From Nitratireductor sp. ZSWI3 (lineage in GTDB: Bacteria; Pseudomonadota; Alphaproteobacteria; Rhizobiales; Rhizobiaceae), in assembly GCF_024655565.1 (NCBI RefSeq), contig NZ_JANKOF010000015.1:1-64000 (forward strand): a stretch of DNA of 64,000 bases, given 5' to 3'. How positions within the stretch are numbered: position 1 is the stretch's first letter; each line of letters opens with the position of its first letter. Positions 1 through 64,000 of this stretch are shown here, piece by piece. Made by a program: the position numbers and the translations under genes. The notes under the pieces were generated by a model, which was not told the DNA's origin, did not search any database, and saw only the letters and a list, made by a program, of their open reading frames with translations.

Positions 1-1
1 A

Positions 2-2458
2 GTCAAAGGCCTTCTCGATGTATTTCCCAGGGCCGAAGTCGTTGATCGACTGGTGGATTTTATCGCCAGATACCGACAGACTTTCCAAACGGCATTGGCC
101 GTGGAAGTCATTAAGTTGGGCGGCGGTGTCCGGCTCCAATCACTTATCGACCCGGCGTCTTCACCGTTGATCGAGAATTTCGGTGCGTTGGTTCAAGGAG
201 CCCTCCTCCGACCGAGCCACGAGAATGGCAGCGCCGAAGTCGACCAGCGTTTGCTCACCACACCCATCCCAGATCTTGAACTAAACTCGGCGTTGGCGCT
301 GACGACAAAATTCTGTGAGTTCGGAAAGCAGGAAAGCCAATCCTTGAAATCTGAAGAATTCCTCGCCGGAGAGATCTTCGAATTGTCGGCGGCGATGGTC
401 GATCAGATTGAACAGCTTACATTTTGCGACGAAGGCATCAAAGGCGAGATCATCGACGCTGAAAAGAGATCGGCCTATCAGACCTATGCTCTCGAACAGG
501 GCCGCTTGGACGTGACTGACATCTATTCCGGCGCGCCAGCGGAGTTTCTTGGAAGCTTCGTATTTTGGGACAAATTCGTTTATGCCTTCCGCGGAAGAGG
601 CATGCAGTACCTCGTCGCCAGTGGCGGAAAGGGAGAGATCCTCGGTCTCTACCTTCCGGCAGAAGACTTGTTTCTTCATTTCACCAAGAATCCAGCGATC
701 ACCGAACAGGTGTGGAGCACGGTAAAAACCTATCTAGCAAGGGAGATTTCCAAGCGGGCAGACCGTCCATTTACCTCAGTTCAGGAACCCGAGTTGATCG
801 TCCGAATTTGCGGGATCGAGAACTTTGCTCACCATGCCTGGAACTATTTTGGCGGTCTTGAGAAGGCGAACCTGGTCGGATTGCTGCCAAGGATAAGAAA
901 CCTGGAATATGTCGGCACGGAGTTCTTTGGCCCTATCCAAACGATCTATCCCGAGCTAGCGACCTCGCACATCGAGAAACCCAGGCAAGGGCCGGTTAAA
1001 AGCACTGATGCCTTCGGTCACGGGCGCCTCGTTATTCCGCTCGGCAGTCACCTGCTATTTCCGCAAGCGATCAACCGCATCACCTCACTCGCCGACGAGG
1101 CCGTTTCCGCATCGGACGTCCTGGGCCTCACAGATGCAATCCAGCGCTACCGCAGGCGCTTCTATGTCGCGCTTCGTGTCGGAGATAAATCGTGGCTGGA
1201 CGCGGAACAAGAACTGCCCAAACTGATCAATCGCATACTGACTGAAGATTCCGATGCATGTTTTGTGCTCGACGGATTTTCCGTACCCGTTGGCGAAGAC
1301 CACGTTAGTCAGCGCTGGGAGCAGCAGATCGAAAAACTCACTGGCATCGTCTCGGGCGTACTGTCTCAAGTCACGGAGAGTGAGCGTGTTTTCAACATCA
1401 TGGGGCTGGATCTCCTGAAGAGCATCGGCCTCATGAGACTGTGCACTTTTTACATCACCCCCATCGGCACGGCTCACCATAAGGTCGATTGGTTCTCAGA
1501 TATCGATGGAGTTCTGTATCTCTCTCCAGACTACAAAGAGAAGCCCGTGCGCAGGATGGCCGGCATGGCCCAGCGACTCGGCAAAAATTCATGCTCCTTT
1601 GCATTTGGAGACATGGCGGACACCTCCAGCGTTCGTCTTCAAAGCAGCAGTGATGTCCGCCCCAATCTGTCGAATTTCACGTGTTCATGGGAGACGATCT
1701 GGATGGACCTCAAGAAGCATATCTCCAGCGAAAATGTCCGCGACCAGCATCAGGGCGTGAACTACCTCCAATTCATCGGTAGCCTTCACGACTCCCTGAA
1801 ACCGGAGTCGTATTTTGAGATCGGCACCGCGAAAGGCAGCTCGTTGAAGCTCGCGCAATGCGACGCAGTTGCCATCGATCCCAAATTCCAATTCGACACC
1901 GATTGCATCGGGAGCCGCAACCGCACTTTCCTCATACAGGAGCCGAGCGATCACTTTTTCCGGAACAATGACCTACGAACCTTCTTTCCTGGTGGGGTTG
2001 ATCTCGCATTCCTTGATGGGATGCATTTGTTCGAGTTCCTGCTTCGTGACCTCCTGCATGTCAGCCGCTACGTCCGATCGAACTCAGTGGTTCTGCTGCA
2101 CGACTGTTTTCCGATAACCGAAAGGATGGCACTTCGCGAACAACAGAAGCCAAGTTCGGATGAGCCCTTTGCGAACTGGTGGACCGGCGATGTTTGGAAA
2201 ATTCTCTATGCGATCAGAAAATACATGCCACAGGTATCCGTGACCTGTCTGGACTGCCCTCCAACAGGTCTGGTCGCTCTAACCAACGTGAAAGGCGTCG
2301 GAGACGTGTTGGAGAACAGGTACTTCGAAATCGTTTCCGAGTTCATCGAAATGGACAAGGAGCCGGGTTGGCTGGATAGGCTCTATGCGGATTTTGAGAT
2401 CACATCGAGCCAGAGTCTTCTACAGATCAATGAGCTTCGAAAGCGATTCTGGCTCTAG
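2..2458 (+). CDS. Large protein with C-terminal class I SAM methyltransferase domain (5' end outside window)
   Basis: The frame is open to the left edge, so the start is probably upstream; GTG at 53 is only the first internal start. Counting from 53, residues about 560-740 look like a class I SAM-dependent methyltransferase (Methyltransf_24 type): motif I FEIGTAKGSS near 587, the acidic strand VDLAFLDGMH near 648 and LLHDCFP near 681. The roughly 550 residues before it match no domain I recognise; they could be a glycosyltransferase-like or binding module acting on the same glycan. Codon use is less GC-rich than in the core genes further right, suggesting acquired DNA. The glycosyltransferase and dioxygenase genes at 4.4-6.0 kb make surface-sugar modification plausible, but the substrate is unknown. 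Confidence 0.6.
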   Translation, partial: VKGLLDVFPRAEVVDRLVDFIARYRQTFQTALAVEVIKLGGGVRLQSLIDPASSPLIENFGALVQGALLRPSHENGSAEVDQRLLTTPIPDLELNSALALTTKFCEFGKQESQSLKSEEFLAGEIFELSAAMVDQIEQLTFCDEGIKGEIIDAEKRSAYQTYALEQGRLDVTDIYSGAPAEFLGSFVFWDKFVYAFRGRGMQYLVASGGKGEILGLYLPAEDLFLHFTKNPAITEQVWSTVKTYLAREISKRADRPFTSVQEPELIVRICGIENFAHHAWNYFGGLEKANLVGLLPRIRNLEYVGTEFFGPIQTIYPELATSHIEKPRQGPVKSTDAFGHGRLVIPLGSHLLFPQAINRITSLADEAVSASDVLGLTDAIQRYRRRFYVALRVGDKSWLDAEQELPKLINRILTEDSDACFVLDGFSVPVGEDHVSQRWEQQIEKLTGIVSGVLSQVTESERVFNIMGLDLLKSIGLMRLCTFYITPIGTAHHKVDWFSDIDGVLYLSPDYKEKPVRRMAGMAQRLGKNSCSFAFGDMADTSSVRLQSSSDVRPNLSNFTCSWETIWMDLKKHISSENVRDQHQGVNYLQFIGSLHDSLKPESYFEIGTAKGSSLKLAQCDAVAIDPKFQFDTDCIGSRNRTFLIQEPSDHFFRNNDLRTFFPGGVDLAFLDGMHLFEFLLRDLLHVSRYVRSNSVVLLHDCFPITERMALREQQKPSSDEPFANWWTGDVWKILYAIRKYMPQVSVTCLDCPPTGLVALTNVKGVGDVLENRYFEIVSEFIEMDKEPGWLDRLYADFEITSSQSLLQINELRKRFWL

Positions 2459-2579
2459 CCATCGACGAGGCGCAATGAAAAACCCAACAACCCCGAGATG
2501 AGGCCGCTTGTTGCAAGGCCGCGCGTGTGATGTGCTATGGAGGGCGGTGGGTTCGGGCATGTTCTTCTGGAGTTCGCAG

Positions 2580-2843
2580 ATGCGTTTGTCCCTCGCTCTC
2601 CTTCTGATCCCGGCGGCTCTGGCCGCCGGCTGCACGACGATGACGCCCGAAGAGCAGCGCATCGCGGATGAAGAGAAATGCCGCTCTTACGGCTTCACCC
2701 GAAAGAACGACGCCTTCGCTGAATGCCTGCAGCGCCTTGAACTCGATCGACGGGTGGAACGGCGCGCCAACGCGGCCACGTTCCACGACAGTTGGATCTA
2801 TGCGCCGCCACCGGTCATCATCGTCAGAAACAGGAACGAATAG
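2580..2843 (+). CDS. Small predicted lipoprotein
   Basis: An 87-residue protein with a lipoprotein signal: hydrophobic LALLLIPAALAAG followed by Cys18, which would be lipidated and anchored in the envelope. The mature part is short, charged (EEQRIADEEKC) and ends in a basic, proline-containing tail. Three starts share the frame (2508, 2559, 2580); ATG 2580 is preferred because it puts a normal n-region directly before the hydrophobic stretch. Two further cysteines (in EEKCRSYGF and FAECLQR) might pair. No function is recognised. A copy of a palindromic repeat follows the stop codon. Confidence 0.6.
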   Translation: MRLSLALLLIPAALAAGCTTMTPEEQRIADEEKCRSYGFTRKNDAFAECLQRLELDRRVERRANAATFHDSWIYAPPPVIIVRNRNE

Positions 2844-2845
2844 CG

Positions 2846-2900
2846 GCTTAAAGCGGTTTTCCGCCCGCATCCCGCTCTGATTCTTTGGAGGCGATCGCGA
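2846..2900. repeat. Dispersed intergenic palindromic repeat, copy 1
   Basis: Read on the minus strand this interval carries gcgatcgc, then a purine-rich stretch, then gagcgggatgcgg and ggaaaaccgctt. The same modules in the same order occur at 13071-13120. It lies between the lipoprotein gene and the convergent gene at 2902. Copies of this kind are typical of intergenic palindromes in rhizobial genomes; the family name is not known to me. Confidence 0.6.
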
Positions 2901-2901
2901 T

Positions 2902-3468
2902 CTAAAGGAAAAGGCGCTTCTTCAGGCGCGCGATCGACGATTGCTGGAGCTCGCCGACGTCGTTGTAGGCGCTTGCCACCTTGTGCAGCATCTCGACGAG
3001 TTGCTGCTTTTCCGTGTTGCCGAGCCGGTCCCTCAGCAGCGGCAAGAGCTCGTCGGCCACCATGGAGAAGAATGCCCGGTTCTCCGTATACTCCCAGGCC
3101 TTTGCGAACATCGCCGACGGATTTTCGACTCTCATCGGATCGTGAAAGCAATCCAGGATGGCGGTCTTTTCCTGTGCGGTGACGGGAGATCCCGTCCGCA
3201 CGATCTGGATCAGCAGAATGGCGGCCGCGAGCTGTGGGTCGCGAACCCGCGAGAGCCTGGTTCCGACCAGGTTCTGGAACGACCGTTTCGCTCTGTGCTG
3301 CAACCCCTTGGTGTCGCGGTTGATTTCCCTGGCGACGCCATAGGCGTAGTGCGCACGGATGATGAAGAAGGCTATCGTGGCGACAATGCCGAGGAATACG
3401 ATCAGAAAATGCATTGTTTGAATCACGGAGTTCGATGTCGGCGCCGTCGTTTTACCTGCCGCTTCCAT
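2902..3468 (-). CDS. Membrane-anchored protein with a TerB-like helical domain
   Basis: 188 residues. One strong transmembrane segment (about residues 19-40, HFLIVFLGIVATIAFFII) is followed by a soluble, mostly helical domain of about 140 residues. The pattern of acidic/aliphatic helices (AAILLIQIV, EKTAILDCF, DELLPLLRDRL, EKQQLVEMLHKVA) resembles the TerB/tellurite-resistance-like fold, but no diagnostic motif proves it. The AAGGAGA-type purine tract before the start is weak; Met19 at 3414 is an alternative start. No operon partner is evident; the next gene leftwards is convergent. Confidence 0.5.
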   Translation of the reverse strand: MEAAGKTTAPTSNSVIQTMHFLIVFLGIVATIAFFIIRAHYAYGVAREINRDTKGLQHRAKRSFQNLVGTRLSRVRDPQLAAAILLIQIVRTGSPVTAQEKTAILDCFHDPMRVENPSAMFAKAWEYTENRAFFSMVADELLPLLRDRLGNTEKQQLVEMLHKVASAYNDVGELQQSSIARLKKRLFL

Positions 3469-3556
3469 CGATAGGCAACCTTCTTCTACAACCTCATGTG
3501 CTCACGCGGGCGCCCTGAATGCACGACGTCCGCAAAGCGTCCTTCCGAACAGCGAT

Positions 3557-3997
3557 TCAGCTTTTGGTCGTGGCGATGACAAGGAGAACGAGTGCGGTGA
3601 AATTCAGGGCCGCGCTGCCGGCGTGCGAGAGCTCCCATTGCATGCGCAGGAACTCCCATTTCGGCGGCAGCATCGTCCAGTTCTCGGTTGCGCTGTTCAT
3701 CGGAAAGGTGAAGGTCCAGAAGATGCCTTGCGTGCCGACGAGGCAGAGGAATGCAAGCGCGGCGAGGATATAGCTTTCGCCTGCCCGATAGAGCGCGACG
3801 GTCAGGGCGAGGCAGCTTATGAGGGCCGCGATGACCACGATGCCGAACAGGCTCCAGCCATCATAGGCCCGCTGGGCGCTAAGATAGGCACCCCTGTCCA
3901 TCTGCAGCTTGCTTGCCATCGAGAACAGATGCGCTCCCGCCGGCACCAGCGCCAGCGCGGCGAAGAGGACGGCAATGACCCGAAGCGTGTAAAGCAT
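3557..3997 (-). CDS. Four-helix integral membrane protein, unknown function
   Basis: 146 residues from ATG 3997 (ATG 4012 is also possible; the frame extends to 4165 but the upstream part is arginine-rich and unlike protein). Four transmembrane segments are visible: IAVLFAALALVPAGAHLF, IVVIAALISCLALTVALY, ILAALAFLCLVGTQGIFW and ALNFTALVLLVIATT. Layout and length recall DUF1772/anthrone-oxygenase-like membrane proteins, but key residues cannot be confirmed. It is transcribed away from the small membrane protein at 4190. Confidence 0.5.
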   Translation of the reverse strand: MLYTLRVIAVLFAALALVPAGAHLFSMASKLQMDRGAYLSAQRAYDGWSLFGIVVIAALISCLALTVALYRAGESYILAALAFLCLVGTQGIFWTFTFPMNSATENWTMLPPKWEFLRMQWELSHAGSAALNFTALVLLVIATTKS

Positions 3998-4189
3998 GTC
4001 GACGCAACGCATCAGGCCGGCGACTGTTCCCGTCAATCTTCGCCGCCCTGCACGGCCCTGCCCGCCTGTTCTCGTCGCCGCCTGCGGCCGAACGATGGCC
4101 GGCGGCGGGAGCCATTCAACCATTGCCGCCGCTTGCTGGCGGTCGCAACGTGTGGTTTCCTCCACGAGCAGAGATCAAGGGAGGGCGGC

Positions 4190-4393
4190 GTGATCGCTGA
4201 CTATATCGACGAGTTCATCATGCTTTGCGTCGCGCTGTGGATGACCGGCGTGGGGTTCGGCTATCTCAAAATGCCGGTCGAAGGCAAACCCGGGCAGCAG
4301 GCCTGGTGGGCGCATATCATCGGCCACTTCAAATGGCTGGGACCGCTGCTGGCTGTCATCGCGGTGGTGCTGGCTGGCGCTTCCCAGCGTTAG
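4190..4393 (+). CDS. Small inner-membrane protein (67 aa)
   Basis: The GTG at 4190 follows a strong purine-rich ribosome site (aagggagggcgg), which selects this start within a longer open frame. The product has two hydrophobic segments, MLCVALWMTGVGFGYL and WLGPLLAVIAVVLAGAS, separated by a loop containing HIIGHFKW, so both ends should lie on the same side of the membrane. Function is unknown. It sits 27 bases before the glycosyltransferase gene and may be co-transcribed with it. Confidence 0.55.
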   Translation: MIADYIDEFIMLCVALWMTGVGFGYLKMPVEGKPGQQAWWAHIIGHFKWLGPLLAVIAVVLAGASQR

Positions 4394-4420
4394 TCTCATT
4401 TCAGGTTCGGTCGACGCAGG

Positions 4421-5194
4421 ATGCACTTCCAGAGGATTTTCCAGATACTCATATCGGACCGGCCGGCGGCCGAGGCGCCGAGATCGGATGCGCTGGAACG
4501 CAACATCGCCTCGTTCAGGCAGACCTATCCCGAGGCGAGCCACCATATCTACGGCGACGAGGAACTGCAGGATTTCCTGTCCGAAAGCTTTGGGAGCGAG
4601 GTGTTGGCGGCCTACCGGGTCATGCGCCCATACGCCTACAAGGCGGACCTTGCGCGCTATTGCCTTCTGATGAAATTCGGCGGCCTCTACTCCGACCTGT
4701 CCTACATGCATGTGCGCCGCATCGAGCCGCGCAGCCGAAGCAAAATGGTGGTGTTTCGGGACATCCCCGGCCATCCATCCTGGTCGGTCAGCAACGCAAT
4801 CATTTTTGCCAAACCGGGCAGCTCCGTTCTCGACAGAGCGATTCAGCGGGTTCTCGCCCACTGCAAGAGCGGCCATTACGGCGTTTCTCCGCTCGATCCG
4901 ACGGGCCCCTATATGTTCGGCCGCATTCTGGCCGAAACCGACGATTGGCGCGCCATCGAGTTCGGCGATTCCTCGCGGCTCAACGTCGACGCGACCGGCC
5001 GGACCAACATCGTCAAGATCATGCCAGGCGGGGAAGTGGTAGCGATCAGGAACAAGACCCGCGACGGAACGATCTCCGATCTGGTCCCGAACAGCGGAAA
5101 CAATTATAACAAGCTCTGGCGTGACCGGTGTGTCTGGGGGGAATCATCATCGCGAACACTCGCAAACAAGGTGCGAAGAAAACTCGGGATATAG
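4421..5194 (+). CDS. GT32/OCH1-like glycosyltransferase with altered DXD motif
   Basis: 257 residues. Residues about 72-93 contain the hallmark of the sugar-binding DXD glycosyltransferase family (Gly_transf_sug, GT32): YKADLARYCLLMKFGG followed by LYSDLS. In typical members this reads YxDxD; here the second aspartate is Ser, so metal/nucleotide-sugar binding may differ or a nearby residue may substitute. The N-terminus (FQILISDRP, then SFRQTYPEASHHIYGDEEL) also fits the family. A later asparagine- and tryptophan-containing tail (NNYNKLWRDRC) is consistent with a GT-A fold. It probably transfers a sugar to a surface glycan; donor and acceptor are unknown. Confidence 0.75.
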   Translation: MHFQRIFQILISDRPAAEAPRSDALERNIASFRQTYPEASHHIYGDEELQDFLSESFGSEVLAAYRVMRPYAYKADLARYCLLMKFGGLYSDLSYMHVRRIEPRSRSKMVVFRDIPGHPSWSVSNAIIFAKPGSSVLDRAIQRVLAHCKSGHYGVSPLDPTGPYMFGRILAETDDWRAIEFGDSSRLNVDATGRTNIVKIMPGGEVVAIRNKTRDGTISDLVPNSGNNYNKLWRDRCVWGESSSRTLANKVRRKLGI

Positions 5195-5294
5195 TTCACC
5201 CGGGATGCCTCCATTCGCTGAGAGCGGCACCTGTTCGAGAAACGCACCTTTCTCACAACCATCGCCCACGGCCTTTTTTCAGGGAGGGGAAGAA

Positions 5295-6047
5295 ATGCAG
5301 GTGCATGGGCTAGTCGAACAGCTCAACAGGGATGGATGCTGCGTCCTCCCGTCGATCTTCAACGATGAGAGGATCGAGGAATTTCGCAAGACGACACTGG
5401 ATAACCTCGGCAGCATGGGACAGACGCGCGACGTCGCGCATTCCTATCATCTGGCCGGCTTCCATCGTTTCCCGGCGCTCTCATTTCTCCATTCCCAAAT
5501 CGCCGCGAACAGTTCGATCAACGAATTCCTGTCAAAATACTATGGAGGCGCGCCTTATTTTGCGATCGGCTTGAGCGACGTCACGGTCAACCGGTCTCAG
5601 CATTGGCACACGGACCTGCTGCGCGGCGAGTACAGCACGTTTCTCGATGCGATCGACCCGTGGAGCATGCGCGGCGATGGCTGCATCAAGGCCCTTGTCT
5701 ATCTGCAGACCGGGAGAAGCCTGAGAATCGCGCGAGGCTCCCATCTCGTGCCGACGCCTCTGGACGACAAACTGCTCGATGATCTGGCCGGCACGAGGGA
5801 GGTGACGCAACTCGAAGTGAATGCGGGCGATGTGGTGATGATGGACATTCGATCCCTGCACCGCGGCTCGACCGATGACGAAATGCGCAAGCCCGAACTG
5901 GCCGACAGCCCGAAAATCCTGATCTCGACGGTCTTCGGACCCGTGAAATCGGCGTTCGCCGAAGCCATGCAACTCGGCAATGCCCACCGCATGGCGCGAT
6001 GGGACCGCCAACACCTCTCCGGAAAAAGCGCATCCCAGGGCGCATAG
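5295..6047 (+). CDS. Phytanoyl-CoA dioxygenase (PhyH) family Fe(II)/2-oxoglutarate oxygenase
   Basis: 250 residues from ATG 5295, which follows an excellent ribosome site (agggagggg); the frame upstream is not protein-like. The facial triad is visible: His105 and Asp107 in HWHTDLLRG and His189 in SLHRGS. The DGCCVLPSIF start and the late GDVVMMDIRSLHRGS strand are typical of the PhyH family. These enzymes hydroxylate varied small molecules; with a glycosyltransferase just upstream, modification of a glycan or secondary metabolite is plausible. The substrate is not predictable from sequence. Confidence 0.8.
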   Translation: MQVHGLVEQLNRDGCCVLPSIFNDERIEEFRKTTLDNLGSMGQTRDVAHSYHLAGFHRFPALSFLHSQIAANSSINEFLSKYYGGAPYFAIGLSDVTVNRSQHWHTDLLRGEYSTFLDAIDPWSMRGDGCIKALVYLQTGRSLRIARGSHLVPTPLDDKLLDDLAGTREVTQLEVNAGDVVMMDIRSLHRGSTDDEMRKPELADSPKILISTVFGPVKSAFAEAMQLGNAHRMARWDRQHLSGKSASQGA

Positions 6048-6234
6048 TCGATCCGCCTGGAGTACGAACGTTCTTATCGGATGGGATGTGGGCCGGCTTT
6101 TCCGCCGTCGCAGCCGGCATCGGGACAAAAGCCCTGCTCCTCAGGCGCAAAGGAAACCGCTGATGCGATCCGCGCATTCGGCGAAGCCGGCGGCATGATG
6201 CAGGATCGGGAAAGAGTGAAGGTGTCCCACCCAT

Positions 6235-6258
6235 GGGTTTGACATGCCTGTCAAACCC
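6235..6258. repeat. Perfect hairpin 3' of tRNA-Leu
   Basis: A 10-bp perfect stem (gggtttgaca / tgtcaaaccc) with a 4-base loop lies 29 bases past the 3' end of the minus-strand tRNA-Leu. No U-tract follows, so it may be a processing or Rho-assisted stop rather than a classical terminator. Nothing else is seen in 6048-6234. Confidence 0.5.
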
Positions 6259-6286
6259 GCGAAAACACAGACTGTTTCGATGAGAC

Positions 6287-6371
6287 TGGTGCGGTCGAGA
6301 AGACTCGAACTTCCACGGGTTGCCCCACAGCGACCTCAACGCTGCGCGTCTACCAATTCCGCCACGACCGC
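6287..6371 (-). tRNA. tRNA-Leu (anticodon GAG)
   Basis: 85 bases that fold as a class II (long variable arm) tRNA: acceptor gcggtcg/cgaccgc, anticodon stem cagcg/cgctg around loop TTGAGGT giving GAG, T-arm with TTCGAGT, discriminator A and an encoded CCA end. GAG reads CTC/CTT leucine codons. Confidence 0.95.
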
Positions 6372-6554
6372 ACGCAACGAAAGGCCGGTTCGAACCGGCA
6401 ACGGGCATGTAGCAAATCGGGTTTGGGGACACAAGTCCGGCAATGTGCGATTCCGCAAAAATGTTCGCCACACACAGGCCGGCGCCGCGACTGGACCGGA
6501 CGCCGATTTATCGCCATATGTGCGGGACGACAATTGCTTGGAGCAGACCCCGTC

Positions 6555-7271
6555 ATGAGCGCACGTGGTGAGATCGACACCGCCTTCCTGCCGCGCGGCG
6601 AGGCGCCGCCCGTCGAGTGGCGCATCGAACCCGGGCTGACGGACTACGAAGCCGCGCTCGCCTTCATGGAAGAGCGCGCCAGGTTGATTCGCGACGGCAA
6701 GGCGGGCGAGCTCGTCTGGCTGGTGGAGCATCCGCCGCTCTACACGGCCGGCACCAGCGCCAGGCAGGAGGACCTGCTCGATGCCGGGCGCTTTCCCGTC
6801 TTCAAGACCGGGCGCGGCGGCGAATACACCTATCACGGCCCCGGCCAGCGCGTCGCCTATGTGATGCTCGACCTGAAGACGCGCCGCGAGGACATCCGCG
6901 CCTTCGTCGCCGCGCTCGAGGACTGGATCATCGGCGCGCTGGCACGCTTCAACGTGAAGGGCGAGCGGCGCGAGGACCGTGTCGGCGTGTGGGTGGCGCG
7001 GCCGGACAAGCCTACCCTGCCCGGCGGATTGCCGGCCGAGGACAAGATCGCCGCCATCGGCATCCGGCTGCGGCGCTGGGTGAGCTTCCACGGCATCGCG
7101 GTCAATGTCGAGCCGCAACTGGCTCATTTCGGCGGCATCGTGCCGTGCGGTATAAGCGGCTATGGCGTCACCAGCCTGGTCGATCTCGGCCTGCCGGTGA
7201 CGATGGAGGATTTCGACGTGGCACTGAAAGCCGCCTTCGAGGAGACATTCGGCCCCGCCGAACGCCGCTGA
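6555..7271 (+). CDS. lipB: Octanoyltransferase LipB
   Basis: 238 residues, starting at ATG 6555. LipB moves octanoyl from acyl carrier protein to lipoyl domains of 2-oxoacid dehydrogenases and GcvH, the first step of lipoate biosynthesis, in the cytoplasm. Visible family motifs are [12 protein letters not shown], the glycine-rich [13 protein letters not shown], the catalytic Lys164 in DKIAAIGIR and the catalytic Cys198 in [12 protein letters not shown]. The long frame upstream of 6555 is not protein-like. The gene stands alone between tRNA-Leu and ggt. Confidence 0.95.
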
Positions 7272-7335
7272 AGCGCCACCCTTTCGCATTGGAAGTGCCG
7301 CGCCGGCACTTCCGCCGAGCAGAGGAGTGCCTGGC

Positions 7336-9099
7336 ATGCCCGTTCCCCCCACACTGAAAACCCTTGCGGTCTTATCCGGCCTGTTGATCGCCACGGGACC
7401 CCTCGCCGCGCAGCAGGCGACGGACGCGCACGCCCCGGAAATCGCCAGCGGCGTGATCGACAAGGCCGCCGTCCGTGCGACAAAGCAGATGGTTGCGGCG
7501 GCCAACCCGCTTGCCGCACAGGCCGGCCTCGAGATCTTGCGCCAGGGCGGCAGCGCCGCCGACGCGCTGGTGGCCGTGCAGACCGTGCTCGGCCTCGTCG
7601 AGCCGCAATCCTCCGGCATCGGCGGCGGCGCCTTTCTCGTCTGGTACGATGCGGCGAGCGGCAAGCTGACCACCTTCGACGGCCGCGAGACGGCGCCGGC
7701 CGCCGCCACGCCCGAGCTCTTCCTCGACGACAAGGGCGAACCCTTCGCCTTTTTTGACGCGGTGGTCGGCGGCCGCTCAATCGGCACGCCCGGCGTCGTG
7801 CGGCTGATGGAGGCCGTGCACGAGAAGGCCGGCAAGCTTGCCTGGGCCGACGTCCTCAAGCCGGCGATCGACATGGCCGAGGCGGGCTTTGCCGTCTCGC
7901 CGCGCCTCAACGCGCTGCTTGCCGAGGACAAGGGCAAGCTCGACATGCAGGCCGCCGCCCGCGCCTATTTCTACGACGATGCCGGCGAGCCGCTCGCCGT
8001 CGGCACGGTGCTCAAGAATCCGGATTATGCCGAGACGCTGAAGGCGATCGCCGCCGGGGGCGCCGACGGCTTCTACAAGGGGTCGGTGGCCGAGAAGATC
8101 GTCGCCGCCGTCAAGGGCCACGAGACCAATCCCGGTCTGCTTTCGCTGGAGGATCTCGCCGCCTATCAGGTGAAGGAGCGCGAGGCGGTGTGCGCGCCCT
8201 ATCGCGGGCTCGACGTTTGCGGCATGGGGCCTCCCTCCTCCGGCGCGCTGACCGTCGGCCAGATTCTCGGCATGGTGTCCCATTTCGACCTTGCCGGTCT
8301 CGGCCCGGACGATCCGGAAAGCTGGCGCATCATCGGCGATGCGACCCGCCTCGCCTTCGCCGACCGTGGCCGCTACATGGCCGACGGCGATTTTGTGAAA
8401 CTGCCGGGCGGGCTGCTCGACCCGGACTATCTCAAGGACCGCTCGGCGCTGATCCGCCGCCCGACGGCGCTCGGCGAGGACGAGGTGAAGGCCGGCTCGC
8501 CGCCCTGGGACAAGGCGGAACTGCGCATCGACGGGATGAGCCTCGAACAGCCGTCCACCTCGCATTTCGTCATCGTCGACGGCGACGGCAACATCGCCTC
8601 GATGACGACCTCGGTGGAAAGCGCCTTCGGTTCGCGCCAGATGGCCGGCGGCTTCATTCTCAACAACCAGCTCACCGACTTCTCCTTCGCGCCGCAGGAG
8701 GCCGGCGAGGCGGTGGCCAACCGCGTCGAGCCCGGCAAGCGGCCACGCTCCTCCATGTCGCCGACCATCATCCTGAAGGACGGCAAGCCGCTCTATGCGC
8801 TCGGCTCGCCGGGCGGCAGCAACATCATTCCCTATGTGGCGAACACGGTCATCGCGCTGGTCGACTGGCAGATGAACATGCAAAAGGCGATCGACCTGCC
8901 GCATCTCACCAACCGCTTCGGCACCTATACGGTGGAGGCCGGAACCGCCGCCGAGGCGCTCGAGGATGACCTTCAGGCACTCGGCTTCAAGACCTCGGTC
9001 GGCGATCTCAACTCCGGCCTGCACGGGATCGCCATCCTGCCGGACGGGCTCGAAGGCGCCGCCGATCCGCGCCGCGAAGGCGTCGCGGTGGGCGACTGA
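7336..9099 (+). CDS. ggt: Gamma-glutamyltransferase (glutathione hydrolase)
   Basis: 587 residues. ATG 7336 follows the ribosome site agaggag; a signal peptide ending near LAAQQA targets the periplasm. The proenzyme cleaves itself before Thr408 in the STSHF motif, giving large and small subunits; that Thr is the nucleophile that takes gamma-glutamyl groups from glutathione. Other family marks are the N-terminal GGSAADALVA and GIGGGAFLVWYD blocks and PRSSMSPTI and GSPGGSNI in the small subunit. Normal family length. A Rho-independent terminator follows directly. Confidence 0.94.
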   Translation: MPVPPTLKTLAVLSGLLIATGPLAAQQATDAHAPEIASGVIDKAAVRATKQMVAAANPLAAQAGLEILRQGGSAADALVAVQTVLGLVEPQSSGIGGGAFLVWYDAASGKLTTFDGRETAPAAATPELFLDDKGEPFAFFDAVVGGRSIGTPGVVRLMEAVHEKAGKLAWADVLKPAIDMAEAGFAVSPRLNALLAEDKGKLDMQAAARAYFYDDAGEPLAVGTVLKNPDYAETLKAIAAGGADGFYKGSVAEKIVAAVKGHETNPGLLSLEDLAAYQVKEREAVCAPYRGLDVCGMGPPSSGALTVGQILGMVSHFDLAGLGPDDPESWRIIGDATRLAFADRGRYMADGDFVKLPGGLLDPDYLKDRSALIRRPTALGEDEVKAGSPPWDKAELRIDGMSLEQPSTSHFVIVDGDGNIASMTTSVESAFGSRQMAGGFILNNQLTDFSFAPQEAGEAVANRVEPGKRPRSSMSPTIILKDGKPLYALGSPGGSNIIPYVANTVIALVDWQMNMQKAIDLPHLTNRFGTYTVEAGTAAEALEDDLQALGFKTSVGDLNSGLHGIAILPDGLEGAADPRREGVAVGD

Positions 9100-9128
9100 G
9101 TTTTTTGTCGCCAGGATGCGACCTTCCT

Positions 9129-9158
9129 GAGGCGGGCCCTGCCCGCCTCTTTGCTTTT
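9129..9158 (+). terminator. Rho-independent terminator of ggt
   Basis: Nine-base GC-rich stem gaggcgggc/gcccgcctc with a 3-base loop, then tttgctttt. Confidence 0.75.
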
Positions 9159-9241
9159 GCAGCCCGCAAGCCGACACCCGCCCGACGTTTACGGAACGTC
9201 AACCCTTTCGCCAGGCAACGGCGGGAGAGGCCCAGCCATCC

Positions 9242-9270
9242 TTGACATTGGAACAAAAATAGCACATAAA
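9242..9270 (+). promoter_or_regulatory. Sigma-70-type promoter with overlapping LexA-box-like operator
   Basis: TTGACA (9242-9247) is separated by 17 bases from CATAAA (9265-9270). Inside the spacer lies GAAC at 9251-9254, seven bases, then GCAC at 9262-9265: one mismatch from the alphaproteobacterial LexA site GAAC-N7-GAAC (equivalently GTTC-N7-GTTC). An operator between -35 and -10 is the usual layout of SOS-repressed promoters. The LexA part is inferred. Confidence 0.55.
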
Positions 9271-9298
9271 GAGACCATAGAGAGATCAGGAGGATTTC

Positions 9299-9385
9299 AT
9301 GACCGAACTTGTTCAGGATGTCGTCTCGCTCGTCGCCGTCAGTTCCTTCGTCATGGTCGCCGCAGTCTTCATCGGGGCGTTCTAA
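9299..9385 (+). CDS. 28-residue single-pass membrane peptide, candidate SOS-induced (SidA-like size)
   Basis: ATG 9299 is preceded at five bases by a perfect AGGAGG, and the reading frame ends at TAA 9383-9385. The product begins MTELVQDVV and continues as one hydrophobic helix (SLVAVSSFVMVAAVFIGAF) to the C-terminus, so it should insert in the inner membrane with a short cytoplasmic or periplasmic N-terminus. A strong promoter with a LexA-like site lies just upstream. Caulobacter SidA is a known LexA-regulated 29-residue inner-membrane division inhibitor; similarity here is in size, topology and control, not proven sequence homology. It could instead be an unrelated small membrane protein. 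The 117 bases after it show no gene. Confidence 0.6.
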   Translation: MTELVQDVVSLVAVSSFVMVAAVFIGAF

Positions 9386-9502
9386 AATTTTGCCGCGAGG
9401 CGCCGGTTCGCCACCGCACCGGCGCGCCGCGTAAATGGGTTCGCGGGACGCCGACGACACGGTGCCCCGCACCGTTCAATCCCAAAAGACAGCGATCGCG
9501 CT

Positions 9503-10186
9503 TCACTGCGTCAGCGGGACGACCTTTCCGCCGTCGAGCGTCACCACACGATCCATGCGCGCGGCAAGCTCGTGGTTGTGCGTGGCGATGAGGGCCGCAA
9601 GCCCCGACTGGCGCACCAGGGCTTCGAGCGCATCGAAGACATAGCCCGCCGTGACCGGGTCGAGATTGCCGGTCGGCTCGTCGGCCAGCAGCACGCGCGG
9701 TGCGTTGGCGACGGCCCGGGCGATGGCGACACGCTGCTGCTCGCCGCCCGACAGCTCGGCCGGCCGATGGCTGGCGCGATGGCCGACGCGCAGATAGTCG
9801 AGCAATTGCACGGCCCGGCTGCGCGCCTCCGTCGGGGCCATGCCGGCCACCATCTGCGGGATCATGACGTTCTCCTCCGCCGAAAACTCCGGCAGGAGGT
9901 GATGGAACTGGTAGACGAAGCCGATCTCGTTGCGGCGGATCGCCGTGCGTGCATCGTCGGAGAGCCTGCCGCAGGCCTTGCCGCCAACGATCACCTCGCC
10001 GGCGTCGGGCGCCTCCAGCAGGCCGGCCAGATGCAGCAGCGTCGACTTGCCGGCGCCGGACGGCGCCACCAGCGCCACCATCTCGCCCGGCTGCAGCGAG
10101 AACGCCGCATCCTTGAGGATCGTCAGGCGCCCGTGGCCCTCGCGATAGCTGCGCTCGATGCCCTTCAGTTCGAGAATGGCGGCCAT
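9503..10186 (-). CDS. lolD: Lipoprotein-releasing ABC transporter ATPase LolD
   Basis: 227 residues. ATPase of the Lol system that extracts mature lipoproteins from the inner membrane for transfer to LolA. Walker A is APSGAGKST (residues 41-49), the ABC signature LSGGEQQR follows, and Walker B/D-loop read [11 protein letters not shown]. Its ATG overlaps the stop of the permease gene by one base (TGATG), so the two are translationally coupled. Confidence 0.94.
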
Positions 10187-11499
10187 CAGTCGTACCTCAG
10201 CGCTTCGACCGGATCGAGCCGCGAGGCCCGCCAGGCCGGAAACAGGGTCGCCAGGAAGGAGAGCGCCAGCGCCATCACGATCACGGCGACGGTCTCGTCC
10301 GCCTCCATCTTGGCCGGCAGCCTGCTCAGGAAGTAGAGCTCGGGGTTGAAGATCGTCGTCCCGGAGAGCCAGGAGAAGAACTGGCGGATCGATTCGACGT
10401 TCCAGCAGATGACGACGCCGAGGATCACCCCGGCGAGGGTGCCGGCAACGCCGATGGCGGCGCCGGTCATCAGGAAGATGCGCATGATGGCACCGCTGGT
10501 GGCGCCCATGGTGCGCAGGATGGCGATGTCGTGCCCTTTGTCCTTCACCAGCATGACGAGGCCTGAGATGATGTTGAGCGCCGCCACCAGCACGATCATG
10601 GTCAGGATCATGAACATCACGTTGCGCTCCACCTCGAGCGCGGAGAAGAAGGTGCTGTTGCGCTGGCGCCAGTCGGACAGGAGGATCGGCCGTTGCGCCG
10701 CCGCCTCCACCGCCGGGCGCAACGCGTCGACGGCATCGGGGTCGTTGACGAACAGCTCGATCGACTGCACCAGCCCCTCGGCGTTGAAATAGAGCTGCGC
10801 TTCCTCGAGCGGCATGTAGATGATGGACGCATCATATTCGGACATGCCGATCTCGAAGGTCGCGGCGATCGGATAGGCCTTGACGCGCGGTGTCGTGCCG
10901 AAGGGCGTGACATCGCCCTCGGGCGCCACCAGCGTCACCGTGTCGCCCACCGAAAGGCCAAGGCTCTGGGCCATGCGCGTGCCGATCGCCACCCCCTCGC
11001 CGGCCGCGAAGCCGACCAGCGAGCCGTCGCGGATGTTCTTCGAGACGAGGTCGAGCCGGGCCAGATCGTCGGCGCGCACGCCGCGCACGATGGCGCCGCT
11101 GCCGGCGCCCGAGCGGCCGGAGACCAGCACCTGGCCCTGCACCATCGGCATGGCGAGCCGTACGCCCTCGACGCCCTCGATCCGCGCGGCGACGGCGTCG
11201 TAATCGCTGAGCGGCATGTCGATCGGCTGGACGATCAGATGCCCGTTGACGCCAAGGATGCGCGTCAGCAGTTCGGCGCGAAAGCCGTTCATCACCGCCA
11301 TCACGACGATCAGCGTCGCCACGCCCAGCATGATGCCGATGAAGGAAATGGAGGCGATCACCGAGATCACCGTTTCCTTGCGGCGCGAGCGCAGGTAGCG
11401 CCAGGCGATCAGCCGCTCGAAGTGGGAGAAGGGCCCGGCACCCTTCGGCTCGGCGGGCGGCGCGGCGGCGGCTGCCTTTCGGGTGGCGGCGTCACTCAT
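10186..11499 (-). CDS. lolC: Lipoprotein-releasing ABC transporter permease (LolC/LolE family, LolF-like)
   Basis: 437 residues. FtsX/MacB-type permease: first transmembrane helix about residues 45-70 ([21 protein letters not shown]) after the family start [14 protein letters not shown], a large periplasmic domain, then three C-terminal helices ([56 protein letters not shown]). Only one permease gene accompanies lolD here, so it probably forms a homodimer of the LolF type rather than the LolC-LolE pair of E. coli; a second permease elsewhere cannot be excluded. Forms an operon with proS upstream and lolD downstream. Confidence 0.9.
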
Positions 11500-11538
11500 C
11501 GTCGAACCTCGCGGGCTGGATGGCCGGGCGCCCTCGCG

Positions 11539-12870
11539 TCATGCGGCCCCGGCGCTGAAACGATTGATCACGGCATCAAGCGGCATGGTTTCGCGCTCGC
11601 CGGTCGCCCGGTTCTTGATCTCGACTTCGCCGTTCGCCACGCCGCGCGGGCCGACGATCACCTGCCATGGCAGGCCGATCAGGTCGGCGGTGGCGAACTT
11701 GCCGCCGGCGCGGCTGTCGGTGTCGTCGTAGAGCACATCCCGGCCGGCAGCCTGAAGCGCCTCGTAAAGCGTGGCGCAAGCCTGGTCGCAGGCCTCGTCG
11801 CCGGCCTTCATGTTGATCAGCGCGATGTCGAAAGGCGCGACGCTTTCCGGCCAGATGATGCCGTTCTCGTCGTGGCTCGCCTCGATGATCGCCGCCAGAA
11901 GGCGGCTCGGCCCGATGCCGTAGGATCCCATGGACACGAAATGCTCCTTGCCGTCCGGCCCGGTGACCGTGGCGTTCATGGGCTTGGAATACTTGGTGCC
12001 GAAGTGGAAAATATGGCCGACCTCGATGCCGCGCGCGGAAACCTTCTCGCCCTCCGCGATGGCGTTCCACTCGGCCTCGTCATGCATCTCGTCGGTGGCG
12101 GCATAGGGCGTCGTCCAGGCCTTGACGATGGCGGCGATCCCGGCGTCATCGGCAAAGTCGACATCGGCAGACGGGACGGCGAACTGCAGAAAATCCTTGT
12201 GGCAGAACACCTCGCTCTCGCCGGTGGAGGCGAGGATGATGAACTCGTGGCTCAAGTCGCCGCCGATCGGCCCCGTATCGGCGCGCATCGGGATCGCCTG
12301 AAGCCCCATCCGCGCGAAGGTGCGCAGATAGGCGACGAACATACGGTTGTAGGCGGCCCTGGCGCCCTCGTAGTCGAGGTCGAAGGAATAGGCGTCCTTC
12401 ATCAGAAACTCGCGCGAACGCATGACACCGAAGCGCGGCCGCACCTCGTCGCGGAACTTCCACTGGATGTGATAGAGATTGAGCGGCAGATCCTTGTAGG
12501 ACTTCACATAGGACCGGAAGATGTCGGTCACCATCTCCTCATTGGTCGGACCGTACAGCATCTTGCGCTCGTGACGGTCGACGATGCGCAGCATCTCCTT
12601 GCCGTAATCGTCATAGCGGCCGCTCTCGATCCACAGATCGGCGGACTGGATGGTCGGCATCAGAATTTCCTGGGCGCCGGCGCGGTCCTGTTCCTCGCGG
12701 ACGATGCGGCAGACCTTGTCGAGGACGCGCTTGCCGAGCGGCAGCCAGGAGAAGCTGCCAGCCCCCTGCTGGCGGATCATGCCGGCACGCAGCATCAGGC
12801 GGTGCGAGACGATCTCGGCCTCGCGGGGCGTTTCTTTCAGGATCGGCAGGAAGTAGCGCGACAGTCGCAT
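11539..12870 (-). CDS. proS: Prolyl-tRNA synthetase, short form without editing insertion
   Basis: 443 residues from ATG 12870 (MRLSRYF, the usual start in relatives; ATG 12882 adds four residues). Class II synthetase charging tRNA-Pro: motif 2 region [19 protein letters not shown], motif 3 near [13 protein letters not shown], and a C-terminal anticodon-binding domain. The length is that of the alphaproteobacterial form that lacks the roughly 180-residue INS editing domain of E. coli ProS, so mischarged Ala-tRNA-Pro must be cleared by a separate deacylase. First gene of the proS-lolC-lolD unit. Confidence 0.94.
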
Positions 12871-13030
12871 AGACGCATCCATTCAGTCGGCTCGAGGGAG
12901 CCAGTTCGGAATCAGGCAGACATGCTGCCCAAGCCCGGCTTCTTAACCATTTCGCAAGGGATTGAAAACCCGCGTGACCGGTCGAATGGGCCGCTATTCC
13001 AAGGGAAGCGGGTCTTGCCCCAGCCGACTG

Positions 13031-13142
13031 GATCGCGATGACTTTGGATTGAATCAATCCAAAGTCATAAACGCGATCGATTCCAAAAAAAATTGAGCGG
13101 GATGCGGCGGAAAACCGCTTCGCACTTTTCCTCATCCCGCTC
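13031..13142. repeat. Double-palindrome intergenic repeat, copy 2
   Basis: Between proS and the small RNA lie two perfect palindromes. The first has 14-bp arms (13038-13051 and 13055-13068, atgactttggattg and complement) around three bases. The second has 10-bp arms gagcgggatg (13095-13104) and catcccgctc (13133-13142) with a nested GCGG-AAAA-CCGC hairpin at 13107-13118. Part of it is shared with the copy at 2846-2900. No gene is seen in 12883-13198. Confidence 0.7.
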
Positions 13143-13229
13143 GAGAGGCCGAGGCCCGCAATGAGCGATAACAATGCGCTTCAAAGCCAATTTTCCTCGT
13201 GACAATTCGTCTCAACTTGATCTAAGGTG

Positions 13230-13390
13230 CGCTCCCATAACAAGAGGGTGGAGCCAAATTCATCCTCGTTACGCGGTCAAAGTCTTGGGAGGATGCGGTC
13301 CAGGCGCGGTTACCCGCAGCCGCCGACGTTGATACGGTTAAGGATCGGACGCGTTGAGTTAGCAAGGCCTCGGGCCTTGCATTTTTTTTT
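13230..13390 (+). ncRNA. Small regulatory RNA, probably alpha-r9 family
   Basis: A roughly 160-base transcript unit opposite to both flanking genes. A promoter-like pair gtgaca (13199-13204), 17 bases, ctaagg (13222-13227) precedes it. The predicted RNA has three hairpins: gctcc/ggagc (13231-13253), catcctc/gaggatg (13261-13295) and a strong terminator, an 8-bp stem gcaaggcc/ggccttgc (13362-13380) followed by nine T. As I recall, in Sinorhizobium meliloti the alpha-r9 RNA Smr9C lies between a DUF1467 gene and proS, the same position, which is the basis of the family call. There is no convincing protein in this interval. Confidence 0.65.
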
Positions 13391-13499
13391 GCGTCATTGC
13401 AGCAAAGCACAAGCCCTTCGCGAGCCGGCGAACCCTCCCCGCACGTCGACGGCGCGTGGCATGCGTAATGCTCTCGCCGGCCTTGCCGCCGGCCGCCGA

Positions 13500-13769
13500 T
13501 CAATCGAATTTCGGCACGATGCGCGGAATGTCGTCGAAGGACAGGCCGAGGCCGCGCGTCAGGAAATACAGCAGCCCGAAAATGACCAGCGACACGAGCG
13601 TGGTGCGGATCACGGCGCGCAGCATGTGCGGGCCGCGCGGCGCGCTGGCCGTGGTGCCCAGCGTCACGTCGTCCTCCTCGTCCTGGGTGCGCAGGCCGAA
13701 GGGAAGCGTCGCAAACAGAACCGTCCACCAGATGATGAAGAAGACGGCGAAAAGTGAAACCCAGCCCAT
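13500..13769 (-). CDS. DUF1467 family small membrane protein
   Basis: 89 residues from ATG 13769. Two transmembrane segments (LFAVFFIIWWTVLFATLPFGL and TTLVSLVIFGLLYFL) flank an acidic then basic loop (QDEEDDVTLG, PRGPHM). The N-terminal WWTVLFATLPFGLR block is diagnostic of the rhizobial DUF1467 family that follows mce. Function unknown. Seven bases separate it from mce, so it is the last gene of the nuo-birA-rnj-mce string. A GC-rich hairpin without a U-tract (13476-13493) lies just after the stop. Confidence 0.85.
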   Translation of the reverse strand: MGWVSLFAVFFIIWWTVLFATLPFGLRTQDEEDDVTLGTTASAPRGPHMLRAVIRTTLVSLVIFGLLYFLTRGLGLSFDDIPRIVPKFD

Positions 13770-13776
13770 TCTGTCC

Positions 13777-14181
13777 TCAGACCTGTTCGAGCTCGACCAG
13801 CGTGCCGGCAAAATCCTTCGGGTGAAGGAAGAGGACCGGCTTGCCATGGGCGCCGATCTTCGGCTCGCCATCGCCGAGCACGCGGGCACCCACCGCCTTC
13901 AGACGGTCGCGCGCCGCCATGATGTCATCCACCTCGTAGCAGAGGTGATGCATGCCGCCATCGGCATTCCTGGCGAGAAAGGCGGCGATCGGGGACGCTT
14001 CGCCGAGGGGCTCCAGGAGCTCGACCTTGGTGTTGCCGAGCTCGACGAAGACCACGGTGACGCCGTGCTCCGGCAAGGCCTGCGGCGCCGAGACGGTGGC
14101 GCCGAGCGTGTCGCGATAAAGGGCGGCCGCCTTGCCAAGGTCCGGCACCGCGATCGCCACATGGTTCAATCGTCCAAGCAT
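13777..14181 (-). CDS. mce: Methylmalonyl-CoA epimerase
   Basis: 134 residues, VOC superfamily. Interconverts (R)- and (S)-methylmalonyl-CoA in propionate and ethylmalonyl-CoA metabolism. Family features: LNHVAIAVPDL start with the metal-ligand His, VFVELGNTKVELLEP, GMHHLCYEVDDI and the terminal GTLVELEQ glutamate. Single two-module protein of the normal length. Lies between rnj and the DUF1467 gene in the same orientation. Confidence 0.92.
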   Translation of the reverse strand: MLGRLNHVAIAVPDLGKAAALYRDTLGATVSAPQALPEHGVTVVFVELGNTKVELLEPLGEASPIAAFLARNADGGMHHLCYEVDDIMAARDRLKAVGARVLGDGEPKIGAHGKPVLFLHPKDFAGTLVELEQV

Positions 14182-14234
14182 GAGCCCTGCTCTTCCATAA
14201 GCCCTGACCGGATGACGGCCTCGATGCCCCTTGC

Positions 14235-15920
14235 TTATTGCGTGACGAAGACGGTCACAATGGGCTTTTTGCCCCAGGCAGCGTTGGCCGCGTTACGCAC
14301 GGCGCGCCGGGCAGCTTCAGAGACCAGGTCGAGATCCTTGCGGCGCGCCCGCGGGATGCTGCGCACGGCGCCGACCGCCGCTTCCAGCATGATGTCCTCG
14401 AGAAGCGTGCCGCTCTCGTCGGCCTCGGCGACGCCGATGGCGACGATGTCGGGATCGCCGTCCAGCTCGCTGCGGTCGTCGAGGACGATGTTGACCGCGA
14501 CGTGACCGGCGAAGGAAAGCTTGCGCCGGTCGCGGATGCCCATCTCCTCGTCGGAACCGATCAGGCGGCCGTCCTTGAAATAGCGTCCGTGCGGCACCTC
14601 GCCGACGATCTCGGCCGGGCCGGGCGCCAGGCGCAGCATGTCGCCGTTGCGCACCTGCGCCACCTGCGGAATGCCCTCCATCGCGCCGAGCGAGCCCTGG
14701 GCCACCAGATGGGCCGCCTCGCCATGCACCGGCACGAGGATCTGCGGCCGTGTCCAGCTGTACATGCGCTTCAGCTCGCTGCGCCGCGGATGGCCGGAAA
14801 CGTGCACCAGCGCGTCGTCGTCCTCGATGATCCTTATGCCCTGCTCGATCAGCAGATTCTTGATCTCGAGAATGGCCTTCTCGTTGCCCGGGATGACGCG
14901 TGAGGAGAAGACGACCGTATCGCCGGCCGTCAGCGCAACGTTGCGCATCTCGTCGCGGGAGAGCTTGGCGAGCGCCGCCCTGCCCTCGCCCTGGCTGCCG
15001 GTGCACAGGATCACCACCTTGTCGCGCGGGACAAGCTGGAACTCCTCTTCGTCGAGGACAGCGGGAAGGCCGTCGAGATAACCGAGCTCGCCGGCGACGT
15101 CGATGACGCGCTTCAGCGAGCGGCCGAGCACCACGAGCTCGCGCCCGGCATCACGGGTCGCCTCGGCGATCGAGCGGATGCGCCCCACATTGGAGGAGAA
15201 AGTGGTGACGGCGACACGGCCCTTGGCGGCGGCGATCACCTCCCGCAGCCCCTCGCCGACGGCTTCCTCGGTTGGCGACTCGCCTTCGCGCATGGCGTTG
15301 GTGGAATCGCAGACCAGCGCCAGAACGCCCTGATCGCCGATGGCGCGGAACCGCGCCTCGTCGGTCTTCGGGCCGATCGCCGGCGCCTGGTCGATCTTCC
15401 AGTCACCGGTGTGCACCACGGTGCCGAGCGGCGTGGTGATGGCGAGCGAGACGGGCTCGGGGATCGAGTGGGCGACGGCGACGGCTTCGATGCGGAACGG
15501 CCCGACCTCGAAGGTCTCGCCGGCGCGGAAGATGCGAACCGGCACCTGCGGCGCGTTGCTTTCGGACTGGCGCTTGGCCTCCAGAAGCCCGGCGGCGAAC
15601 GGCGTCATCCACACGTCCGTCTTCAGCCGCGGCCAAAGGTCGAGCACGGCGCCATAATGGTCCTCATGGGCGTGGGTGATGACCATGCCGCGCAGGTTTT
15701 CCAGCTCGCTCTCGATGAAGCTTACATCTGGCAGCACGAGCTCGACGCCGGGCAGTTCCGGTCCGGGGAACGTCACGCCGCAATCGACGATGATCCATTC
15801 GCGCTTGCCGGCCCGGCCAAAGCCGTAGAGGCCGAAATTCATGCCGATCTCGCCGACACCGCCCAACGGGCAAAAGACGAGTTCGGCCTCGCCGGCCGGT
15901 TTCCTGGTGCTGGAACGCGC
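14235..15920 (-). CDS. rnj: Ribonuclease J
   Basis: 561 residues from ATG 15920 (MARSSTRKP), chosen because gagaaaggga lies just upstream; ATG 15941 is in frame but lacks a site. Metallo-beta-lactamase/beta-CASP ribonuclease acting in mRNA decay and rRNA maturation, with 5'-exonuclease and endonuclease activity. The zinc motif is THAHEDHYGAV; VVHTGDWKID and GHPRRSELKRMYSW are further family blocks, and an RNase J C-terminal domain follows. Alphaproteobacteria commonly carry it beside RNase E. Confidence 0.94.
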   Translation of the reverse strand, partial: ARSSTRKPAGEAELVFCPLGGVGEIGMNFGLYGFGRAGKREWIIVDCGVTFPGPELPGVELVLPDVSFIESELENLRGMVITHAHEDHYGAVLDLWPRLKTDVWMTPFAAGLLEAKRQSESNAPQVPVRIFRAGETFEVGPFRIEAVAVAHSIPEPVSLAITTPLGTVVHTGDWKIDQAPAIGPKTDEARFRAIGDQGVLALVCDSTNAMREGESPTEEAVGEGLREVIAAAKGRVAVTTFSSNVGRIRSIAEATRDAGRELVVLGRSLKRVIDVAGELGYLDGLPAVLDEEEFQLVPRDKVVILCTGSQGEGRAALAKLSRDEMRNVALTAGDTVVFSSRVIPGNEKAILEIKNLLIEQGIRIIEDDDALVHVSGHPRRSELKRMYSWTRPQILVPVHGEAAHLVAQGSLGAMEGIPQVAQVRNGDMLRLAPGPAEIVGEVPHGRYFKDGRLIGSDEEMGIRDRRKLSFAGHVAVNIVLDDRSELDGDPDIVAIGVAEADESGTLLEDIMLEAAVGAVRSIPRARRKDLDLVSEAARRAVRNAANAAWGKKPIVTVFVTQ

Positions 15921-15937
15921 CATGGGTTCCCTTTCTC

Positions 15938-16762
15938 TCAATCAGTTTGCGCCGAAGCAACGGCGCCGAAATGAACGTCGCCGGCAGCGACCCTCAGCAG
16001 CGAACCATCCGCCTCGCGGATCACGAAGCAGCAGGCTTCGTCGATGGTCTCGAAAGTGCCGCGCACGACGCGGCCGTCAACGCGGATGGACACGGGCGCG
16101 CCGAGACCGGCGGCACGCTGCAGCCAGCGCTCGCGGATCGCCTGAAGGCCGCGCCCGCCATTCCAGAGGCGGATGTTATCGACCCAGGCGTCCGAAAGCG
16201 CAAGAAAGAGGTCTCCCGCATCCCCCTTGTAGCCGAGCTCTCTCAGCGACGTCGCCGGATAGGGAACGTCCTGCGGATGGGAGACGACGTTCACACCGAT
16301 GCCGATCGCGATGGCGAAGCGCCCGTCCGGCAAAAGGCTGGATTCAAGCAGGATGCCGGAAATCTTCGCTCCGCCGGCCAGCACGTCGTTGGGCCACTTC
16401 AGCTCGAAGCGCCCGCGTGTCACCGTGCCGCCGTCGGCTGCGACCGCGATGCGCGCATCCGGTGCCGCCGCAGCCAGTGCATCGGACATGGAAAGCCCCG
16501 CCACGAAGCCGAGCGTGGCCGCCGTCGCGGGCTCGAAGCGGCCGGTCATCAGCAGGGTGGCGGCGAGATTTCCGGGCGGCGTCGCCCATTGGCGCCCGCG
16601 CCGTCCCTTGCCGCTCACCTGCTGCGAGGCGGTGATCCACAGATTGCCCGGGTCCCCCTCGCGCGCCCGCTCGAGGGCAATCACGTTGGTGGAGCCGACG
16701 CTTTCATGTGCCTCAAGCCGATAGCCCGCGGCGGTGGCGGACGGCGCCAGGCGAAATCCCAT
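15938..16762 (-). CDS. birA: Biotin--[acetyl-CoA-carboxylase] ligase
   Basis: 274 residues from ATG 16762 (MGFRLAPS). Attaches biotin to acetyl-CoA and other carboxylases through biotinyl-AMP. Catalytic-core motifs are STNVIALE, GKGRRGRQW (residues 51-59) and KWPNDVL; GISGILLE-like KISGILLES follows. There is no N-terminal helix-turn-helix, so it is the monofunctional ligase, not the E. coli repressor type. It starts four bases after nuoN ends, so it is probably co-transcribed with the nuo operon. Confidence 0.93.
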   Translation of the reverse strand: MGFRLAPSATAAGYRLEAHESVGSTNVIALERAREGDPGNLWITASQQVSGKGRRGRQWATPPGNLAATLLMTGRFEPATAATLGFVAGLSMSDALAAAAPDARIAVAADGGTVTRGRFELKWPNDVLAGGAKISGILLESSLLPDGRFAIAIGIGVNVVSHPQDVPYPATSLRELGYKGDAGDLFLALSDAWVDNIRLWNGGRGLQAIRERWLQRAAGLGAPVSIRVDGRVVRGTFETIDEACCFVIREADGSLLRVAAGDVHFGAVASAQTD

Positions 16763-16766
16763 CAGA

Positions 16767-18203
16767 TCAGAAGAACGTCTTGGCGGCAGCCTCGGCAATC
16801 CGCCCGACCGGTCCGCCGATCAGGACGTAGAAAAGCACGAAGGCGCCGGACAGGAGCATCACCAGGCGCAACTCCCCGGCCATCGGCTGAAAACCGCCGG
16901 CGGGCTCGTCGAACCACATGATCTTGATGACGCGCAGATAGTAATAGGCGCCGACCACCGAGGCGAGCACGCCGATCACGGCAAGGGTGTAAAGCCCGGC
17001 GTTGATCGCGGCGAGAAACACGTACCATTTCCCCCAGAAACCAGCGAGCGGCGGAATGCCGGCCAGCGAGAACATCATGATGGTCATGATGGTGGCCATC
17101 ATCGGATTGGTGGCCGACAGGCCCGCCAGGTCGTCGATCTGCTCGACATTGCCCTCATGCCGGCGCATGGCCAGGATCACGGCGAAGGTGCCGAGCGTCA
17201 TCGCCAGATAGATCAGCATGTAGATCGCAACGCCGCGCACGCCGGCCTCGGAATTGGCGGCAAGCCCGACCAGCGCATAGCCCATGTGACCGATCGAGGA
17301 ATAGGCCATCAGGCGCTTGATGTTGCGCTGGCCGATCGCGGCGAAGGCGCCGAGGCCCATCGAGGCGATGGAGATGAAGACGACGATCTGCTGCCAGTCG
17401 AGGGCGATCGGCTCGAAGGCCCCCATGGTCACGCGTACGAGAAGCGCCATCGCGGCCATCTTGGGCGCGGCAGCGAAGAAAGCGGTCACCGGCGTCGGTG
17501 CACCCTCATAGACGTCGGGCGTCCACATGTGGAAGGGAACGGCCGAAATCTTAAAGGCGAGGCCGGCAAGCACGAACACCAGGCCGAAGACCAGGCCGAG
17601 CTGGCGCTCCGCCCCCGAAAGCGAGGCGGCGATGACGTCGAAGCCGGTGTTGCCCGTGTAACCATAGACCAGCGAGATGCCGTAGAGCATCATGCCGGAC
17701 GACAGGGCGCCGAGGACGAAATATTTGAGGCCCGCTTCCGTGGAGCGCGCGCTGTCACGGTTGATCGCGGCGATCACGTAAAGTGCCAGCGACTGCAGCT
17801 CGAGACCGAGATAGAGCGCAATCATGTCGTTGGCCGACACCATCAGCATCATGCCCAGCGTCGACAGCATGACGAGCACCGGATACTCGAACTTGTCGAA
17901 TTTCTCCGCCTTGGCGAAGCCGACCGACATGATGAGGGTGACGACCGAGCCGATCACCGTCAGGATCTTCATGAAACGGGCGAACGGATCGCTGACGAAG
18001 GCACCGCCGAAGGCGCGGCCGTCGGAGGGGAAGATGACCATCAGCGCGATCACGCCGACGAGCAGCGCCACGGCAAGGCCGGTCACCGTCGCGTTGGCGC
18101 GCTCCCCCGAGAAGACGCCGACCATGAGGAGCGCCATGGCGCCCACAGCCAGAAGCAGCTCCGGCACGGCAAGGATCAGGCTTATCGTCAGATCAGGCGT
18201 CAT
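16767..18203 (-). CDS. nuoN: NADH-quinone oxidoreductase subunit N
   Basis: 478 residues from ATG 18203 (MTPDLTISL). Antiporter-like membrane subunit of complex I with about 14 transmembrane helices, one of the proton channels of the membrane arm. Visible family blocks are [13 protein letters not shown] (key Glu), [33 protein letters not shown] with the helix-7 Lys and [12 protein letters not shown]. Normal length. Last nuo gene, followed directly by birA. Confidence 0.96.
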
Positions 18204-18217
18204 TTCGTTTCGTCCGT

Positions 18218-19732
18218 TTACTTTGCCGCGGCCATGGCCGCTTCCCGCGCCGCGTCGGCCGCGAGCGGGATATTGTTGACAAGCGCTTCGACCGAGACCG
18301 CGGTCGCATCGAGGATGGGCGCCGGATAGATGCCGAAGAAGATGACCAGCGCCACCAGCGGATAGAGGATCAGCTTCTCGCGGGTCGAAAGGTCCAGCAG
18401 GCTCTTCAGGCTCTCCTTGGTGAGCGCGCCGAAGATCACCCGGCGATAGAGCCACAGGGCGTAGGCGGCCGACAGGATGACGCCCGTGGCCGCGAACAGC
18501 GCCACCCAGGTGTTGACCTCGAACACGGCCAGAAGCGTCAGGAATTCACCGACGAAGCCGCTGGTGCCCGGCAGGCCGACATTGGCCATGGTGAAGATCA
18601 TGAACACCGCCGCGTATTTCGGCATGTTGTTGACAAGGCCGCCATAGGCGGCGATCTCGCGGGTGTGCATGCGGTCGTAGATCACGCCGACGCACAGGAA
18701 CAGCGCGCCCGAGACGAGGCCGTGCGACAGCATCTGGAAGATGGCGCCCTGCACGCCCTGCTGGTTGAGAGCGAAGATGCCCATGGTGACGAAGCCCATA
18801 TGGGCCACCGACGAATAGGCGATCAGCTTCTTGATGTCCTCCTGCATGAGCGCCACCAGCGAGGTGTAGATGATGGCGACGACGGAGAGCGTGAAGATCA
18901 GGGGCGCCAGATCCATCGAGGCGACCGGGAACATCGGCAGCGAAAAGCGCAGGAAGCCGTAGCCGCCCATCTTCAGGAGGATGCCCGCCAGGATCACCGA
19001 GCCGGCGGTCGGCGCCTCGACATGCGCGTCGGGAAGCCAGGTGTGGACCGGCCACATGGGCATCTTGACGGCGAAGGACGCGAAGAAGGCAACCCACAAC
19101 CAGTATTGCATACCGGTCGGGAAGACATGGGTGAGCAGCGTCGTGATGTCGGTGGTGCCGGACTGCCAGTACATCGCCATCACGGCGAGCAGCATCAGCA
19201 CCGAGCCGAGCAGCGTGTAGAGGAAGAACTTGAAACTCGCATAGACGCGCCGCTTGCCGCCCCACACGCCGATGATGATGAACATCGGGATGAGGCCAGC
19301 CTCGAAGAAGACGTAGAACAGCACGATGTCAAGCGCGCAGAACACGCCGATCATGAGCGTTTCCAGGATCAGGAACGCGATCATGTATTCCTTGACGCGC
19401 TTGTCCACCGCTTCCCAGCTCGCCAGGATGCACAACGGCATCAGGAAGGTCGTCAGGATGACGAACAGCATCGAGATGCCGTCGACGCCCATATGGTAGG
19501 AGATGCCGGAATCGAGCCAATCCCGCTTCTCGACCATCTGGAAACCGGGCGTGGTGGCATCGAAGCCCACCCAGATGAACAGCGACAGCACGAAGGTGAA
19601 GACCGTCGTCAACAGCGCCACGTTGCGGATGTTCCGGCGCGCGCCATTGCCGTCCTCGCGGATCAGCAGGATGAGGAACGCACCGACCAGCGGCAGGAAG
19701 GTGACCGTGGAAAGAATGGGCCAGTCGGTCAT
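18218..19732 (-). CDS. nuoM: NADH-quinone oxidoreductase subunit M
   Basis: 504 residues. Second antiporter-like subunit of the complex I membrane arm. Family marks: [21 protein letters not shown] with the conserved Glu of helix 5, [19 protein letters not shown] with the channel Lys, [13 protein letters not shown] and GTSGFVGEF. Ends with a short hydrophilic tail rich in Ala. Fourteen bases separate it from nuoN and three from nuoL. Confidence 0.97.
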
Positions 19733-19735
19733 GGC

Positions 19736-21721
19736 TTAGAACGTGCCTCCAAGCATCATCCAGGTAACGAGAGCCGCAACGCCGATGAGCATGGCGAAGG
19801 CATAGTGATAGAGATAGCCGCTCTGCAGCTTGACGATCCGGTTGGTGACGCCCACCACCCGGGCCGAGACGCCGTCCGGACCGAGGCCGTCGATGACCGC
19901 GCCGTCGCCCTTCTTCCACAGGAAGTAGCCGAGGCGCTTGGCCGGACGCACGAACAGGAAGTCGTAGAGTTCGTCAAAATACCACTTGTTGAGCAGGAAG
20001 GCGTAGAGACCGCTGAACTGGCGGGCCAGCGCCTTCGGCCGCTCCGGCGAGCGGATGTAGAACAGCCAGGCCACGTAGAGGCCGGCGAGCATGGCGACGA
20101 ACGGCGCCAGCTTCACCCAGACCGGGACGTGGTGGAACTCCTCGAGCATGTGGTTGTCCGGCAGGGTGAACAGCGCGCCCTTCCAGAAATGCTCGTATTC
20201 GTGACCGACGAAGAACCCTTCGAAGAGGAAGCCGGCGAAGAGCGCGCCCGCCGCCAGGATGAACAGCGGCACGAGCATGACGAGCGGCGATTCGTGCACA
20301 TGGTGCATGACGTCGGCCGAGGCGCGCGGCTTGCCGTGGAAGGTCATGAAGATCAAGCGCCAGGAGTAGAAGCTGGTGAACACCGCAGCGACCGTCAAAA
20401 GGATGAAAGCGAAGGTCGCGAAATAATTCTCGGCGACGAAGGCCCCCTCGATGATCGCGTCCTTCGAGAAAAAGCCGGCGGTGCCGATGACCGTCATCGG
20501 AATGCCGACGCCGGTGAGCGCGATCGTGCCGATGACCATCATCCAGTAGGTCTGCGGGATCAGCTTCCGCAGGCCGCCCATCTTGCGCATGTCCTGCTCG
20601 TCGGAGACGGCATGGATGACCGAGCCGGAGCCCAGGAACAGCAGCGCCTTGAAGAAGGCGTGTGTGAAGAGGTGGAAGATCGCCGCGCTGTAGAAGCCCG
20701 TGCCGAGCGCCACGAACATGTAGCCAAGCTGCGAGCAGGTGGAATAGGCGATGACGCGCTTGATGTCGTTCTGCACAAGGCCGACCGTGGCGGCGAAGAA
20801 GGCCGTGAAGGCGCCGACGAAGGTGACGACGGTGAGCGCCGTGTGCGACAGCTCGAAGACCGGCGACAGGCGCGCCACCATGAAGACGCCGGCGGTGACC
20901 ATGGTCGCCGCATGGATGAGCGCGGACACCGGGGTCGGGCCCTCCATGGCGTCCGGCAGCCAGGTGTGCAGCGGCACCTGGGCCGACTTGCCCATGGCGC
21001 CCATGAACAGCAGCAGGCAGATGACCGTCAGGGCGCCGCCCTTGTCGAGCGAATAGCCGAGGAAGGTCAGCACCGCCTCGCCCGCCTCCGCTCCCTCGGC
21101 CGGCAGATAGGTCGCCGCATTGGCGAAGATCGTGCCGAAATTGACCGAGCCGAACAGCATGAACAGGCCGAAGATGCCGAGCAGGAAGCCGAAGTCGCCG
21201 ACGCGGTTGACGACGAAGGCCTTGATGGCGGCGGCATTGGCCGAGGGCTTCTTGTACCAGAAGCCGATCAGCAGATAGGAGGCAAGGCCGACGCCCTCCC
21301 AGCCGAAGAACATCTGCACCAGATTGTCGGACGTCACCAGCATGAGCATGGCGAAGGTGAACAGCGACAGATAGGCGAAGAAGCGCGGCCGATGCGGGTC
21401 ATGGTGCATGTAGCCGATGGAGTAGATGTGCACCAGCGCCGACACGGTGTTGACCACCACCAGCATGACCGCCGTCAGCGTGTCGATCCGGAAGGCCCAG
21501 GAGACGTCCAGATTGCCCGAGGCGATGAAGCGCAGCACCGGCACGGTGAAGGCCTCGCCCTCGCCCAGCGCCACACCGAAGAAGGCAACCCAGGACAGCA
21601 GCGCGGCGATCACCAGGAAGCCCGAGGTGATGAGCTCGGACGCCTTCGCGCCGATGGAGCGGCCGAAGAGACCGGCAATCAGAAATCCGACAAGCGGAAG
21701 GAAAACGATCGCTTGATACAT
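19736..21721 (-). CDS. nuoL: NADH-quinone oxidoreductase subunit L
   Basis: 661 residues. Distal antiporter-like subunit of complex I with the long lateral amphipathic helix and extra C-terminal transmembrane helix. Family marks: [38 protein letters not shown] (channel Lys), [14 protein letters not shown] and [17 protein letters not shown]. Normal length for the family. Transcribed between nuoK and nuoM. Confidence 0.97.
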
Positions 21722-21731
21722 GGTCCGGCTC

Positions 21732-22043
21732 TCAGCCCTTCATCATGTTGATGTCTTCGACGGCGATGGTGCCGCGGTTGCGGAAGAAGACGACGAGGAT
21801 GGCAAGGCCGATCGCGGCTTCCGCCGCCGCGACGGTGAGAACGAAAAGGGCGAAGACCTGCCCGACCAGATCGCCGAGCACCGATGAGAAGGCGACGAAG
21901 TTCAGGTTCACCGCAAGCAGGATCAGCTCCACCGACATCAGGATGATGATGACGTTCTTGCGGTTCAGGAAGATGCCGAACACGCCGAGCGTGAACATGA
22001 TCGCCGAGACGGTCAGATAGTGTGCGATGCCGATTTCCAGCAT
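21732..22043 (-). CDS. nuoK: NADH-quinone oxidoreductase subunit K
   Basis: 103 residues with three transmembrane helices. Small membrane-arm subunit whose two buried glutamates join the proton path: one in [16 protein letters not shown] and one in [17 protein letters not shown], both present. The N-terminus [14 protein letters not shown] is the usual start. Two bases separate it from the end of nuoJ. Confidence 0.97.
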
Positions 22044-22045
22044 GG

Positions 22046-22666
22046 TCAGATTCCCTCGCCCGTTTCGACTTTCCTGATCTCGATCGCCGTTTCGGGCGTG
22101 CGCGCGACCTGTGCGGAGATGTCCTGGCGCTTGACCCCCGCCTTGTGCCGCAGCGTCAGCACGATGGCGCCGATCATGGCGACCAGCAGCACCATGCCGG
22201 CGATCTGGAAGTAGTGGATGTAATCCGTGTAGAGGATGTCGCCGAGCGCCGCCGTGTTGTGGCGCACGGCGATCGGCGGCGCCGGCTTGGCGACGTCGCC
22301 GGCAAGGTCCGGCGCGAAGGCATAGCCGCCCAGCACCACCACCAGCTCGGCGGCCAGGATGATGCCGACCAGCGCGCCGACCGGCGCATATTGCAGCGCG
22401 CCCTGCTTCAGCTCGGCGAAGTCGACGTCGAGCATCATGACGACGAACAGGAAGAGCACCGCGACCGCGCCGACATAGACGACCAGCATGATGAAGGCGA
22501 CGAACTCGGCCCCCGTCAAGAGGAACAGGCCGGCCGCGTTGAAGAAGGCGACGATCAGATAGAGCACCGAGTGCACGGGATTGCGCGCGGAAATGACCAT
22601 AAAGGCCGCCGCGACGGTTAGGAAGGCGAAGAGATAGAAGAAGATCGCCTCAAGTCCTGTCAGCAT
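22046..22666 (-). CDS. nuoJ: NADH-quinone oxidoreductase subunit J
   Basis: 206 residues from ATG 22666 ([13 protein letters not shown]). Five-helix membrane-arm subunit; the conserved block [24 protein letters not shown] carries the pi-bulge region linked to the quinone-coupled conformational change. A hydrophilic loop (residues about 120-150) and C-terminal tail (VETGEGI) are somewhat variable. The 121-base gap upstream, before nuoI, contains an 8-bp hairpin. Confidence 0.96.
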
Positions 22667-22689
22667 GGTTCCCTCGGTACCTAGCCTGG

Positions 22690-22708
22690 CCGGGACGCAG
22701 CGTCCCGG
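22690..22708. repeat. Hairpin in the nuoI-nuoJ gap
   Basis: Perfect 8-bp stem ccgggacg/cgtcccgg with a 3-base loop in the largest gap inside the downstream half of the nuo operon. It may set mRNA stability between the peripheral-arm and membrane-arm segments. No U-tract follows, so it is not a clear terminator. Confidence 0.4.
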
Positions 22709-22787
22709 TTCGATCCTGCGTCCCACCGGGCCGCAGATTTGCCGTGTGTTTAGACGAGCGCCCTGCCCCCGTCCACTCCTGTCGATA

Positions 22788-23279
22788 TCACCTGTACGGT
22801 GCGTCCAAAGCTATGTTGCGCGCCAGCTCCCGCTCCCAGCGGTCGCCATTGGCGAGCAGCTTTTCCTTGTCGTAGTAAAGCTCCTCGCGCGTTTCCGTCG
22901 CGAACTCGAAATTCGGTCCCTCGACGATGGCATCGACCGGACAGGCCTCCTGGCAGAAGCCGCAATAGATGCACTTCACCATGTCGATGTCGTAGCGCAC
23001 CGTACGGCGCGTGCCGTCGTTGCGGCGCGGGCCGGCCTCGATGGTGATGGCCTGCGCCGGGCAGATCGCCTCGCACAGCTTGCAGGCGATGCAGCGCTCC
23101 TCGCCGTTGGGATAACGGCGCAGCGCATGTTCGCCGCGGAAGCGCGGGCTGACCGGCCCCTTCTCATGCGGATAGTTCAGCGTCGCCTTGGGGGCGAAGA
23201 ACTGGCGCATGGAGAGCACGACGGCTCCGACGAATTCTTTCAGAAGCAAGGATTTGGCTGCTTGAGCGAGCGCAGACAT
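22788..23279 (-). CDS. nuoI: NADH-quinone oxidoreductase subunit I
   Basis: 163 residues from ATG 23279 ([11 protein letters not shown]). Peripheral-arm ferredoxin-like subunit holding clusters N6a and N6b. Both CxxCxxCxxxCP motifs are intact: [12 protein letters not shown] and [12 protein letters not shown]. The N-terminal amphipathic helix contacts the membrane. Normal length. Confidence 0.97.
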
Positions 23280-23322
23280 CACTATTCTCCGGCGCGCGTG
23301 GCGAAAACGGGCATCGTCATGA

Positions 23323-24366
23323 TCATGCAAGCCCCGCGAACTTCAGGAACGCCGCCGTGGCGACGACCATGAACAGCGACAACGGCAGGAACACCTTCCA
23401 GCCAAGCCGCATGAGCTGATCGTAGCGGTAGCGCGGCACGAAGGACTTCACCAGGGCGAACATGAAGAACACCATGCACACCTTGAGGACGAACCAGATG
23501 ACGCCCGGCACCCAGGTGAAGGGAGCGAAGTCGAAGGGCGGCAGCCAACCACCCAGGAACAGGATGGTGGTCAGCGCGCACATCAGGACGATGGCGACAT
23601 ACTCGCCCAGGAAGAAGAGCAGGAACGGCGTCGAGGAATATTCGATCATGTGACCGGCGACGAGTTCCGATTCGGCTTCCACGAGGTCGAAAGGCGGGCG
23701 GTTGGTCTCGGCGAGCGCCGAGATGAAGAACACGATGAACATCGGGAACAGGGCGAGCCAGTTCCAGTCGAGGAAGGTGTTCGGCAGGCCGAGCATGGTG
23801 CCGAGCCCGTCGCCCTGCGACAGAACGATGTCGGTCAGGTTGAGCGAGCCGACCGTCAGGAGCACCGTCACGATGACGAAACCGATGGAGACCTCGTAGG
23901 AGACCATCTGCGCGGCGGAACGCAAGGCGCCGAGGAACGGATATTTCGAGTTCGACGCCCAGCCGCCCATGATCACGCCATAGACTTCCAGCGAGGCGAT
24001 GGCGAAGACGTAGAGGATGCCGATGTTGACGTCGGCGATCGCCCAGCCCTCGCTGACCGGAATCACCGCCCAGGCGGAAATGGCGAGCACCGCGGCCACC
24101 ACCGGCGCCAGCAGGAACACGCCCTTGTTGGCGCCCGACGGGATGACCGGCTCCTTGAAGACGAACTTGAAGAGATCGGCGAACGCCTGGAACAGTCCCC
24201 ACGGGCCCACGACGTTGGGGCCGCGGCGCAGCTGCACCGCCGCCCAGATCTTGCGGTCGGCATAAAGGATGTAGGCGACGAAGATCAGAAGGACGACGAT
24301 CGCCGCCACCGACTTCAGGAGGATCAGCAGCCCGGGAAGGACGTAGGTTGCGAAGATGGTTTCCAT
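23323..24366 (-). CDS. nuoH: NADH-quinone oxidoreductase subunit H
   Basis: 347 residues, eight or nine transmembrane helices. Anchors the peripheral arm and forms much of the quinone cavity. Family blocks: [22 protein letters not shown] (split across the first loop), [36 protein letters not shown] with quinone-site acidic residues and [11 protein letters not shown] near the end. Four bases from nuoG. Confidence 0.97.
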
Positions 24367-24370
24367 GCGT

Positions 24371-26452
24371 CTACTCGGCCGCCTGTTTCAGTTCGCCCCG
24401 CGCCAGCGCCGAGCATTCGGCCATGACGGCGGAAGCGCGCGCGATCGGGTTGGTGAGGTAGAAGTCCCTCACCGCCGAGGTGAAGGGAGCCTTGGTGAGC
24501 CGTCCGCCAAGCTTGGCAAGGTTGCCGATGGCCGCCGCGTCCGCCGGGGCGATCGCATCGACCGCAGCGAAATGCCTGTGCTCCGCATAGAGCGCGGTGC
24601 GCAACGCGTTGAGCGAATCGAAGGGCAGCTTGTGGCCCAGCACGTCCGACAGGGCGCGCAGGATGGCCCAATCCTCCTTCGCCTCGCCCGGCGCGAAGCC
24701 GGCGCGGTTGGTCATCTGCACCCGCCCCTCGGTGTTGACGTAGGTGGCGGATTTTTCCGTGTAGGCGGCGGCCGGCAGGATGACGTCGGCGCGGTGCGCG
24801 CCGGCGTCTCCATGCGTGCCGATATAGACCGTGAAGGCGTCGCCGACGGCGTTCATGTCGATCTCGTCGGCGCCGAGCAGGAAAAGCACGTCCATGGCAC
24901 CCACCATGCCCTTCACGTCCTTGCCGCCCTTTTCAGGCACGAAGCCGAGGTCGAGGCCGCCGACGCGGCTGGCCGCCGTGTGCAGCACGGCAAAGCCGTT
25001 CCACTCGGCCGAGACGGCCTTGACGCTTTCGGCCAGCCTGGCGGCAAGGCCGAGGACGGCTGCCCCGTCGGGGCGCGTCAGAGCGCCCTGGCCGACGATG
25101 ATCATCGGCCGCTTGGCCTTCTTTAGGACGGAGGCGAACCTTGCCGAACCGTCGACCAATTCCTTGAGCGTCTCCGGTCCGGCGCCCAGCAGCTCGTAGT
25201 CGTAGCGCAGGTCGCCCATCTCGCCGATGACGCCGATCGGGAAATCGCCGGCGCGCCAGCGCTTGCGGATGCGCGCGTTGAGCACCGAGGCCTCGAAGCG
25301 CGGATTGGCGCCAATGATCAGCAGCGCGTCGGCATCCTCGATGCCCTCGATGGTCGGGTTGAAGACGTAGCCGGCGCGGCCGAACGCCGGGTCGAGGACG
25401 GTTCCGTCCTGGCGGCAATCGTAATTGGGCGAGCCTAGCGACTGCATCAGCTTCTTGAGCGCGTACATCTCCTCGACGCTCGCCAGGTCGCCGGCGATGG
25501 CACCGATCTTCTCCGGTGCCGCCTTGGCGACGGCCTTGGCGACCGCGTCGAACGCCTCCGCCCAGGTGGCCGGCTGCAGGCGCTTGCCCTTCTTCACATA
25601 GGGGCGGTCGAGGCGCTGGGTGCGCAAGCCGTCCCAGATGAAGCGGGTCTTGTCGGAAATCCACTCCTCGTTCACCGCTTCGTTGACGCGCGGCATGATG
25701 CGCATCACCTCGCGGCCACGCGTGTCGACGCGGATGGCCGAACCGACGGCATCCATCACGTCGATGGACTGGGTCTTGCCGAGCTCCCACGGGCGCGCCT
25801 GAAAGGCATAGGGCTTGGAGGTCAGCGCACCGACCGGGCACAGGTCGATGACGTTGCCCTGGAGCTCCGATGTCATCGCCTGCTCGAGATAGGTGGTGAT
25901 CTCGGCATCCTCGCCGCGGCCGATCAGGCCAAGCTCGGAAATGCCAGCGATTTCAGTGGTGAAGCGGACGCAGCGCGTGCAGTGGATGCAGCGCGTCATG
26001 ATCGTCTTGACGAGCGGGCCGATGTATTTGTCTTCCACCGCGCGCTTGTTCTCGTGGTAGCGCGAGGAATCGACGCCGAAGGCCATCGCCTGGTCCTGCA
26101 GGTCGCATTCGCCGCCCTGATCGCAGATCGGGCAATCGAGCGGATGGTTGATGAGCAGGAACTCCATCACGCCCTCGCGGGCCTTCTTGACCATCGGCGT
26201 GTTGGTGAAGATCTCCGGCGGCTCGCCGTTGGGGCCGGGGCGCAGGTCGCGCACGCCCATGGCGCAGGAGGCGGCCGGCTTGGGCGGCCCGCCCTTCACC
26301 TCGACAAGGCACATACGGCAGTTGCCGGCGATCGACAGGCGCTCATGGAAACAGAAGCGCGGCACCTCCGCGCCCGCCTCCTCGGCGGCCTGCAGCAGCG
26401 TGTAGTGATCGGGAACCTCGATCTCCGTGCCGTCGACTTTCAGTTTTGCCAT
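24371..26452 (-). CDS. nuoG: NADH-quinone oxidoreductase subunit G
   Basis: 693 residues from ATG 26452 ([13 protein letters not shown]). Iron-sulfur subunit relaying electrons from NuoF to NuoI. N-terminal [2Fe-2S] domain ([15 protein letters not shown], later SC), the His-Cys3 4Fe-4S site [14 protein letters not shown], the CIHCTRC/LCPVG site, then a molybdopterin-oxidoreductase-like domain that has lost its cofactor. Length is that of the alphaproteobacterial/mitochondrial form. The gene starts 47 bases after nuoF. Confidence 0.96.
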
Positions 26453-26499
26453 GGTCGCTGTCCGCTTGCCTCTCGCCCCATCCGGAGCAAACTTCATTC

Positions 26500-27804
<1,305 letters not shown>

Positions 27805-27816
27805 GGCTTACGTCCC

Positions 27817-28998
27817 TCACCGCGGCTTCTTGCCGAAGACCTTGATGTATTCGGCTTCGCCGCCCTTGGCGAGCGCCTTGGCCTGCTTGACCCAGTCCTC
27901 GCGTTCGATGCGGCCGTGGAATTTCAGATAGCCGTCGACCCATTCGCGCTCGGCCTTCTTCCAGGAAGCGACCTGCGCGTAGGTGAAGATGCCGAGATCG
28001 TGCAGGATGCCCTCGATCTTCGGACCGACGCCCGAAATCATCTTCAGATCGTCCGGCTCTGCCGGCCGGGTCACCGCCTGCGGCCGGTTCTTGTCGTCGA
28101 GCAGCTTCGCCGGCTCCGCCGTCCGGCGGCCGCTGTGGGACCGCACCCGGGTGGTCTTGCCGTCGTCTTCGGAAACGAGGTCGGCGGCGACGGCATTCTC
28201 CCGAGGCGGCTTGACGCTGGCGCGCTTCTCGCCGTTGCTCCTGCTCTTCATCGAAGACGGCGAGGCGACGGCCGCGTCCGTCTCGATGGCGTCGGTCTTC
28301 GGCTTGGCGGCCTTGGACGGCGGCACCTTCGTGCCCGAGCCTTTCGAGGCGGCGGCGCCCCTTGCATTGCCCTTGACGGTCACGGCCTTTTCGTCGGTCA
28401 GCGAGGTCAGGCCGCCCATCGGCGCCGAATAGAGCCGGTCGACCTGCGGGCCCGGCTTGATCGCGCCGCCCTTGCCGGCCTCGAAGGCGTCGATGATCTC
28501 GGCAAGGCGGGCCGGCGTCAGGTCCTCATAGGTGTCCTTGAAGATCATGACCATCGGCGCGTTGACGCAGGCGCCCTGGCACTCGACCTCTTCCCACGAG
28601 AGCGTGCCGCCCTCATTCGTATGGAAAGGCTCGGGATGGATCTTCGACTTGCACAGATCGATGAGATCGCCCGCCCCGCGCAGCATGCACGGCGTGGTGC
28701 CGCACACCTGGACATGGGCGCGGGTGCCGACGGGGGCGAGCTGGAACTGGGTGTAGAAGGTCGCCACCTCCAGAACGCGGATCAGCGGCATGTCGAGCAT
28801 GCCGGCGACATGCTCGATGGCCGCCCGCGTGACCCAGCCTTCCTGTTCCTGCGCCAGCATCAGCAGCGGGATCACCGCCGACTGCTCGCGCCCCTTGGGA
28901 TATTTCTTGATCCAGCGCTTCACCTCCGCGCCCATGGCACGGGAGAAGGCGAAGCTTTCGGGCTGGACGGCTTCGTCTGCAAGACGGCGGACTGACAT
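27817..28998 (-). CDS. nuoE: NADH-quinone oxidoreductase subunit E with C-terminal helix-hairpin-helix extension
   Basis: 393 residues, about twice the length of E. coli NuoE. Residues 1-190 are the thioredoxin-like N1a subunit with [2Fe-2S] ligands Cys99, Cys104, Cys140 and Cys144. Residues about 195-310 are a low-complexity linker rich in Lys, Ala, Ser and Pro. Residues 315-393 form a helix-hairpin-helix-like module (ISGVGPKIEGILHDLGI, then FTYAQVASWKKAE) as seen on r-proteins and other assembly-type tails. Such extensions are familiar in rhizobial NuoE; their role is not established. nuoD ends one base away. Confidence 0.95.
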   Translation of the reverse strand: MSVRRLADEAVQPESFAFSRAMGAEVKRWIKKYPKGREQSAVIPLLMLAQEQEGWVTRAAIEHVAGMLDMPLIRVLEVATFYTQFQLAPVGTRAHVQVCGTTPCMLRGAGDLIDLCKSKIHPEPFHTNEGGTLSWEEVECQGACVNAPMVMIFKDTYEDLTPARLAEIIDAFEAGKGGAIKPGPQVDRLYSAPMGGLTSLTDEKAVTVKGNARGAAASKGSGTKVPPSKAAKPKTDAIETDAAVASPSSMKSRSNGEKRASVKPPRENAVAADLVSEDDGKTTRVRSHSGRRTAEPAKLLDDKNRPQAVTRPAEPDDLKMISGVGPKIEGILHDLGIFTYAQVASWKKAEREWVDGYLKFHGRIEREDWVKQAKALAKGGEAEYIKVFGKKPR

Positions 28999-30189
28999 TT
29001 ATCTGTCTACCTCACCAAACACGATGTCGAGGGAGCCGAGCACGGCGGCGACGTCGGCCAAAAGATGGCCGCGGCACAGGAAATCCATGGCCTGGAGATG
29101 GGCAAAGCCCGGCGCGCGCAGCTTGCAGCGGTAGGGCTTGTTGGAGCCGTCGGAAACGAGATAGACGCCGAACTCGCCCTTCGGCGCCTCCACGGCGGCA
29201 TACACCTCTCCCTCCGGCACGTGATAGCCTTCGGTGTAGAGCTTGAAGTGATGGATCAGCGCTTCCATCGAGCGCTTCATCTCGCCGCGCTTTGGCGGCA
29301 CGACCTTGCCGTCCATGTTGGAGACGGGACCGGTGCGCTCGGCTCCCAGAAGGCGCTCGACGCACTGGCGCATGATCTTGGCCGACTGGCGCATCTCCTC
29401 CATGCGGATCAGGTAGCGGTCGTAGCAGTCGCCGTTCTTGCCGATCGGAATGTCGAAATCCATGTCCGGATAGCATTCGTAGGGCTGGCTCTTGCGCAGG
29501 TCCCAGGCAGCACCCGAGCCACGCACCATGACGCCGGAGAAGCCCCAGGCCCAGGCATCCTCCAGGCTGACCACGCCGATATCGACGTTGCGCTGCTTGA
29601 AGATGCGGTTGCCGGTGAGCAGATCGTCGAGATTGTCGACGGTCTCGAAGAACGGGTCGATCCAGTTGCCGATGTCCTCGACAAGCTTCTCGGGCAGGTC
29701 CTGATGTACGCCGCCCGGCCGGAAATAGGCCGCATGCATGCGCGCGCCGCAGGCCCGCTCATAAAACACCATCAGCTTCTCGCGCTCCTCGAAGCCCCAC
29801 AGCGGCGGGGTGAGCGCGCCGACATCCAGCGCCTGGGTGGTGATGTTCAGGAGATGGTTCAGGATGCGGCCGATCTCGGAGTAGAGCACGCGGATCAACT
29901 GGCCGCGGATCGGCACGTCGATGCCGAGCAGCCGCTCCACGGCGAGCGCGAAAGCATGCTCCTGGTTCATCGGCGCGACATAGTCGAGCCGGTCGAAATA
30001 CGGGATCGCCTGCAGATAGGTCTTGGCCTCGATCAGCTTCTCGGTGCCGCGGTGCAAGAGGCCGATATGCGGATCGACACGCTCGACCACCTCGCCGTCG
30101 AGCTCGAGCACCAGGCGCAGGACGCCATGCGCGGCCGGGTGCTGCGGGCCGAAATTGATGTTGAAGTTGCGGACGGAGGTTTCAGGCAT
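28999..30189 (-). CDS. nuoD: NADH-quinone oxidoreductase subunit D
   Basis: 396 residues from ATG 30189 ([18 protein letters not shown]), with ggag ten bases upstream. Quinone-binding 49-kDa-type subunit; [13 protein letters not shown] carries the His at the quinone head site, and the conserved Tyr is in [13 protein letters not shown]. The C-terminus ends DIVFGEVDR as expected. Separate from nuoC (not fused as in E. coli), with the S23 element inserted between them. Confidence 0.96.
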
Positions 30190-30220
30190 CGAAGCGCGCT
30201 CCAGCAACGGGATTGCGGAG

Positions 30221-30255
30221 TGAAAGGTGAATAGTGAATGGTGAATAGTGAATGG
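30221..30255. repeat. Heptamer array flanking the S23 element (nuoD side)
   Basis: Five tandem 7-bp units on the plus strand: one degenerate TGAAAGG, then TGAATAG, TGAATGG, TGAATAG, TGAATGG. The array stops exactly where the stop codon of the four-helix-bundle gene begins (30256). It is inverted relative to the array at 30651-30678. Confidence 0.9.
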
Positions 30256-30654
30256 TCATGCATCACCTCTTCCGCGCTCCAACGAGCGTATGAACGACAC
30301 CAGCATCTTCCCCAGCTTCTCGTATCTGGCTTCAAGCCCGCGCGTCTGGCCTTCGTTGAGCAGACCAACACGTGCGGCAAGAAGAGTGTGCGTCTCAAGT
30401 TCCTTTAGCGACCCCTGAGCAACACGCAAAAATTGGACGAACACCTTTCTCTGCGCTCGTCCAAATCCTTCAGCAATATTCGCAGGAATCGAAGTCGCAG
30501 CCCGACGCATCTGGGAAGTCATCCCAAACATTTCGTCGCGCGGAAACGTGCGCGTGATTGTGTAGATGTCGACCGCGATATCCATCGAATCCTTCCAGAC
30601 GTTCAAGTCACGATAATCGTGGATCTTTTCCCGCTCTGGTTTGGCCTCTTCCAT
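30256..30654 (-). CDS. Four-helix-bundle protein, S23/23S rRNA intervening-sequence protein family
   Basis: 132 residues. The motif YRDLNVWKDSMDIAVDIY followed by MRRAATSIPANIAEGFGR is diagnostic of the four-helix-bundle family known from 23S rRNA intervening sequences and, as Avd, from diversity-generating retroelements. It lies between nuoC and nuoD, same strand, less GC-rich than its neighbours. Its ATG is supplied by the end of one heptamer array (tgaATGg) and its TGA stop abuts the inverted array on the other side. There is no Shine-Dalgarno; translation is probably coupled to nuoC, whose stop lies 21 bases upstream. Function of free-standing members is unknown; members form positively charged pentamers that bind nucleic acid. 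It has no known role in complex I, so it reads as an inserted selfish or mobile unit. Confidence 0.88.
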   Translation of the reverse strand: MEEAKPEREKIHDYRDLNVWKDSMDIAVDIYTITRTFPRDEMFGMTSQMRRAATSIPANIAEGFGRAQRKVFVQFLRVAQGSLKELETHTLLAARVGLLNEGQTRGLEARYEKLGKMLVSFIRSLERGRGDA

Positions 30655-30678
30655 TCACTATTCACTATTCACCATTCA
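30651..30678. repeat. Heptamer array flanking the S23 element (nuoC side)
   Basis: Four tandem 7-bp units on the plus strand: CCATTCA, CTATTCA, CTATTCA, CCATTCA, the reverse complement of the TGAATRG units at 30221-30255. The array contains both the start codon of the four-helix-bundle gene (30652-30654) and the stop codon of nuoC (30676-30678). Confidence 0.9.
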
Positions 30679-31281
30679 CTCTTTCGCCTTCTCATCGCCC
30701 GGCAGGACGTAGTCCGTCCCTTCCCAGGGCGAGAGGAAATCGAAATTGCGGAACTCCTGCCTGAGATCGACCGGCTCGTAGACGACGCGCTTTGCGTCGT
30801 CGTCGTAGCGAACCTCGACGAAGCCCGTCAGCGGGAAGTCCTTGCGCAGCGGGTGCCCCTCGAAACCGTAGTCGGTGAGGATGCGGCGCAGGTCCGGATG
30901 GCCGGTGAAGAGCACGCCGTAGAGATCGTAGATCTCGCGCTCGAACCAGTTGGCCGCCGGGAAGACCTCGACGACGGACGGGACCGGAGCGTCCTCATCC
31001 GTCGACACCTTGACGCGGACGCGCTGGTTCTGGCGCGGCGACAGGAGGTGGTAGACCACCTCGAAACGCTTGTCGCGGGCCGGGTAATCGACGCCCGAAA
31101 TGTCGACAAAGGCGTAGAACTGGCACTGTACGTCGCTCTTCAGGAAGGTCAGCACGTCGATAATGTCGCCCGGCTCGACCAGGAAGGTCAGTTCGCCATA
31201 GGCGACGACCGCGTCCTGAATCTGCGCGTCGAGCTTTTCCGTGACGTAGGCCGCCAGGTCCTTCAGCGCTTCGCTCATCAT
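30676..31281 (-). CDS. nuoC: NADH-quinone oxidoreductase subunit C
   Basis: 201 residues. 30-kDa-type peripheral subunit binding NuoD near the quinone site. Family signature: the segment [22 protein letters not shown] (split: [13 protein letters not shown], then [21 protein letters not shown]). A second Met directly after the first makes the start uncertain by one residue. The C-terminus GDEKAKE is followed by a TGA that is part of the heptamer repeat, so the inserted element may have rewritten the last codon(s). Confidence 0.96.
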
Positions 31282-31287
31282 CCGCCT

Positions 31288-31863
31288 CTAACGTTCGATC
31301 GTGCCGGTGCGCCGGATCTTCTTCTGCAACAGAAGAATGCCGTAGAGCAGCGCTTCCGCGGTGGGCGGACAGCCGGGCACATAGATGTCGACGGGCACGA
31401 CGCGATCGCATCCGCGCACCACCGAATAGGAATAGTGATAGTAGCCGCCGCCATTGGCGCAGGAGCCCATGGAGATGACGTAGCGCGGCTCCGGCATCTG
31501 GTCGTAGACCTTGCGCAACGCCGGCGCCATCTTGTTGGTGAGCGTGCCGGCGACGATCATCACATCCGACTGGCGCGGCGAGGCGCGCGGCGCGATGCCG
31601 AAGCGCTCGGCGTCGTAGCGCGGCATGGAGACATGCATCATCTCCACCGCGCAGCAGGCGAGACCGAAGGTCATCCACATCAGCGAGCCGGTGCGCGCCC
31701 AGGTGATCAGGGCTTCGGACGAGGTGACGAGGAACCCCTTGTCGGAGAGTTCGGCGTTGACGCCTGCGTAAAACGGATCGTCCGCGCCGACCGGATTTCC
31801 GGTGCGGGGATCGATCAGCCCCTTGGGCGCGGGCGCCACGAGCGTGCCTTGGTTCAATCCCAT
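31288..31863 (-). CDS. nuoB: NADH-quinone oxidoreductase subunit B
   Basis: 191 residues from ATG 31863 (MGLNQGTLV), overlapping the nuoA end by ten bases; ATG 31884 lies further inside nuoA. Carries cluster N2, the last iron-sulfur centre before quinone: adjacent cysteines in [11 protein letters not shown], then [15 protein letters not shown] and [14 protein letters not shown]. All four ligands are present. Confidence 0.97.
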
Positions 31864-32219
31864 TCCAGCGCTCCCTTCTTCCATTCATAGACGAAGCCGA
31901 TGGTCAGCACCGCGAGGAACACCATCATCGACCAGAAGCCCAGCCAGCCGATCTGGCCGAAGGAGACCGCCCAGGGAAAGAGGAACGCCACTTCCAGGTC
32001 GAAGATGATGAACAGGATCGACACCAGATAGAAACGCACGTCGAACTTCATGCGGGCATCGTCGAAGGCGTTGAAGCCGCACTCATAGGCCGACAGCTTC
32101 TCCGGGTCCGGATTGCGGTAGGCCACCAGGAAAGGGGCCGCCACCAGCGCGAGAGCCACGATGAGCGCCACGCCGATGAAGATGACTATGGGTAGGTATG
32201 AACTCAGAAGCTCATTCAT
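31854..32219 (-). CDS. nuoA: NADH-quinone oxidoreductase subunit A
   Basis: 121 residues from ATG 32219 ([11 protein letters not shown]). Three-helix membrane subunit at the arm junction. The conserved loop [21 protein letters not shown] (with the Cys used as marker of active/deactive states in mitochondria) and [20 protein letters not shown]-like helix are visible. First gene of the operon; promoters must lie in the gap to 32585. Confidence 0.97.
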
Positions 32220-32584
32220 GGTCCGACTTTCCGTTGCCCGCCGCGGGCGAGGCTGCGTATCGAGGCCCGAGACCGGCTCAGTGCGCCCTTCAGCCGAGGC
32301 AGCAAGGCTAGGCTCATGTTGCAACGCGGCGAGGGTTAGCGCAGGGCGCTTGGCGACGCAAGTCAAACCTTGGCGGGAATGCGGCATTGTGAGGCGCATC
32401 CGCGACGGTTCTGGCCAAACGACGGCTTGTGCACAGCCCTCACCCTTCACCTAATCGACGGGCCGCCCATGTAAAGCCCCCGATTTCATGTCAGGAGACT
32501 CGCGCTCCAGGGCGGCAAATGGGTGGCGGACGGGCTGGCGGGCGTTTACCTCTTTTTGAAAAGAATTGGCAGTGACGGAATCTG
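32220..32584. other. Divergent intergenic region between nuoA and the glycosylase gene
   Basis: 365 bases without a gene. It must hold the promoters for the leftward nuo operon and the rightward glycosylase gene. On the minus strand TTGACT (32361-32366) is the best -35-like hexamer but no good -10 follows at 17 bases, so no promoter is called. No repeat or RNA structure stands out. Confidence 0.4.
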
Positions 32585-33841
32585 ATGATGCAGAAGGAAC
32601 GGCTGACGCCCGGCGAGGTGCGGCGAATCGCCCTTGGGGCACAAGGATTTGCCGACCGCGTTCCGGAAACGGAGGTCACGCGCAAGCACGCACGGCGCGT
32701 GCTGGACCGTGTTGGGCTGCTGCAGATCGATTCCGTCAACGTGGTGGCGCGCGCGCATCTGATGCCGCTGTTCTCGCGGCTCGGCCCCTACCCCACTGAC
32801 CTGCTCGAGCGCGCCCAGTCGCGCAAGCCGCGCATGCTGTTCGAATATTGGGCGCACGAGGCCTCGCTGCTGCCGGTGGAGACGCAGCCGCTGCTGCGCT
32901 GGCGCATGGAGCGGGCCGAGGCCGGCGAAGGCATCTACAAGGGCCTGGCGCATTTCGGCCGCACCAAGCGCACCTTCATCGAATCCATCTATGAGGAGGT
33001 CGCGGCGCGCGGTCCGCTCGCCGCCTCGGCCTTCGACGGCGAGAAGGGCAGCGGCGGCTGGTGGGGCTGGAGCGACACGAAGCGTGCCCTCGAATGGCTG
33101 TTCTGGGCGGGGCGCATCACCACCCATTCGCGGCGGCCGAGCTTCGAGCGGCTCTACGATCTCCCCGAACGCGTGCTTCCGCCTTCGGTCGTCGACACGC
33201 CGACGCCGCCGGTCGAGGACGCGCAGCGCGGCCTGATGGCGATCGCCGCGCGGGCCCTGGGCGTCGCCACGGAAAGCGACCTGCGCGACTATTTTCGCCT
33301 CTCCCCCGCAGACAGCAAGGCGCGCCTTGGCGAGCTCGTCGAAGAGGGCGCCGTGCTGCCGGTCGAGATCAAGGGGTGGCGAAACCAGGCGTATCTGCAT
33401 CGCGACGCGCAGATGCCACGCAGGATCCGCCGCGCCGCCCTGCTCGCCCCGTTCGATCCGGTGGTCTGGGAGCGCTCGCGCGCCGAGCGCATCTTCGGTT
33501 TCCACTACCGCATCGAGATCTATACCCCCGCCCACAAGCGCACCCACGGCTATTACGTGCTGCCCTTCCTGCTCGGTGAGCGGATCGTCGCCCGCGTGGA
33601 CCTCAAGGCCGACCGTGCCGGCCGCCGTCTCAGCGTCCGGGCGGCGCACCAGGAGACCGGCGCGCCGCAGGACACGGCCGAAGCGCTTGCCGGCGAGCTC
33701 CGGCGCATGGCCACATGGCTCGGTCTCGACGATGTCGACGTGACCCACAAGGGCGACCTCGCCGGCAAGCTTGGCGCCGCCCTCACCTCGCACGACACCG
33801 CTCCGGAACGGAAATTCCATAGGACGCGCCGCCGTGCATGA
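32585..33841 (+). CDS. YcaQ/AlkX-type winged-helix DNA glycosylase
   Basis: 418 residues, HTH_42/YcaQ family. E. coli YcaQ (AlkX) unhooks interstrand crosslinks and excises bulky N7-alkylpurines. The catalytic Q-phi-D motif is present as QID (residues 47-49, in LLQIDSVNVV). Tandem winged-helix modules follow, with the blocks MLFEYWAHEASLLP and APFDPVVWERSRAERIFGF typical of the family, and KRTHGYYVLPFL near the C-terminus. Start ATG 32585 or the next codon. Transcribed divergently from nuoA. Confidence 0.87.
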   Translation: MMQKERLTPGEVRRIALGAQGFADRVPETEVTRKHARRVLDRVGLLQIDSVNVVARAHLMPLFSRLGPYPTDLLERAQSRKPRMLFEYWAHEASLLPVETQPLLRWRMERAEAGEGIYKGLAHFGRTKRTFIESIYEEVAARGPLAASAFDGEKGSGGWWGWSDTKRALEWLFWAGRITTHSRRPSFERLYDLPERVLPPSVVDTPTPPVEDAQRGLMAIAARALGVATESDLRDYFRLSPADSKARLGELVEEGAVLPVEIKGWRNQAYLHRDAQMPRRIRRAALLAPFDPVVWERSRAERIFGFHYRIEIYTPAHKRTHGYYVLPFLLGERIVARVDLKADRAGRRLSVRAAHQETGAPQDTAEALAGELRRMATWLGLDDVDVTHKGDLAGKLGAALTSHDTAPERKFHRTRRRA

Positions 33842-34241
33842 AATTTCCAAGAGAGACCAGGGCACTGGGAAGCGTGGAGAAAAACGTTCCCCGATCCTCG
33901 GGACATTTCGGCGCAGGAGAAAGACCGAGCGACGGTCCGCCGGAACGCGCTCGTATCCGGCAGGGGTTCGCGACATTCAATTCCCGGCTGTGGTTCCGCG
34001 AGGCGGAATCGTCTCAACAGCCTTCAGATCAAGGAATCCTCGCCCGACAAGAATCCGGCGGTGGCCTCTTGCATAACTTTAAGTTGTTTCCTAAGATGTT
34101 TAGACAAGACAATTTGAAGTTGTAAGAATAGAAAGTATGTAATCTTAGATTGCAAAAATCTATATTAGAAGCCAATCCCGATATTTATTCTTTGTTTATT
34201 CCTCCTCCCGAATCCTCCCGAAGGGCTTGGGAGTATGTGTT
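33842..34241. other. Intergenic region with AT-rich island upstream of tadE/tadG
   Basis: 400 bases without a credible gene. The first half is ordinary GC-rich sequence. From about 34070 to 34200 it is strongly AT-rich (for example tttaagttgt, tctatattag, atttattctttgttt), with AAGTTGT occurring twice. This probably holds the promoter of the TadE/TadG pair. AT-rich, TpA-containing DNA of this type is bound in alphaproteobacteria by MucR/Ros-type silencers; binding here is inference. Confidence 0.5.
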
Positions 34242-34670
34242 GTGCAAAAGAATCATTCTCTTCGATTCCTGAATCGAACAGACGGCGCAGCGGCGCTTGA
34301 ATTCGCAATCATCGCACCGGTCTTTTTCCTGACGGTGTTTTCCATGATCGCCTACGGCATCTATCTCGGGGCCGCTCACTCCGTGCAGCAATTGAGTGCG
34401 GATGCGGCCCGGGCGGCGGTCGCGGGGCTGTCGCAGTCGGAACGGCAAAGCCTGGCCGAGAATTTTATCGAAAAATCGACCATGCATCATCCGTTCATCG
34501 ATGCGCACAAGCTTAAGATCGCCGCGGTCGACGACGCGACGAACCCGAACCAGTTCACCGTGACGCTGAAATACGACGCGCGGGATCTGCCGATCTGGTC
34601 TTTGTATTCCTATGCGATGCCGGGCAAGGAGATCACCGGCTTTTCGACCATAAGGCTGGGAGGGATGTGA
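34242..34670 (+). CDS. TadE-like pseudopilin protein
   Basis: 142 residues from GTG 34242, eight bases after gggag; TTG 34227 would add five residues. TadE-type proteins are processed pseudopilins of Flp/Tad pilus systems. The diagnostic segment is TDGAAALEFAIIAPVFFLTVF, a hydrophilic start then a transmembrane helix with the Glu five residues after the prepilin cleavage site (residues about 15-40). The rest is a periplasmic beta-rich domain. One base separates it from the next gene. No other tad genes are in the window. Confidence 0.82.
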   Translation: MQKNHSLRFLNRTDGAAALEFAIIAPVFFLTVFSMIAYGIYLGAAHSVQQLSADAARAAVAGLSQSERQSLAENFIEKSTMHHPFIDAHKLKIAAVDDATNPNQFTVTLKYDARDLPIWSLYSYAMPGKEITGFSTIRLGGM

Positions 34671-34671
34671 C

Positions 34672-36414
34672 ATGGCCTCCATCTTCCTCGCTCATCTGCG
34701 GGCCTTGCTGCGCGACCGGCGCGCCAATGTCGCCACGCTGTTCGCGCTGATCCTGCCGGTGATGATCGGTTGCCTCGCACTGGGCGTCGACTACGGAAAC
34801 CTCACGCTGCAGCAGCGCAGGCTGCAGAAGACGGCCGACCTTGCCTCCATCATCGCCGCGGCGGACATCAGGAACGCCGAAAAGGCGGTCGCCAAGTTCT
34901 TCGCCCTGAACAACGAGAAGATCGCCGTCGAGACCTCAGACGGGCTGCTGCTCGACGACCGGTATCTCTCGGCGGAAGACCATCTCGAACAGGCCAGGAA
35001 CGGCATAGCCCGCCTCGTGCGCGGCCGTTACTTCGCCGACCCCTCGATTGCCACCAGCCTGCGTTTCGTCGAGATGGCGACGTCCCCGGACGCCGCCAAG
35101 GTGATGATCCGCAAGCAGGGCGTGCTCTATTTCGGCTCCCTCTTCACCAGCGCGCCGGAAATCGGCGTGGTCGGGACGGCCTCGGCGGAAAAGCTCGCCG
35201 GCTTCTCGATCGGCTCGCGCCTCGCCAGCCTCGACGGAGGCATCCTGAACGGCGTTCTCGGCCAGCTGCTCGGCACCACCATCTCGCTGAAGGCGATGGA
35301 CTACGAGGCGCTGCTTGATGCGGACGTCAACGTGCTGTCGTTCCTCCAGGTGCTGGCGACGCGGCTCAACCTGACCGCCCTGACCTATGACCAGATCCTG
35401 GCAACGGACCTGACCTTGCCGCAGCTGCTTTCCTCGCTCCGCTTGACGAGCGGCGTGCCGCCTGCGGTGCAGGCCGTGCTGCGCACGCTGGAGACCGCCA
35501 CCTCCAAGAACGCCAGCACCTTCAAGCTCGAAAAGCTCCTGAACCTCGACCCGAAGGGACCGCTGACCATCGCCACGGACGCCCCCTGGGAGATGAAGAT
35601 CGGCGTGCTCGAGATGATCACCGCCGCAGCGGCCCTGTCGAACGGCGACACGCAGATCAGCATCGACAGCGGCATCAACCTGCTCGGTCTCGGGGCGATC
35701 AGGATCAACCTGGCGATCGGAGAGCCGCCCGTGGGGACGCCGAGCCATGCCCTGGCACCGATCGGCACTGCGGTCCGCACCGCCCAGACGCGCCTGAAGG
35801 TCGAGATCGAGATCAGCGGGCTGCAGTTGCTCGCCGGCACCAAGATCCGCCTGCCGCTCTATGTGGAGGTGGCGCATGCGGAGGCGCGCATCGCCGATAT
35901 CCAATGCAGCCCCTCCTCCGCCACCGGCGGCAGCGTCGCCATCGATGCCGTGCCCGGGGTCCTGGAAATCGCCATCGGCAACGTGGATCCATCCGTGCTG
36001 TCGAACTTCTCCACCGGGGCCCGGGTGACCCGGGCCGAGCTGGTGAACGCCGCGGGCCTCGTCAAGATCACCGGCATCGCCCATGTGGAAAGCAAGAACC
36101 TCCAGATGAGCCGCCTCAACTTCTCCAGCTCCGACATCCTGCAGGGCCGGGTGAAGACCGTGTCGACCAAGGACATCATCGGCTCGATCACCGCGACGCT
36201 GCTCGGCAAGCTCGATCTCGACGTTCGCGTCCTGACGCTGTCGCTCGGCCTCGAGCCCCTGTTCAAGGCGGCGCTTGCCGCGACCCTGTCGAGCGTCGCC
36301 GCGCCCGTCGACGCGCTGCTCTACAACGTCCTGGCGCTGGCCGGCGTCAAGGTCGGCGAGGTGGATGTGCGGGTGACCGGCGTCAATTGCGAGCGCCCGG
36401 TGCTCGTCCAGTAG
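34672..36414 (+). CDS. TadG-like protein with large extracytoplasmic domain
   Basis: 580 residues. The N-terminal segment RRANVATLFALILPVMIGC with GVDYGNLTLQQRRLQKTAD is the TadG/Flp pilus-assembly N-terminal signature. About 500 residues follow outside the membrane; they are rich in Leu, Ala, Ser and Thr with repeated beta-strand-like segments, and include a few cysteines (QCSPSS, VNCERP). No von Willebrand A metal site, common in other TadG proteins, is seen. Probably surface-exposed and involved in adhesion or pilus biogenesis together with its TadE-like neighbour. Confidence 0.75.
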   Translation: MASIFLAHLRALLRDRRANVATLFALILPVMIGCLALGVDYGNLTLQQRRLQKTADLASIIAAADIRNAEKAVAKFFALNNEKIAVETSDGLLLDDRYLSAEDHLEQARNGIARLVRGRYFADPSIATSLRFVEMATSPDAAKVMIRKQGVLYFGSLFTSAPEIGVVGTASAEKLAGFSIGSRLASLDGGILNGVLGQLLGTTISLKAMDYEALLDADVNVLSFLQVLATRLNLTALTYDQILATDLTLPQLLSSLRLTSGVPPAVQAVLRTLETATSKNASTFKLEKLLNLDPKGPLTIATDAPWEMKIGVLEMITAAAALSNGDTQISIDSGINLLGLGAIRINLAIGEPPVGTPSHALAPIGTAVRTAQTRLKVEIEISGLQLLAGTKIRLPLYVEVAHAEARIADIQCSPSSATGGSVAIDAVPGVLEIAIGNVDPSVLSNFSTGARVTRAELVNAAGLVKITGIAHVESKNLQMSRLNFSSSDILQGRVKTVSTKDIIGSITATLLGKLDLDVRVLTLSLGLEPLFKAALAATLSSVAAPVDALLYNVLALAGVKVGEVDVRVTGVNCERPVLVQ

Positions 36415-36516
36415 GTCGTTCTTGGGGTAGAGTCGGTAAAAGGGGATTAGGAGGCGGAAGTGCCGGTCCGGCCTTCCTGCTTCGCGCGATCGCCACTTCT
36501 CTATCTGATTGAAAAG

Positions 36517-36593
36517 TGGCGCGAGTGACGGGGCTCGAACCCGCGACCTCCGGCGTGACAGGCCGGCACTCTAACCAACTGAGCTACACCCGC
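36517..36593 (-). tRNA. tRNA-Asp (anticodon GTC)
   Basis: 77 bases: acceptor gcgggtg/cactcgc, D-arm gctcagttggttagagt, anticodon stem ccggc/gccgg with loop CTGTCAC giving GTC, T-arm ttcgagc, discriminator G (the aspartate identity base) and encoded CCA. Confidence 0.96.
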
Positions 36594-36777
36594 GCTTGAG
36601 GCGTTGCGCCGAAGCAGCAACGCGTCGATGGGCGGTGAATTAGGCGGTTCTTGAGGGCCTGTCAAGCAGGCTCATCGCGCTTTGTCGTACTTTGTTGCGA
36701 TTGTCCCAAACGGCGCCGCCGAAACCGATTTTTGCTTGCGATCCGAGCCCGAACCTCCTAAACGGACCGCTTGGAAC

Positions 36778-36853
<76 letters not shown>

Positions 36854-36935
36854 TTCGCCTCGCCGCGCAACAGCCGATCCGGCACCTGGCCGCGGCCCCC
36901 TTGCCGCCCGCAGCCGGTTTCGCATGGAGGCGATC

Positions 36936-37375
36936 GTGCCCCAGATTCGCAGCGCACGAGAAGACGATCTTCCCAGCCTCCTCGACATCTGGCGGCGCTC
37001 GGTGCGCGCCACACACGATTTCCTCTCGCAGGAGGATTTTCGCGCCATCGAGGCCGACGTCGCGGAAACCTATCTGCCGAATGCGACGCTCTGGGTGATG
37101 GCGGATGCGGACGATTCGCCGCTGGCCTTCCTGGGCCTCAGCGGCGCGCATGTCGACAGCCTGTTCGTCGACCCTGCGGAACGCGGAAAGGGCCACGGAT
37201 CGCGGCTGATCGGCCACGCCCGGCGCATCGCCGGCCGGCTGACGCTCGACGTCAACGAGCAGAACGAGCAGGCCTCGGCTTCTATCGCAGGATGGGTTTC
37301 CGGGTGACGGGACGCTCCGAGCGCGATGGCGACGGCCGCCCCTACCCGCTCCTGCGCATGGAGCTGTGGCGCTGA
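36936..37375 (+). pseudogene. GNAT family N-acetyltransferase, frameshifted
   Basis: The best start is GTG 36936 after GGAGG. Reading gives a normal GNAT protein (IRSAREDDLPSLLDIWRRSV, DSLFVDPAERGKGHGSRLI with the acetyl-CoA loop) up to VNEQNEQA, then runs off frame and stops at 37307. In the next frame the expected ending continues at once: GFYRRMGFRVTGRSERDG and on to LLRMELWR, stop at 37375. The sequence gcctcggc near 37273 looks like gccctcggc with one C lost. Either a real one-base deletion or a sequencing error in a C run; intact, it would be a YjaB-like acetyltransferase. Confidence 0.8.
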
Positions 37376-37438
37376 CGCTTATCGCCGTCTGATGGCCGAG
37401 GCGCGGCGCCCTCGGCCCGGCCCGCAAGCGGCAGGCAA

Positions 37439-37470
37439 AAGAAAAGCCGGGCTGAGACCCGGCTTTTCTT
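37439..37470. terminator. Bidirectional terminator between the GNAT gene and HU
   Basis: Thirteen-base perfect stem aagaaaagccggg/cccggcttttctt around a 6-base loop; T-rich on the 3' side of either strand, so it can serve both the rightward acetyltransferase gene and the leftward HU gene. Confidence 0.85.
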
Positions 37471-37490
37471 GCAGTCCTTGGCGGATGCGA

Positions 37491-37763
37491 TCAGTTGACC
37501 GCGTCCTTCAGGCCCTTGCCGGCCGAGAATTTCGGCACGTTGCGGGCCGGAATCTGGACGGTGGCACCGGTCTGCGGGTTGCGGCCCGTGGAGGCCTCAC
37601 GACGCGAAACCGAGAAGTTGCCGAAGCCGACGAGGCGCACGTCCCCACCCTTCTTCAGTTCGCCCTCGATGACGGAGAAAACCGCATCGACCGCGGACTG
37701 GGCGTCGCTCTTGGAGAGGTTTGCCTCTTCAGCGACTGCGGATACGAGCTCGTTCTTGTTCAT
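37491..37763 (-). CDS. hup: DNA-binding protein HU
   Basis: 90 residues from ATG 37763 (MNKNELVSAVAEE). Dimeric histone-like protein that bends and compacts DNA. The beta-arm signature GRNPQTGATVQIPA and GFGNFSVSRREA are intact. The frame upstream of 37763 is not part of the protein. A palindromic mosaic repeat lies upstream. Confidence 0.96.
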   Translation of the reverse strand: MNKNELVSAVAEEANLSKSDAQSAVDAVFSVIEGELKKGGDVRLVGFGNFSVSRREASTGRNPQTGATVQIPARNVPKFSAGKGLKDAVN

Positions 37764-37918
37764 GTAATTACCCCTTCCTGATAAGGGCCGAATGATGCGA
37801 CTCACTCGGCTCGGCATACTCTAGGGAGAAGTGTTGTTACGACCAAGCAAGAAAAGCTTGAAAAACCTCTGAAACCCCATGTTTTCCGGGGTTTTCGACA
37901 GAAAAACCGGGCGCTGGA

Positions 37919-38185
37919 GCGCCGTGCGTCCCTTTGGACGCACAAAGAACGCTCTATCTCTTGATTTTCCGCATTTATGCGGACGTCAGGTGTTTCCACC
38001 TGACTGCAAAATGCTATAGCGCCCGGCTTTTCAAGTTTTCCCGTCTGCCGCTGCCTCTGGAGACCGAAACGCCCCCTGCAGCAGGGTCTGACGCATCGGC
38101 CCGGAGATCGAAATCGATTTCCGGGCCGATGCACAGTTTCAAGAACTTGCGGCGTCCTTTGTGCGTCCATTCGGACGTGCGGCGC
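37919..38185. repeat. Palindromic mosaic repeat element between hup and lon
   Basis: The outer arms are inverted copies of one about 29-base module (37919-37947 and 38157-38185), each itself a hairpin (gtgcgtcc/ggacgcac at 37924-37943). Between them lie an 8-bp hairpin gtcaggtg-tttc-cacctgac (37985-38004) and a long palindrome with 13-bp outer arms gcatcggcccgga (38093-38105 and 38120-38132) and 5-bp inner arms. The modular layout resembles the mosaic intergenic elements of rhizobia. There is no protein-coding potential in 37764-38191 beyond shadows. Confidence 0.75.
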
Positions 38186-38191
38186 TGCAGG

Positions 38192-40621
<2,430 letters not shown>

Positions 40622-40759
40622 TTTTCAGCCTTTCATACCGCGACCGCTCAAGAGCCGATCGCGGACCAGAGTCTAAACGGCCAGAGTGTTATCCGCCAGA
40701 AGCATCCGCATTTTTGCGCAATGCAAGGTCGGAGGCCACCCCACCATTTTTCCTCCCTT

Positions 40760-40788
40760 AGTTGGAGGCGCCGGTCGGTGAGATCAAG
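40760..40788 (-). promoter_or_regulatory. Candidate heat-shock (RpoH) promoter for lon
   Basis: On the minus strand CTTGAT (40788-40783), 17 bases, CCAACT (40765-40760), close to the alphaproteobacterial RpoH pattern CTTG-N17-plus with a C-rich -10. It would give a leader of about 130 bases to lon at 40621. Inferred from pattern only. Confidence 0.35.
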
Positions 40789-40913
40789 TGCCGGCATGCG
40801 ATGCCGAAACAATCAGCCGGCAAAATCCACCGGACAGGCGCCTGCCCACATGAAAACGAGCCGGCTCGCCGCACAGAAGCGGCCGCCGGACGGTTCATCC
40901 GGCGGCGAACGCG

Positions 40914-42188
40914 TCAGGCGCTGGCGTTGCCCTTTTCCTTCTCGCGCTCCGCATAGATGTAAAGCGGGCGGGCGTTGCCGGCGACAACCTCGTCGGAGAT
41001 GACGACTTCCTGAACGCCCTCCAGCGCCGGCAGCTCGAACATGGTGTCGAGCAGGATCGCCTCCATGATGGAGCGCAGGCCGCGCGCGCCGGTCTTGCGT
41101 TCGATCGCCTTGCGGGCGATGGCGGCGAGCGCGTTCTCGTGGAAGGTCAGTTCCACGTTCTCCATCTCGAAAAGGCGCTGATACTGCTTCACCAGCGCGT
41201 TCTTCGGCTCGGTCAGGATCTGCACCAGCGCAGCCTCGTCGAGATCCTCGAGCGTCGCCAGGACCGGCAGACGGCCGACGAACTCGGGGATGAGGCCGAA
41301 TTTCAAGAGATCCTCGGGCTCCACCTGACGGAACAATTCGCCCGTGCGGCGGTCCTCCGGCGAGGCGACGTTGGCGCTGAAGCCGATCGAGGTCTTGCGG
41401 CCGCGGTCGGAGATGATCTTGTCGAGCCCGGCGAAGGCGCCGCCGCAGATGAACAGGATGTTGGCCGTGTCGACCTGCAGGAATTCCTGCTGCGGATGCT
41501 TGCGGCCACCCTGCGGCGGCACGGAAGCGACCGTGCCTTCCATGATCTTCAGAAGCGCCTGCTGCACGCCCTCGCCCGACACGTCGCGCGTGATCGACGG
41601 GTTGTCCGACTTGCGCGAGATCTTGTCGATCTCGTCGATGTAGACGATGCCTCTCTGGGCCCGCTCCACATTGTAGTCGGCCGCCTGCAGGAGCTTCAGG
41701 ATGATGTTCTCCACATCCTCGCCGACATAGCCCGCCTCGGTCAGAGTCGTCGCGTCGGCCATGGTGAAGGGCACGTCGATGATGCGCGCCAGGGTCTGGG
41801 CGAGCAGCGTCTTGCCGCAACCGGTCGGGCCGATCAGCAGGATGTTGGATTTGGCGAGCTCGACGTCGGCGCTCTTGGAAGCGTGGGCCAGCCGCTTGTA
41901 ATGGTTGTGCACGGCCACGGAGAGCACGCGCTTGGCATAGGGCTGGCCGATGACGTAGTCGTCCAGCACCGACAGGATTTCCTGCGGCGTCGGCACGCCG
42001 TCGCGCGACTTCACCATCGAGGATTTGTTCTCCTCGCGGATGATGTCCATGCACAGCTCGACGCACTCGTCGCAAATGAACACCGTCGGCCCGGCAATCA
42101 GTTTGCGGACCTCGTGCTGGCTCTTGCCACAGAAGGAACAGTACAGCGTGTTCTTGGAATCTCCGCCGCCGCTGCTGACCTTGCTCAT
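40914..42188 (-). CDS. clpX: ATP-dependent Clp protease ATP-binding subunit ClpX
   Basis: 424 residues. Unfoldase that feeds ClpP; essential for cell-cycle proteolysis in Caulobacter relatives. N-terminal zinc-binding domain CSFCGKSQ with [13 protein letters not shown] module with Walker [12 protein letters not shown] and Walker [11 protein letters not shown], the pore and IGF-type ClpP-docking loop ([12 protein letters not shown] is near it) and sensor regions. Transcribed after clpP; 309 bases separate them. Confidence 0.97.
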
Positions 42189-42497
42189 GTCTTACGTCCT
42201 TTCACTACCACCGGCATGCCGGATGGTTGAAGCGCATCAGGCACCCTCATGACGCCCTTTTGCGATCCATCTTCCGTTTCGGAGCGAAACACAAATCCGA
42301 AACGGCGGCAACAATGCCAAGCCCCCCAACAAAGACTTGGCCGTGGAAACTCAACATAGGCTTAACCTAGGCGTTCGCACACCGCCTGCAAACACAAATT
42401 TGTGACAGAAATGACGCATCGTGCGGCAAATATCTGCCGCACCGGACGTCGTCCTGCGCCCCTTCGGCGGGGCCGGCCGTGTGCAATGGTCCGCGAA
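42189..42497. other. clpP-clpX intergenic leader with two hairpins
   Basis: 309 bases without a gene. Just after the clpP stop lies gtgcggca/tgccgcac (42421-42442, 8-bp stem, 6-base loop). Nearer clpX lies ccgtttcgga/tccgaaacgg (42274-42305, 10-bp perfect stem, 12-base loop), about 86 bases before the clpX ATG. Neither is followed by a clear U-tract. They probably separate clpP and clpX expression. Confidence 0.5.
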
Positions 42498-43130
42498 TCA
42501 GGAACCCGCCGGCATCTCCAGCTCTTCACGCGACGTGTACACCTTGTCGATCAGGCCGAAATCGCGGGCCTCGTCGGCGGTCATGAAATGATCGCGGTCG
42601 AGCGTCCTTTCGATCGTCTCGTAGTCCTGCCCGGTGTGCTGGACATAGACCTCGTTCAGGCGTCGCTTCAGCTTGATGATGTCCTGGGCGTGGCGCTCGA
42701 TGTCCGAGGCCTGGCCCTGGAAGCCACCGGAAGGCTGGTGCACCATGATGCGCGCGTTGGGCGTGGCGAAGCGCATGTCCTTGTGGCCGGCGCACAGAAG
42801 CAGCGAGCCCATGGAAGCGGCCTGGCCGATGCACAGCGTGGAGACCGGCGGGCGGATGAACTGCATCGTGTCGTAGATCGCCATCCCCGACGTCACCACG
42901 CCGCCCGGCGAGTTGATGTAGAGCGCGATTTCCTTTTTCGGATTCTCCGCCTCGAGGAAGAGGAGCTGCGCGCAGATCAGCGAAGCCATGCCGTCCTCGA
43001 CCGGCCCGGTGATGAAGATGATGCGCTCCTTGAGAAGACGCGAGAAGATGTCGTAAGCCCGCTCGCCCCGGTTCGTCTGTTCGACGACCATGGGCACCAG
43101 ATTCATGGCGGTATCGACAGGATTCGGCAT
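42498..43130 (-). CDS. clpP: ATP-dependent Clp protease proteolytic subunit ClpP
   Basis: 210 residues. Serine peptidase forming the tetradecameric barrel that partners ClpX and ClpA. Catalytic triad visible as Ser106 ([11 protein letters not shown]), His131 (MVHQPSGG) and Asp180 (LDRDHFM). N-terminus [20 protein letters not shown] is typical. A heat-shock-like promoter lies about 80 bases upstream. Confidence 0.97.
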
Positions 43131-43213
43131 GAAGAGAGACCTTTCGGTTTGGAACCGCGCGCCCGGGGCTGCGGCGCGCGCAATGCGGCAGAATCGTTAC
43201 GTTCAACGGGATA

Positions 43214-43242
43214 GATAGGACGCCCCCTTCCCTTCGCGCAAG
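43214..43242 (-). promoter_or_regulatory. Candidate heat-shock (RpoH) promoter for clpP
   Basis: On the minus strand CTTGCG (43242-43237), exactly 17 bases, CCTATC (43219-43214) followed by TAT: a good match to the rhizobial RpoH pattern. Predicted leader to clpP is about 77 bases. Confidence 0.5.
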
Positions 43243-43344
43243 AGCGGGCGGCGCGAACGCCTTGATTCGCGCGGCAGGCAGCCTCGGTCGAGGCCTCGCA
43301 TCTCCGTCTGGCCTGCGGACGCCGCAGCGAATAGGCTGCCGCGC

Positions 43345-44592
43345 ATGACCCATCGGATGACGCCCCCCTCCTATCTCCTGTTCGACCCGACCCGACGCTG
43401 CGCGAGGCTCGATCCGCACGAGCCGGGTTTCGTGCAGGACCCCTACCGCGCCTACGCCTTCCTGCATGCGCAGGCGCCGGCCTTCTTCTGGGAGGACTAC
43501 GGCTTCTGGTGCCTGGCGGGCTACGATGCGGTGAACCGAAGCCTGCGCGACCGCCGCCTCGGGCGCCAGAAGCCGGACGGCGTGGCGGCGCGCAACGGGC
43601 GAAGCCACCTTGCCGCCTTCGACGCCGTCGAGGCGCACTCGATGCTGGAGCTCGAGCCGCCCGTGCACACGCGGCTGAGGACGCTGGTCAACCGGGCGTT
43701 CGTTTCACGGCAGGTCGAGCGCCTGCGGCCGCGCGTCGAGAAGCTGTGCAACGCGCTGATCGACGACCTGCAGGGGCACGGCGCGGCGGAGATGATCTCG
43801 GCCTATGCGACGCCGATTCCGCTGGTCATCATCACCGAGATGCTGGGCGTGCCGACGGAGATGGGACCGCAGCTCGTGGAGTGGTCGCACCGCATGGTGG
43901 CGATGTACATGCACGGCAGTGACCGGAACACCCAGGACCGCGCCAACCAGGCGGCGGCGGAGTTCTCCGCCTTCATCCGCGCCCACGCGCGCCGGCGCCG
44001 GTCGGATCCCGGCGAGGATCTCCTGAGCCTGCTGATCGCCGCACGGGAGGACGGCGCACGCCTTTCCGAGGACGAACTCGTCTCCTCGGCGATCCTGCTG
44101 CTCAATGCGGGCCATGAGGCGACGGTGCACCAGACCGGCAACGCCATCGCCACCATCCTCGCGCAGGGCGGCGATCCACGCCGCTTCTTCGCCACGCCGG
44201 AGGGCACCGCCGCCACGGTGGAAGAATGCCTGCGCTTCGATCCGCCGCTGCACATGTTCACGCGCTACGCCTATGAGGCCGTGGAGATCGCGCCGGGGAT
44301 CACCCTGGAGCCGGGCGAGCAGGTCGGCCTGCTGCTCGGCGCCGCCAACAACGATCCGGCGGCCTTTGCAGCGCCGCGCCGCTTCTGGCCGGACCGCGCC
44401 GACCAGAAGAACGTCTCCTTCGGCGCCGGAATCCATTTCTGCATCGGTGCGCCCCTGGCGCGGCTTGAGATGCAGGTGGGGCTGAAGGTGCTGTTCGACC
44501 GCCTGCCGCAGATCAGCCTCTCGGAGGCTCCGCGCTACGGCGACACATATCATTTCCACGGCCTCACGCGGCTCGATTGCGCCTGGCGCTGA
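43345..44592 (+). CDS. Cytochrome P450
   Basis: 415 residues, soluble bacterial class I type. Heme-binding loop FGAGIHFCIGAPLARLE with Cys366 as axial ligand; the I-helix oxygen-activation motif reads NAGHEATVH (residues 254-262) and the K-helix ExxR is in EECLRFDPP. It would need a ferredoxin and reductase, none of which is nearby. Substrate unknown. Divergent from clpP; convergent with the exporter gene. Confidence 0.92.
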   Translation: MTHRMTPPSYLLFDPTRRCARLDPHEPGFVQDPYRAYAFLHAQAPAFFWEDYGFWCLAGYDAVNRSLRDRRLGRQKPDGVAARNGRSHLAAFDAVEAHSMLELEPPVHTRLRTLVNRAFVSRQVERLRPRVEKLCNALIDDLQGHGAAEMISAYATPIPLVIITEMLGVPTEMGPQLVEWSHRMVAMYMHGSDRNTQDRANQAAAEFSAFIRAHARRRRSDPGEDLLSLLIAAREDGARLSEDELVSSAILLLNAGHEATVHQTGNAIATILAQGGDPRRFFATPEGTAATVEECLRFDPPLHMFTRYAYEAVEIAPGITLEPGEQVGLLLGAANNDPAAFAAPRRFWPDRADQKNVSFGAGIHFCIGAPLARLEMQVGLKVLFDRLPQISLSEAPRYGDTYHFHGLTRLDCAWR

Positions 44593-44601
44593 CGGCCCGC
44601 C

Positions 44602-45225
44602 TCAGGACGCCGCCAGCAGCAGGCCGAAGCCGATCAGCGTAGCGCCGAGGCCGCGCATGATCCAGGCAAGGAGGCCGGTGCGACCGGCCGCTCCCGCCAC
44701 CTTCGCCCCGAACAGACAGAAGCAGCCGGCGGCGATCCATTCCAGCGTCAGCGAGACGGCGATCATCTTGGCGAACAGGACAGCGAAGCCCTCCTGCCCC
44801 GGCGTGATGAACTGGGCATAGAAGGCGGTGGCGAAGATGAATGCCTTGGGGTTCATGATCGCCACGAAGAACTCGCCACGCATGAAGCTCGTGAGGCTGA
44901 ACGCCTCCCGCCCACCGGCAGGGGCCAGTGGAGCGGCCGTGCGCGCCGCGCGCAGCAGGCGATAGCCGATCCAGGCCAGGTAGAGCGCGCCGGCCCATTT
45001 CAGCGCCGCAAAGGCCATCGGCGAGGCGGCAAGCAGCGCGCCCAGCCCGAACCCCGCCGCGAGGAAGATCATCAGATAGGCCGGGTAGCGGCCGAGCGAT
45101 CCGAGATGCGCGGCCCAATAGCCGTGCGTCATCGAGCGCGACAGCGCCAGCACGTTGTTCGGACCCGGCGAGAAGTGCACGGGCAACGAGGCGAGGATGA
45201 AGGTCAGCCACAATTGCTGGGACAT
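44602..45225 (-). CDS. LysE/RhtB family amino-acid exporter
   Basis: 207 residues from ATG 45225. Six predicted transmembrane helices; the family motif is the N-terminal HFSPGPNNVLALSRSMTHG (SPGPN loop), with FVAIMNPKAFIFA later. Exports amino acids or homoserine-lactone-like compounds. It is divergent from an Lrp/AsnC regulator, the standard arrangement in which the regulator senses the exported amino acid and induces the exporter. Confidence 0.9.
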   Translation of the reverse strand: MSQQLWLTFILASLPVHFSPGPNNVLALSRSMTHGYWAAHLGSLGRYPAYLMIFLAAGFGLGALLAASPMAFAALKWAGALYLAWIGYRLLRAARTAAPLAPAGGREAFSLTSFMRGEFFVAIMNPKAFIFATAFYAQFITPGQEGFAVLFAKMIAVSLTLEWIAAGCFCLFGAKVAGAAGRTGLLAWIMRGLGATLIGFGLLLAAS

Positions 45226-45323
45226 GGTGCTCTCCTGGGGCAGCGCCGGGGGCGCATCCTCCGGCGGCCGGCATGATTCACCGGAAGCCCGGCGCATGTC
45301 CTTGCTTATTTGACCTTAAAATG

Positions 45324-45349
45324 ATTGGCTTATGGCATATCCTGCCAAT
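45324..45349. promoter_or_regulatory. Candidate Lrp-type operator between exporter and regulator
   Basis: Inverted half-sites ATTGGC (45324-45329) and GCCAAT (45344-45349) with 14 bases between, in AT-rich sequence 24 bases before the regulator start. Dyads of this size suit Lrp/AsnC dimers. Function inferred from position. Confidence 0.4.
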
Positions 45350-45372
45350 TTCAAAGATTGAAAAGGCTATCC

Positions 45373-45846
45373 ATGCCAATTTCACTCGACGCCATAGATC
45401 GCAACATCCTGCGCGTCCTGCAGGAGGACGGCCGTCTGAGCAATGTGGAGCTTGCCGACCGGGTCGGCCTGTCGCCCTCGCCCTGTCTGCGGCGGGTGAA
45501 ACGGCTGGAACAGGAAGGGGTGATCCGGGGCTATCGCGCCGTCCTCGACCGGGCTGCGATCTCGCTCGGCCTGACGATCTTCACCGAGATCCGGGTCGAC
45601 CGGCACACGCGGGCCCGCGCCGACGCCCTGCAGAAGGCGCTGCTGGCGATACCGCAGGTGGTGTCGTGCCACATGGTGTCGGGGGCGGCGGACTTCGTCG
45701 CCGAAGTGGTGGTGCCGGACCTTGCCGCCTACGAGGCGCTGCTCAGCAATGTTTTGCTGGAGCTGCCGATGGTGGAAGACATCCGCTCCAATTTCTCCAT
45801 GCGGGCCGTCAAGACGGACGGCGCCCTGCCGCTGCCGCAGGATTGA
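45373..45846 (+). CDS. Lrp/AsnC family transcriptional regulator
   Basis: 157 residues from ATG 45373 (MPISLDAIDRNILRVL). N-terminal helix-turn-helix (LSNVELADRVGLSPSPCLRRVKRLE, residues about 22-46) and C-terminal RAM ligand-binding domain (EIRVDRH, ALLAIPQVVSCHMVSGAADFVAEV split by a loop). Full family length. Divergent from the LysE-type exporter, its likely target. Confidence 0.92.
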   Translation: MPISLDAIDRNILRVLQEDGRLSNVELADRVGLSPSPCLRRVKRLEQEGVIRGYRAVLDRAAISLGLTIFTEIRVDRHTRARADALQKALLAIPQVVSCHMVSGAADFVAEVVVPDLAAYEALLSNVLLELPMVEDIRSNFSMRAVKTDGALPLPQD

Positions 45847-45896
45847 CAGCATGGCGGCGCCTGCAGAACCGGCGCCGCCACGCAAGAGGAAGCTCC

Positions 45897-47180
45897 TCAG
45901 AGCTGCGCCAGCGCCTGCTCGAGATCGGCGATGATGTCTTCGGCGTCCTCGATGCCGACCGACAGGCGGATCACGTCGGGTCCGGCACCGGCGGCCACCT
46001 TCTGCTCGTCGGAGAGCTGGCGATGGGTGGTGGAGGCCGGATGGATGATCAGCGACTTGGTATCGCCGATATTGGCCAGGTGCGAGAACAGCTCGACGCC
46101 CTCGACCACCTTGATGCCGGCCTCGTAGCCGCCCTTGAGGCCGAAGGTGAAGACGGCACCGGCGCCGTTGGGCGCGTATTTCTTCATCAGCGCATGGTTC
46201 GGGTCCTCGGGCAACCCCGGATAGGAGACCCAGGAGACCTGATCGTGGCCGCGCAGCCAGTCGGCCACCTTCAGGGCGTTGTCGCAATGGCGCTGCATCC
46301 TGAGCGGCAGCGTCTCGATGCCGGTGAGGATCAGGAAAGCGTTGAAGGGCGAGATGGCCGGCCCGAAATCGCGCAGGCCGAGCACGCGCGCGGCGATGGC
46401 GAAGGCGAAGTTGCCGAAGGTCTCGTGCAGCACCATGCCGCCATATTCGGGGCGCGGCTCCGACAGCATCGGGTATTTCCCCGATCTGGACCAATCGAAG
46501 GTGCCGCCGTCGACGATCACGCCGCCGACCGAATTGCCATGGCCGCCCATGAACTTGGTGAGCGAATGCAGCACCACGTCGGCGCCGTGCTCGATCGGCC
46601 TGAGGAGATAGGGCGAGGCCATGGTGTTGTCGACGATGAAGGGCAGACCGTGCTTGCGGGCGATGTCGCCGATCTTCTCGAGATCGACGAAGGTGCCGCC
46701 GGGATTGGCGAGGCTCTCGACGAAGATCGCCTGTGTCTTGTCGTCGATCTGGCTCTCGAAGGTCGACAGGTCCTCCGGATCGGCCCAGCGCACCTGCCAG
46801 TCGAAATTCTTGAAGGCGTGGCCGAACTGGTTGATCGAGCCGCCGTAAAGCTTCCTGGCGGCGATGAAGTTGGCGCCCGGCTGCATGATCGTGTGGAAGG
46901 TCAGGAGCTGGGCCGCATGGCCGGAGGCGGTGGCCAGCGCAGCCGTGCCGCCCTCGAGCGCGGCGACGCGCTCCTCGAGCACCGCCTGGGTCGGGTTCAT
47001 GATGCGCGTGTAGATGTTGCCGAAGGCCTTCAGCCCGAACAGCGAGGCGGCATGGTCGGCATCGTCGAAGACGTAGGAGGTCGTCTGGTAGATCGGCGTG
47101 GCGCGGGCGCCGGTGGCGGGATCCGGCTGGGCTCCGGCGTGGACGGCCAGCGTGTTGAAACCAGGCGTGCGCTCGCTCAT
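45897..47180 (-). CDS. metY: O-acetylhomoserine aminocarboxypropyltransferase (sulfhydrylase)
   Basis: 427 residues from ATG 47180 (MSERTPGFNTL). PLP enzyme that makes homocysteine (or methionine with methanethiol) from O-acetylhomoserine. The PLP Lys209 is in HSLTKFMGGHG; VHAGAQPDPATGARATPIY, ALEGGTAALATASGHAAQ and the FSHLANIGDTKSLIIHP blocks separate MetY from cystathionine gamma-synthases. No SAM-II riboswitch pattern is seen upstream. Confidence 0.92.
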   Translation of the reverse strand: MSERTPGFNTLAVHAGAQPDPATGARATPIYQTTSYVFDDADHAASLFGLKAFGNIYTRIMNPTQAVLEERVAALEGGTAALATASGHAAQLLTFHTIMQPGANFIAARKLYGGSINQFGHAFKNFDWQVRWADPEDLSTFESQIDDKTQAIFVESLANPGGTFVDLEKIGDIARKHGLPFIVDNTMASPYLLRPIEHGADVVLHSLTKFMGGHGNSVGGVIVDGGTFDWSRSGKYPMLSEPRPEYGGMVLHETFGNFAFAIAARVLGLRDFGPAISPFNAFLILTGIETLPLRMQRHCDNALKVADWLRGHDQVSWVSYPGLPEDPNHALMKKYAPNGAGAVFTFGLKGGYEAGIKVVEGVELFSHLANIGDTKSLIIHPASTTHRQLSDEQKVAAGAGPDVIRLSVGIEDAEDIIADLEQALAQL

Positions 47181-47281
47181 GACATTTCCTCCGTGTTCAA
47201 CGCGATCTTTGCGCATCAATACAGAGGCCGCTTTCCCAGGCAAAGAAGATTCATCCGCCGTTGCGGCAAATCGGGAAAAAC

Positions 47282-47806
47282 TCACCGTTGGCGAATGCCG
47301 AAGCTCTGAAACCCCTTGCGCATCAGCGGCTTCTTGGAGGAGATCACCCGGCTGTTGACCCCGTTCCAGCCGATCTCCCCGGACAGGCGCGCATACTCGA
47401 TCTTCGGGCAGCGGTTCATCACCACCTTGATGCCCTTCCGCTCCAGCCGCGCCGCCGAGACGTCGTCGCGGATGGTGAGCTGCATCCAGACGACCTTGGG
47501 AAGCGGATCCATCGCCAGCACCTCTTCCACGACGCCGGGAATGGCCGACGACGGGCGGAAGATATCGACCATGTCGACGGGCTCCGGCAGGTCGGCGAGC
47601 CGCGCCACCACGGGTCGCCCCAGGATTTCCTTGCCCGCCTGCCCCGGATTGACCGGATGGACGAGGTAGCCCTTGTCGATCAGATATTTGGCGACGAAGA
47701 AGCTCGGCCGCACCTCGTTCGCAGAAGCCCCGACGATGGCAATGGTCCTGACCGTGTTCAAGATGCCGGAAATATAGGCGTCGTCATAAGAATCGTGATT
47801 CATCAT
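47282..47806 (-). CDS. CoA-binding domain protein (YccU-like)
   Basis: 174 residues. Rossmann-type CoA_binding_2 domain: IAIVGASANEVRPSFFVAKYL start, VHPVNPGQAGKEILG, DIFRPSSAIPGVVEEVL, KVVWMQLTIRDD and NRCPKIEY near the end. Close relatives bind CoA or acetyl-CoA; the physiological role is unknown. It often stands next to metY in rhizobia, as here (about 100 bases upstream in the same orientation). Confidence 0.88.
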   Translation of the reverse strand: MMNHDSYDDAYISGILNTVRTIAIVGASANEVRPSFFVAKYLIDKGYLVHPVNPGQAGKEILGRPVVARLADLPEPVDMVDIFRPSSAIPGVVEEVLAMDPLPKVVWMQLTIRDDVSAARLERKGIKVVMNRCPKIEYARLSGEIGWNGVNSRVISSKKPLMRKGFQSFGIRQR

Positions 47807-47906
47807 CGCTCCAGTGGGGCATCGTGCGGCAACCGCATCGTATCGGCTGCTGTACGGTTGTGCTAAGCTTCACAGCCGGTCCGCGCAAACCTGAGGGTGT
47901 TCGACC

Positions 47907-48239
47907 ATGTTGAGATATGCCGCCCTTGTCCTGGGAATGCTCGCCTTCACCGGTCAGGCGGAGGCCATATCCCGTTACAACTCAACTGCCATGAGCTGTT
48001 CGTCGGTGCAAGCGCGGATCGCCCGCGAGGGCGCGGCGATCATGCGCTATCGCTCGCAGCGCAATCCGAGCCTGACGCTCTACGACCGCTATGTGGCGAA
48101 CGAGTATCTGTGCCCGGCCGGCCACATCGCCGTGCGCGCCCACATCCCGACGGCCGACACGCCGTCCTGCCCGGTGCTGCGCTGCAAGCCGGAGATCCGC
48201 GAGCGCCTGTTCCGCCGCCCCTGGGTGTTCGGCAACTGA
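47907..48239 (+). CDS. Small secreted four-cysteine protein, paralog 1
   Basis: 110 residues. A signal peptide (MLRYAALVLGMLAFTGQAEA, cleavage after AEA at 20) exports it to the periplasm. The mature part has four cysteines, Cys31, Cys69, Cys88 and Cys93, likely two disulfides. The motif RY followed by SLTLYDRYVANEYLC is shared with the next gene. It extends about 17 residues beyond the shared part with a basic tail (ERLFRRPWVFGN). Function unknown. Confidence 0.75.
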   Translation: MLRYAALVLGMLAFTGQAEAISRYNSTAMSCSSVQARIAREGAAIMRYRSQRNPSLTLYDRYVANEYLCPAGHIAVRAHIPTADTPSCPVLRCKPEIRERLFRRPWVFGN

Positions 48240-48487
48240 CCCGACGCGACATCGCAACACCGCCTGCGCCGAGCTTGCCGGAGGCGCATGCCGCCGCGCC
48301 GGATCCGATTTCGCAAGCCCTGCGAATACTATATTGAATACCATATTCAATGCTTTGTTTATTTAAGCATATATGCGCTTTTTCGAGGATTTGTCCTTGT
48401 ATACGAAGATCGAGCCGCGCCGCTTGCGAGGTCAGGTAGCCAGCCGGGCCGCGCGGCAGATCAACGCAAAGTCAGAAAGGACGTCCC

Positions 48488-48772
48488 ATGCGCAATGCCA
48501 TTGCCTTCGCCCTCGGCACGCTTCTGCTTGCCTCCCCTTTACAGGCCGACGCCGCGACCTGCGGCCAGATGCAGAGCACCGTCAAGGCGCGGGGAGCCAC
48601 GATCCTGCGCTACCCTTCGCCAAGCCGCTCCGATCTTCCCCGATACGACCGCTTCGTGGCCAACAGCGCCGAGTGCCAGCCGATCTTCCAGAACATCAAG
48701 GTGCTTCACGTGCCAGCGTCCGATACGATGAGCTGCCCGCTCTTCGTGTGCAGCAGCGACAACGACGACTAG
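48488..48772 (+). CDS. Small secreted four-cysteine protein, paralog 2
   Basis: 94 residues with signal peptide ending LQADA. Cysteines at 25, 63, 83 and 88 repeat the spacing of the neighbour (38, 19-20, 5). Shared motifs are RY, DLPRYDRFVAN and ASDTMSCPLFVC (compare TADTPSCPVLRC). aaagga lies seven bases before the start. The intergenic 248 bases contain an AT-rich, palindrome-bearing stretch (48330-48370) that may be its promoter. Its TAG stop lies inside the CTAG that borders the MITE-like element. Function unknown. Confidence 0.75.
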   Translation: MRNAIAFALGTLLLASPLQADAATCGQMQSTVKARGATILRYPSPSRSDLPRYDRFVANSAECQPIFQNIKVLHVPASDTMSCPLFVCSSDNDD

Positions 48773-48886
48773 TGGTGCGATCCCAACAGATGGTACCCAT
48801 CTGTTGAGAAAAATCGCCCCACCAGATCAATAGCTTGTGGGCTGACTTGTCCAAACAGATGGGTACCATCTGTTTCGGCCAGACCA
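48773..48886. mobile_element. MITE-like 114-bp element with CTAG target duplication
   Basis: Inverted ends of about 21-33 bases (TGGT..AACAGATGGTACCCATCTGTT on the left and its imperfect complement on the right). Each end holds a perfect palindrome: 10-bp arms at 48784-48806 and 48853-48875 around a 3-base centre. CTAG occurs directly on both sides (48769-48772 and 48887-48890), consistent with a 4-bp target duplication of the IS5 type. There is no open reading frame inside, so it needs a transposase in trans. Confidence 0.7.
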
Positions 48887-48965
48887 CTAGGCTCCCCGGC
48901 GTGATCGCCGGGGCAGAGCGCGGCTCGATGTCCGGTCGGCCCTGTTGCCGGCCGGATGCCACGCC

Positions 48966-49406
48966 TCACTCCGGCAGGCTGACAGACCCGTCGGCAGAGA
49001 TCGGAAAGCCGGGATTGTGCGCCACCTCCCAGAGATTGCCTTCCGTGTCCGTGAAATAGCCCTGGAAGCCGCCCCATTCGGCGCGCTGGGCCGGCTTGAT
49101 CACCGTGCCGCCCGCCTCTTCCGCCTGCCGCAGGACGGCGGCGACCTCGCCCTCGGTGCGCGTGTTGTAGGCGAGCGCCACATTCGGCAGCCCGGCGCCC
49201 GCGCCGGCCGCCCGACGCACTGGCCGGCCGGCGTCGGCGGCCAGATCCTCACGCGGCCACAGGGCCAGGATCAGGCCACCCATCTGGAAGAAGGCGACCC
49301 CTTCCGTGATCTGCTTGTTGCGTTCCAGCCCCATGGCTTCGTAAAAGCGCACCGAGCGTTCGAGGTCCTCGACCCCCAGCGTGATGATGGAGACGCGCTG
49401 TTCCAT
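48966..49406 (-). CDS. VOC family protein (glyoxalase/bleomycin-resistance fold)
   Basis: 146 residues. Two beta-alpha-beta-beta-beta modules: VSIITLGVEDLERSVRFYEAMGL at the N-terminus and GYFTDTEGNLWEVAHNPGF at the C-terminus. This subgroup usually has no assigned substrate; the metal ligands of true glyoxalase I are only partly present. It starts one base after the hydratase gene ends, so it is co-transcribed with it. Confidence 0.85.
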   Translation of the reverse strand: MEQRVSIITLGVEDLERSVRFYEAMGLERNKQITEGVAFFQMGGLILALWPREDLAADAGRPVRRAAGAGAGLPNVALAYNTRTEGEVAAVLRQAEEAGGTVIKPAQRAEWGGFQGYFTDTEGNLWEVAHNPGFPISADGSVSLPE

Positions 49407-49407
49407 C

Positions 49408-50232
49408 CTACTTTCCCTTCCATTCCGGCGGACGCTTGTCGATGAAGGCGCCGATGCCCTCCTCCGCGTCGCGCGCCAGCATGTTCTCGACCATCACGCG
49501 AGCCGTGTAGTCATAAGCCTCCGAGAGGCCCATCTCGGCCTGCGCGTAAAACGCTTCCTTGCCGATCTTCAGCGTCAAAGGCGATTTGGAAGCAATGGTT
49601 TGCGCAAGATCCCTGACTGCCCCGGTCAACGTCTCGCGCGGCACGACCCGGTTGACGAGGCCGATGTCGCGGGCCGTCTGCGCATCGATCATGCCACCCG
49701 TCAGGAGCATTTCCATCGCATGCTTGCGCGCGACGTTGCGCGACAGGGCGACCATCGGCGTCGAACAGAACAGGCCGATATTGACGCCAGGCGTCGCAAA
49801 GCGCGACACGTCGCTCGCCACCGCCAGGTCGCAGGAGGCGACGAGCTGGCAGCCGGCGGCCGTCGCGACGCCGTCCACCTCGGCGATCACCGGCTTGGGG
49901 TGACGCACCACCGCCTGCATCAGGCTGGCACAGAGCAGCATCGTCCTCTCGAAGAAGGCACGGCCCCGGTCGGCGTCACCGCGATGCGCGGTCATTTCCT
50001 TCAGGTCGTGCCCGGCCGAAAACAGCTTCTCGGAAGAGCGCACGATGATGACGCGCACGCCATCATCCTCGCGCGCCCGCTCCAGCGCCCCCTTCAGCGC
50101 TTCCATCAGAGCGATGGACAGGGCGTTGGCCGGCGGATTGGAAAGCGCCAGGGTCAGGATCCCGTCGGCGCTGGTGCTCGACACGAGCGGCCTGACGGCC
50201 TGCTCCACGGCTGCAACGGCCTCCCCCATCAT
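49408..50232 (-). CDS. Enoyl-CoA hydratase/isomerase family protein
   Basis: 274 residues from ATG 50232, five bases after AGGAGG. Crotonase fold: oxyanion-hole strands RSSEKLFSAGHDLKEM and EVDGVATAAGCQLVASCDLAVA. The usual catalytic glutamates of short-chain hydratases are not obvious, so the reaction may be isomerisation or hydrolysis; family members of this type are often annotated as enoyl-CoA hydratase without proof. Possibly acts on CoA thioesters in fatty-acid or aromatic degradation. Confidence 0.85.
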   Translation of the reverse strand: MMGEAVAAVEQAVRPLVSSTSADGILTLALSNPPANALSIALMEALKGALERAREDDGVRVIIVRSSEKLFSAGHDLKEMTAHRGDADRGRAFFERTMLLCASLMQAVVRHPKPVIAEVDGVATAAGCQLVASCDLAVASDVSRFATPGVNIGLFCSTPMVALSRNVARKHAMEMLLTGGMIDAQTARDIGLVNRVVPRETLTGAVRDLAQTIASKSPLTLKIGKEAFYAQAEMGLSEAYDYTARVMVENMLARDAEEGIGAFIDKRPPEWKGK

Positions 50233-50361
50233 GCTTCCTCCTGTCCGAGATTGTTCAATCCCCAACATAATGCGGCTTGTCTTGCGGCGGCAATGCGGCA
50301 ATTCTCCTGAACGCTTGGGGCACATGGCACTTCAGGCGGTAGACCCGGGAGGAGACAGGGT

Positions 50362-50832
50362 ATGGATGCACGGCGGCGCGAGGGATTTCAGCCGGTGATG
50401 GACGCTGCGGCGGTCAACGGCTTCCTGCGCGAGGTCTTTCCGCAGGCCTGCGGCGGCGAGCCGCCCGACTATCGGGCGCTCGAGGTCTGGCCGGGCGGCT
50501 GCTCGGTGCGGCTCGAGGCGCGCTTCCAGCACCTGCGCCCCGGCGACACCGTTTCCGGCCCCTCCCTCTTCGCCCTCGCCGACATTGGCGGCTATGTCTG
50601 CGCGCTGTCGCATGTCGGGCCTGAGGCGCTTGCGGTCACCACCAACCTCAACATCAACTTCATGCGCAAGGCTCCGGCCGGCACGGTCGACGGCCATTGC
50701 CGCATTCTCAAGCTCGGCAAGAGGCTGATGATCTTCGAGGCAGAGCTCGTCGCCGGCGCAGACGGGGACATCGTCGCCCACGCCACCGGCACCTATTCGA
50801 TCCCGCCCGCCCCGCCCGCAAGCGGGGCTTGA
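50362..50832 (+). CDS. PaaI-type hotdog-fold thioesterase
   Basis: 156 residues. Hotdog fold with the GDTVSGPSLFALADIGGYVCAL central helix (Asp in ALAD near the catalytic site), then TTNLNINFMRKAPAGTV and AELVAGADGDIVAHATGTYSIP. Hydrolyses acyl-CoA thioesters. Divergent from the enoyl-CoA hydratase gene, fitting a shared CoA-thioester theme. The start could be ATG 50362 or 50398. Confidence 0.85.
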   Translation: MDARRREGFQPVMDAAAVNGFLREVFPQACGGEPPDYRALEVWPGGCSVRLEARFQHLRPGDTVSGPSLFALADIGGYVCALSHVGPEALAVTTNLNINFMRKAPAGTVDGHCRILKLGKRLMIFEAELVAGADGDIVAHATGTYSIPPAPPASGA

Positions 50833-50940
50833 GCGGTCGAATCCGCCGTGAAAGAGCCCGAAATTTACGGTATTAAAATACCACAAAACCAACGCATTGT
50901 TTTTATTGGGTTATTTTTATAGCGTACGCATCATAGCCTC

Positions 50941-50969
50941 TTGACGCCGACCCGCGTCGACTGTAGGTA
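50941..50969 (+). promoter_or_regulatory. Sigma-70-type promoter for rplM-rpsI
   Basis: TTGACG (50941-50946), exactly 17 bases, TAGGTA (50964-50969), leaving a leader of about 105 bases. AT-rich sequence just upstream (50865-50930) could act as an UP-like element. Confidence 0.55.
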
Positions 50970-51081
50970 ACAGCCGCTGCGCCGGCCTTTTGGCGCGGTT
51001 TTGTTCGTGCAGGCACTGTGCGAACGCAAGCAACAAGAAACGCCCTGCCTTCGGGCCGGGATCAGTCAAGTGGACAGACCC

Positions 51082-51546
51082 ATGAAAACCTTTTCGCAGA
51101 AGCCTGCGGAGGTGACGAAGAAGTGGATCCTGATCGACGCCGAAGGTCTCGTCGTCGGCCGCCTCGCCACCATCGTCGCCAACCGCCTGCGCGGCAAGCA
51201 CAAAGCCACCTTCACCCCGCATGTCGATGATGGCGACAACGTCATCATCATCAATGCCGAGAAGGTTGTGCTGACCGGCAAGAAGTACACCGACAAGAAG
51301 TATTACTGGCACACGGGTCATCCCGGCGGCATCAAGGAGCGCACGGCGCGCCAGATCATCGAGGGCCGCTTTCCCGAGCGCGTGCTCGAGAAGGCCATCG
51401 AGCGCATGATCCCGCGCGGGCCGCTGGGCCGCCGCCAGATGAAGAATCTGCGCGTCTATGCCGGTGCGGAGCATCCGCACACCGCCCAGAACCCGGAGAC
51501 GCTCGACGTCGCCGCCATGAGCAAGAAGAATGTGAGGGCCCAGTAA
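51082..51546 (+). CDS. rplM: 50S ribosomal protein L13
   Basis: 154 residues from ATG 51082 ([11 protein letters not shown]). Universal ribosomal protein: [45 protein letters not shown]. The TAA stop overlaps the ATG of rpsI by one base, giving coupled translation, as in most bacteria. Confidence 0.97.
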
Positions 51547-52028
51547 TGGCCGAAATCAACTCCCTCGAAGAGCTGGGTGCGGCGACCGCTGCGCAGAACG
51601 CCGAGCAGGAAGCTCCCGTTCATGTGCAGAAGCTCGACGCCCAGGGCCGCGCCTATGCCACCGGCAAGCGCAAGAACGCGATCGCCCGCGTCTGGGTAAA
51701 GCCCGGCTCCGGCAAGATCACGGTCAACAAGAAAGAGTTCAGCACCTATTTCGCCCGCCCGGTGCTGCAGATGATCCTGCAGCAGCCGATCGTCGCGACC
51801 AACCGCAACGGCCAGTATGACATCGTCGCCACCGTTGTCGGCGGCGGCCTTTCCGGCCAGGCCGGCGCGGTGCGCCATGGCATCTCCAAGGCGCTCACCT
51901 ATTACGAGCCGGAGCTGCGCGGCGTTCTCAAGAAGGGCGGCTTCCTGACCCGCGACAGCCGCGTGGTCGAGCGCAAGAAGTACGGCAAGGCAAAGGCCCG
52001 CCGCTCGTTCCAGTTCTCGAAGCGCTAG
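51546..52028 (+). CDS. rpsI: 30S ribosomal protein S9
   Basis: 160 residues. The N-terminal 35 residues are a variable acidic extension common in rhizobia; the conserved part begins [18 protein letters not shown] and ends with the basic [16 protein letters not shown] tail that reaches the P-site tRNA. Last gene of the operon, followed by a terminator. Confidence 0.97.
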
Positions 52029-52051
52029 GCTTCAAGGCAAGACCGAACGAA

Positions 52052-52078
52052 GAAGCGGGCCCTCGGGTCCGCTTTTTT
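52052..52078 (+). terminator. Rho-independent terminator of rplM-rpsI
   Basis: Stem aagcgggcc/ggtccgctt with one G-U pair and a 4-base loop, followed by a run of T. Confidence 0.8.
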
Positions 52079-52137
52079 GTTGCGCACGGACTGCTATTCA
52101 CCCTACCCATACAGCGCGCATCGTCAGGAGGAGCGCC

Positions 52138-53085
52138 ATGCCGTCGAACAGCATCGACCACGCCTTCACCGCGCGCGCCATGACCGGCGCGGCAAGCGAT
52201 CCGACCTATGCCGGCGCGCTCTCCTTCATGCGCCGCAGGTTCACCAAGAGCCTCAAGGGTGCGGATGCCGTGGTCTGGGGCATTCCCTTCGATGCGGCGG
52301 TCTCCAACCGACCGGGCGCGCGCTTCGGGCCGCAGGCCATCCGGCGCGCCTCGGCCATCTTCGACAACGACCCGCAGTATCCGTTCGACCGCGACCTGTT
52401 CGAGACGCTGGCGGTGGTCGACCATGGCGACTGCCTGCTCGATTACGGCAATCATCAGAAGACGCCGGCGGTGATCGAGCGCGAGGCCGCTAAGATCCTC
52501 AAATCCGGCGCCTTCCTGCTGTCGCTCGGCGGCGACCATTTCGTCACCTGGCCGCTCCTGAAGGCACACGCGGCCGTTCACGGCCCCCTCGCCCTCGTTC
52601 AGTTCGATGCCCACCAGGACACCTGGTTCGACGACGGCAGGCGCATCGACCACGGCTCCTTCGTCGGCCGGGCGGCGCGCGACGGCGTGATCGACCCCGG
52701 CCACTCGATCCAGGTCGGCATCCGCACGCATGCGCCGGAGGATTGCGGCCTGCGGATCGTCCACGGCTACGACGTCGAGGAGATGCGTGCTTCGGACATC
52801 GCCGCGGCGATCCTCGAACGCGTCGCAGACCGGCCCGTCTACATGACCTTCGACATCGACTGCCTCGACCCGGCCTTCGCGCCGGGCACCGGCACGCCGG
52901 TCGCCGGCGGTCCCTCCAGCGCCAAGATGCTGTCGGTCATCCGCCAGCTCGGCGCGCTGAACATGGTCGGCGCGGATGTGGTGGAGGTGGCGCCGGCCTA
53001 CGATCATGCCGACATCACGGCCATTGCCGGCGCGACCATCGCCATGCACTATCTGGGTCTTCTCGCCGGCAAGCGCCGACGATAA
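52138..53085 (+). CDS. speB: Agmatinase / ureohydrolase family protein
   Basis: 315 residues. Binuclear manganese ureohydrolase; agmatinase makes putrescine and urea from agmatine. Metal motifs GGDHF, DAHQDTW and DIDCLDP are intact; RPGARFGPQAIR and GTGTPVAGG are family blocks. The rpsI-speB-argC order is characteristic of rhizobia. Guanidinobutyrase or another ureohydrolase specificity cannot be excluded from sequence. Confidence 0.88.
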   Translation: MPSNSIDHAFTARAMTGAASDPTYAGALSFMRRRFTKSLKGADAVVWGIPFDAAVSNRPGARFGPQAIRRASAIFDNDPQYPFDRDLFETLAVVDHGDCLLDYGNHQKTPAVIEREAAKILKSGAFLLSLGGDHFVTWPLLKAHAAVHGPLALVQFDAHQDTWFDDGRRIDHGSFVGRAARDGVIDPGHSIQVGIRTHAPEDCGLRIVHGYDVEEMRASDIAAAILERVADRPVYMTFDIDCLDPAFAPGTGTPVAGGPSSAKMLSVIRQLGALNMVGADVVEVAPAYDHADITAIAGATIAMHYLGLLAGKRRR

Positions 53086-53186
53086 AGCTTCGAGCGACGC
53101 GACGAGAAGCTCACGAATTGATTCCGCTTGAGCGCGTAACCATCTGAAATCCGATTCCTTTCCAGGACAGACCCCAGGACAGACCC

Positions 53187-54119
53187 ATGACGGCGAAAAT
53201 CTTCATCGATGGCGAACACGGCACCACCGGCCTGCAGATCAGGACGCGGCTGGCCGAGCGCCGCGACCTCGAGGTCATCTCGATCCCCGCCGAGAAGCGC
53301 AAGGACCCGGCCGCCCGCGCCGAATTCCTGAATGCCGCCGACATTGCAATTCTCTGCCTGCCGGACGATGCGGCGCGCGAGAGCGTCGCGCTGATCGAGA
53401 ACAACACCACCCGCGTCATCGACGCCTCGACCGCCCATCGCGTCGCCGACGGGTGGACCTACGGCTTTGCCGAGATGGACCGGGCGCAGGCCGATGCGAT
53501 CCGCACCGCCGGCCGCGTCGCCAACCCGGGCTGCTGGCCGCAGGGCCCGATCGCCTTCCTGCGCCCGCTGATCTCGGCCGGTCTCCTGCCCGCCGACCTG
53601 CCGGTCACGGTGAACGGCATTTCCGGCTATTCGGGCGGCGGCCGCACGATGATCGAGGATTACGAGGCCAAGGGCGAGGATGCGCCGGAATTCATGCCCT
53701 ATGCGCTGAGCCTGAAGCACAAGCACGTGCCGGAGCTGCAGGCCTATTCGCGCCTCTCCGGCGCGCCGCTGATGCAGCCGGCGGTCGGCAATTTCGCACA
53801 GGGCATGCTGACCGCCGTTCCGCTGCATCTCGGCCGGCTCGACCGCGTGCCGACCGGCGCCGAGCTGCATGCCGCGCTCGCCGATCACTACGGGTCCGTC
53901 AAGGGCGGTGTGGTCGACGTCGCGCCGCTCGGCGACATGGAGCGCACGGCCGAGCTCGATCCGGAGCGGCATAACGGCACCAACGCCATGACGCTGCATG
54001 TCTTCGCCAACGATGCCCGCGCCCAGGCGCTGCTCATCGCCGTCTACGACAATCTCGGCAAGGGCGCTTCCGGCGCTGCCGTGCAGAACATGGACCTGAT
54101 GCTGGAAGGGCGCGGCTGA
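53187..54119 (+). CDS. argC: N-acetyl-gamma-glutamyl-phosphate reductase, type 2
   Basis: 310 residues. Third step of arginine biosynthesis, NADPH-dependent reduction of N-acetylglutamyl phosphate. N-terminal GEHGTTGLQIRTRLA dinucleotide loop; the catalytic Cys116 in NPGCWPQGP; GISGYSGGGRTMI and the His in SLKHKHVPEL. The short length is that of the type 2 family. Ten bases before the following gene. Confidence 0.95.
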   Translation: MTAKIFIDGEHGTTGLQIRTRLAERRDLEVISIPAEKRKDPAARAEFLNAADIAILCLPDDAARESVALIENNTTRVIDASTAHRVADGWTYGFAEMDRAQADAIRTAGRVANPGCWPQGPIAFLRPLISAGLLPADLPVTVNGISGYSGGGRTMIEDYEAKGEDAPEFMPYALSLKHKHVPELQAYSRLSGAPLMQPAVGNFAQGMLTAVPLHLGRLDRVPTGAELHAALADHYGSVKGGVVDVAPLGDMERTAELDPERHNGTNAMTLHVFANDARAQALLIAVYDNLGKGASGAAVQNMDLMLEGRG

Positions 54120-54129
54120 GGCACTTCCC

Positions 54130-54960
54130 TTGCAACCGCCTGCCTTTCCCGACGCGTGGGACATCGTCTCGGCGCGGCTCATGGCCAATACGCCTGCCAG
54201 CTTCGTCTGGGACGTCAGGCGCGGTGATGGCAGCCGCGCCGTGGTCAAAGATCTGAAGCCCGCCGGCCTCGAGAACGAGGAGACCGGCGCGCGCTTCCTG
54301 CAATGGCGCAACGGTCGCGATGCCGTCAGATTGCTGGGCTGGGAGAACCAGGCCCATCTGGTGGAATATGCCGGCGAGCGCACCCTGCTCGACGAATTGA
54401 ACGAGAAGGGCGACGAGGCGGCGAGCGAACTCGCCGCCGAGATGCTCGTCCGGCTGGCCGACGGCTCGGGCCTCGGCACCCCGCATGGCCTGACGCCGCT
54501 CGAGGAGCATTTCCGAAGCCTGTTCGCCCGCGCCGACCATGATCGGCGAAACGGAGGCGAGACGCTCTTCACAGACGCTGCGGACTGTGCCCGCGAGCTC
54601 CTTGCAAACCAGCGCGACGTGCGCCCACTGCACGGCGATCTCCACCACGAAAACATGCTTCACGGTCCGCGCGGCTGGCTCCTGATCGACCCGACAGGCA
54701 TTTACGGCGATGCTTGCTACGACGCGGCCAACCTCTTCTACAACCCGCTCGACAGGGATGACCTGCGCGGCGATCCCGCCCGCGCCGAACGGCTCGCCCG
54801 GCAGCTTGCCCGCCGGCTCGGGCGCGAGGTGCGCGACTTTCTCCTCTACGGGTTCGCGCATGCCTGCCTTTCGGCCTCATGGCATCTGGAGGACGGCAAC
54901 CGGCAGGAGGCCGAACGCAGCCTCGGCGTGGCGCGCGCCGTGCGCGCTGCGCTTCAGTAG
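54130..54960 (+). CDS. APH(6)/hydroxyurea phosphotransferase-like kinase
   Basis: 276 residues, TTG start 54130. Protein-kinase-like fold of the APH_6_hur family. Catalytic Asp170 is in the Brenner motif [11 protein letters not shown] and the metal-binding Asp187 in [10 protein letters not shown]. Family members phosphorylate streptomycin or hydroxyurea, but most chromosomal homologs have no known substrate and need not give resistance. Follows argC closely and overlaps the 3' end of convergent ctaA by seven bases. Confidence 0.8.
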
Positions 54961-56078
54961 ATCGCGTCTTCCTCGGCCGACGCCTCTCCGCCGGGCACGG
55001 GATAAGGTCCCTTCGCCGCCCTCCAATGGGCGCAGGCGAAGAACAACAGGACGAGAGCTATGCCCTGGTGGGTGAGCGCCACGTCGATCGGAACCACCAT
55101 CAGGAGCGTTGTGATGCCGATCGCCGCCTGCACCAGCACGAGGAGCGCGAACAGGACGGCGCGGCGGGCATGCGTCGTGCGCGGCGCGGCGCGCATCACG
55201 AACAATGCCTGCCAGACGGCGAGGACGAGAAGCGCGTAGGCGCCCAGCCGGTGCATGAACTGCACGGTCTTGGGATTCTCGAAGAGGTTGATCCAGAAGG
55301 GCGATTGAACGAACAGGCCGCCAGGGACCAGCGCGCCGTCCATCAGGGGCCAGGTGTTGTAGGTCATGCCGGCCCGCAGGCCAGCGACGAGGCCGCCGAG
55401 ATAGATCTGCAAGAGGACGGCGATCACCATCCATCCGGCGAAGCGGCGCACGCCCTCGCCCGCCCGTCCCGCCGAATGCGGGGCAAGGCCGCGGGCAACG
55501 AGCGCGGTGGCGGCGAAGATCAGGCAGGCGATGGTGAGATGGGTGGCAAGCCTGTACTGGCTGACGTCGACCCGCTCGGCAAGGCCCGAGGCCACCATCC
55601 ACCAGCCGACCGCGCCCTGGAAGCCGCCGAGGGCCAGAATGCCGAGAAGCTTCGGCTTCAGATGGCCTTCCAGCCGCCCGGTCAGCCAGAAGAAGGCGAG
55701 CGGCAGAGCAAAGACGAAGCCGACGCTGCGCGCCAGAAGGCGATGCGCCCACTCCCACCAGAAGATGGTCTTGAATGCATCGAGGCTCATCCCCTTGTTG
55801 ATCTGCTGATACTCGGGAATCTGACGGTATTTTGCGAATTCCTCCTGCCACTCGGCCTCACTGAGCGGCGGGATGATGCCGTGGATCGGCTTCCATTCGG
55901 TGATCGACAGGCCGGATTCGGTCAGCCGTGTCGCGCCGCCGACGAGCACCAGCGCGAAAAGCGTCAGGAGCACGAAATAGAGCCAGTAGCGCACCAGCTT
56001 GCGATTGTGCAGCAGGGCTTGCTGCGTGCGGGCCCCAAGCGCGTCGGCGGAAGCGGTCATGTCCAATGTGGCAGCCAT
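54954..56078 (-). CDS. ctaA: Heme A synthase (CtaA/COX15)
   Basis: 374 residues from ATG 56078 ([13 protein letters not shown]). Oxidises the C8 methyl of heme O to make heme A for cytochrome c oxidase. Eight transmembrane helices in two pseudo-repeats; heme ligands sit in [26 protein letters not shown] and LTHQGIALV. The [17 protein letters not shown] and [13 protein letters not shown] motifs are typical of the alphaproteobacterial/mitochondrial type. Confidence 0.95.
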
Positions 56079-56258
56079 CGTTGTTGGTGAACGGCTGTTA
56101 GGTGAACCAAAGGGCTGCCTGTTGCAAGCCGAAGCTGGATGCGCGCGACAAGCCGTCGCGCTGCCGCAGCGCCCGCGCATCGGCGGCAAAACCCGCCGCG
56201 CGGCGGCGTTGCATCCCGGCCTCCATGCTCTTATGAAGCGGAGGAAAGGTTTTCACCA

Positions 56259-56474
56259 ATGCCCGTACGCCTGCGAAAATTCATCGGCATGCTTGCCCTC
56301 GTGGCGCTCGTCGTCGTCTATGCCATCCTGTCGACCGCGATCGCCGTGGCGCAACTGGCCGAATCCGGGCCGCTGGTGCATCTCGCCTATTATCTGCTGA
56401 CCGGCCTTTTGTGGGTGCTGCCGGCCATGGCCGTGATCCGCTGGATGGTCGGCCGCCCCGATCCCAGCGCCTGA
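56259..56474 (+). CDS. DUF2842 small membrane protein
   Basis: 71 residues from ATG 56259, with ggaggaaagg about a dozen bases upstream. Two transmembrane helices (GMLALVALVVVYAILSTAIAV and LTGLLWVLPAMAVIRWM) define the DUF2842 family, which is nearly always next to ctaA in rhizobia. A role in heme A or oxidase assembly is suggested only by that neighbourhood. Confidence 0.85.
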   Translation: MPVRLRKFIGMLALVALVVVYAILSTAIAVAQLAESGPLVHLAYYLLTGLLWVLPAMAVIRWMVGRPDPSA

Positions 56475-56564
56475 GACAGATCAGCCTCCGTCGAACATTC
56501 CTTCACCTTTGCGGTCTAGCCTGACGGGATCGCCGCACTTGCGGCATCACAAACCGGCCGCGCA

Positions 56565-57758
56565 ATGACGATCACAACCCGACCGCACCATCAGGACCGT
56601 CCAGCCGGCAGAACCACGGCCGGCCTTGCCGTCGAGGTGCGTCCGGCCGACGAGGCGGCGCTGCTGCAATACCGGGCCGATTGCGGGAGCGCCAGCTTTC
56701 GGCCGCCGCAGAGCCCGGACTGGATCGAGGCCTGGGTGCGGCATGCGACGCTCGACTGCTTCATCCTGCGCGTCACGACGGGCGGCGCCCACCATCTCAG
56801 CCTCGCCTGCGAAATCGTGCCCAAGGGGCCGTTCCGCATCGCCCGCTTCATCGGCGACAGCCACGCCAACGGCAACTTTCCCGCCCTCTCGCAAGCCGTT
56901 CCGCAGGCCGACGCGGCAGCGCTTGCCGGGGCGATCGCGCAGGGCCTGCGGCAGGAGCGCCCCGACATCGACCTCCTGATGCTCGAGCGCCAGGTGCGGG
57001 ACAATGCCGGCCTTGAAAACCCCTTCCTCGGGATGCGTCACCATCGCAGCCCGAACGTCGCCCTGGCGGTCGATCTCAAGGGCGGCTTCGATGCCGTCCT
57101 GTCGCGTGCCAGCGGCAAGCGCAAGCGCAAGCAATACCGGTCGCAGGCGCGCAAGTTCGAAGCGGCCGGCGGACACCGGCGGCACCAGGCGGCTTCGCGT
57201 GCCGAGGCCGACGCCATGCTCGACGCCTTCTTCGCCATGAAGCGGGTGCGCTTTGCCAAGATGGGCATCAGCGACGTGTTCGCCCCGCAAGCCGTGCAAC
57301 GGGCCTTTCGCGACCTGTTCGGCGCGGCGGCGGAGACAGCCGAGCCCGCCTTCGTCCTGCACGGGCTCGAGATCGACGGGCGGCTGCGGGCCGTGACCGG
57401 CGCCAGCCGCACGGCGGAGCGGCTCATCTGCGAGTTCAGCGCCATCAGCGAGGACGCCCTGTCAGAGGCCAGCCCCGGCGCCTTTCTGTTCTACGAGAAC
57501 ATCGAGGACGCCTGCACCGAGGGCCTTTCGGTCTACGATTTCAGTGTCGGCGACGAGTATTACAAGCGCTTGTGGTGCGATCTGGAAACCAGCCATTTCG
57601 ACACGCTGATCCCGCTGTCGGCCAAGGGCCGCGTGCTTGCCGGGCTGCATGCTGCCACCACCGGCGCCAAGCGATACGTCAATGCCAGCCCGCGGCTCTG
57701 GACGATCGTCAAGCGGCTGCGGCGCTGGCTGGCACCCCTGCGCGGCAAGAGCGCCTGA
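56565..57758 (+). CDS. FemAB/BioF2-like GNAT acetyltransferase of the polysaccharide locus
   Basis: 397 residues. The C-terminal half matches the Acetyltransf_6 (BioF2-like/FemAB-related) fold: SGKRKRKQYRSQARKFEAAG, then DAFFAMKRVRFAKMGI and, later, FLFYENIEDACTEGLSVYDFSVGDEYYK, the typical core. Such proteins lie in many rhizobial exopolysaccharide clusters and are thought to acylate glycans or peptides; the substrate is unknown. Convergent with the chain-length gene, three bases away. Confidence 0.75.
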   Translation: MTITTRPHHQDRPAGRTTAGLAVEVRPADEAALLQYRADCGSASFRPPQSPDWIEAWVRHATLDCFILRVTTGGAHHLSLACEIVPKGPFRIARFIGDSHANGNFPALSQAVPQADAAALAGAIAQGLRQERPDIDLLMLERQVRDNAGLENPFLGMRHHRSPNVALAVDLKGGFDAVLSRASGKRKRKQYRSQARKFEAAGGHRRHQAASRAEADAMLDAFFAMKRVRFAKMGISDVFAPQAVQRAFRDLFGAAAETAEPAFVLHGLEIDGRLRAVTGASRTAERLICEFSAISEDALSEASPGAFLFYENIEDACTEGLSVYDFSVGDEYYKRLWCDLETSHFDTLIPLSAKGRVLAGLHAATTGAKRYVNASPRLWTIVKRLRRWLAPLRGKSA

Positions 57759-57761
57759 GGC

Positions 57762-59903
57762 TCAGGCGGCGTCGCGGCCGGGCGGCGGCAGCGTGCTGCC
57801 GGCGGGCGTGACGAGAATCGGCTCGTCGATGCCGCTCCGCCGCAGGGCCTCGAGCGTCTCGACGGCGAGCGCTCTTTCCTGCGGGTCGACCATGCTGACC
57901 AGCACCTGCGTATCGGTGCCGGTGAGGCGGCCGATCGCCGAGGCGTCGGCCGGGCCGCATTCGACGATGACCACGTCATAGGCGGCGGCCAGCGATTCCA
58001 TGATGATCGGCAGCCGGTCGGCGGCACGCATGGCGTGAACGGGATCGGCGGTGCCGACCGGGATGATGTGGCAGTCGGAGAAATGGTCGGTGTGGATCAC
58101 GTCGGCAAACTGGGCCTGCGATGCAAGCAGATTGGTGATGCCGGTGAAGGCGACGCTCTCCAGCATCGGCAGCGAGGCGGCGCCCGAGGCGGTGAGATCG
58201 AGCAGCAGGACGCGCAGCCCCGAATCCGCCACGTCGCGGGCGACGAGAACCGAGGCGGCGGCGGCCTCGTCGCCTTCCGGCGAGACGAACAGCGCCCGCG
58301 CCGCACCGCCCGAGACCAGCTTGTCGGAAGCCTGCTCGATATCGATCCCACCGAGCCCGGAGGTTGCCGAAAGGCCGGCTTCGCGCGGGCCGCCGGCCGG
58401 CGTTTCCTCCCGTGCTGCGGCAGGCAGTTCTTCTTCAGGCTCCTCCACGGGGGCAGGCGCGGGCCTCGGCATCGGCACGGCCGGCACCGGTTCGATTTGA
58501 CCCGCCGTCGGGCGCATCGCCCGGCCGCTGAACAGTTCCTGCAGCAGTGTCAGGATGGTCATGATCAGCAGCGCGGCAATGAAGGCGGCCACCGTGATCG
58601 GCACGATCTTCGGAAAATAAGGCTCTCCCGGCGTGAGGGCGCGCGAGAAGATGCGCGCATCCACCGGCAGGTAATTGCGGTCGCTGCGCGAGACCGCCTC
58701 GCGATAGCGCGTCAGGTAGGATTCCAGAAGCTCGCGCTGGGCGGTGGCCTCGCGCTCGAGCGCGCGCAGTTCGACCTGCTCCTCCTCGGCGCGGGCGGAC
58801 GCCACCTTCAACCGGTTCACCTCGGCGGTCAGCTCCGCTTCGCGGCGGCGGGCCGTATCGGCCTCGGTCTCGAGCCCGGCAAGCACGCTCCGCGCCTCGG
58901 TGCGGATCTGGCCTTCGATGTCGCCGAGTTGCGAGCGCAGGGCGCGGATGCGCGGGTGGTTGCCGAGCAGCGTCGTCGACAGATCGGCGATCTCGGCCTG
59001 CAGTTCCACCTGCCGCTCGCGCAGGCGCTGGATCAGCGGCGAGGCCAGCACCTCCGGCTGCGTCTCGATGGCCGCGCCGCTGTCGAGCGCGGCGCGCATG
59101 GCGGCGGCCTTGGCCTCGGCGTCGGTGCGGTTGGCGCGCATGCGCGACAGCTCGCTGGAGATCTCCGCCAGTTGCTGCGTCGCCAGCACCGTGTTGTTCT
59201 GCCCCAGCAGCAGGTCGGATGTCGCCCGGTACTCGGCGACGCGCTGCTCGGCTTCCTTGACGCGGCTGCGCAGGTCCTCGATCTCCGGCTCCAACCACTG
59301 CGTGGCGCTGGTGTTCGACTGCAGCTTGGCCTCGCTCTGCGCCGCCACATAGGCATCGGCGACCGCATTGGCAACCTCGGCGGCAAGCCTCGGATCCTCC
59401 GAGGAGAACTGGATGACGATGACGCGCGAATTCTCGACGCGGTAGACGCTCAGCCGCTCACGAAAAGCCTTCAGGATCCGTTCCTCGGGTGGCGCCTCGC
59501 CCGGATCGCTCTTGAGGCCGGCCATCACCATCAGCCTCGTCGGGAGGGAAGCACCGCCCCCGGAAAACTCGCTGCGTTCGGCAAGCTTCAGGCGGTCGGC
59601 CACCTCGGTGAGGATCTCGGTCGAGGCGATCAGCTCCACCTGGCTCGCTACCCCCTCCCCGTCCAGCGCCGCCTGGTCTCCTGCAGAACCGATCTGCGGG
59701 CGGGTGAAGACCGATTCCCGCGTCTCGATCAGAAGCCGCGTCTCGGCGCGATACTGCGGCGTCATGGAGAAGACGGCGGCGAAGACGAGCCCGGTGATGA
59801 CCAGGGAGGCGATCAGGATGCGCAACCATCTGCGGCGGATGCCGGCAAAGAGCCGTCCAAGATCGACGTCGACGTCGCCGGCTGCCATCTGACCGCTGTT
59901 CAT
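57762..59903 (-). CDS. GumC/ExoP-like polysaccharide co-polymerase with degenerate kinase domain
   Basis: 713 residues from ATG 59903 (ATG 59918 in frame). Wzz domain between two transmembrane helices (about 35-55 and 440-460), a long coiled-coil periplasmic region of about 300 residues and a proline-rich linker. The cytoplasmic C-terminal domain resembles a bacterial tyrosine kinase (BY-kinase), but the Walker A position reads FVSPEGDEAAAASV, without the GKS/T, and Walker A-prime LLLDLTASG lacks the usual Asp pair. No Tyr cluster closes the protein. It probably regulates chain length without ATP hydrolysis. Transcribed towards the acetyltransferase. Confidence 0.82.
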   Translation of the reverse strand: MNSGQMAAGDVDVDLGRLFAGIRRRWLRILIASLVITGLVFAAVFSMTPQYRAETRLLIETRESVFTRPQIGSAGDQAALDGEGVASQVELIASTEILTEVADRLKLAERSEFSGGGASLPTRLMVMAGLKSDPGEAPPEERILKAFRERLSVYRVENSRVIVIQFSSEDPRLAAEVANAVADAYVAAQSEAKLQSNTSATQWLEPEIEDLRSRVKEAEQRVAEYRATSDLLLGQNNTVLATQQLAEISSELSRMRANRTDAEAKAAAMRAALDSGAAIETQPEVLASPLIQRLRERQVELQAEIADLSTTLLGNHPRIRALRSQLGDIEGQIRTEARSVLAGLETEADTARRREAELTAEVNRLKVASARAEEEQVELRALEREATAQRELLESYLTRYREAVSRSDRNYLPVDARIFSRALTPGEPYFPKIVPITVAAFIAALLIMTILTLLQELFSGRAMRPTAGQIEPVPAVPMPRPAPAPVEEPEEELPAAAREETPAGGPREAGLSATSGLGGIDIEQASDKLVSGGAARALFVSPEGDEAAAASVLVARDVADSGLRVLLLDLTASGAASLPMLESVAFTGITNLLASQAQFADVIHTDHFSDCHIIPVGTADPVHAMRAADRLPIIMESLAAAYDVVIVECGPADASAIGRLTGTDTQVLVSMVDPQERALAVETLEALRRSGIDEPILVTPAGSTLPPPGRDAA

Positions 59904-60212
59904 CCGCAAAGCTCCCACCGGCGCAACGGATCGAAGATCATATCAGGTCCTCGGCAAGCTCGCTGCGCAGCTTCAAACAATTTGCCGCATCCGCCGCCGC
60001 CCCGGGGCGAGCGCAGCGCCGCGGCGCGAGCATCAAGGTAAACAGCCATGGTAACCACACGGTTAAGAGGCGGCGCGGCGGGCCGGCACCGTCGATAGGG
60101 ATTATGCCGACATCAGCTTATGCTTTACCCGACATTAACCCTAACGGAAGGATAAGGAACCAGGACAGCCCTGTTTGCGGGCATGGATGACGTCAGAGGT
60201 TCGCAGTCGGTC
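59904..60212. other. Divergent intergenic region of the exopolysaccharide locus
   Basis: 309 bases without a gene between the divergent GumC-like and Wza-like genes, so it should hold both promoters. A ggtaacc-acac-ggtta near-dyad lies at 60045-60065. No confident -35/-10 pair is called. Confidence 0.35.
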
Positions 60213-60776
60213 ATGAAGAAAACCGTCACCACATTGCCGGCCCTGGTCGCGCTGGCGGCCCTGGCGGGCTGCTCCGGCTACCGTCCGGCGCCTCCGGCCT
60301 TCCATGAAGCGCTCTACCAGCCCTATGTGCTCGATGCCGGCGACAATCTGCGCATCACGGTGTTCGACCAGGAGAACCTCACCAACACCTACAGCGTCGA
60401 TCAGGCGGGCTACATCGCCTTCCCGCTGATCGGCTCCGTGCCGGCGCGCGGCCAGACCTCCAAGCAGGTCGAGCAGAGCATCGCCGGGCGTTTGCGCCAG
60501 GGCTATCTGCGCGATCCGGACGTGACGGTCGAGATCGATCGCTACCGACCCGTCTTCATCATGGGCGAGGTCGGCGCGCCCGGGCAATATTCCTACGTTC
60601 CCGGTATGACCGTGCAGAAGGCCGTGGCGGCCGCCGGCGGTTTCAGCCCGCGCGCCAACCAGTCGAGCGCCGACGTCACGCGCACCATCAACGGCGAGGT
60701 GATCACCGGCCGCGTGGTGACCTCGGACCCGCTTCTCCCGGGCGACACGGTCTATGTGCGCGAACGGCTGTTCTAG
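60213..60776 (+). CDS. Wza-like polysaccharide export lipoprotein
   Basis: 187 residues from ATG 60213 (MKKTVTTLP). Lipobox LAALAGC marks an outer-membrane lipoprotein. Poly_export domain (YVLDAGDNLRITVF, VDQAGYIAFPLIGSV) followed by one SLBB domain (VFIMGEVGAPGQYSYVPGM, AAAGGFSPRANQ). Forms the outer-membrane channel for exopolysaccharide together with the GumC-like protein. It is short: only one SLBB domain, so it may be an ExoF-type partner rather than a full channel. Confidence 0.9.
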   Translation: MKKTVTTLPALVALAALAGCSGYRPAPPAFHEALYQPYVLDAGDNLRITVFDQENLTNTYSVDQAGYIAFPLIGSVPARGQTSKQVEQSIAGRLRQGYLRDPDVTVEIDRYRPVFIMGEVGAPGQYSYVPGMTVQKAVAAAGGFSPRANQSSADVTRTINGEVITGRVVTSDPLLPGDTVYVRERLF

Positions 60777-60809
60777 TTTCTCCCGCCACCGGGTCGCGGA
60801 GCCCCGCCC

Positions 60810-61949
60810 TTGACGGACAAGCTGCGGATCGTTCACTGCTTCCGCTCGCCCGTCGGCGGCATCTTCCGGCATGTGCGCGATCTTTGCGCCGCGCAGGTCG
60901 CCGCCGGCCACGCGGTCGGCATCGTCTGCGATTCGACCACCGGCGGCGAGTTCGAGGCCCGCCTCATCGCCGAGGTGGAGAGCATGCTTCCGCTCGGCGT
61001 CAAGCGCACGCCCATGCAGCGGCATGTGGGGATCGGCGACCTTGCGGCGGCATGGCGGACCTTCAAGATCATCCGCGACATGCGGCCGGACGTCCTGCAT
61101 GGCCACGGCGCCAAGGGCGGCGTCTATGCCAGGCTGTTCGGCACGGCGATGCGGCTTTCGGGCCAGCGGCCGGCGCGCGTCTACTCGCCGCATGGCGGCA
61201 GCCTGCACTACGACGCCCGCGCCCTGATCGGCCGCGTTTTCTTTACGCTGGAACGGATCATGGACGCCTTCTGCGACCATCTCCTGTTCGTCTCGGAATA
61301 CGAGCGCCGCACCTTCGAACGCAAGGTCGGGCGGCCGCGGGCGCCGAGCACGCTGGTCTATAACGGCCTCAACGAACCCGAGTTCACCGCCGTGCCCGCC
61401 CGCCGCGATGCAGCCGATTTCCTCTACATCGGCATGATGCGCGATCTGAAGGGGCCGGACCTCTTCATCGAAGCGCTGGCGCGGGCGACCAAGCGGACCG
61501 GCCGCACGCTGTCGGCGGTGATGGTCGGCGACGGCGACGGCCGCGACGCGTACGTCGCCCAGGCGCAAACGCTCGGGCTCGGATCGCAGATCGCCTTCCT
61601 GCCGGCAATGCCGGCGCGCCAGGCCTTCGGGCTGGGCCGCGTCATGGTGGTGCCGTCGCGCGCCGAAGCCATGCCCTACATCGTGCTCGAGGCGCTGGCC
61701 GCCGGACGCCCGCTCATCGCCAGCGCCGTCGGCGGCATTCCCGAAGTGTTCGGCGACAATTCCCCTGCCCTGGTGCCGCCCGACAGCGAAGCGCTGGCTG
61801 AGAAAATGGCCTACGTGCTGCAGGACGAGCAGGCCTATGCGGCCCGGATGCCCGGCCGGGCCGAGCTCCTGCGCCGGTTCGGCTCGGACGTCATGGCGCG
61901 CAAGATCGAGACCGCCTATCTCGAGAGCCTGGGGCGCGCGCGCCGATAG
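60810..61949 (+). CDS. Glycosyltransferase family 4 protein
   Basis: 379 residues, TTG start at 60810. GT-B fold: N-terminal glycine-rich SPVGGIFRHVRDL loop and HGHGAKGGVYARL; the C-terminal nucleotide-sugar domain has YIGMMRDLKGPDLFIEA and the EX7E-like motif SRAEAMPYIVLEALA. Adds one sugar to the growing exopolysaccharide repeat unit; the donor is not predictable. Confidence 0.9.
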   Translation: MTDKLRIVHCFRSPVGGIFRHVRDLCAAQVAAGHAVGIVCDSTTGGEFEARLIAEVESMLPLGVKRTPMQRHVGIGDLAAAWRTFKIIRDMRPDVLHGHGAKGGVYARLFGTAMRLSGQRPARVYSPHGGSLHYDARALIGRVFFTLERIMDAFCDHLLFVSEYERRTFERKVGRPRAPSTLVYNGLNEPEFTAVPARRDAADFLYIGMMRDLKGPDLFIEALARATKRTGRTLSAVMVGDGDGRDAYVAQAQTLGLGSQIAFLPAMPARQAFGLGRVMVVPSRAEAMPYIVLEALAAGRPLIASAVGGIPEVFGDNSPALVPPDSEALAEKMAYVLQDEQAYAARMPGRAELLRRFGSDVMARKIETAYLESLGRARR

Positions 61950-62036
61950 AAGCGTTCCACATTGATCTGTTATGGAAAGAGAATCTTAGCCCGTTGCCCC
62001 TAGGTTACGCCACGTTGGCAGAGGCAGCAGCATTCC

Positions 62037-63575
62037 ATGAACCAGGTCGATCCGAAGCGATATTTCGCCTCGAAGGCAAAGGACGGTGCGCAGGCCGGCG
62101 GCGCGCGGGGCGACAAGCGCCCGGTGCTCGGCCCCGTTGCCCTGCAGGTGGCGCAGCAATACAAGCGCGATACCATGTCGCCCGTGATGGTGAGCGGCGT
62201 CATGCGTCTGGTCGAGTTCACGCTCCTCCTCGCGACCGGCGCATTTTTCTACATCTTCTATGTCGGCATCTCCGCGCAGCTCTTCTGGCACTACACGGCC
62301 GTCATCCTGGCCGGGGCGATCCTGCATGTGGTGCTGAGCGAATTCACCGACTGTTACCAGATGCCGGCCCTGCGCAACCCGACCGGCTATCTGGGGCGCA
62401 TCCTGGCCGCCTGGGTGGCGACCTTCGCGGCGCTGGCGCTCGCCGGCTTCTTCCTCAAGATCTCCGCCGATTTCTCGCGCTTCTGGTTCGGCATCTGGTT
62501 TCTTAGCGGCTTCGTGTCCCTTTTCGCGCTGCGGGTGGTCACGGCGCAGCTGATGCGCCGCTGGGCGCGCAATGGCACCATCGAGCGTCGCGCGCTGATC
62601 GTCGGCGGCGGCGCCAATGCCGAGCACCTCATCCGCTCGATCGAAAGGCAGCCCTACAACGACATCCGCATCTGCGGCATCTTCGACGACCGCGACGACC
62701 GGCGCTCGCCGCCGGTGGTGGCCGGCTATCCGAAGCTCGGCAACATCGCCGAGCTGGTGGAATTCGCGCGCATCGCACGCATCGACATGCTGATCGTCTC
62801 GCTGCCGGTCTCCGCCGAAGCACGCGTGCTGTCACTCCTGTCCAAGCTCTGGGTGCTGCCGGTCGACATCCGCCTGTCGGCGCACTCCAACCACCTGCGG
62901 TTCCGGCCGCGCGCCTATTCCTATATCGGCTCGGTGCCGATGCTCGACATTTTCGACCGCCCGATCAACGACTGGGATTCGGTCGCCAAGCGGGCGTTCG
63001 ACATCGTCTTCAGCCTGTTCGGCATCGTGGCGTTCTCTCCGGTCATGCTGGCCGCCGCGCTCGCCATCAAGCTCGACAGCAAGGGACCGGTCCTCTTCAA
63101 GCAGATCCGCCACGGCTTCAACAACGAGCCGATCGAGGTGTTCAAGTTCCGCTCCATGTACACCGACCAGTGCGACCCGACGGCGCGCAACGCGGTGACC
63201 AAGGACGACCCACGCGTGACGCGTGTCGGGCGCATCCTGCGCAAGACGTCGATCGACGAGCTGCCGCAGTTCTTCAACGCGCTTTTCGGCAGCCTGTCTC
63301 TGGTCGGCCCGCGCCCGCACGCGGTCACCGCCCAGTCGCACAACCGGCTCTACGAGGAAGTGGTCGACGGCTATTTCGCGCGCCATCGCGTCAAGCCCGG
63401 CGTCACCGGCTGGGCGCAGATCAACGGCTGGCGCGGCGAGGTGGACACGGATGAGAAGATCCGCAAGCGCACGGAGTACGACCTCTTTTACATCGAGAAC
63501 TGGTCGCTCTGGTTCGATCTGAAGATCCTGCTCCTGACGCCGATCCGTCTTCTCAACACGGAAAACGCCTATTGA
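62037..63575 (+). CDS. Undecaprenyl-phosphate glycosyl-1-phosphate transferase (WcaJ/PssA type)
   Basis: 512 residues. Initiates repeat-unit synthesis by transferring hexose-1-phosphate to undecaprenyl phosphate. Four N-terminal transmembrane helices, a cytoplasmic Rossmann-like domain (LIVGGGANAEHLIRSI) and the C-terminal catalytic Bac_transf domain with KRAFDIVFSLFGI re-entrant helix, FKFRSMYTDQ, RKTSIDELPQFFN and the PRPHA loop. Ends LLNTENAY, typical of rhizobial members. Overlaps the next gene by four bases. Confidence 0.93.
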   Translation: MNQVDPKRYFASKAKDGAQAGGARGDKRPVLGPVALQVAQQYKRDTMSPVMVSGVMRLVEFTLLLATGAFFYIFYVGISAQLFWHYTAVILAGAILHVVLSEFTDCYQMPALRNPTGYLGRILAAWVATFAALALAGFFLKISADFSRFWFGIWFLSGFVSLFALRVVTAQLMRRWARNGTIERRALIVGGGANAEHLIRSIERQPYNDIRICGIFDDRDDRRSPPVVAGYPKLGNIAELVEFARIARIDMLIVSLPVSAEARVLSLLSKLWVLPVDIRLSAHSNHLRFRPRAYSYIGSVPMLDIFDRPINDWDSVAKRAFDIVFSLFGIVAFSPVMLAAALAIKLDSKGPVLFKQIRHGFNNEPIEVFKFRSMYTDQCDPTARNAVTKDDPRVTRVGRILRKTSIDELPQFFNALFGSLSLVGPRPHAVTAQSHNRLYEEVVDGYFARHRVKPGVTGWAQINGWRGEVDTDEKIRKRTEYDLFYIENWSLWFDLKILLLTPIRLLNTENAY

Positions 63576-64000
63576 GCGCTCTCCTCAACCTCGTCCCGGC
63601 TGACGGGCTGCCGCGCGCGGCGGTCGATGCCAAGCTGGTGGCGCTCATGAAGACCGGAGCGATCGGCTTCGGAGTGTTCCTCTCGGGCTTCGTGATCCGT
63701 GAGCCGGCCCCTTACGAACTCTACATGGTGGGGTTGATCGCCGTCTGGGCGCTGTTCGGCCTGAAGATCTCGCGCCGCATCGCGCCGCTGCTTACCACGC
63801 TCGTGCTGTTCAACATCGGCGGGGCGATCTCCATGTCGCAGCTTGCCGATCTTGGCACGATCCCGCTCTATCTCGCCGTTTCCCTGTTCCTTGCCCTGAC
63901 GGCGGTGTTCTATGCCGCGGTGGTCGAGGCGGAGCAGGCCGTTCTGCGCGTCGTCTTCATCGCCTGGACCTGCGCGGCAGCGGCCACGGCGCTGCTCGGC
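63572..64000 (+). CDS. O-antigen ligase/exopolysaccharide polymerase-like membrane protein (3' end outside window)
   Basis: TTG at 63572 overlaps the preceding stop (TATTGA), and 143 codons remain open to the right edge. The visible part has several transmembrane helices, for example GAIGFGVFLSGFV, MVGLIAVWALFGL, TLVLFNIGGAISM, IPLYLAVSLFLALTAVFY and VFIAWTCAAAATALLG. Position after the initiating transferase and helix pattern suggest a Wzy/O-antigen ligase-type polymerase. The diagnostic periplasmic loop lies beyond the window. Confidence 0.65.
   Translation, partial: MSALLNLVPADGLPRAAVDAKLVALMKTGAIGFGVFLSGFVIREPAPYELYMVGLIAVWALFGLKISRRIAPLLTTLVLFNIGGAISMSQLADLGTIPLYLAVSLFLALTAVFYAAVVEAEQAVLRVVFIAWTCAAAATALLG

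Follow-up and report, generated by a model that had tools for sequence, protein, structure and literature searches.

An S23 gene between inverted heptamer arrays in the complex I operon

The locus studied here raised the question of what kind of unit can occupy a core operon as a single S23-family gene bounded by two mirrored arrays of a 7-bp repeat. It lies in a window of 64,000 nucleotides (the whole stretch analysed) from Nitratireductor sp. ZSWI3, where the cistron order on the minus strand, as named by Pfam, is nuoC, the S23/IVP gene and nuoD. The parts of the locus are as follows.

30676..31281, minus strand: nuoC, the upstream cistron (Complex1_30kDa, PF00329)
30651..30680, minus strand: upstream (5') arm, tandem TGAATRG on the coding strand (TRF 30653-30680, period 7, 4.0 copies)
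30256..30654, minus strand: S23 / 23S rRNA-intervening sequence protein gene (four-helix bundle), ATG start, 132 aa
30219..30256, minus strand: downstream (3') arm, tandem CYATTCA on the coding strand, TGAATRG on the plus strand (TRF 30219-30253, period 7, 5.0 copies)
28999..30207, minus strand: nuoD, the downstream cistron (Complex1_49kDa, PF00346), listed ORF, first ATG at 30189-30187
30215..30700, minus strand: segment folded as RNA, with the arms as one long stem and the gene as loop (z -7.0)

The original prediction had placed an S23 gene between nuoC and nuoD with inverted heptamer arrays at its bounds, and Pfam, TRF and arm complementarity confirmed this arrangement, far beyond chance. 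The product scored 128.9 bits against PF05635 (cut-off 33.8) and 126 bits against TIGR02436 (cut-off 24), and the solved structures nearest to it were 2gsc (XCC0516) and 2rld, the third listed match, 7a8s, being weak. The two inverted arms measured 29 nt, were 93% complementary and stood 395-406 nt apart. The close fit that had been described between gene and arrays could be read directly from the letters: the start ATG of S23 (30652-30654) falls within the final unit of the upstream array, an array that also holds the nuoC stop TGA (30676-30678), and the S23 stop TGA (30256-30258) adjoins the downstream array. When 30215-30700 of the minus strand was folded as RNA, the arrays paired as one long stem enclosing the gene, as had been proposed, with -194.7 kcal/mol and a z-score of -7.0 against 100 dinucleotide shuffles. 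Between the arms there was no gene other than S23, and the sole Pfam match of its product was PF05635, so the unit contains no transposase family. No mobility enzyme was found in the unit, and no Rfam family matched positions 30000-30900.

Breadth, period and polarity of the arrays

We pooled S23 loci from named genomes, the window's family, eight chosen genomes, cyanobacteria and the class of a Gallionellaceae genome. With 598 control ORFs as reference, a locus was counted as passing when its arm complementarity, its tandem repetition or both exceeded their 99th percentile. Overall, 180 of the 224 distinct S23 loci passed at least one of the two tests (arm complementarity in 165, tandem repetition in 112), and 44 of the 224 failed both. 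At least one test was passed by 58 of 70 loci in the named genomes, 60 of 76 in the window's family, 13 of 20 in the eight chosen genomes, 25 of 29 in cyanobacteria and 24 of 29 in the class of the Gallionellaceae genome. Among further, mostly weaker and lower-ranked S23 loci, 18 of 37 passed (12/30 in the class sample, 6/7 in cyanobacteria) and 19 of 37 failed. Loci with short flanks were left out, one from the main set (224) and three from the further set (37). The strong pass rate in the main set and the poorer one in the lower-ranked set show that the arrays are common, not universal, and rarer among weak members of the family.

The periods of the 112 significant tandem arrays were 7 (88 loci) and 8 (24 loci), with no others. 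The original prediction had named TGAATRG-type arrays as what to look for beside other S23 genes. Comparable arrays do flank others, and the correction concerns the unit itself, which is not TGAATRG alone: the 112 strict loci contained 61 distinct, element-specific units. The upstream arm was richer in G than in C at 95 of the 112 strict loci, with the reverse in 5 and a tie in 12. Of 58 distinct loci with TGAATRG- or CGAATAG-type arrays, 48 were convergent pairs, none was divergent, 8 were single and 2 were unclassified; gene-sized gaps (385-424 nt) occurred in 5 of the 48 convergent pairs. Of the two archaeal loci seen, one (L099) passed by tandem repetition alone, with repeats in the same direction on both sides, and the other (L114) failed both tests, so our claim of a two-armed form does not extend to archaea.

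Stop codons were considered as a general reason for the choice of unit, and this candidate was rejected. A stop triplet was present in 45 of 82 units, compared with a shuffled mean of 39, and 122 of 2000 shuffles reached a count as high; these 82 units came from a permissive threshold with redundant loci, the strict set being the 61. Given so small an excess, stop codons are at most part of the story.

Matches to S23 were found in 30 plasmid records, all below 60% identity, and in the seven records that were opened heptamer repeats stood beside S23 as judged by eye (in one of them on the single available side). No S23 match was found in 50,697 phage records. Two Nostoc plasmids (L429 and L430) carry the same S23 element with downstream (3') arms that differ by one 7-bp unit, which suggests that arm length changes quickly. 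Two Balneolaceae genomes (G205 and G206; L171, L172, L179, L180 and others) hold 11 S23 genes each. In the Balneolaceae copies that were looked at, the flanking repeats differ, and some copies are without clear arrays.

Gain and loss at the nuoC-nuoD junction

The same junction was compared across the host family. Among 30 nuoC-nuoD junctions, 8 held S23 with arrays, 1 held a gene-less pair (L150), 16 were empty, 4 held a different gene and 1 was unresolved. The unit is thus gained and lost, as had been supposed from the single locus: 16 of 30 junctions are empty, and different S23 lineages fill others. The empty site that was sought among relatives exists in the congener G040 and again in the closest pair, L307 (occupied) and L169 (empty), whose nuoC genes are 92% identical over the last 300 nt. 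The insert of L307 relative to L169 lies between TGATG and ATGACC, and an ATG is all that is repeated on both sides, which does not make a clear target duplication. Both observations that the original prediction had named as favouring a fixed gene were checked, and the opposite was found: some relatives are without the gene, and S23 copies elsewhere do have arrays.

In the nuoC-nuoD junction of four other family genomes (L158, L160, L164 and L168) we noted an unrelated small gene, which we take to be glutathione-dependent formaldehyde-activating-like. The junction therefore accepts inserts of other kinds.

Lineages, hosts and selection

We built a tree of 86 alphaproteobacterial S23 proteins, which has few columns and many open forks; 7 broken or weak rows and identical proteins were left out, and genomic sites were called by short protein motifs. 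Unit types were clustered on this tree, requiring 25 changes compared with a shuffled mean of 55, and none of 200 shuffles was as low. A single branch (SH-aLRT 83) separated the 20 TGAATRG-type S23s from the rest; every one of the 20 sits at nuoC-nuoD, so the gene itself was not seen moving between sites. The 8-bp-type S23s sit after glutamine synthetase in 17 of 22 cases.

The TGAATRG lineage has spread across unrelated hosts. A NuoC tree of 69 rows requires 11 changes for the TGAATRG hosts and 15 for the empty sites, and near relatives on it differ in the occupancy or type of their nuoC-nuoD junction. For an AU test on NuoC+NuoD we used 60 rows, 19 of them of TGAATRG type, after the removal of 4 long-branch rows and of junctions occupied by a different gene or by a gene-less pair. 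The grouping of TGAATRG hosts as one clade was rejected (p-AU 2.7e-7).

S23 is under purifying selection. By simple counting, with dS high, the median dN/dS was 0.13 for the TGAATRG type (81 pairs), 0.11 for the 8-bp type (32), 0.21 for the CGAATAG type (4 pairs) and 0.04 for the Gallionellaceae (36), whose S23 site is presumably dnaK-dnaJ. As a separate observation, of 64 S23 frames sampled from the family, 8 are without an ATG, GTG or TTG ahead of the domain (L037, L050, L053, L057, L302, L314, L326 and also L315). In seven of the eight, an ACG stands in frame where translation is likely to start, in most cases behind a purine-rich stretch resembling a ribosome-binding site, and ACG may therefore be the start codon of those frames.

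Gene-less arrays in the host genome and their co-occurrence with S23 type

The host genome (G000; 5.2 Mb, 212 contigs) contains one S23 gene and seven loci with a 19-nt array pattern, TGAATRGTGAATRGTGAAT. The pattern occurs 33 times in this genome, and its reversed control occurs not at all here or in any of the 199 genomes searched. Further arrays in the genome might have been expected to be gene-bearing units as well, which was not the case: at each of the six other TGAATRG loci an inverted pair with the same polarity encloses a short loop that holds no gene. The loops are unrelated to one another, and the left arm of one pair (L006) is degenerate. At least one neighbour of each gene-less site was named by Pfam, namely ketoacyl synthase, CoA ligase (sucD), ribosomal S13, ATP synthase beta, SmpB and glutamine synthetase; the neighbours on the opposite sides are presumably SucA, S11, AtpC and oxidoreductases. 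The pair adjoining smpB (L014 1500-1672, G000:C61) has very unequal arms, of about 5 and 14 units. We also considered that the gene-less copies are deletion derivatives of S23 copies, and set this aside since the six loops, as judged by eye only, are without S23 ends.

The six gene-less sites were then followed in two congeners. G040 has no heptamer array at any of them (0/6). G136 has arrays at 2 of 6 (rpsM-rpsK and atpD-atpC) with the unit CGAATAG, and its nuoC-nuoD junction is occupied by an S23 that belongs to a different lineage and has CGAATAG arms. With TGAATRG throughout the host and CGAATAG throughout G136, each of the two genomes uses one unit type at all these sites.

We quantified the co-occurrence of gene-less arrays and S23 type in 199 family genomes, subtracting matches in S23 flanks; these tests ignore relatedness. 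Every genome with TGAATRG-type S23 had gene-less TGAATRG arrays (9/9), compared with 18/190 of the remainder (p 4e-9), and the comparison within S23-bearing genomes gave 9/9 versus 11/53 (p 8e-6). With CGAATAG-type S23 the same arrays showed no link (1/14 versus 26/185, p 0.70). CGAATAG arrays co-occurred with their own S23 type (6/14 versus 14/185, p 9e-4), a link that was weak among S23-bearing genomes only (p 0.08), and they also occurred with TGAATRG-type S23 (3/9 versus 17/190, p 0.05). Globally, either array type was found in 32/62 S23-bearing genomes and in 10/137 without S23 (p 9e-12). Gene-less arrays without any S23 gene thus exist in ten family genomes, among them G008 with 36 matches.

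Relation to rRNA intervening sequences and to orphan repeats

A link to the intervening sequences (IVS) of 23S rRNA was part of the original prediction, and it turned out firmer than proposed because of one locus, L386. Here an S23 pseudogene with a broken frame lies at 1436-1980 inside a 23S rRNA gene (RF02541 over 277-2799), and it too has inverted heptamer arms, with TCTTCTG units on one side and GACAGAA-like units on the other. L386 failed the arm test because its S23 frame is broken. Together with the published account of Coxiella, we take L386 as good evidence that the intervening sequences of rRNA and the free-standing elements are of one kind.

The available part of PMC4990558 describes for the Coxiella 23S rRNA IVS tandem heptameric repeats before the S23 ORF, whose number varies between strains, a 28-bp stem and excision by RNase III. 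This was the one partial precedent found. The same part of that source reports a decaying S23 frame that is probably not expressed while the IVS persists, which serves as a warning that the S23 protein can be lost; it also gives a toroidal homopentamer for a published S23 of the same fold and, in 2016, called the function and origin of IVS unclear and S23 proteins without known function. Like an IVS, the window element carries its S23-family ORF in a loop closed by inverted repeats and is patchily distributed, and it shares tandem heptamers with that of Coxiella. Unlike an IVS, it lies between the protein genes of an operon and not within a 23S rRNA helix, both of its arms are regular heptamer arrays, and its genome has gene-less copies of the TGAATRG unit. 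We did not file it as a member of the IVS, since it lies outside 23S rRNA.

Cyanobacterial STRR are a family of heptamer repeats. Like these and the GGGNATC and TAACTGA repeats, the arrays of the window are intergenic and made of a 7-bp tandem unit; unlike them, they use TGAATRG, which is not the unit published for these families. For the GGGNATC repeats of Xanthomonas and Nostoc, the counts of Rehm et al. were 70 and 75 inverted, convergent pairs in two Xanthomonas genomes, with few pairs in Nostoc, and the available part of their text states that there is generally no link of heptamer repeats to mobile elements (PMC4692102). For the TAACTGA sets of Beggiatoaceae and others, the available part of MacGregor's account has mostly direct repeats and raises the idea that the mobile element might be a protein that binds the repeats (PMC4679880). 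The few pairs in Nostoc and the mostly direct TAACTGA sets, as given in those parts, show that many orphan repeats are not two-armed. Unlike the window element, both the GGGNATC and the TAACTGA repeats are described there without any protein, and the word S23 occurs 0 times in each of the two texts. In our data, units given in those sources do adjoin S23 copies: GGGGACT (PMC4692102) does so in L228, where the S23 copy is broken or partial, and TAACTGA (PMC4679880) in L199, whose S23 copy is likewise broken or partial, and with less regularity in L359.

The available part of PMC10053308 states a structural similarity of Avd (4DWL), the partner protein of diversity-generating retroelements, to 2GSC. 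The window S23 belongs to the same fold family, and differs in scoring 25.1 bits against the Avd model, below its cut-off of 80. The one S23 relative seen near a reverse transcriptase, L327 (G025:C99), is a weak family match about 0.6 kb from it, as an Avd gene would be, and has no arrays.

REP/BIME palindromes with their RAYT transposases, and MITEs, are bounded by inverted repeats and consist of few gene-bearing and more gene-less intergenic copies. The window element resembles them in this outline; unlike theirs, its gene encodes no known nuclease or transposase, and its arms are made of tandem heptamers. In the open-licence PMC literature, outside which most subscription journals fall, we recognised no description of S23 genes between inverted heptamer arrays outside rRNA.

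Alternative explanations and a model for the element

On balance we lean towards a widespread selfish element, related to IVS, that consists of an S23 gene and inverted arrays of an element-specific 7- or 8-bp unit and is accompanied by gene-less satellites. The main competing explanation is that the inverted arrays are host-useful intercistronic stem-loops, serving mRNA processing or stability, that grew by slippage and were homogenised by gene conversion, and that S23 merely lodges in their loops. This would suit the excess of gene-less pairs over S23 copies in the host genome, the genomes that have arrays and no S23, the plain hairpin seen by eye at some empty sites (such as rpsM-rpsK and atpD-atpC of G040), the difference of one 3'-arm unit between the Nostoc plasmid copies and, in the available part of PMC4692102, the usual preservation of the Xanthomonas repeat type between two species. 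Yet S23 flanks carry arrays far above controls, so the association of S23 and arrays is not incidental; moreover, S23 lineages and units match, array type follows S23 type from one genome to another, and the congeners are mostly without pairs at the same sites. We therefore regard host stem-loops as unlikely, while giving them serious weight. The simplest account, a fixed host gene with repeats made by chance or slippage, would fit the purifying selection on S23, as for an ordinary gene, and is contradicted by the empty sites, the swapped lineages, the control counts and the breadth of the pattern. The controls and the empty sites rule out chance repeats beside a fixed gene, and we give this account practically no credence.

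A different origin of the arrays would be a repeat-adding enzyme acting at DNA ends, which would copy the unit in telomere fashion onto both 3' ends of a break before these are joined, with S23, as a relative of the reverse-transcriptase partner Avd, being an accessory protein. It would explain the convergent, G-richer-first polarity, the 7-8 bp unit and the identical units in both arms around unrelated loops, and the weak match of S23 to the Avd model (25.1 bits) points the same way. Against this, that match stays under the 80-bit cut-off of the model, the host genome has no RVT_1 (PF00078) match despite its seven array loci, and reverse transcriptase does not track gene-less arrays among the family genomes (20/78 versus 22/121, p 0.22). 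The latter two results also led us to reject a reverse transcriptase acting in trans; a weak link of reverse transcriptase to the presence of S23 remains (32/78 versus 30/121, p 0.02). We consider a repeat-adding enzyme very improbable.

In the selfish-element model that we prefer, the element sits between cistrons, with its arrays nearly always oriented so that the G-richer strand runs towards the centre. In the transcript the arms can form a long stem whose loop contains the S23 frame, which is the layout of a 23S IVS. RNase III may then cut the stem, and insertion between cistrons would in that case cost the host little. In the present locus the array also supplies the stop codon of nuoC and, its unit length not being divisible by 3, stops in every reading frame. 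An S23 oligomer may recognise its own arm type, and such recognition could drive or stabilise the spread of gene-less copies with the matching unit. We infer these three steps (RNA cutting, arm recognition and mobilisation in trans).

A more far-reaching version can be offered tentatively, as a possibility that we hold short of probable: S23 proteins may be sequence-specific partners of inverted heptamer arrays, each lineage recognising its own 7-bp unit as an RNA stem or a DNA hairpin. They would then define an unrecognised class of selfish hairpins that unites IVS, free-standing S23 genes and, as gene-less satellites, at least some orphan repeats (GGGNATC, TAACTGA, STRR), and that moves although it encodes neither a transposase nor a recombinase nor a reverse transcriptase.

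One architecture ties together the function of rRNA IVS and S23 and the source of several bacterial heptamer repeats, and it makes two questions testable, whether S23 binds its own heptamer and whether S23 causes new arrays. If both prove to be the case, a class of mobile element without a recognised mobility enzyme resides inside core operons. The package of an S23 gene and mirrored heptamers, found between genes in many bacterial groups and in at least one rRNA gene, points to a little-known kind of mobile element.
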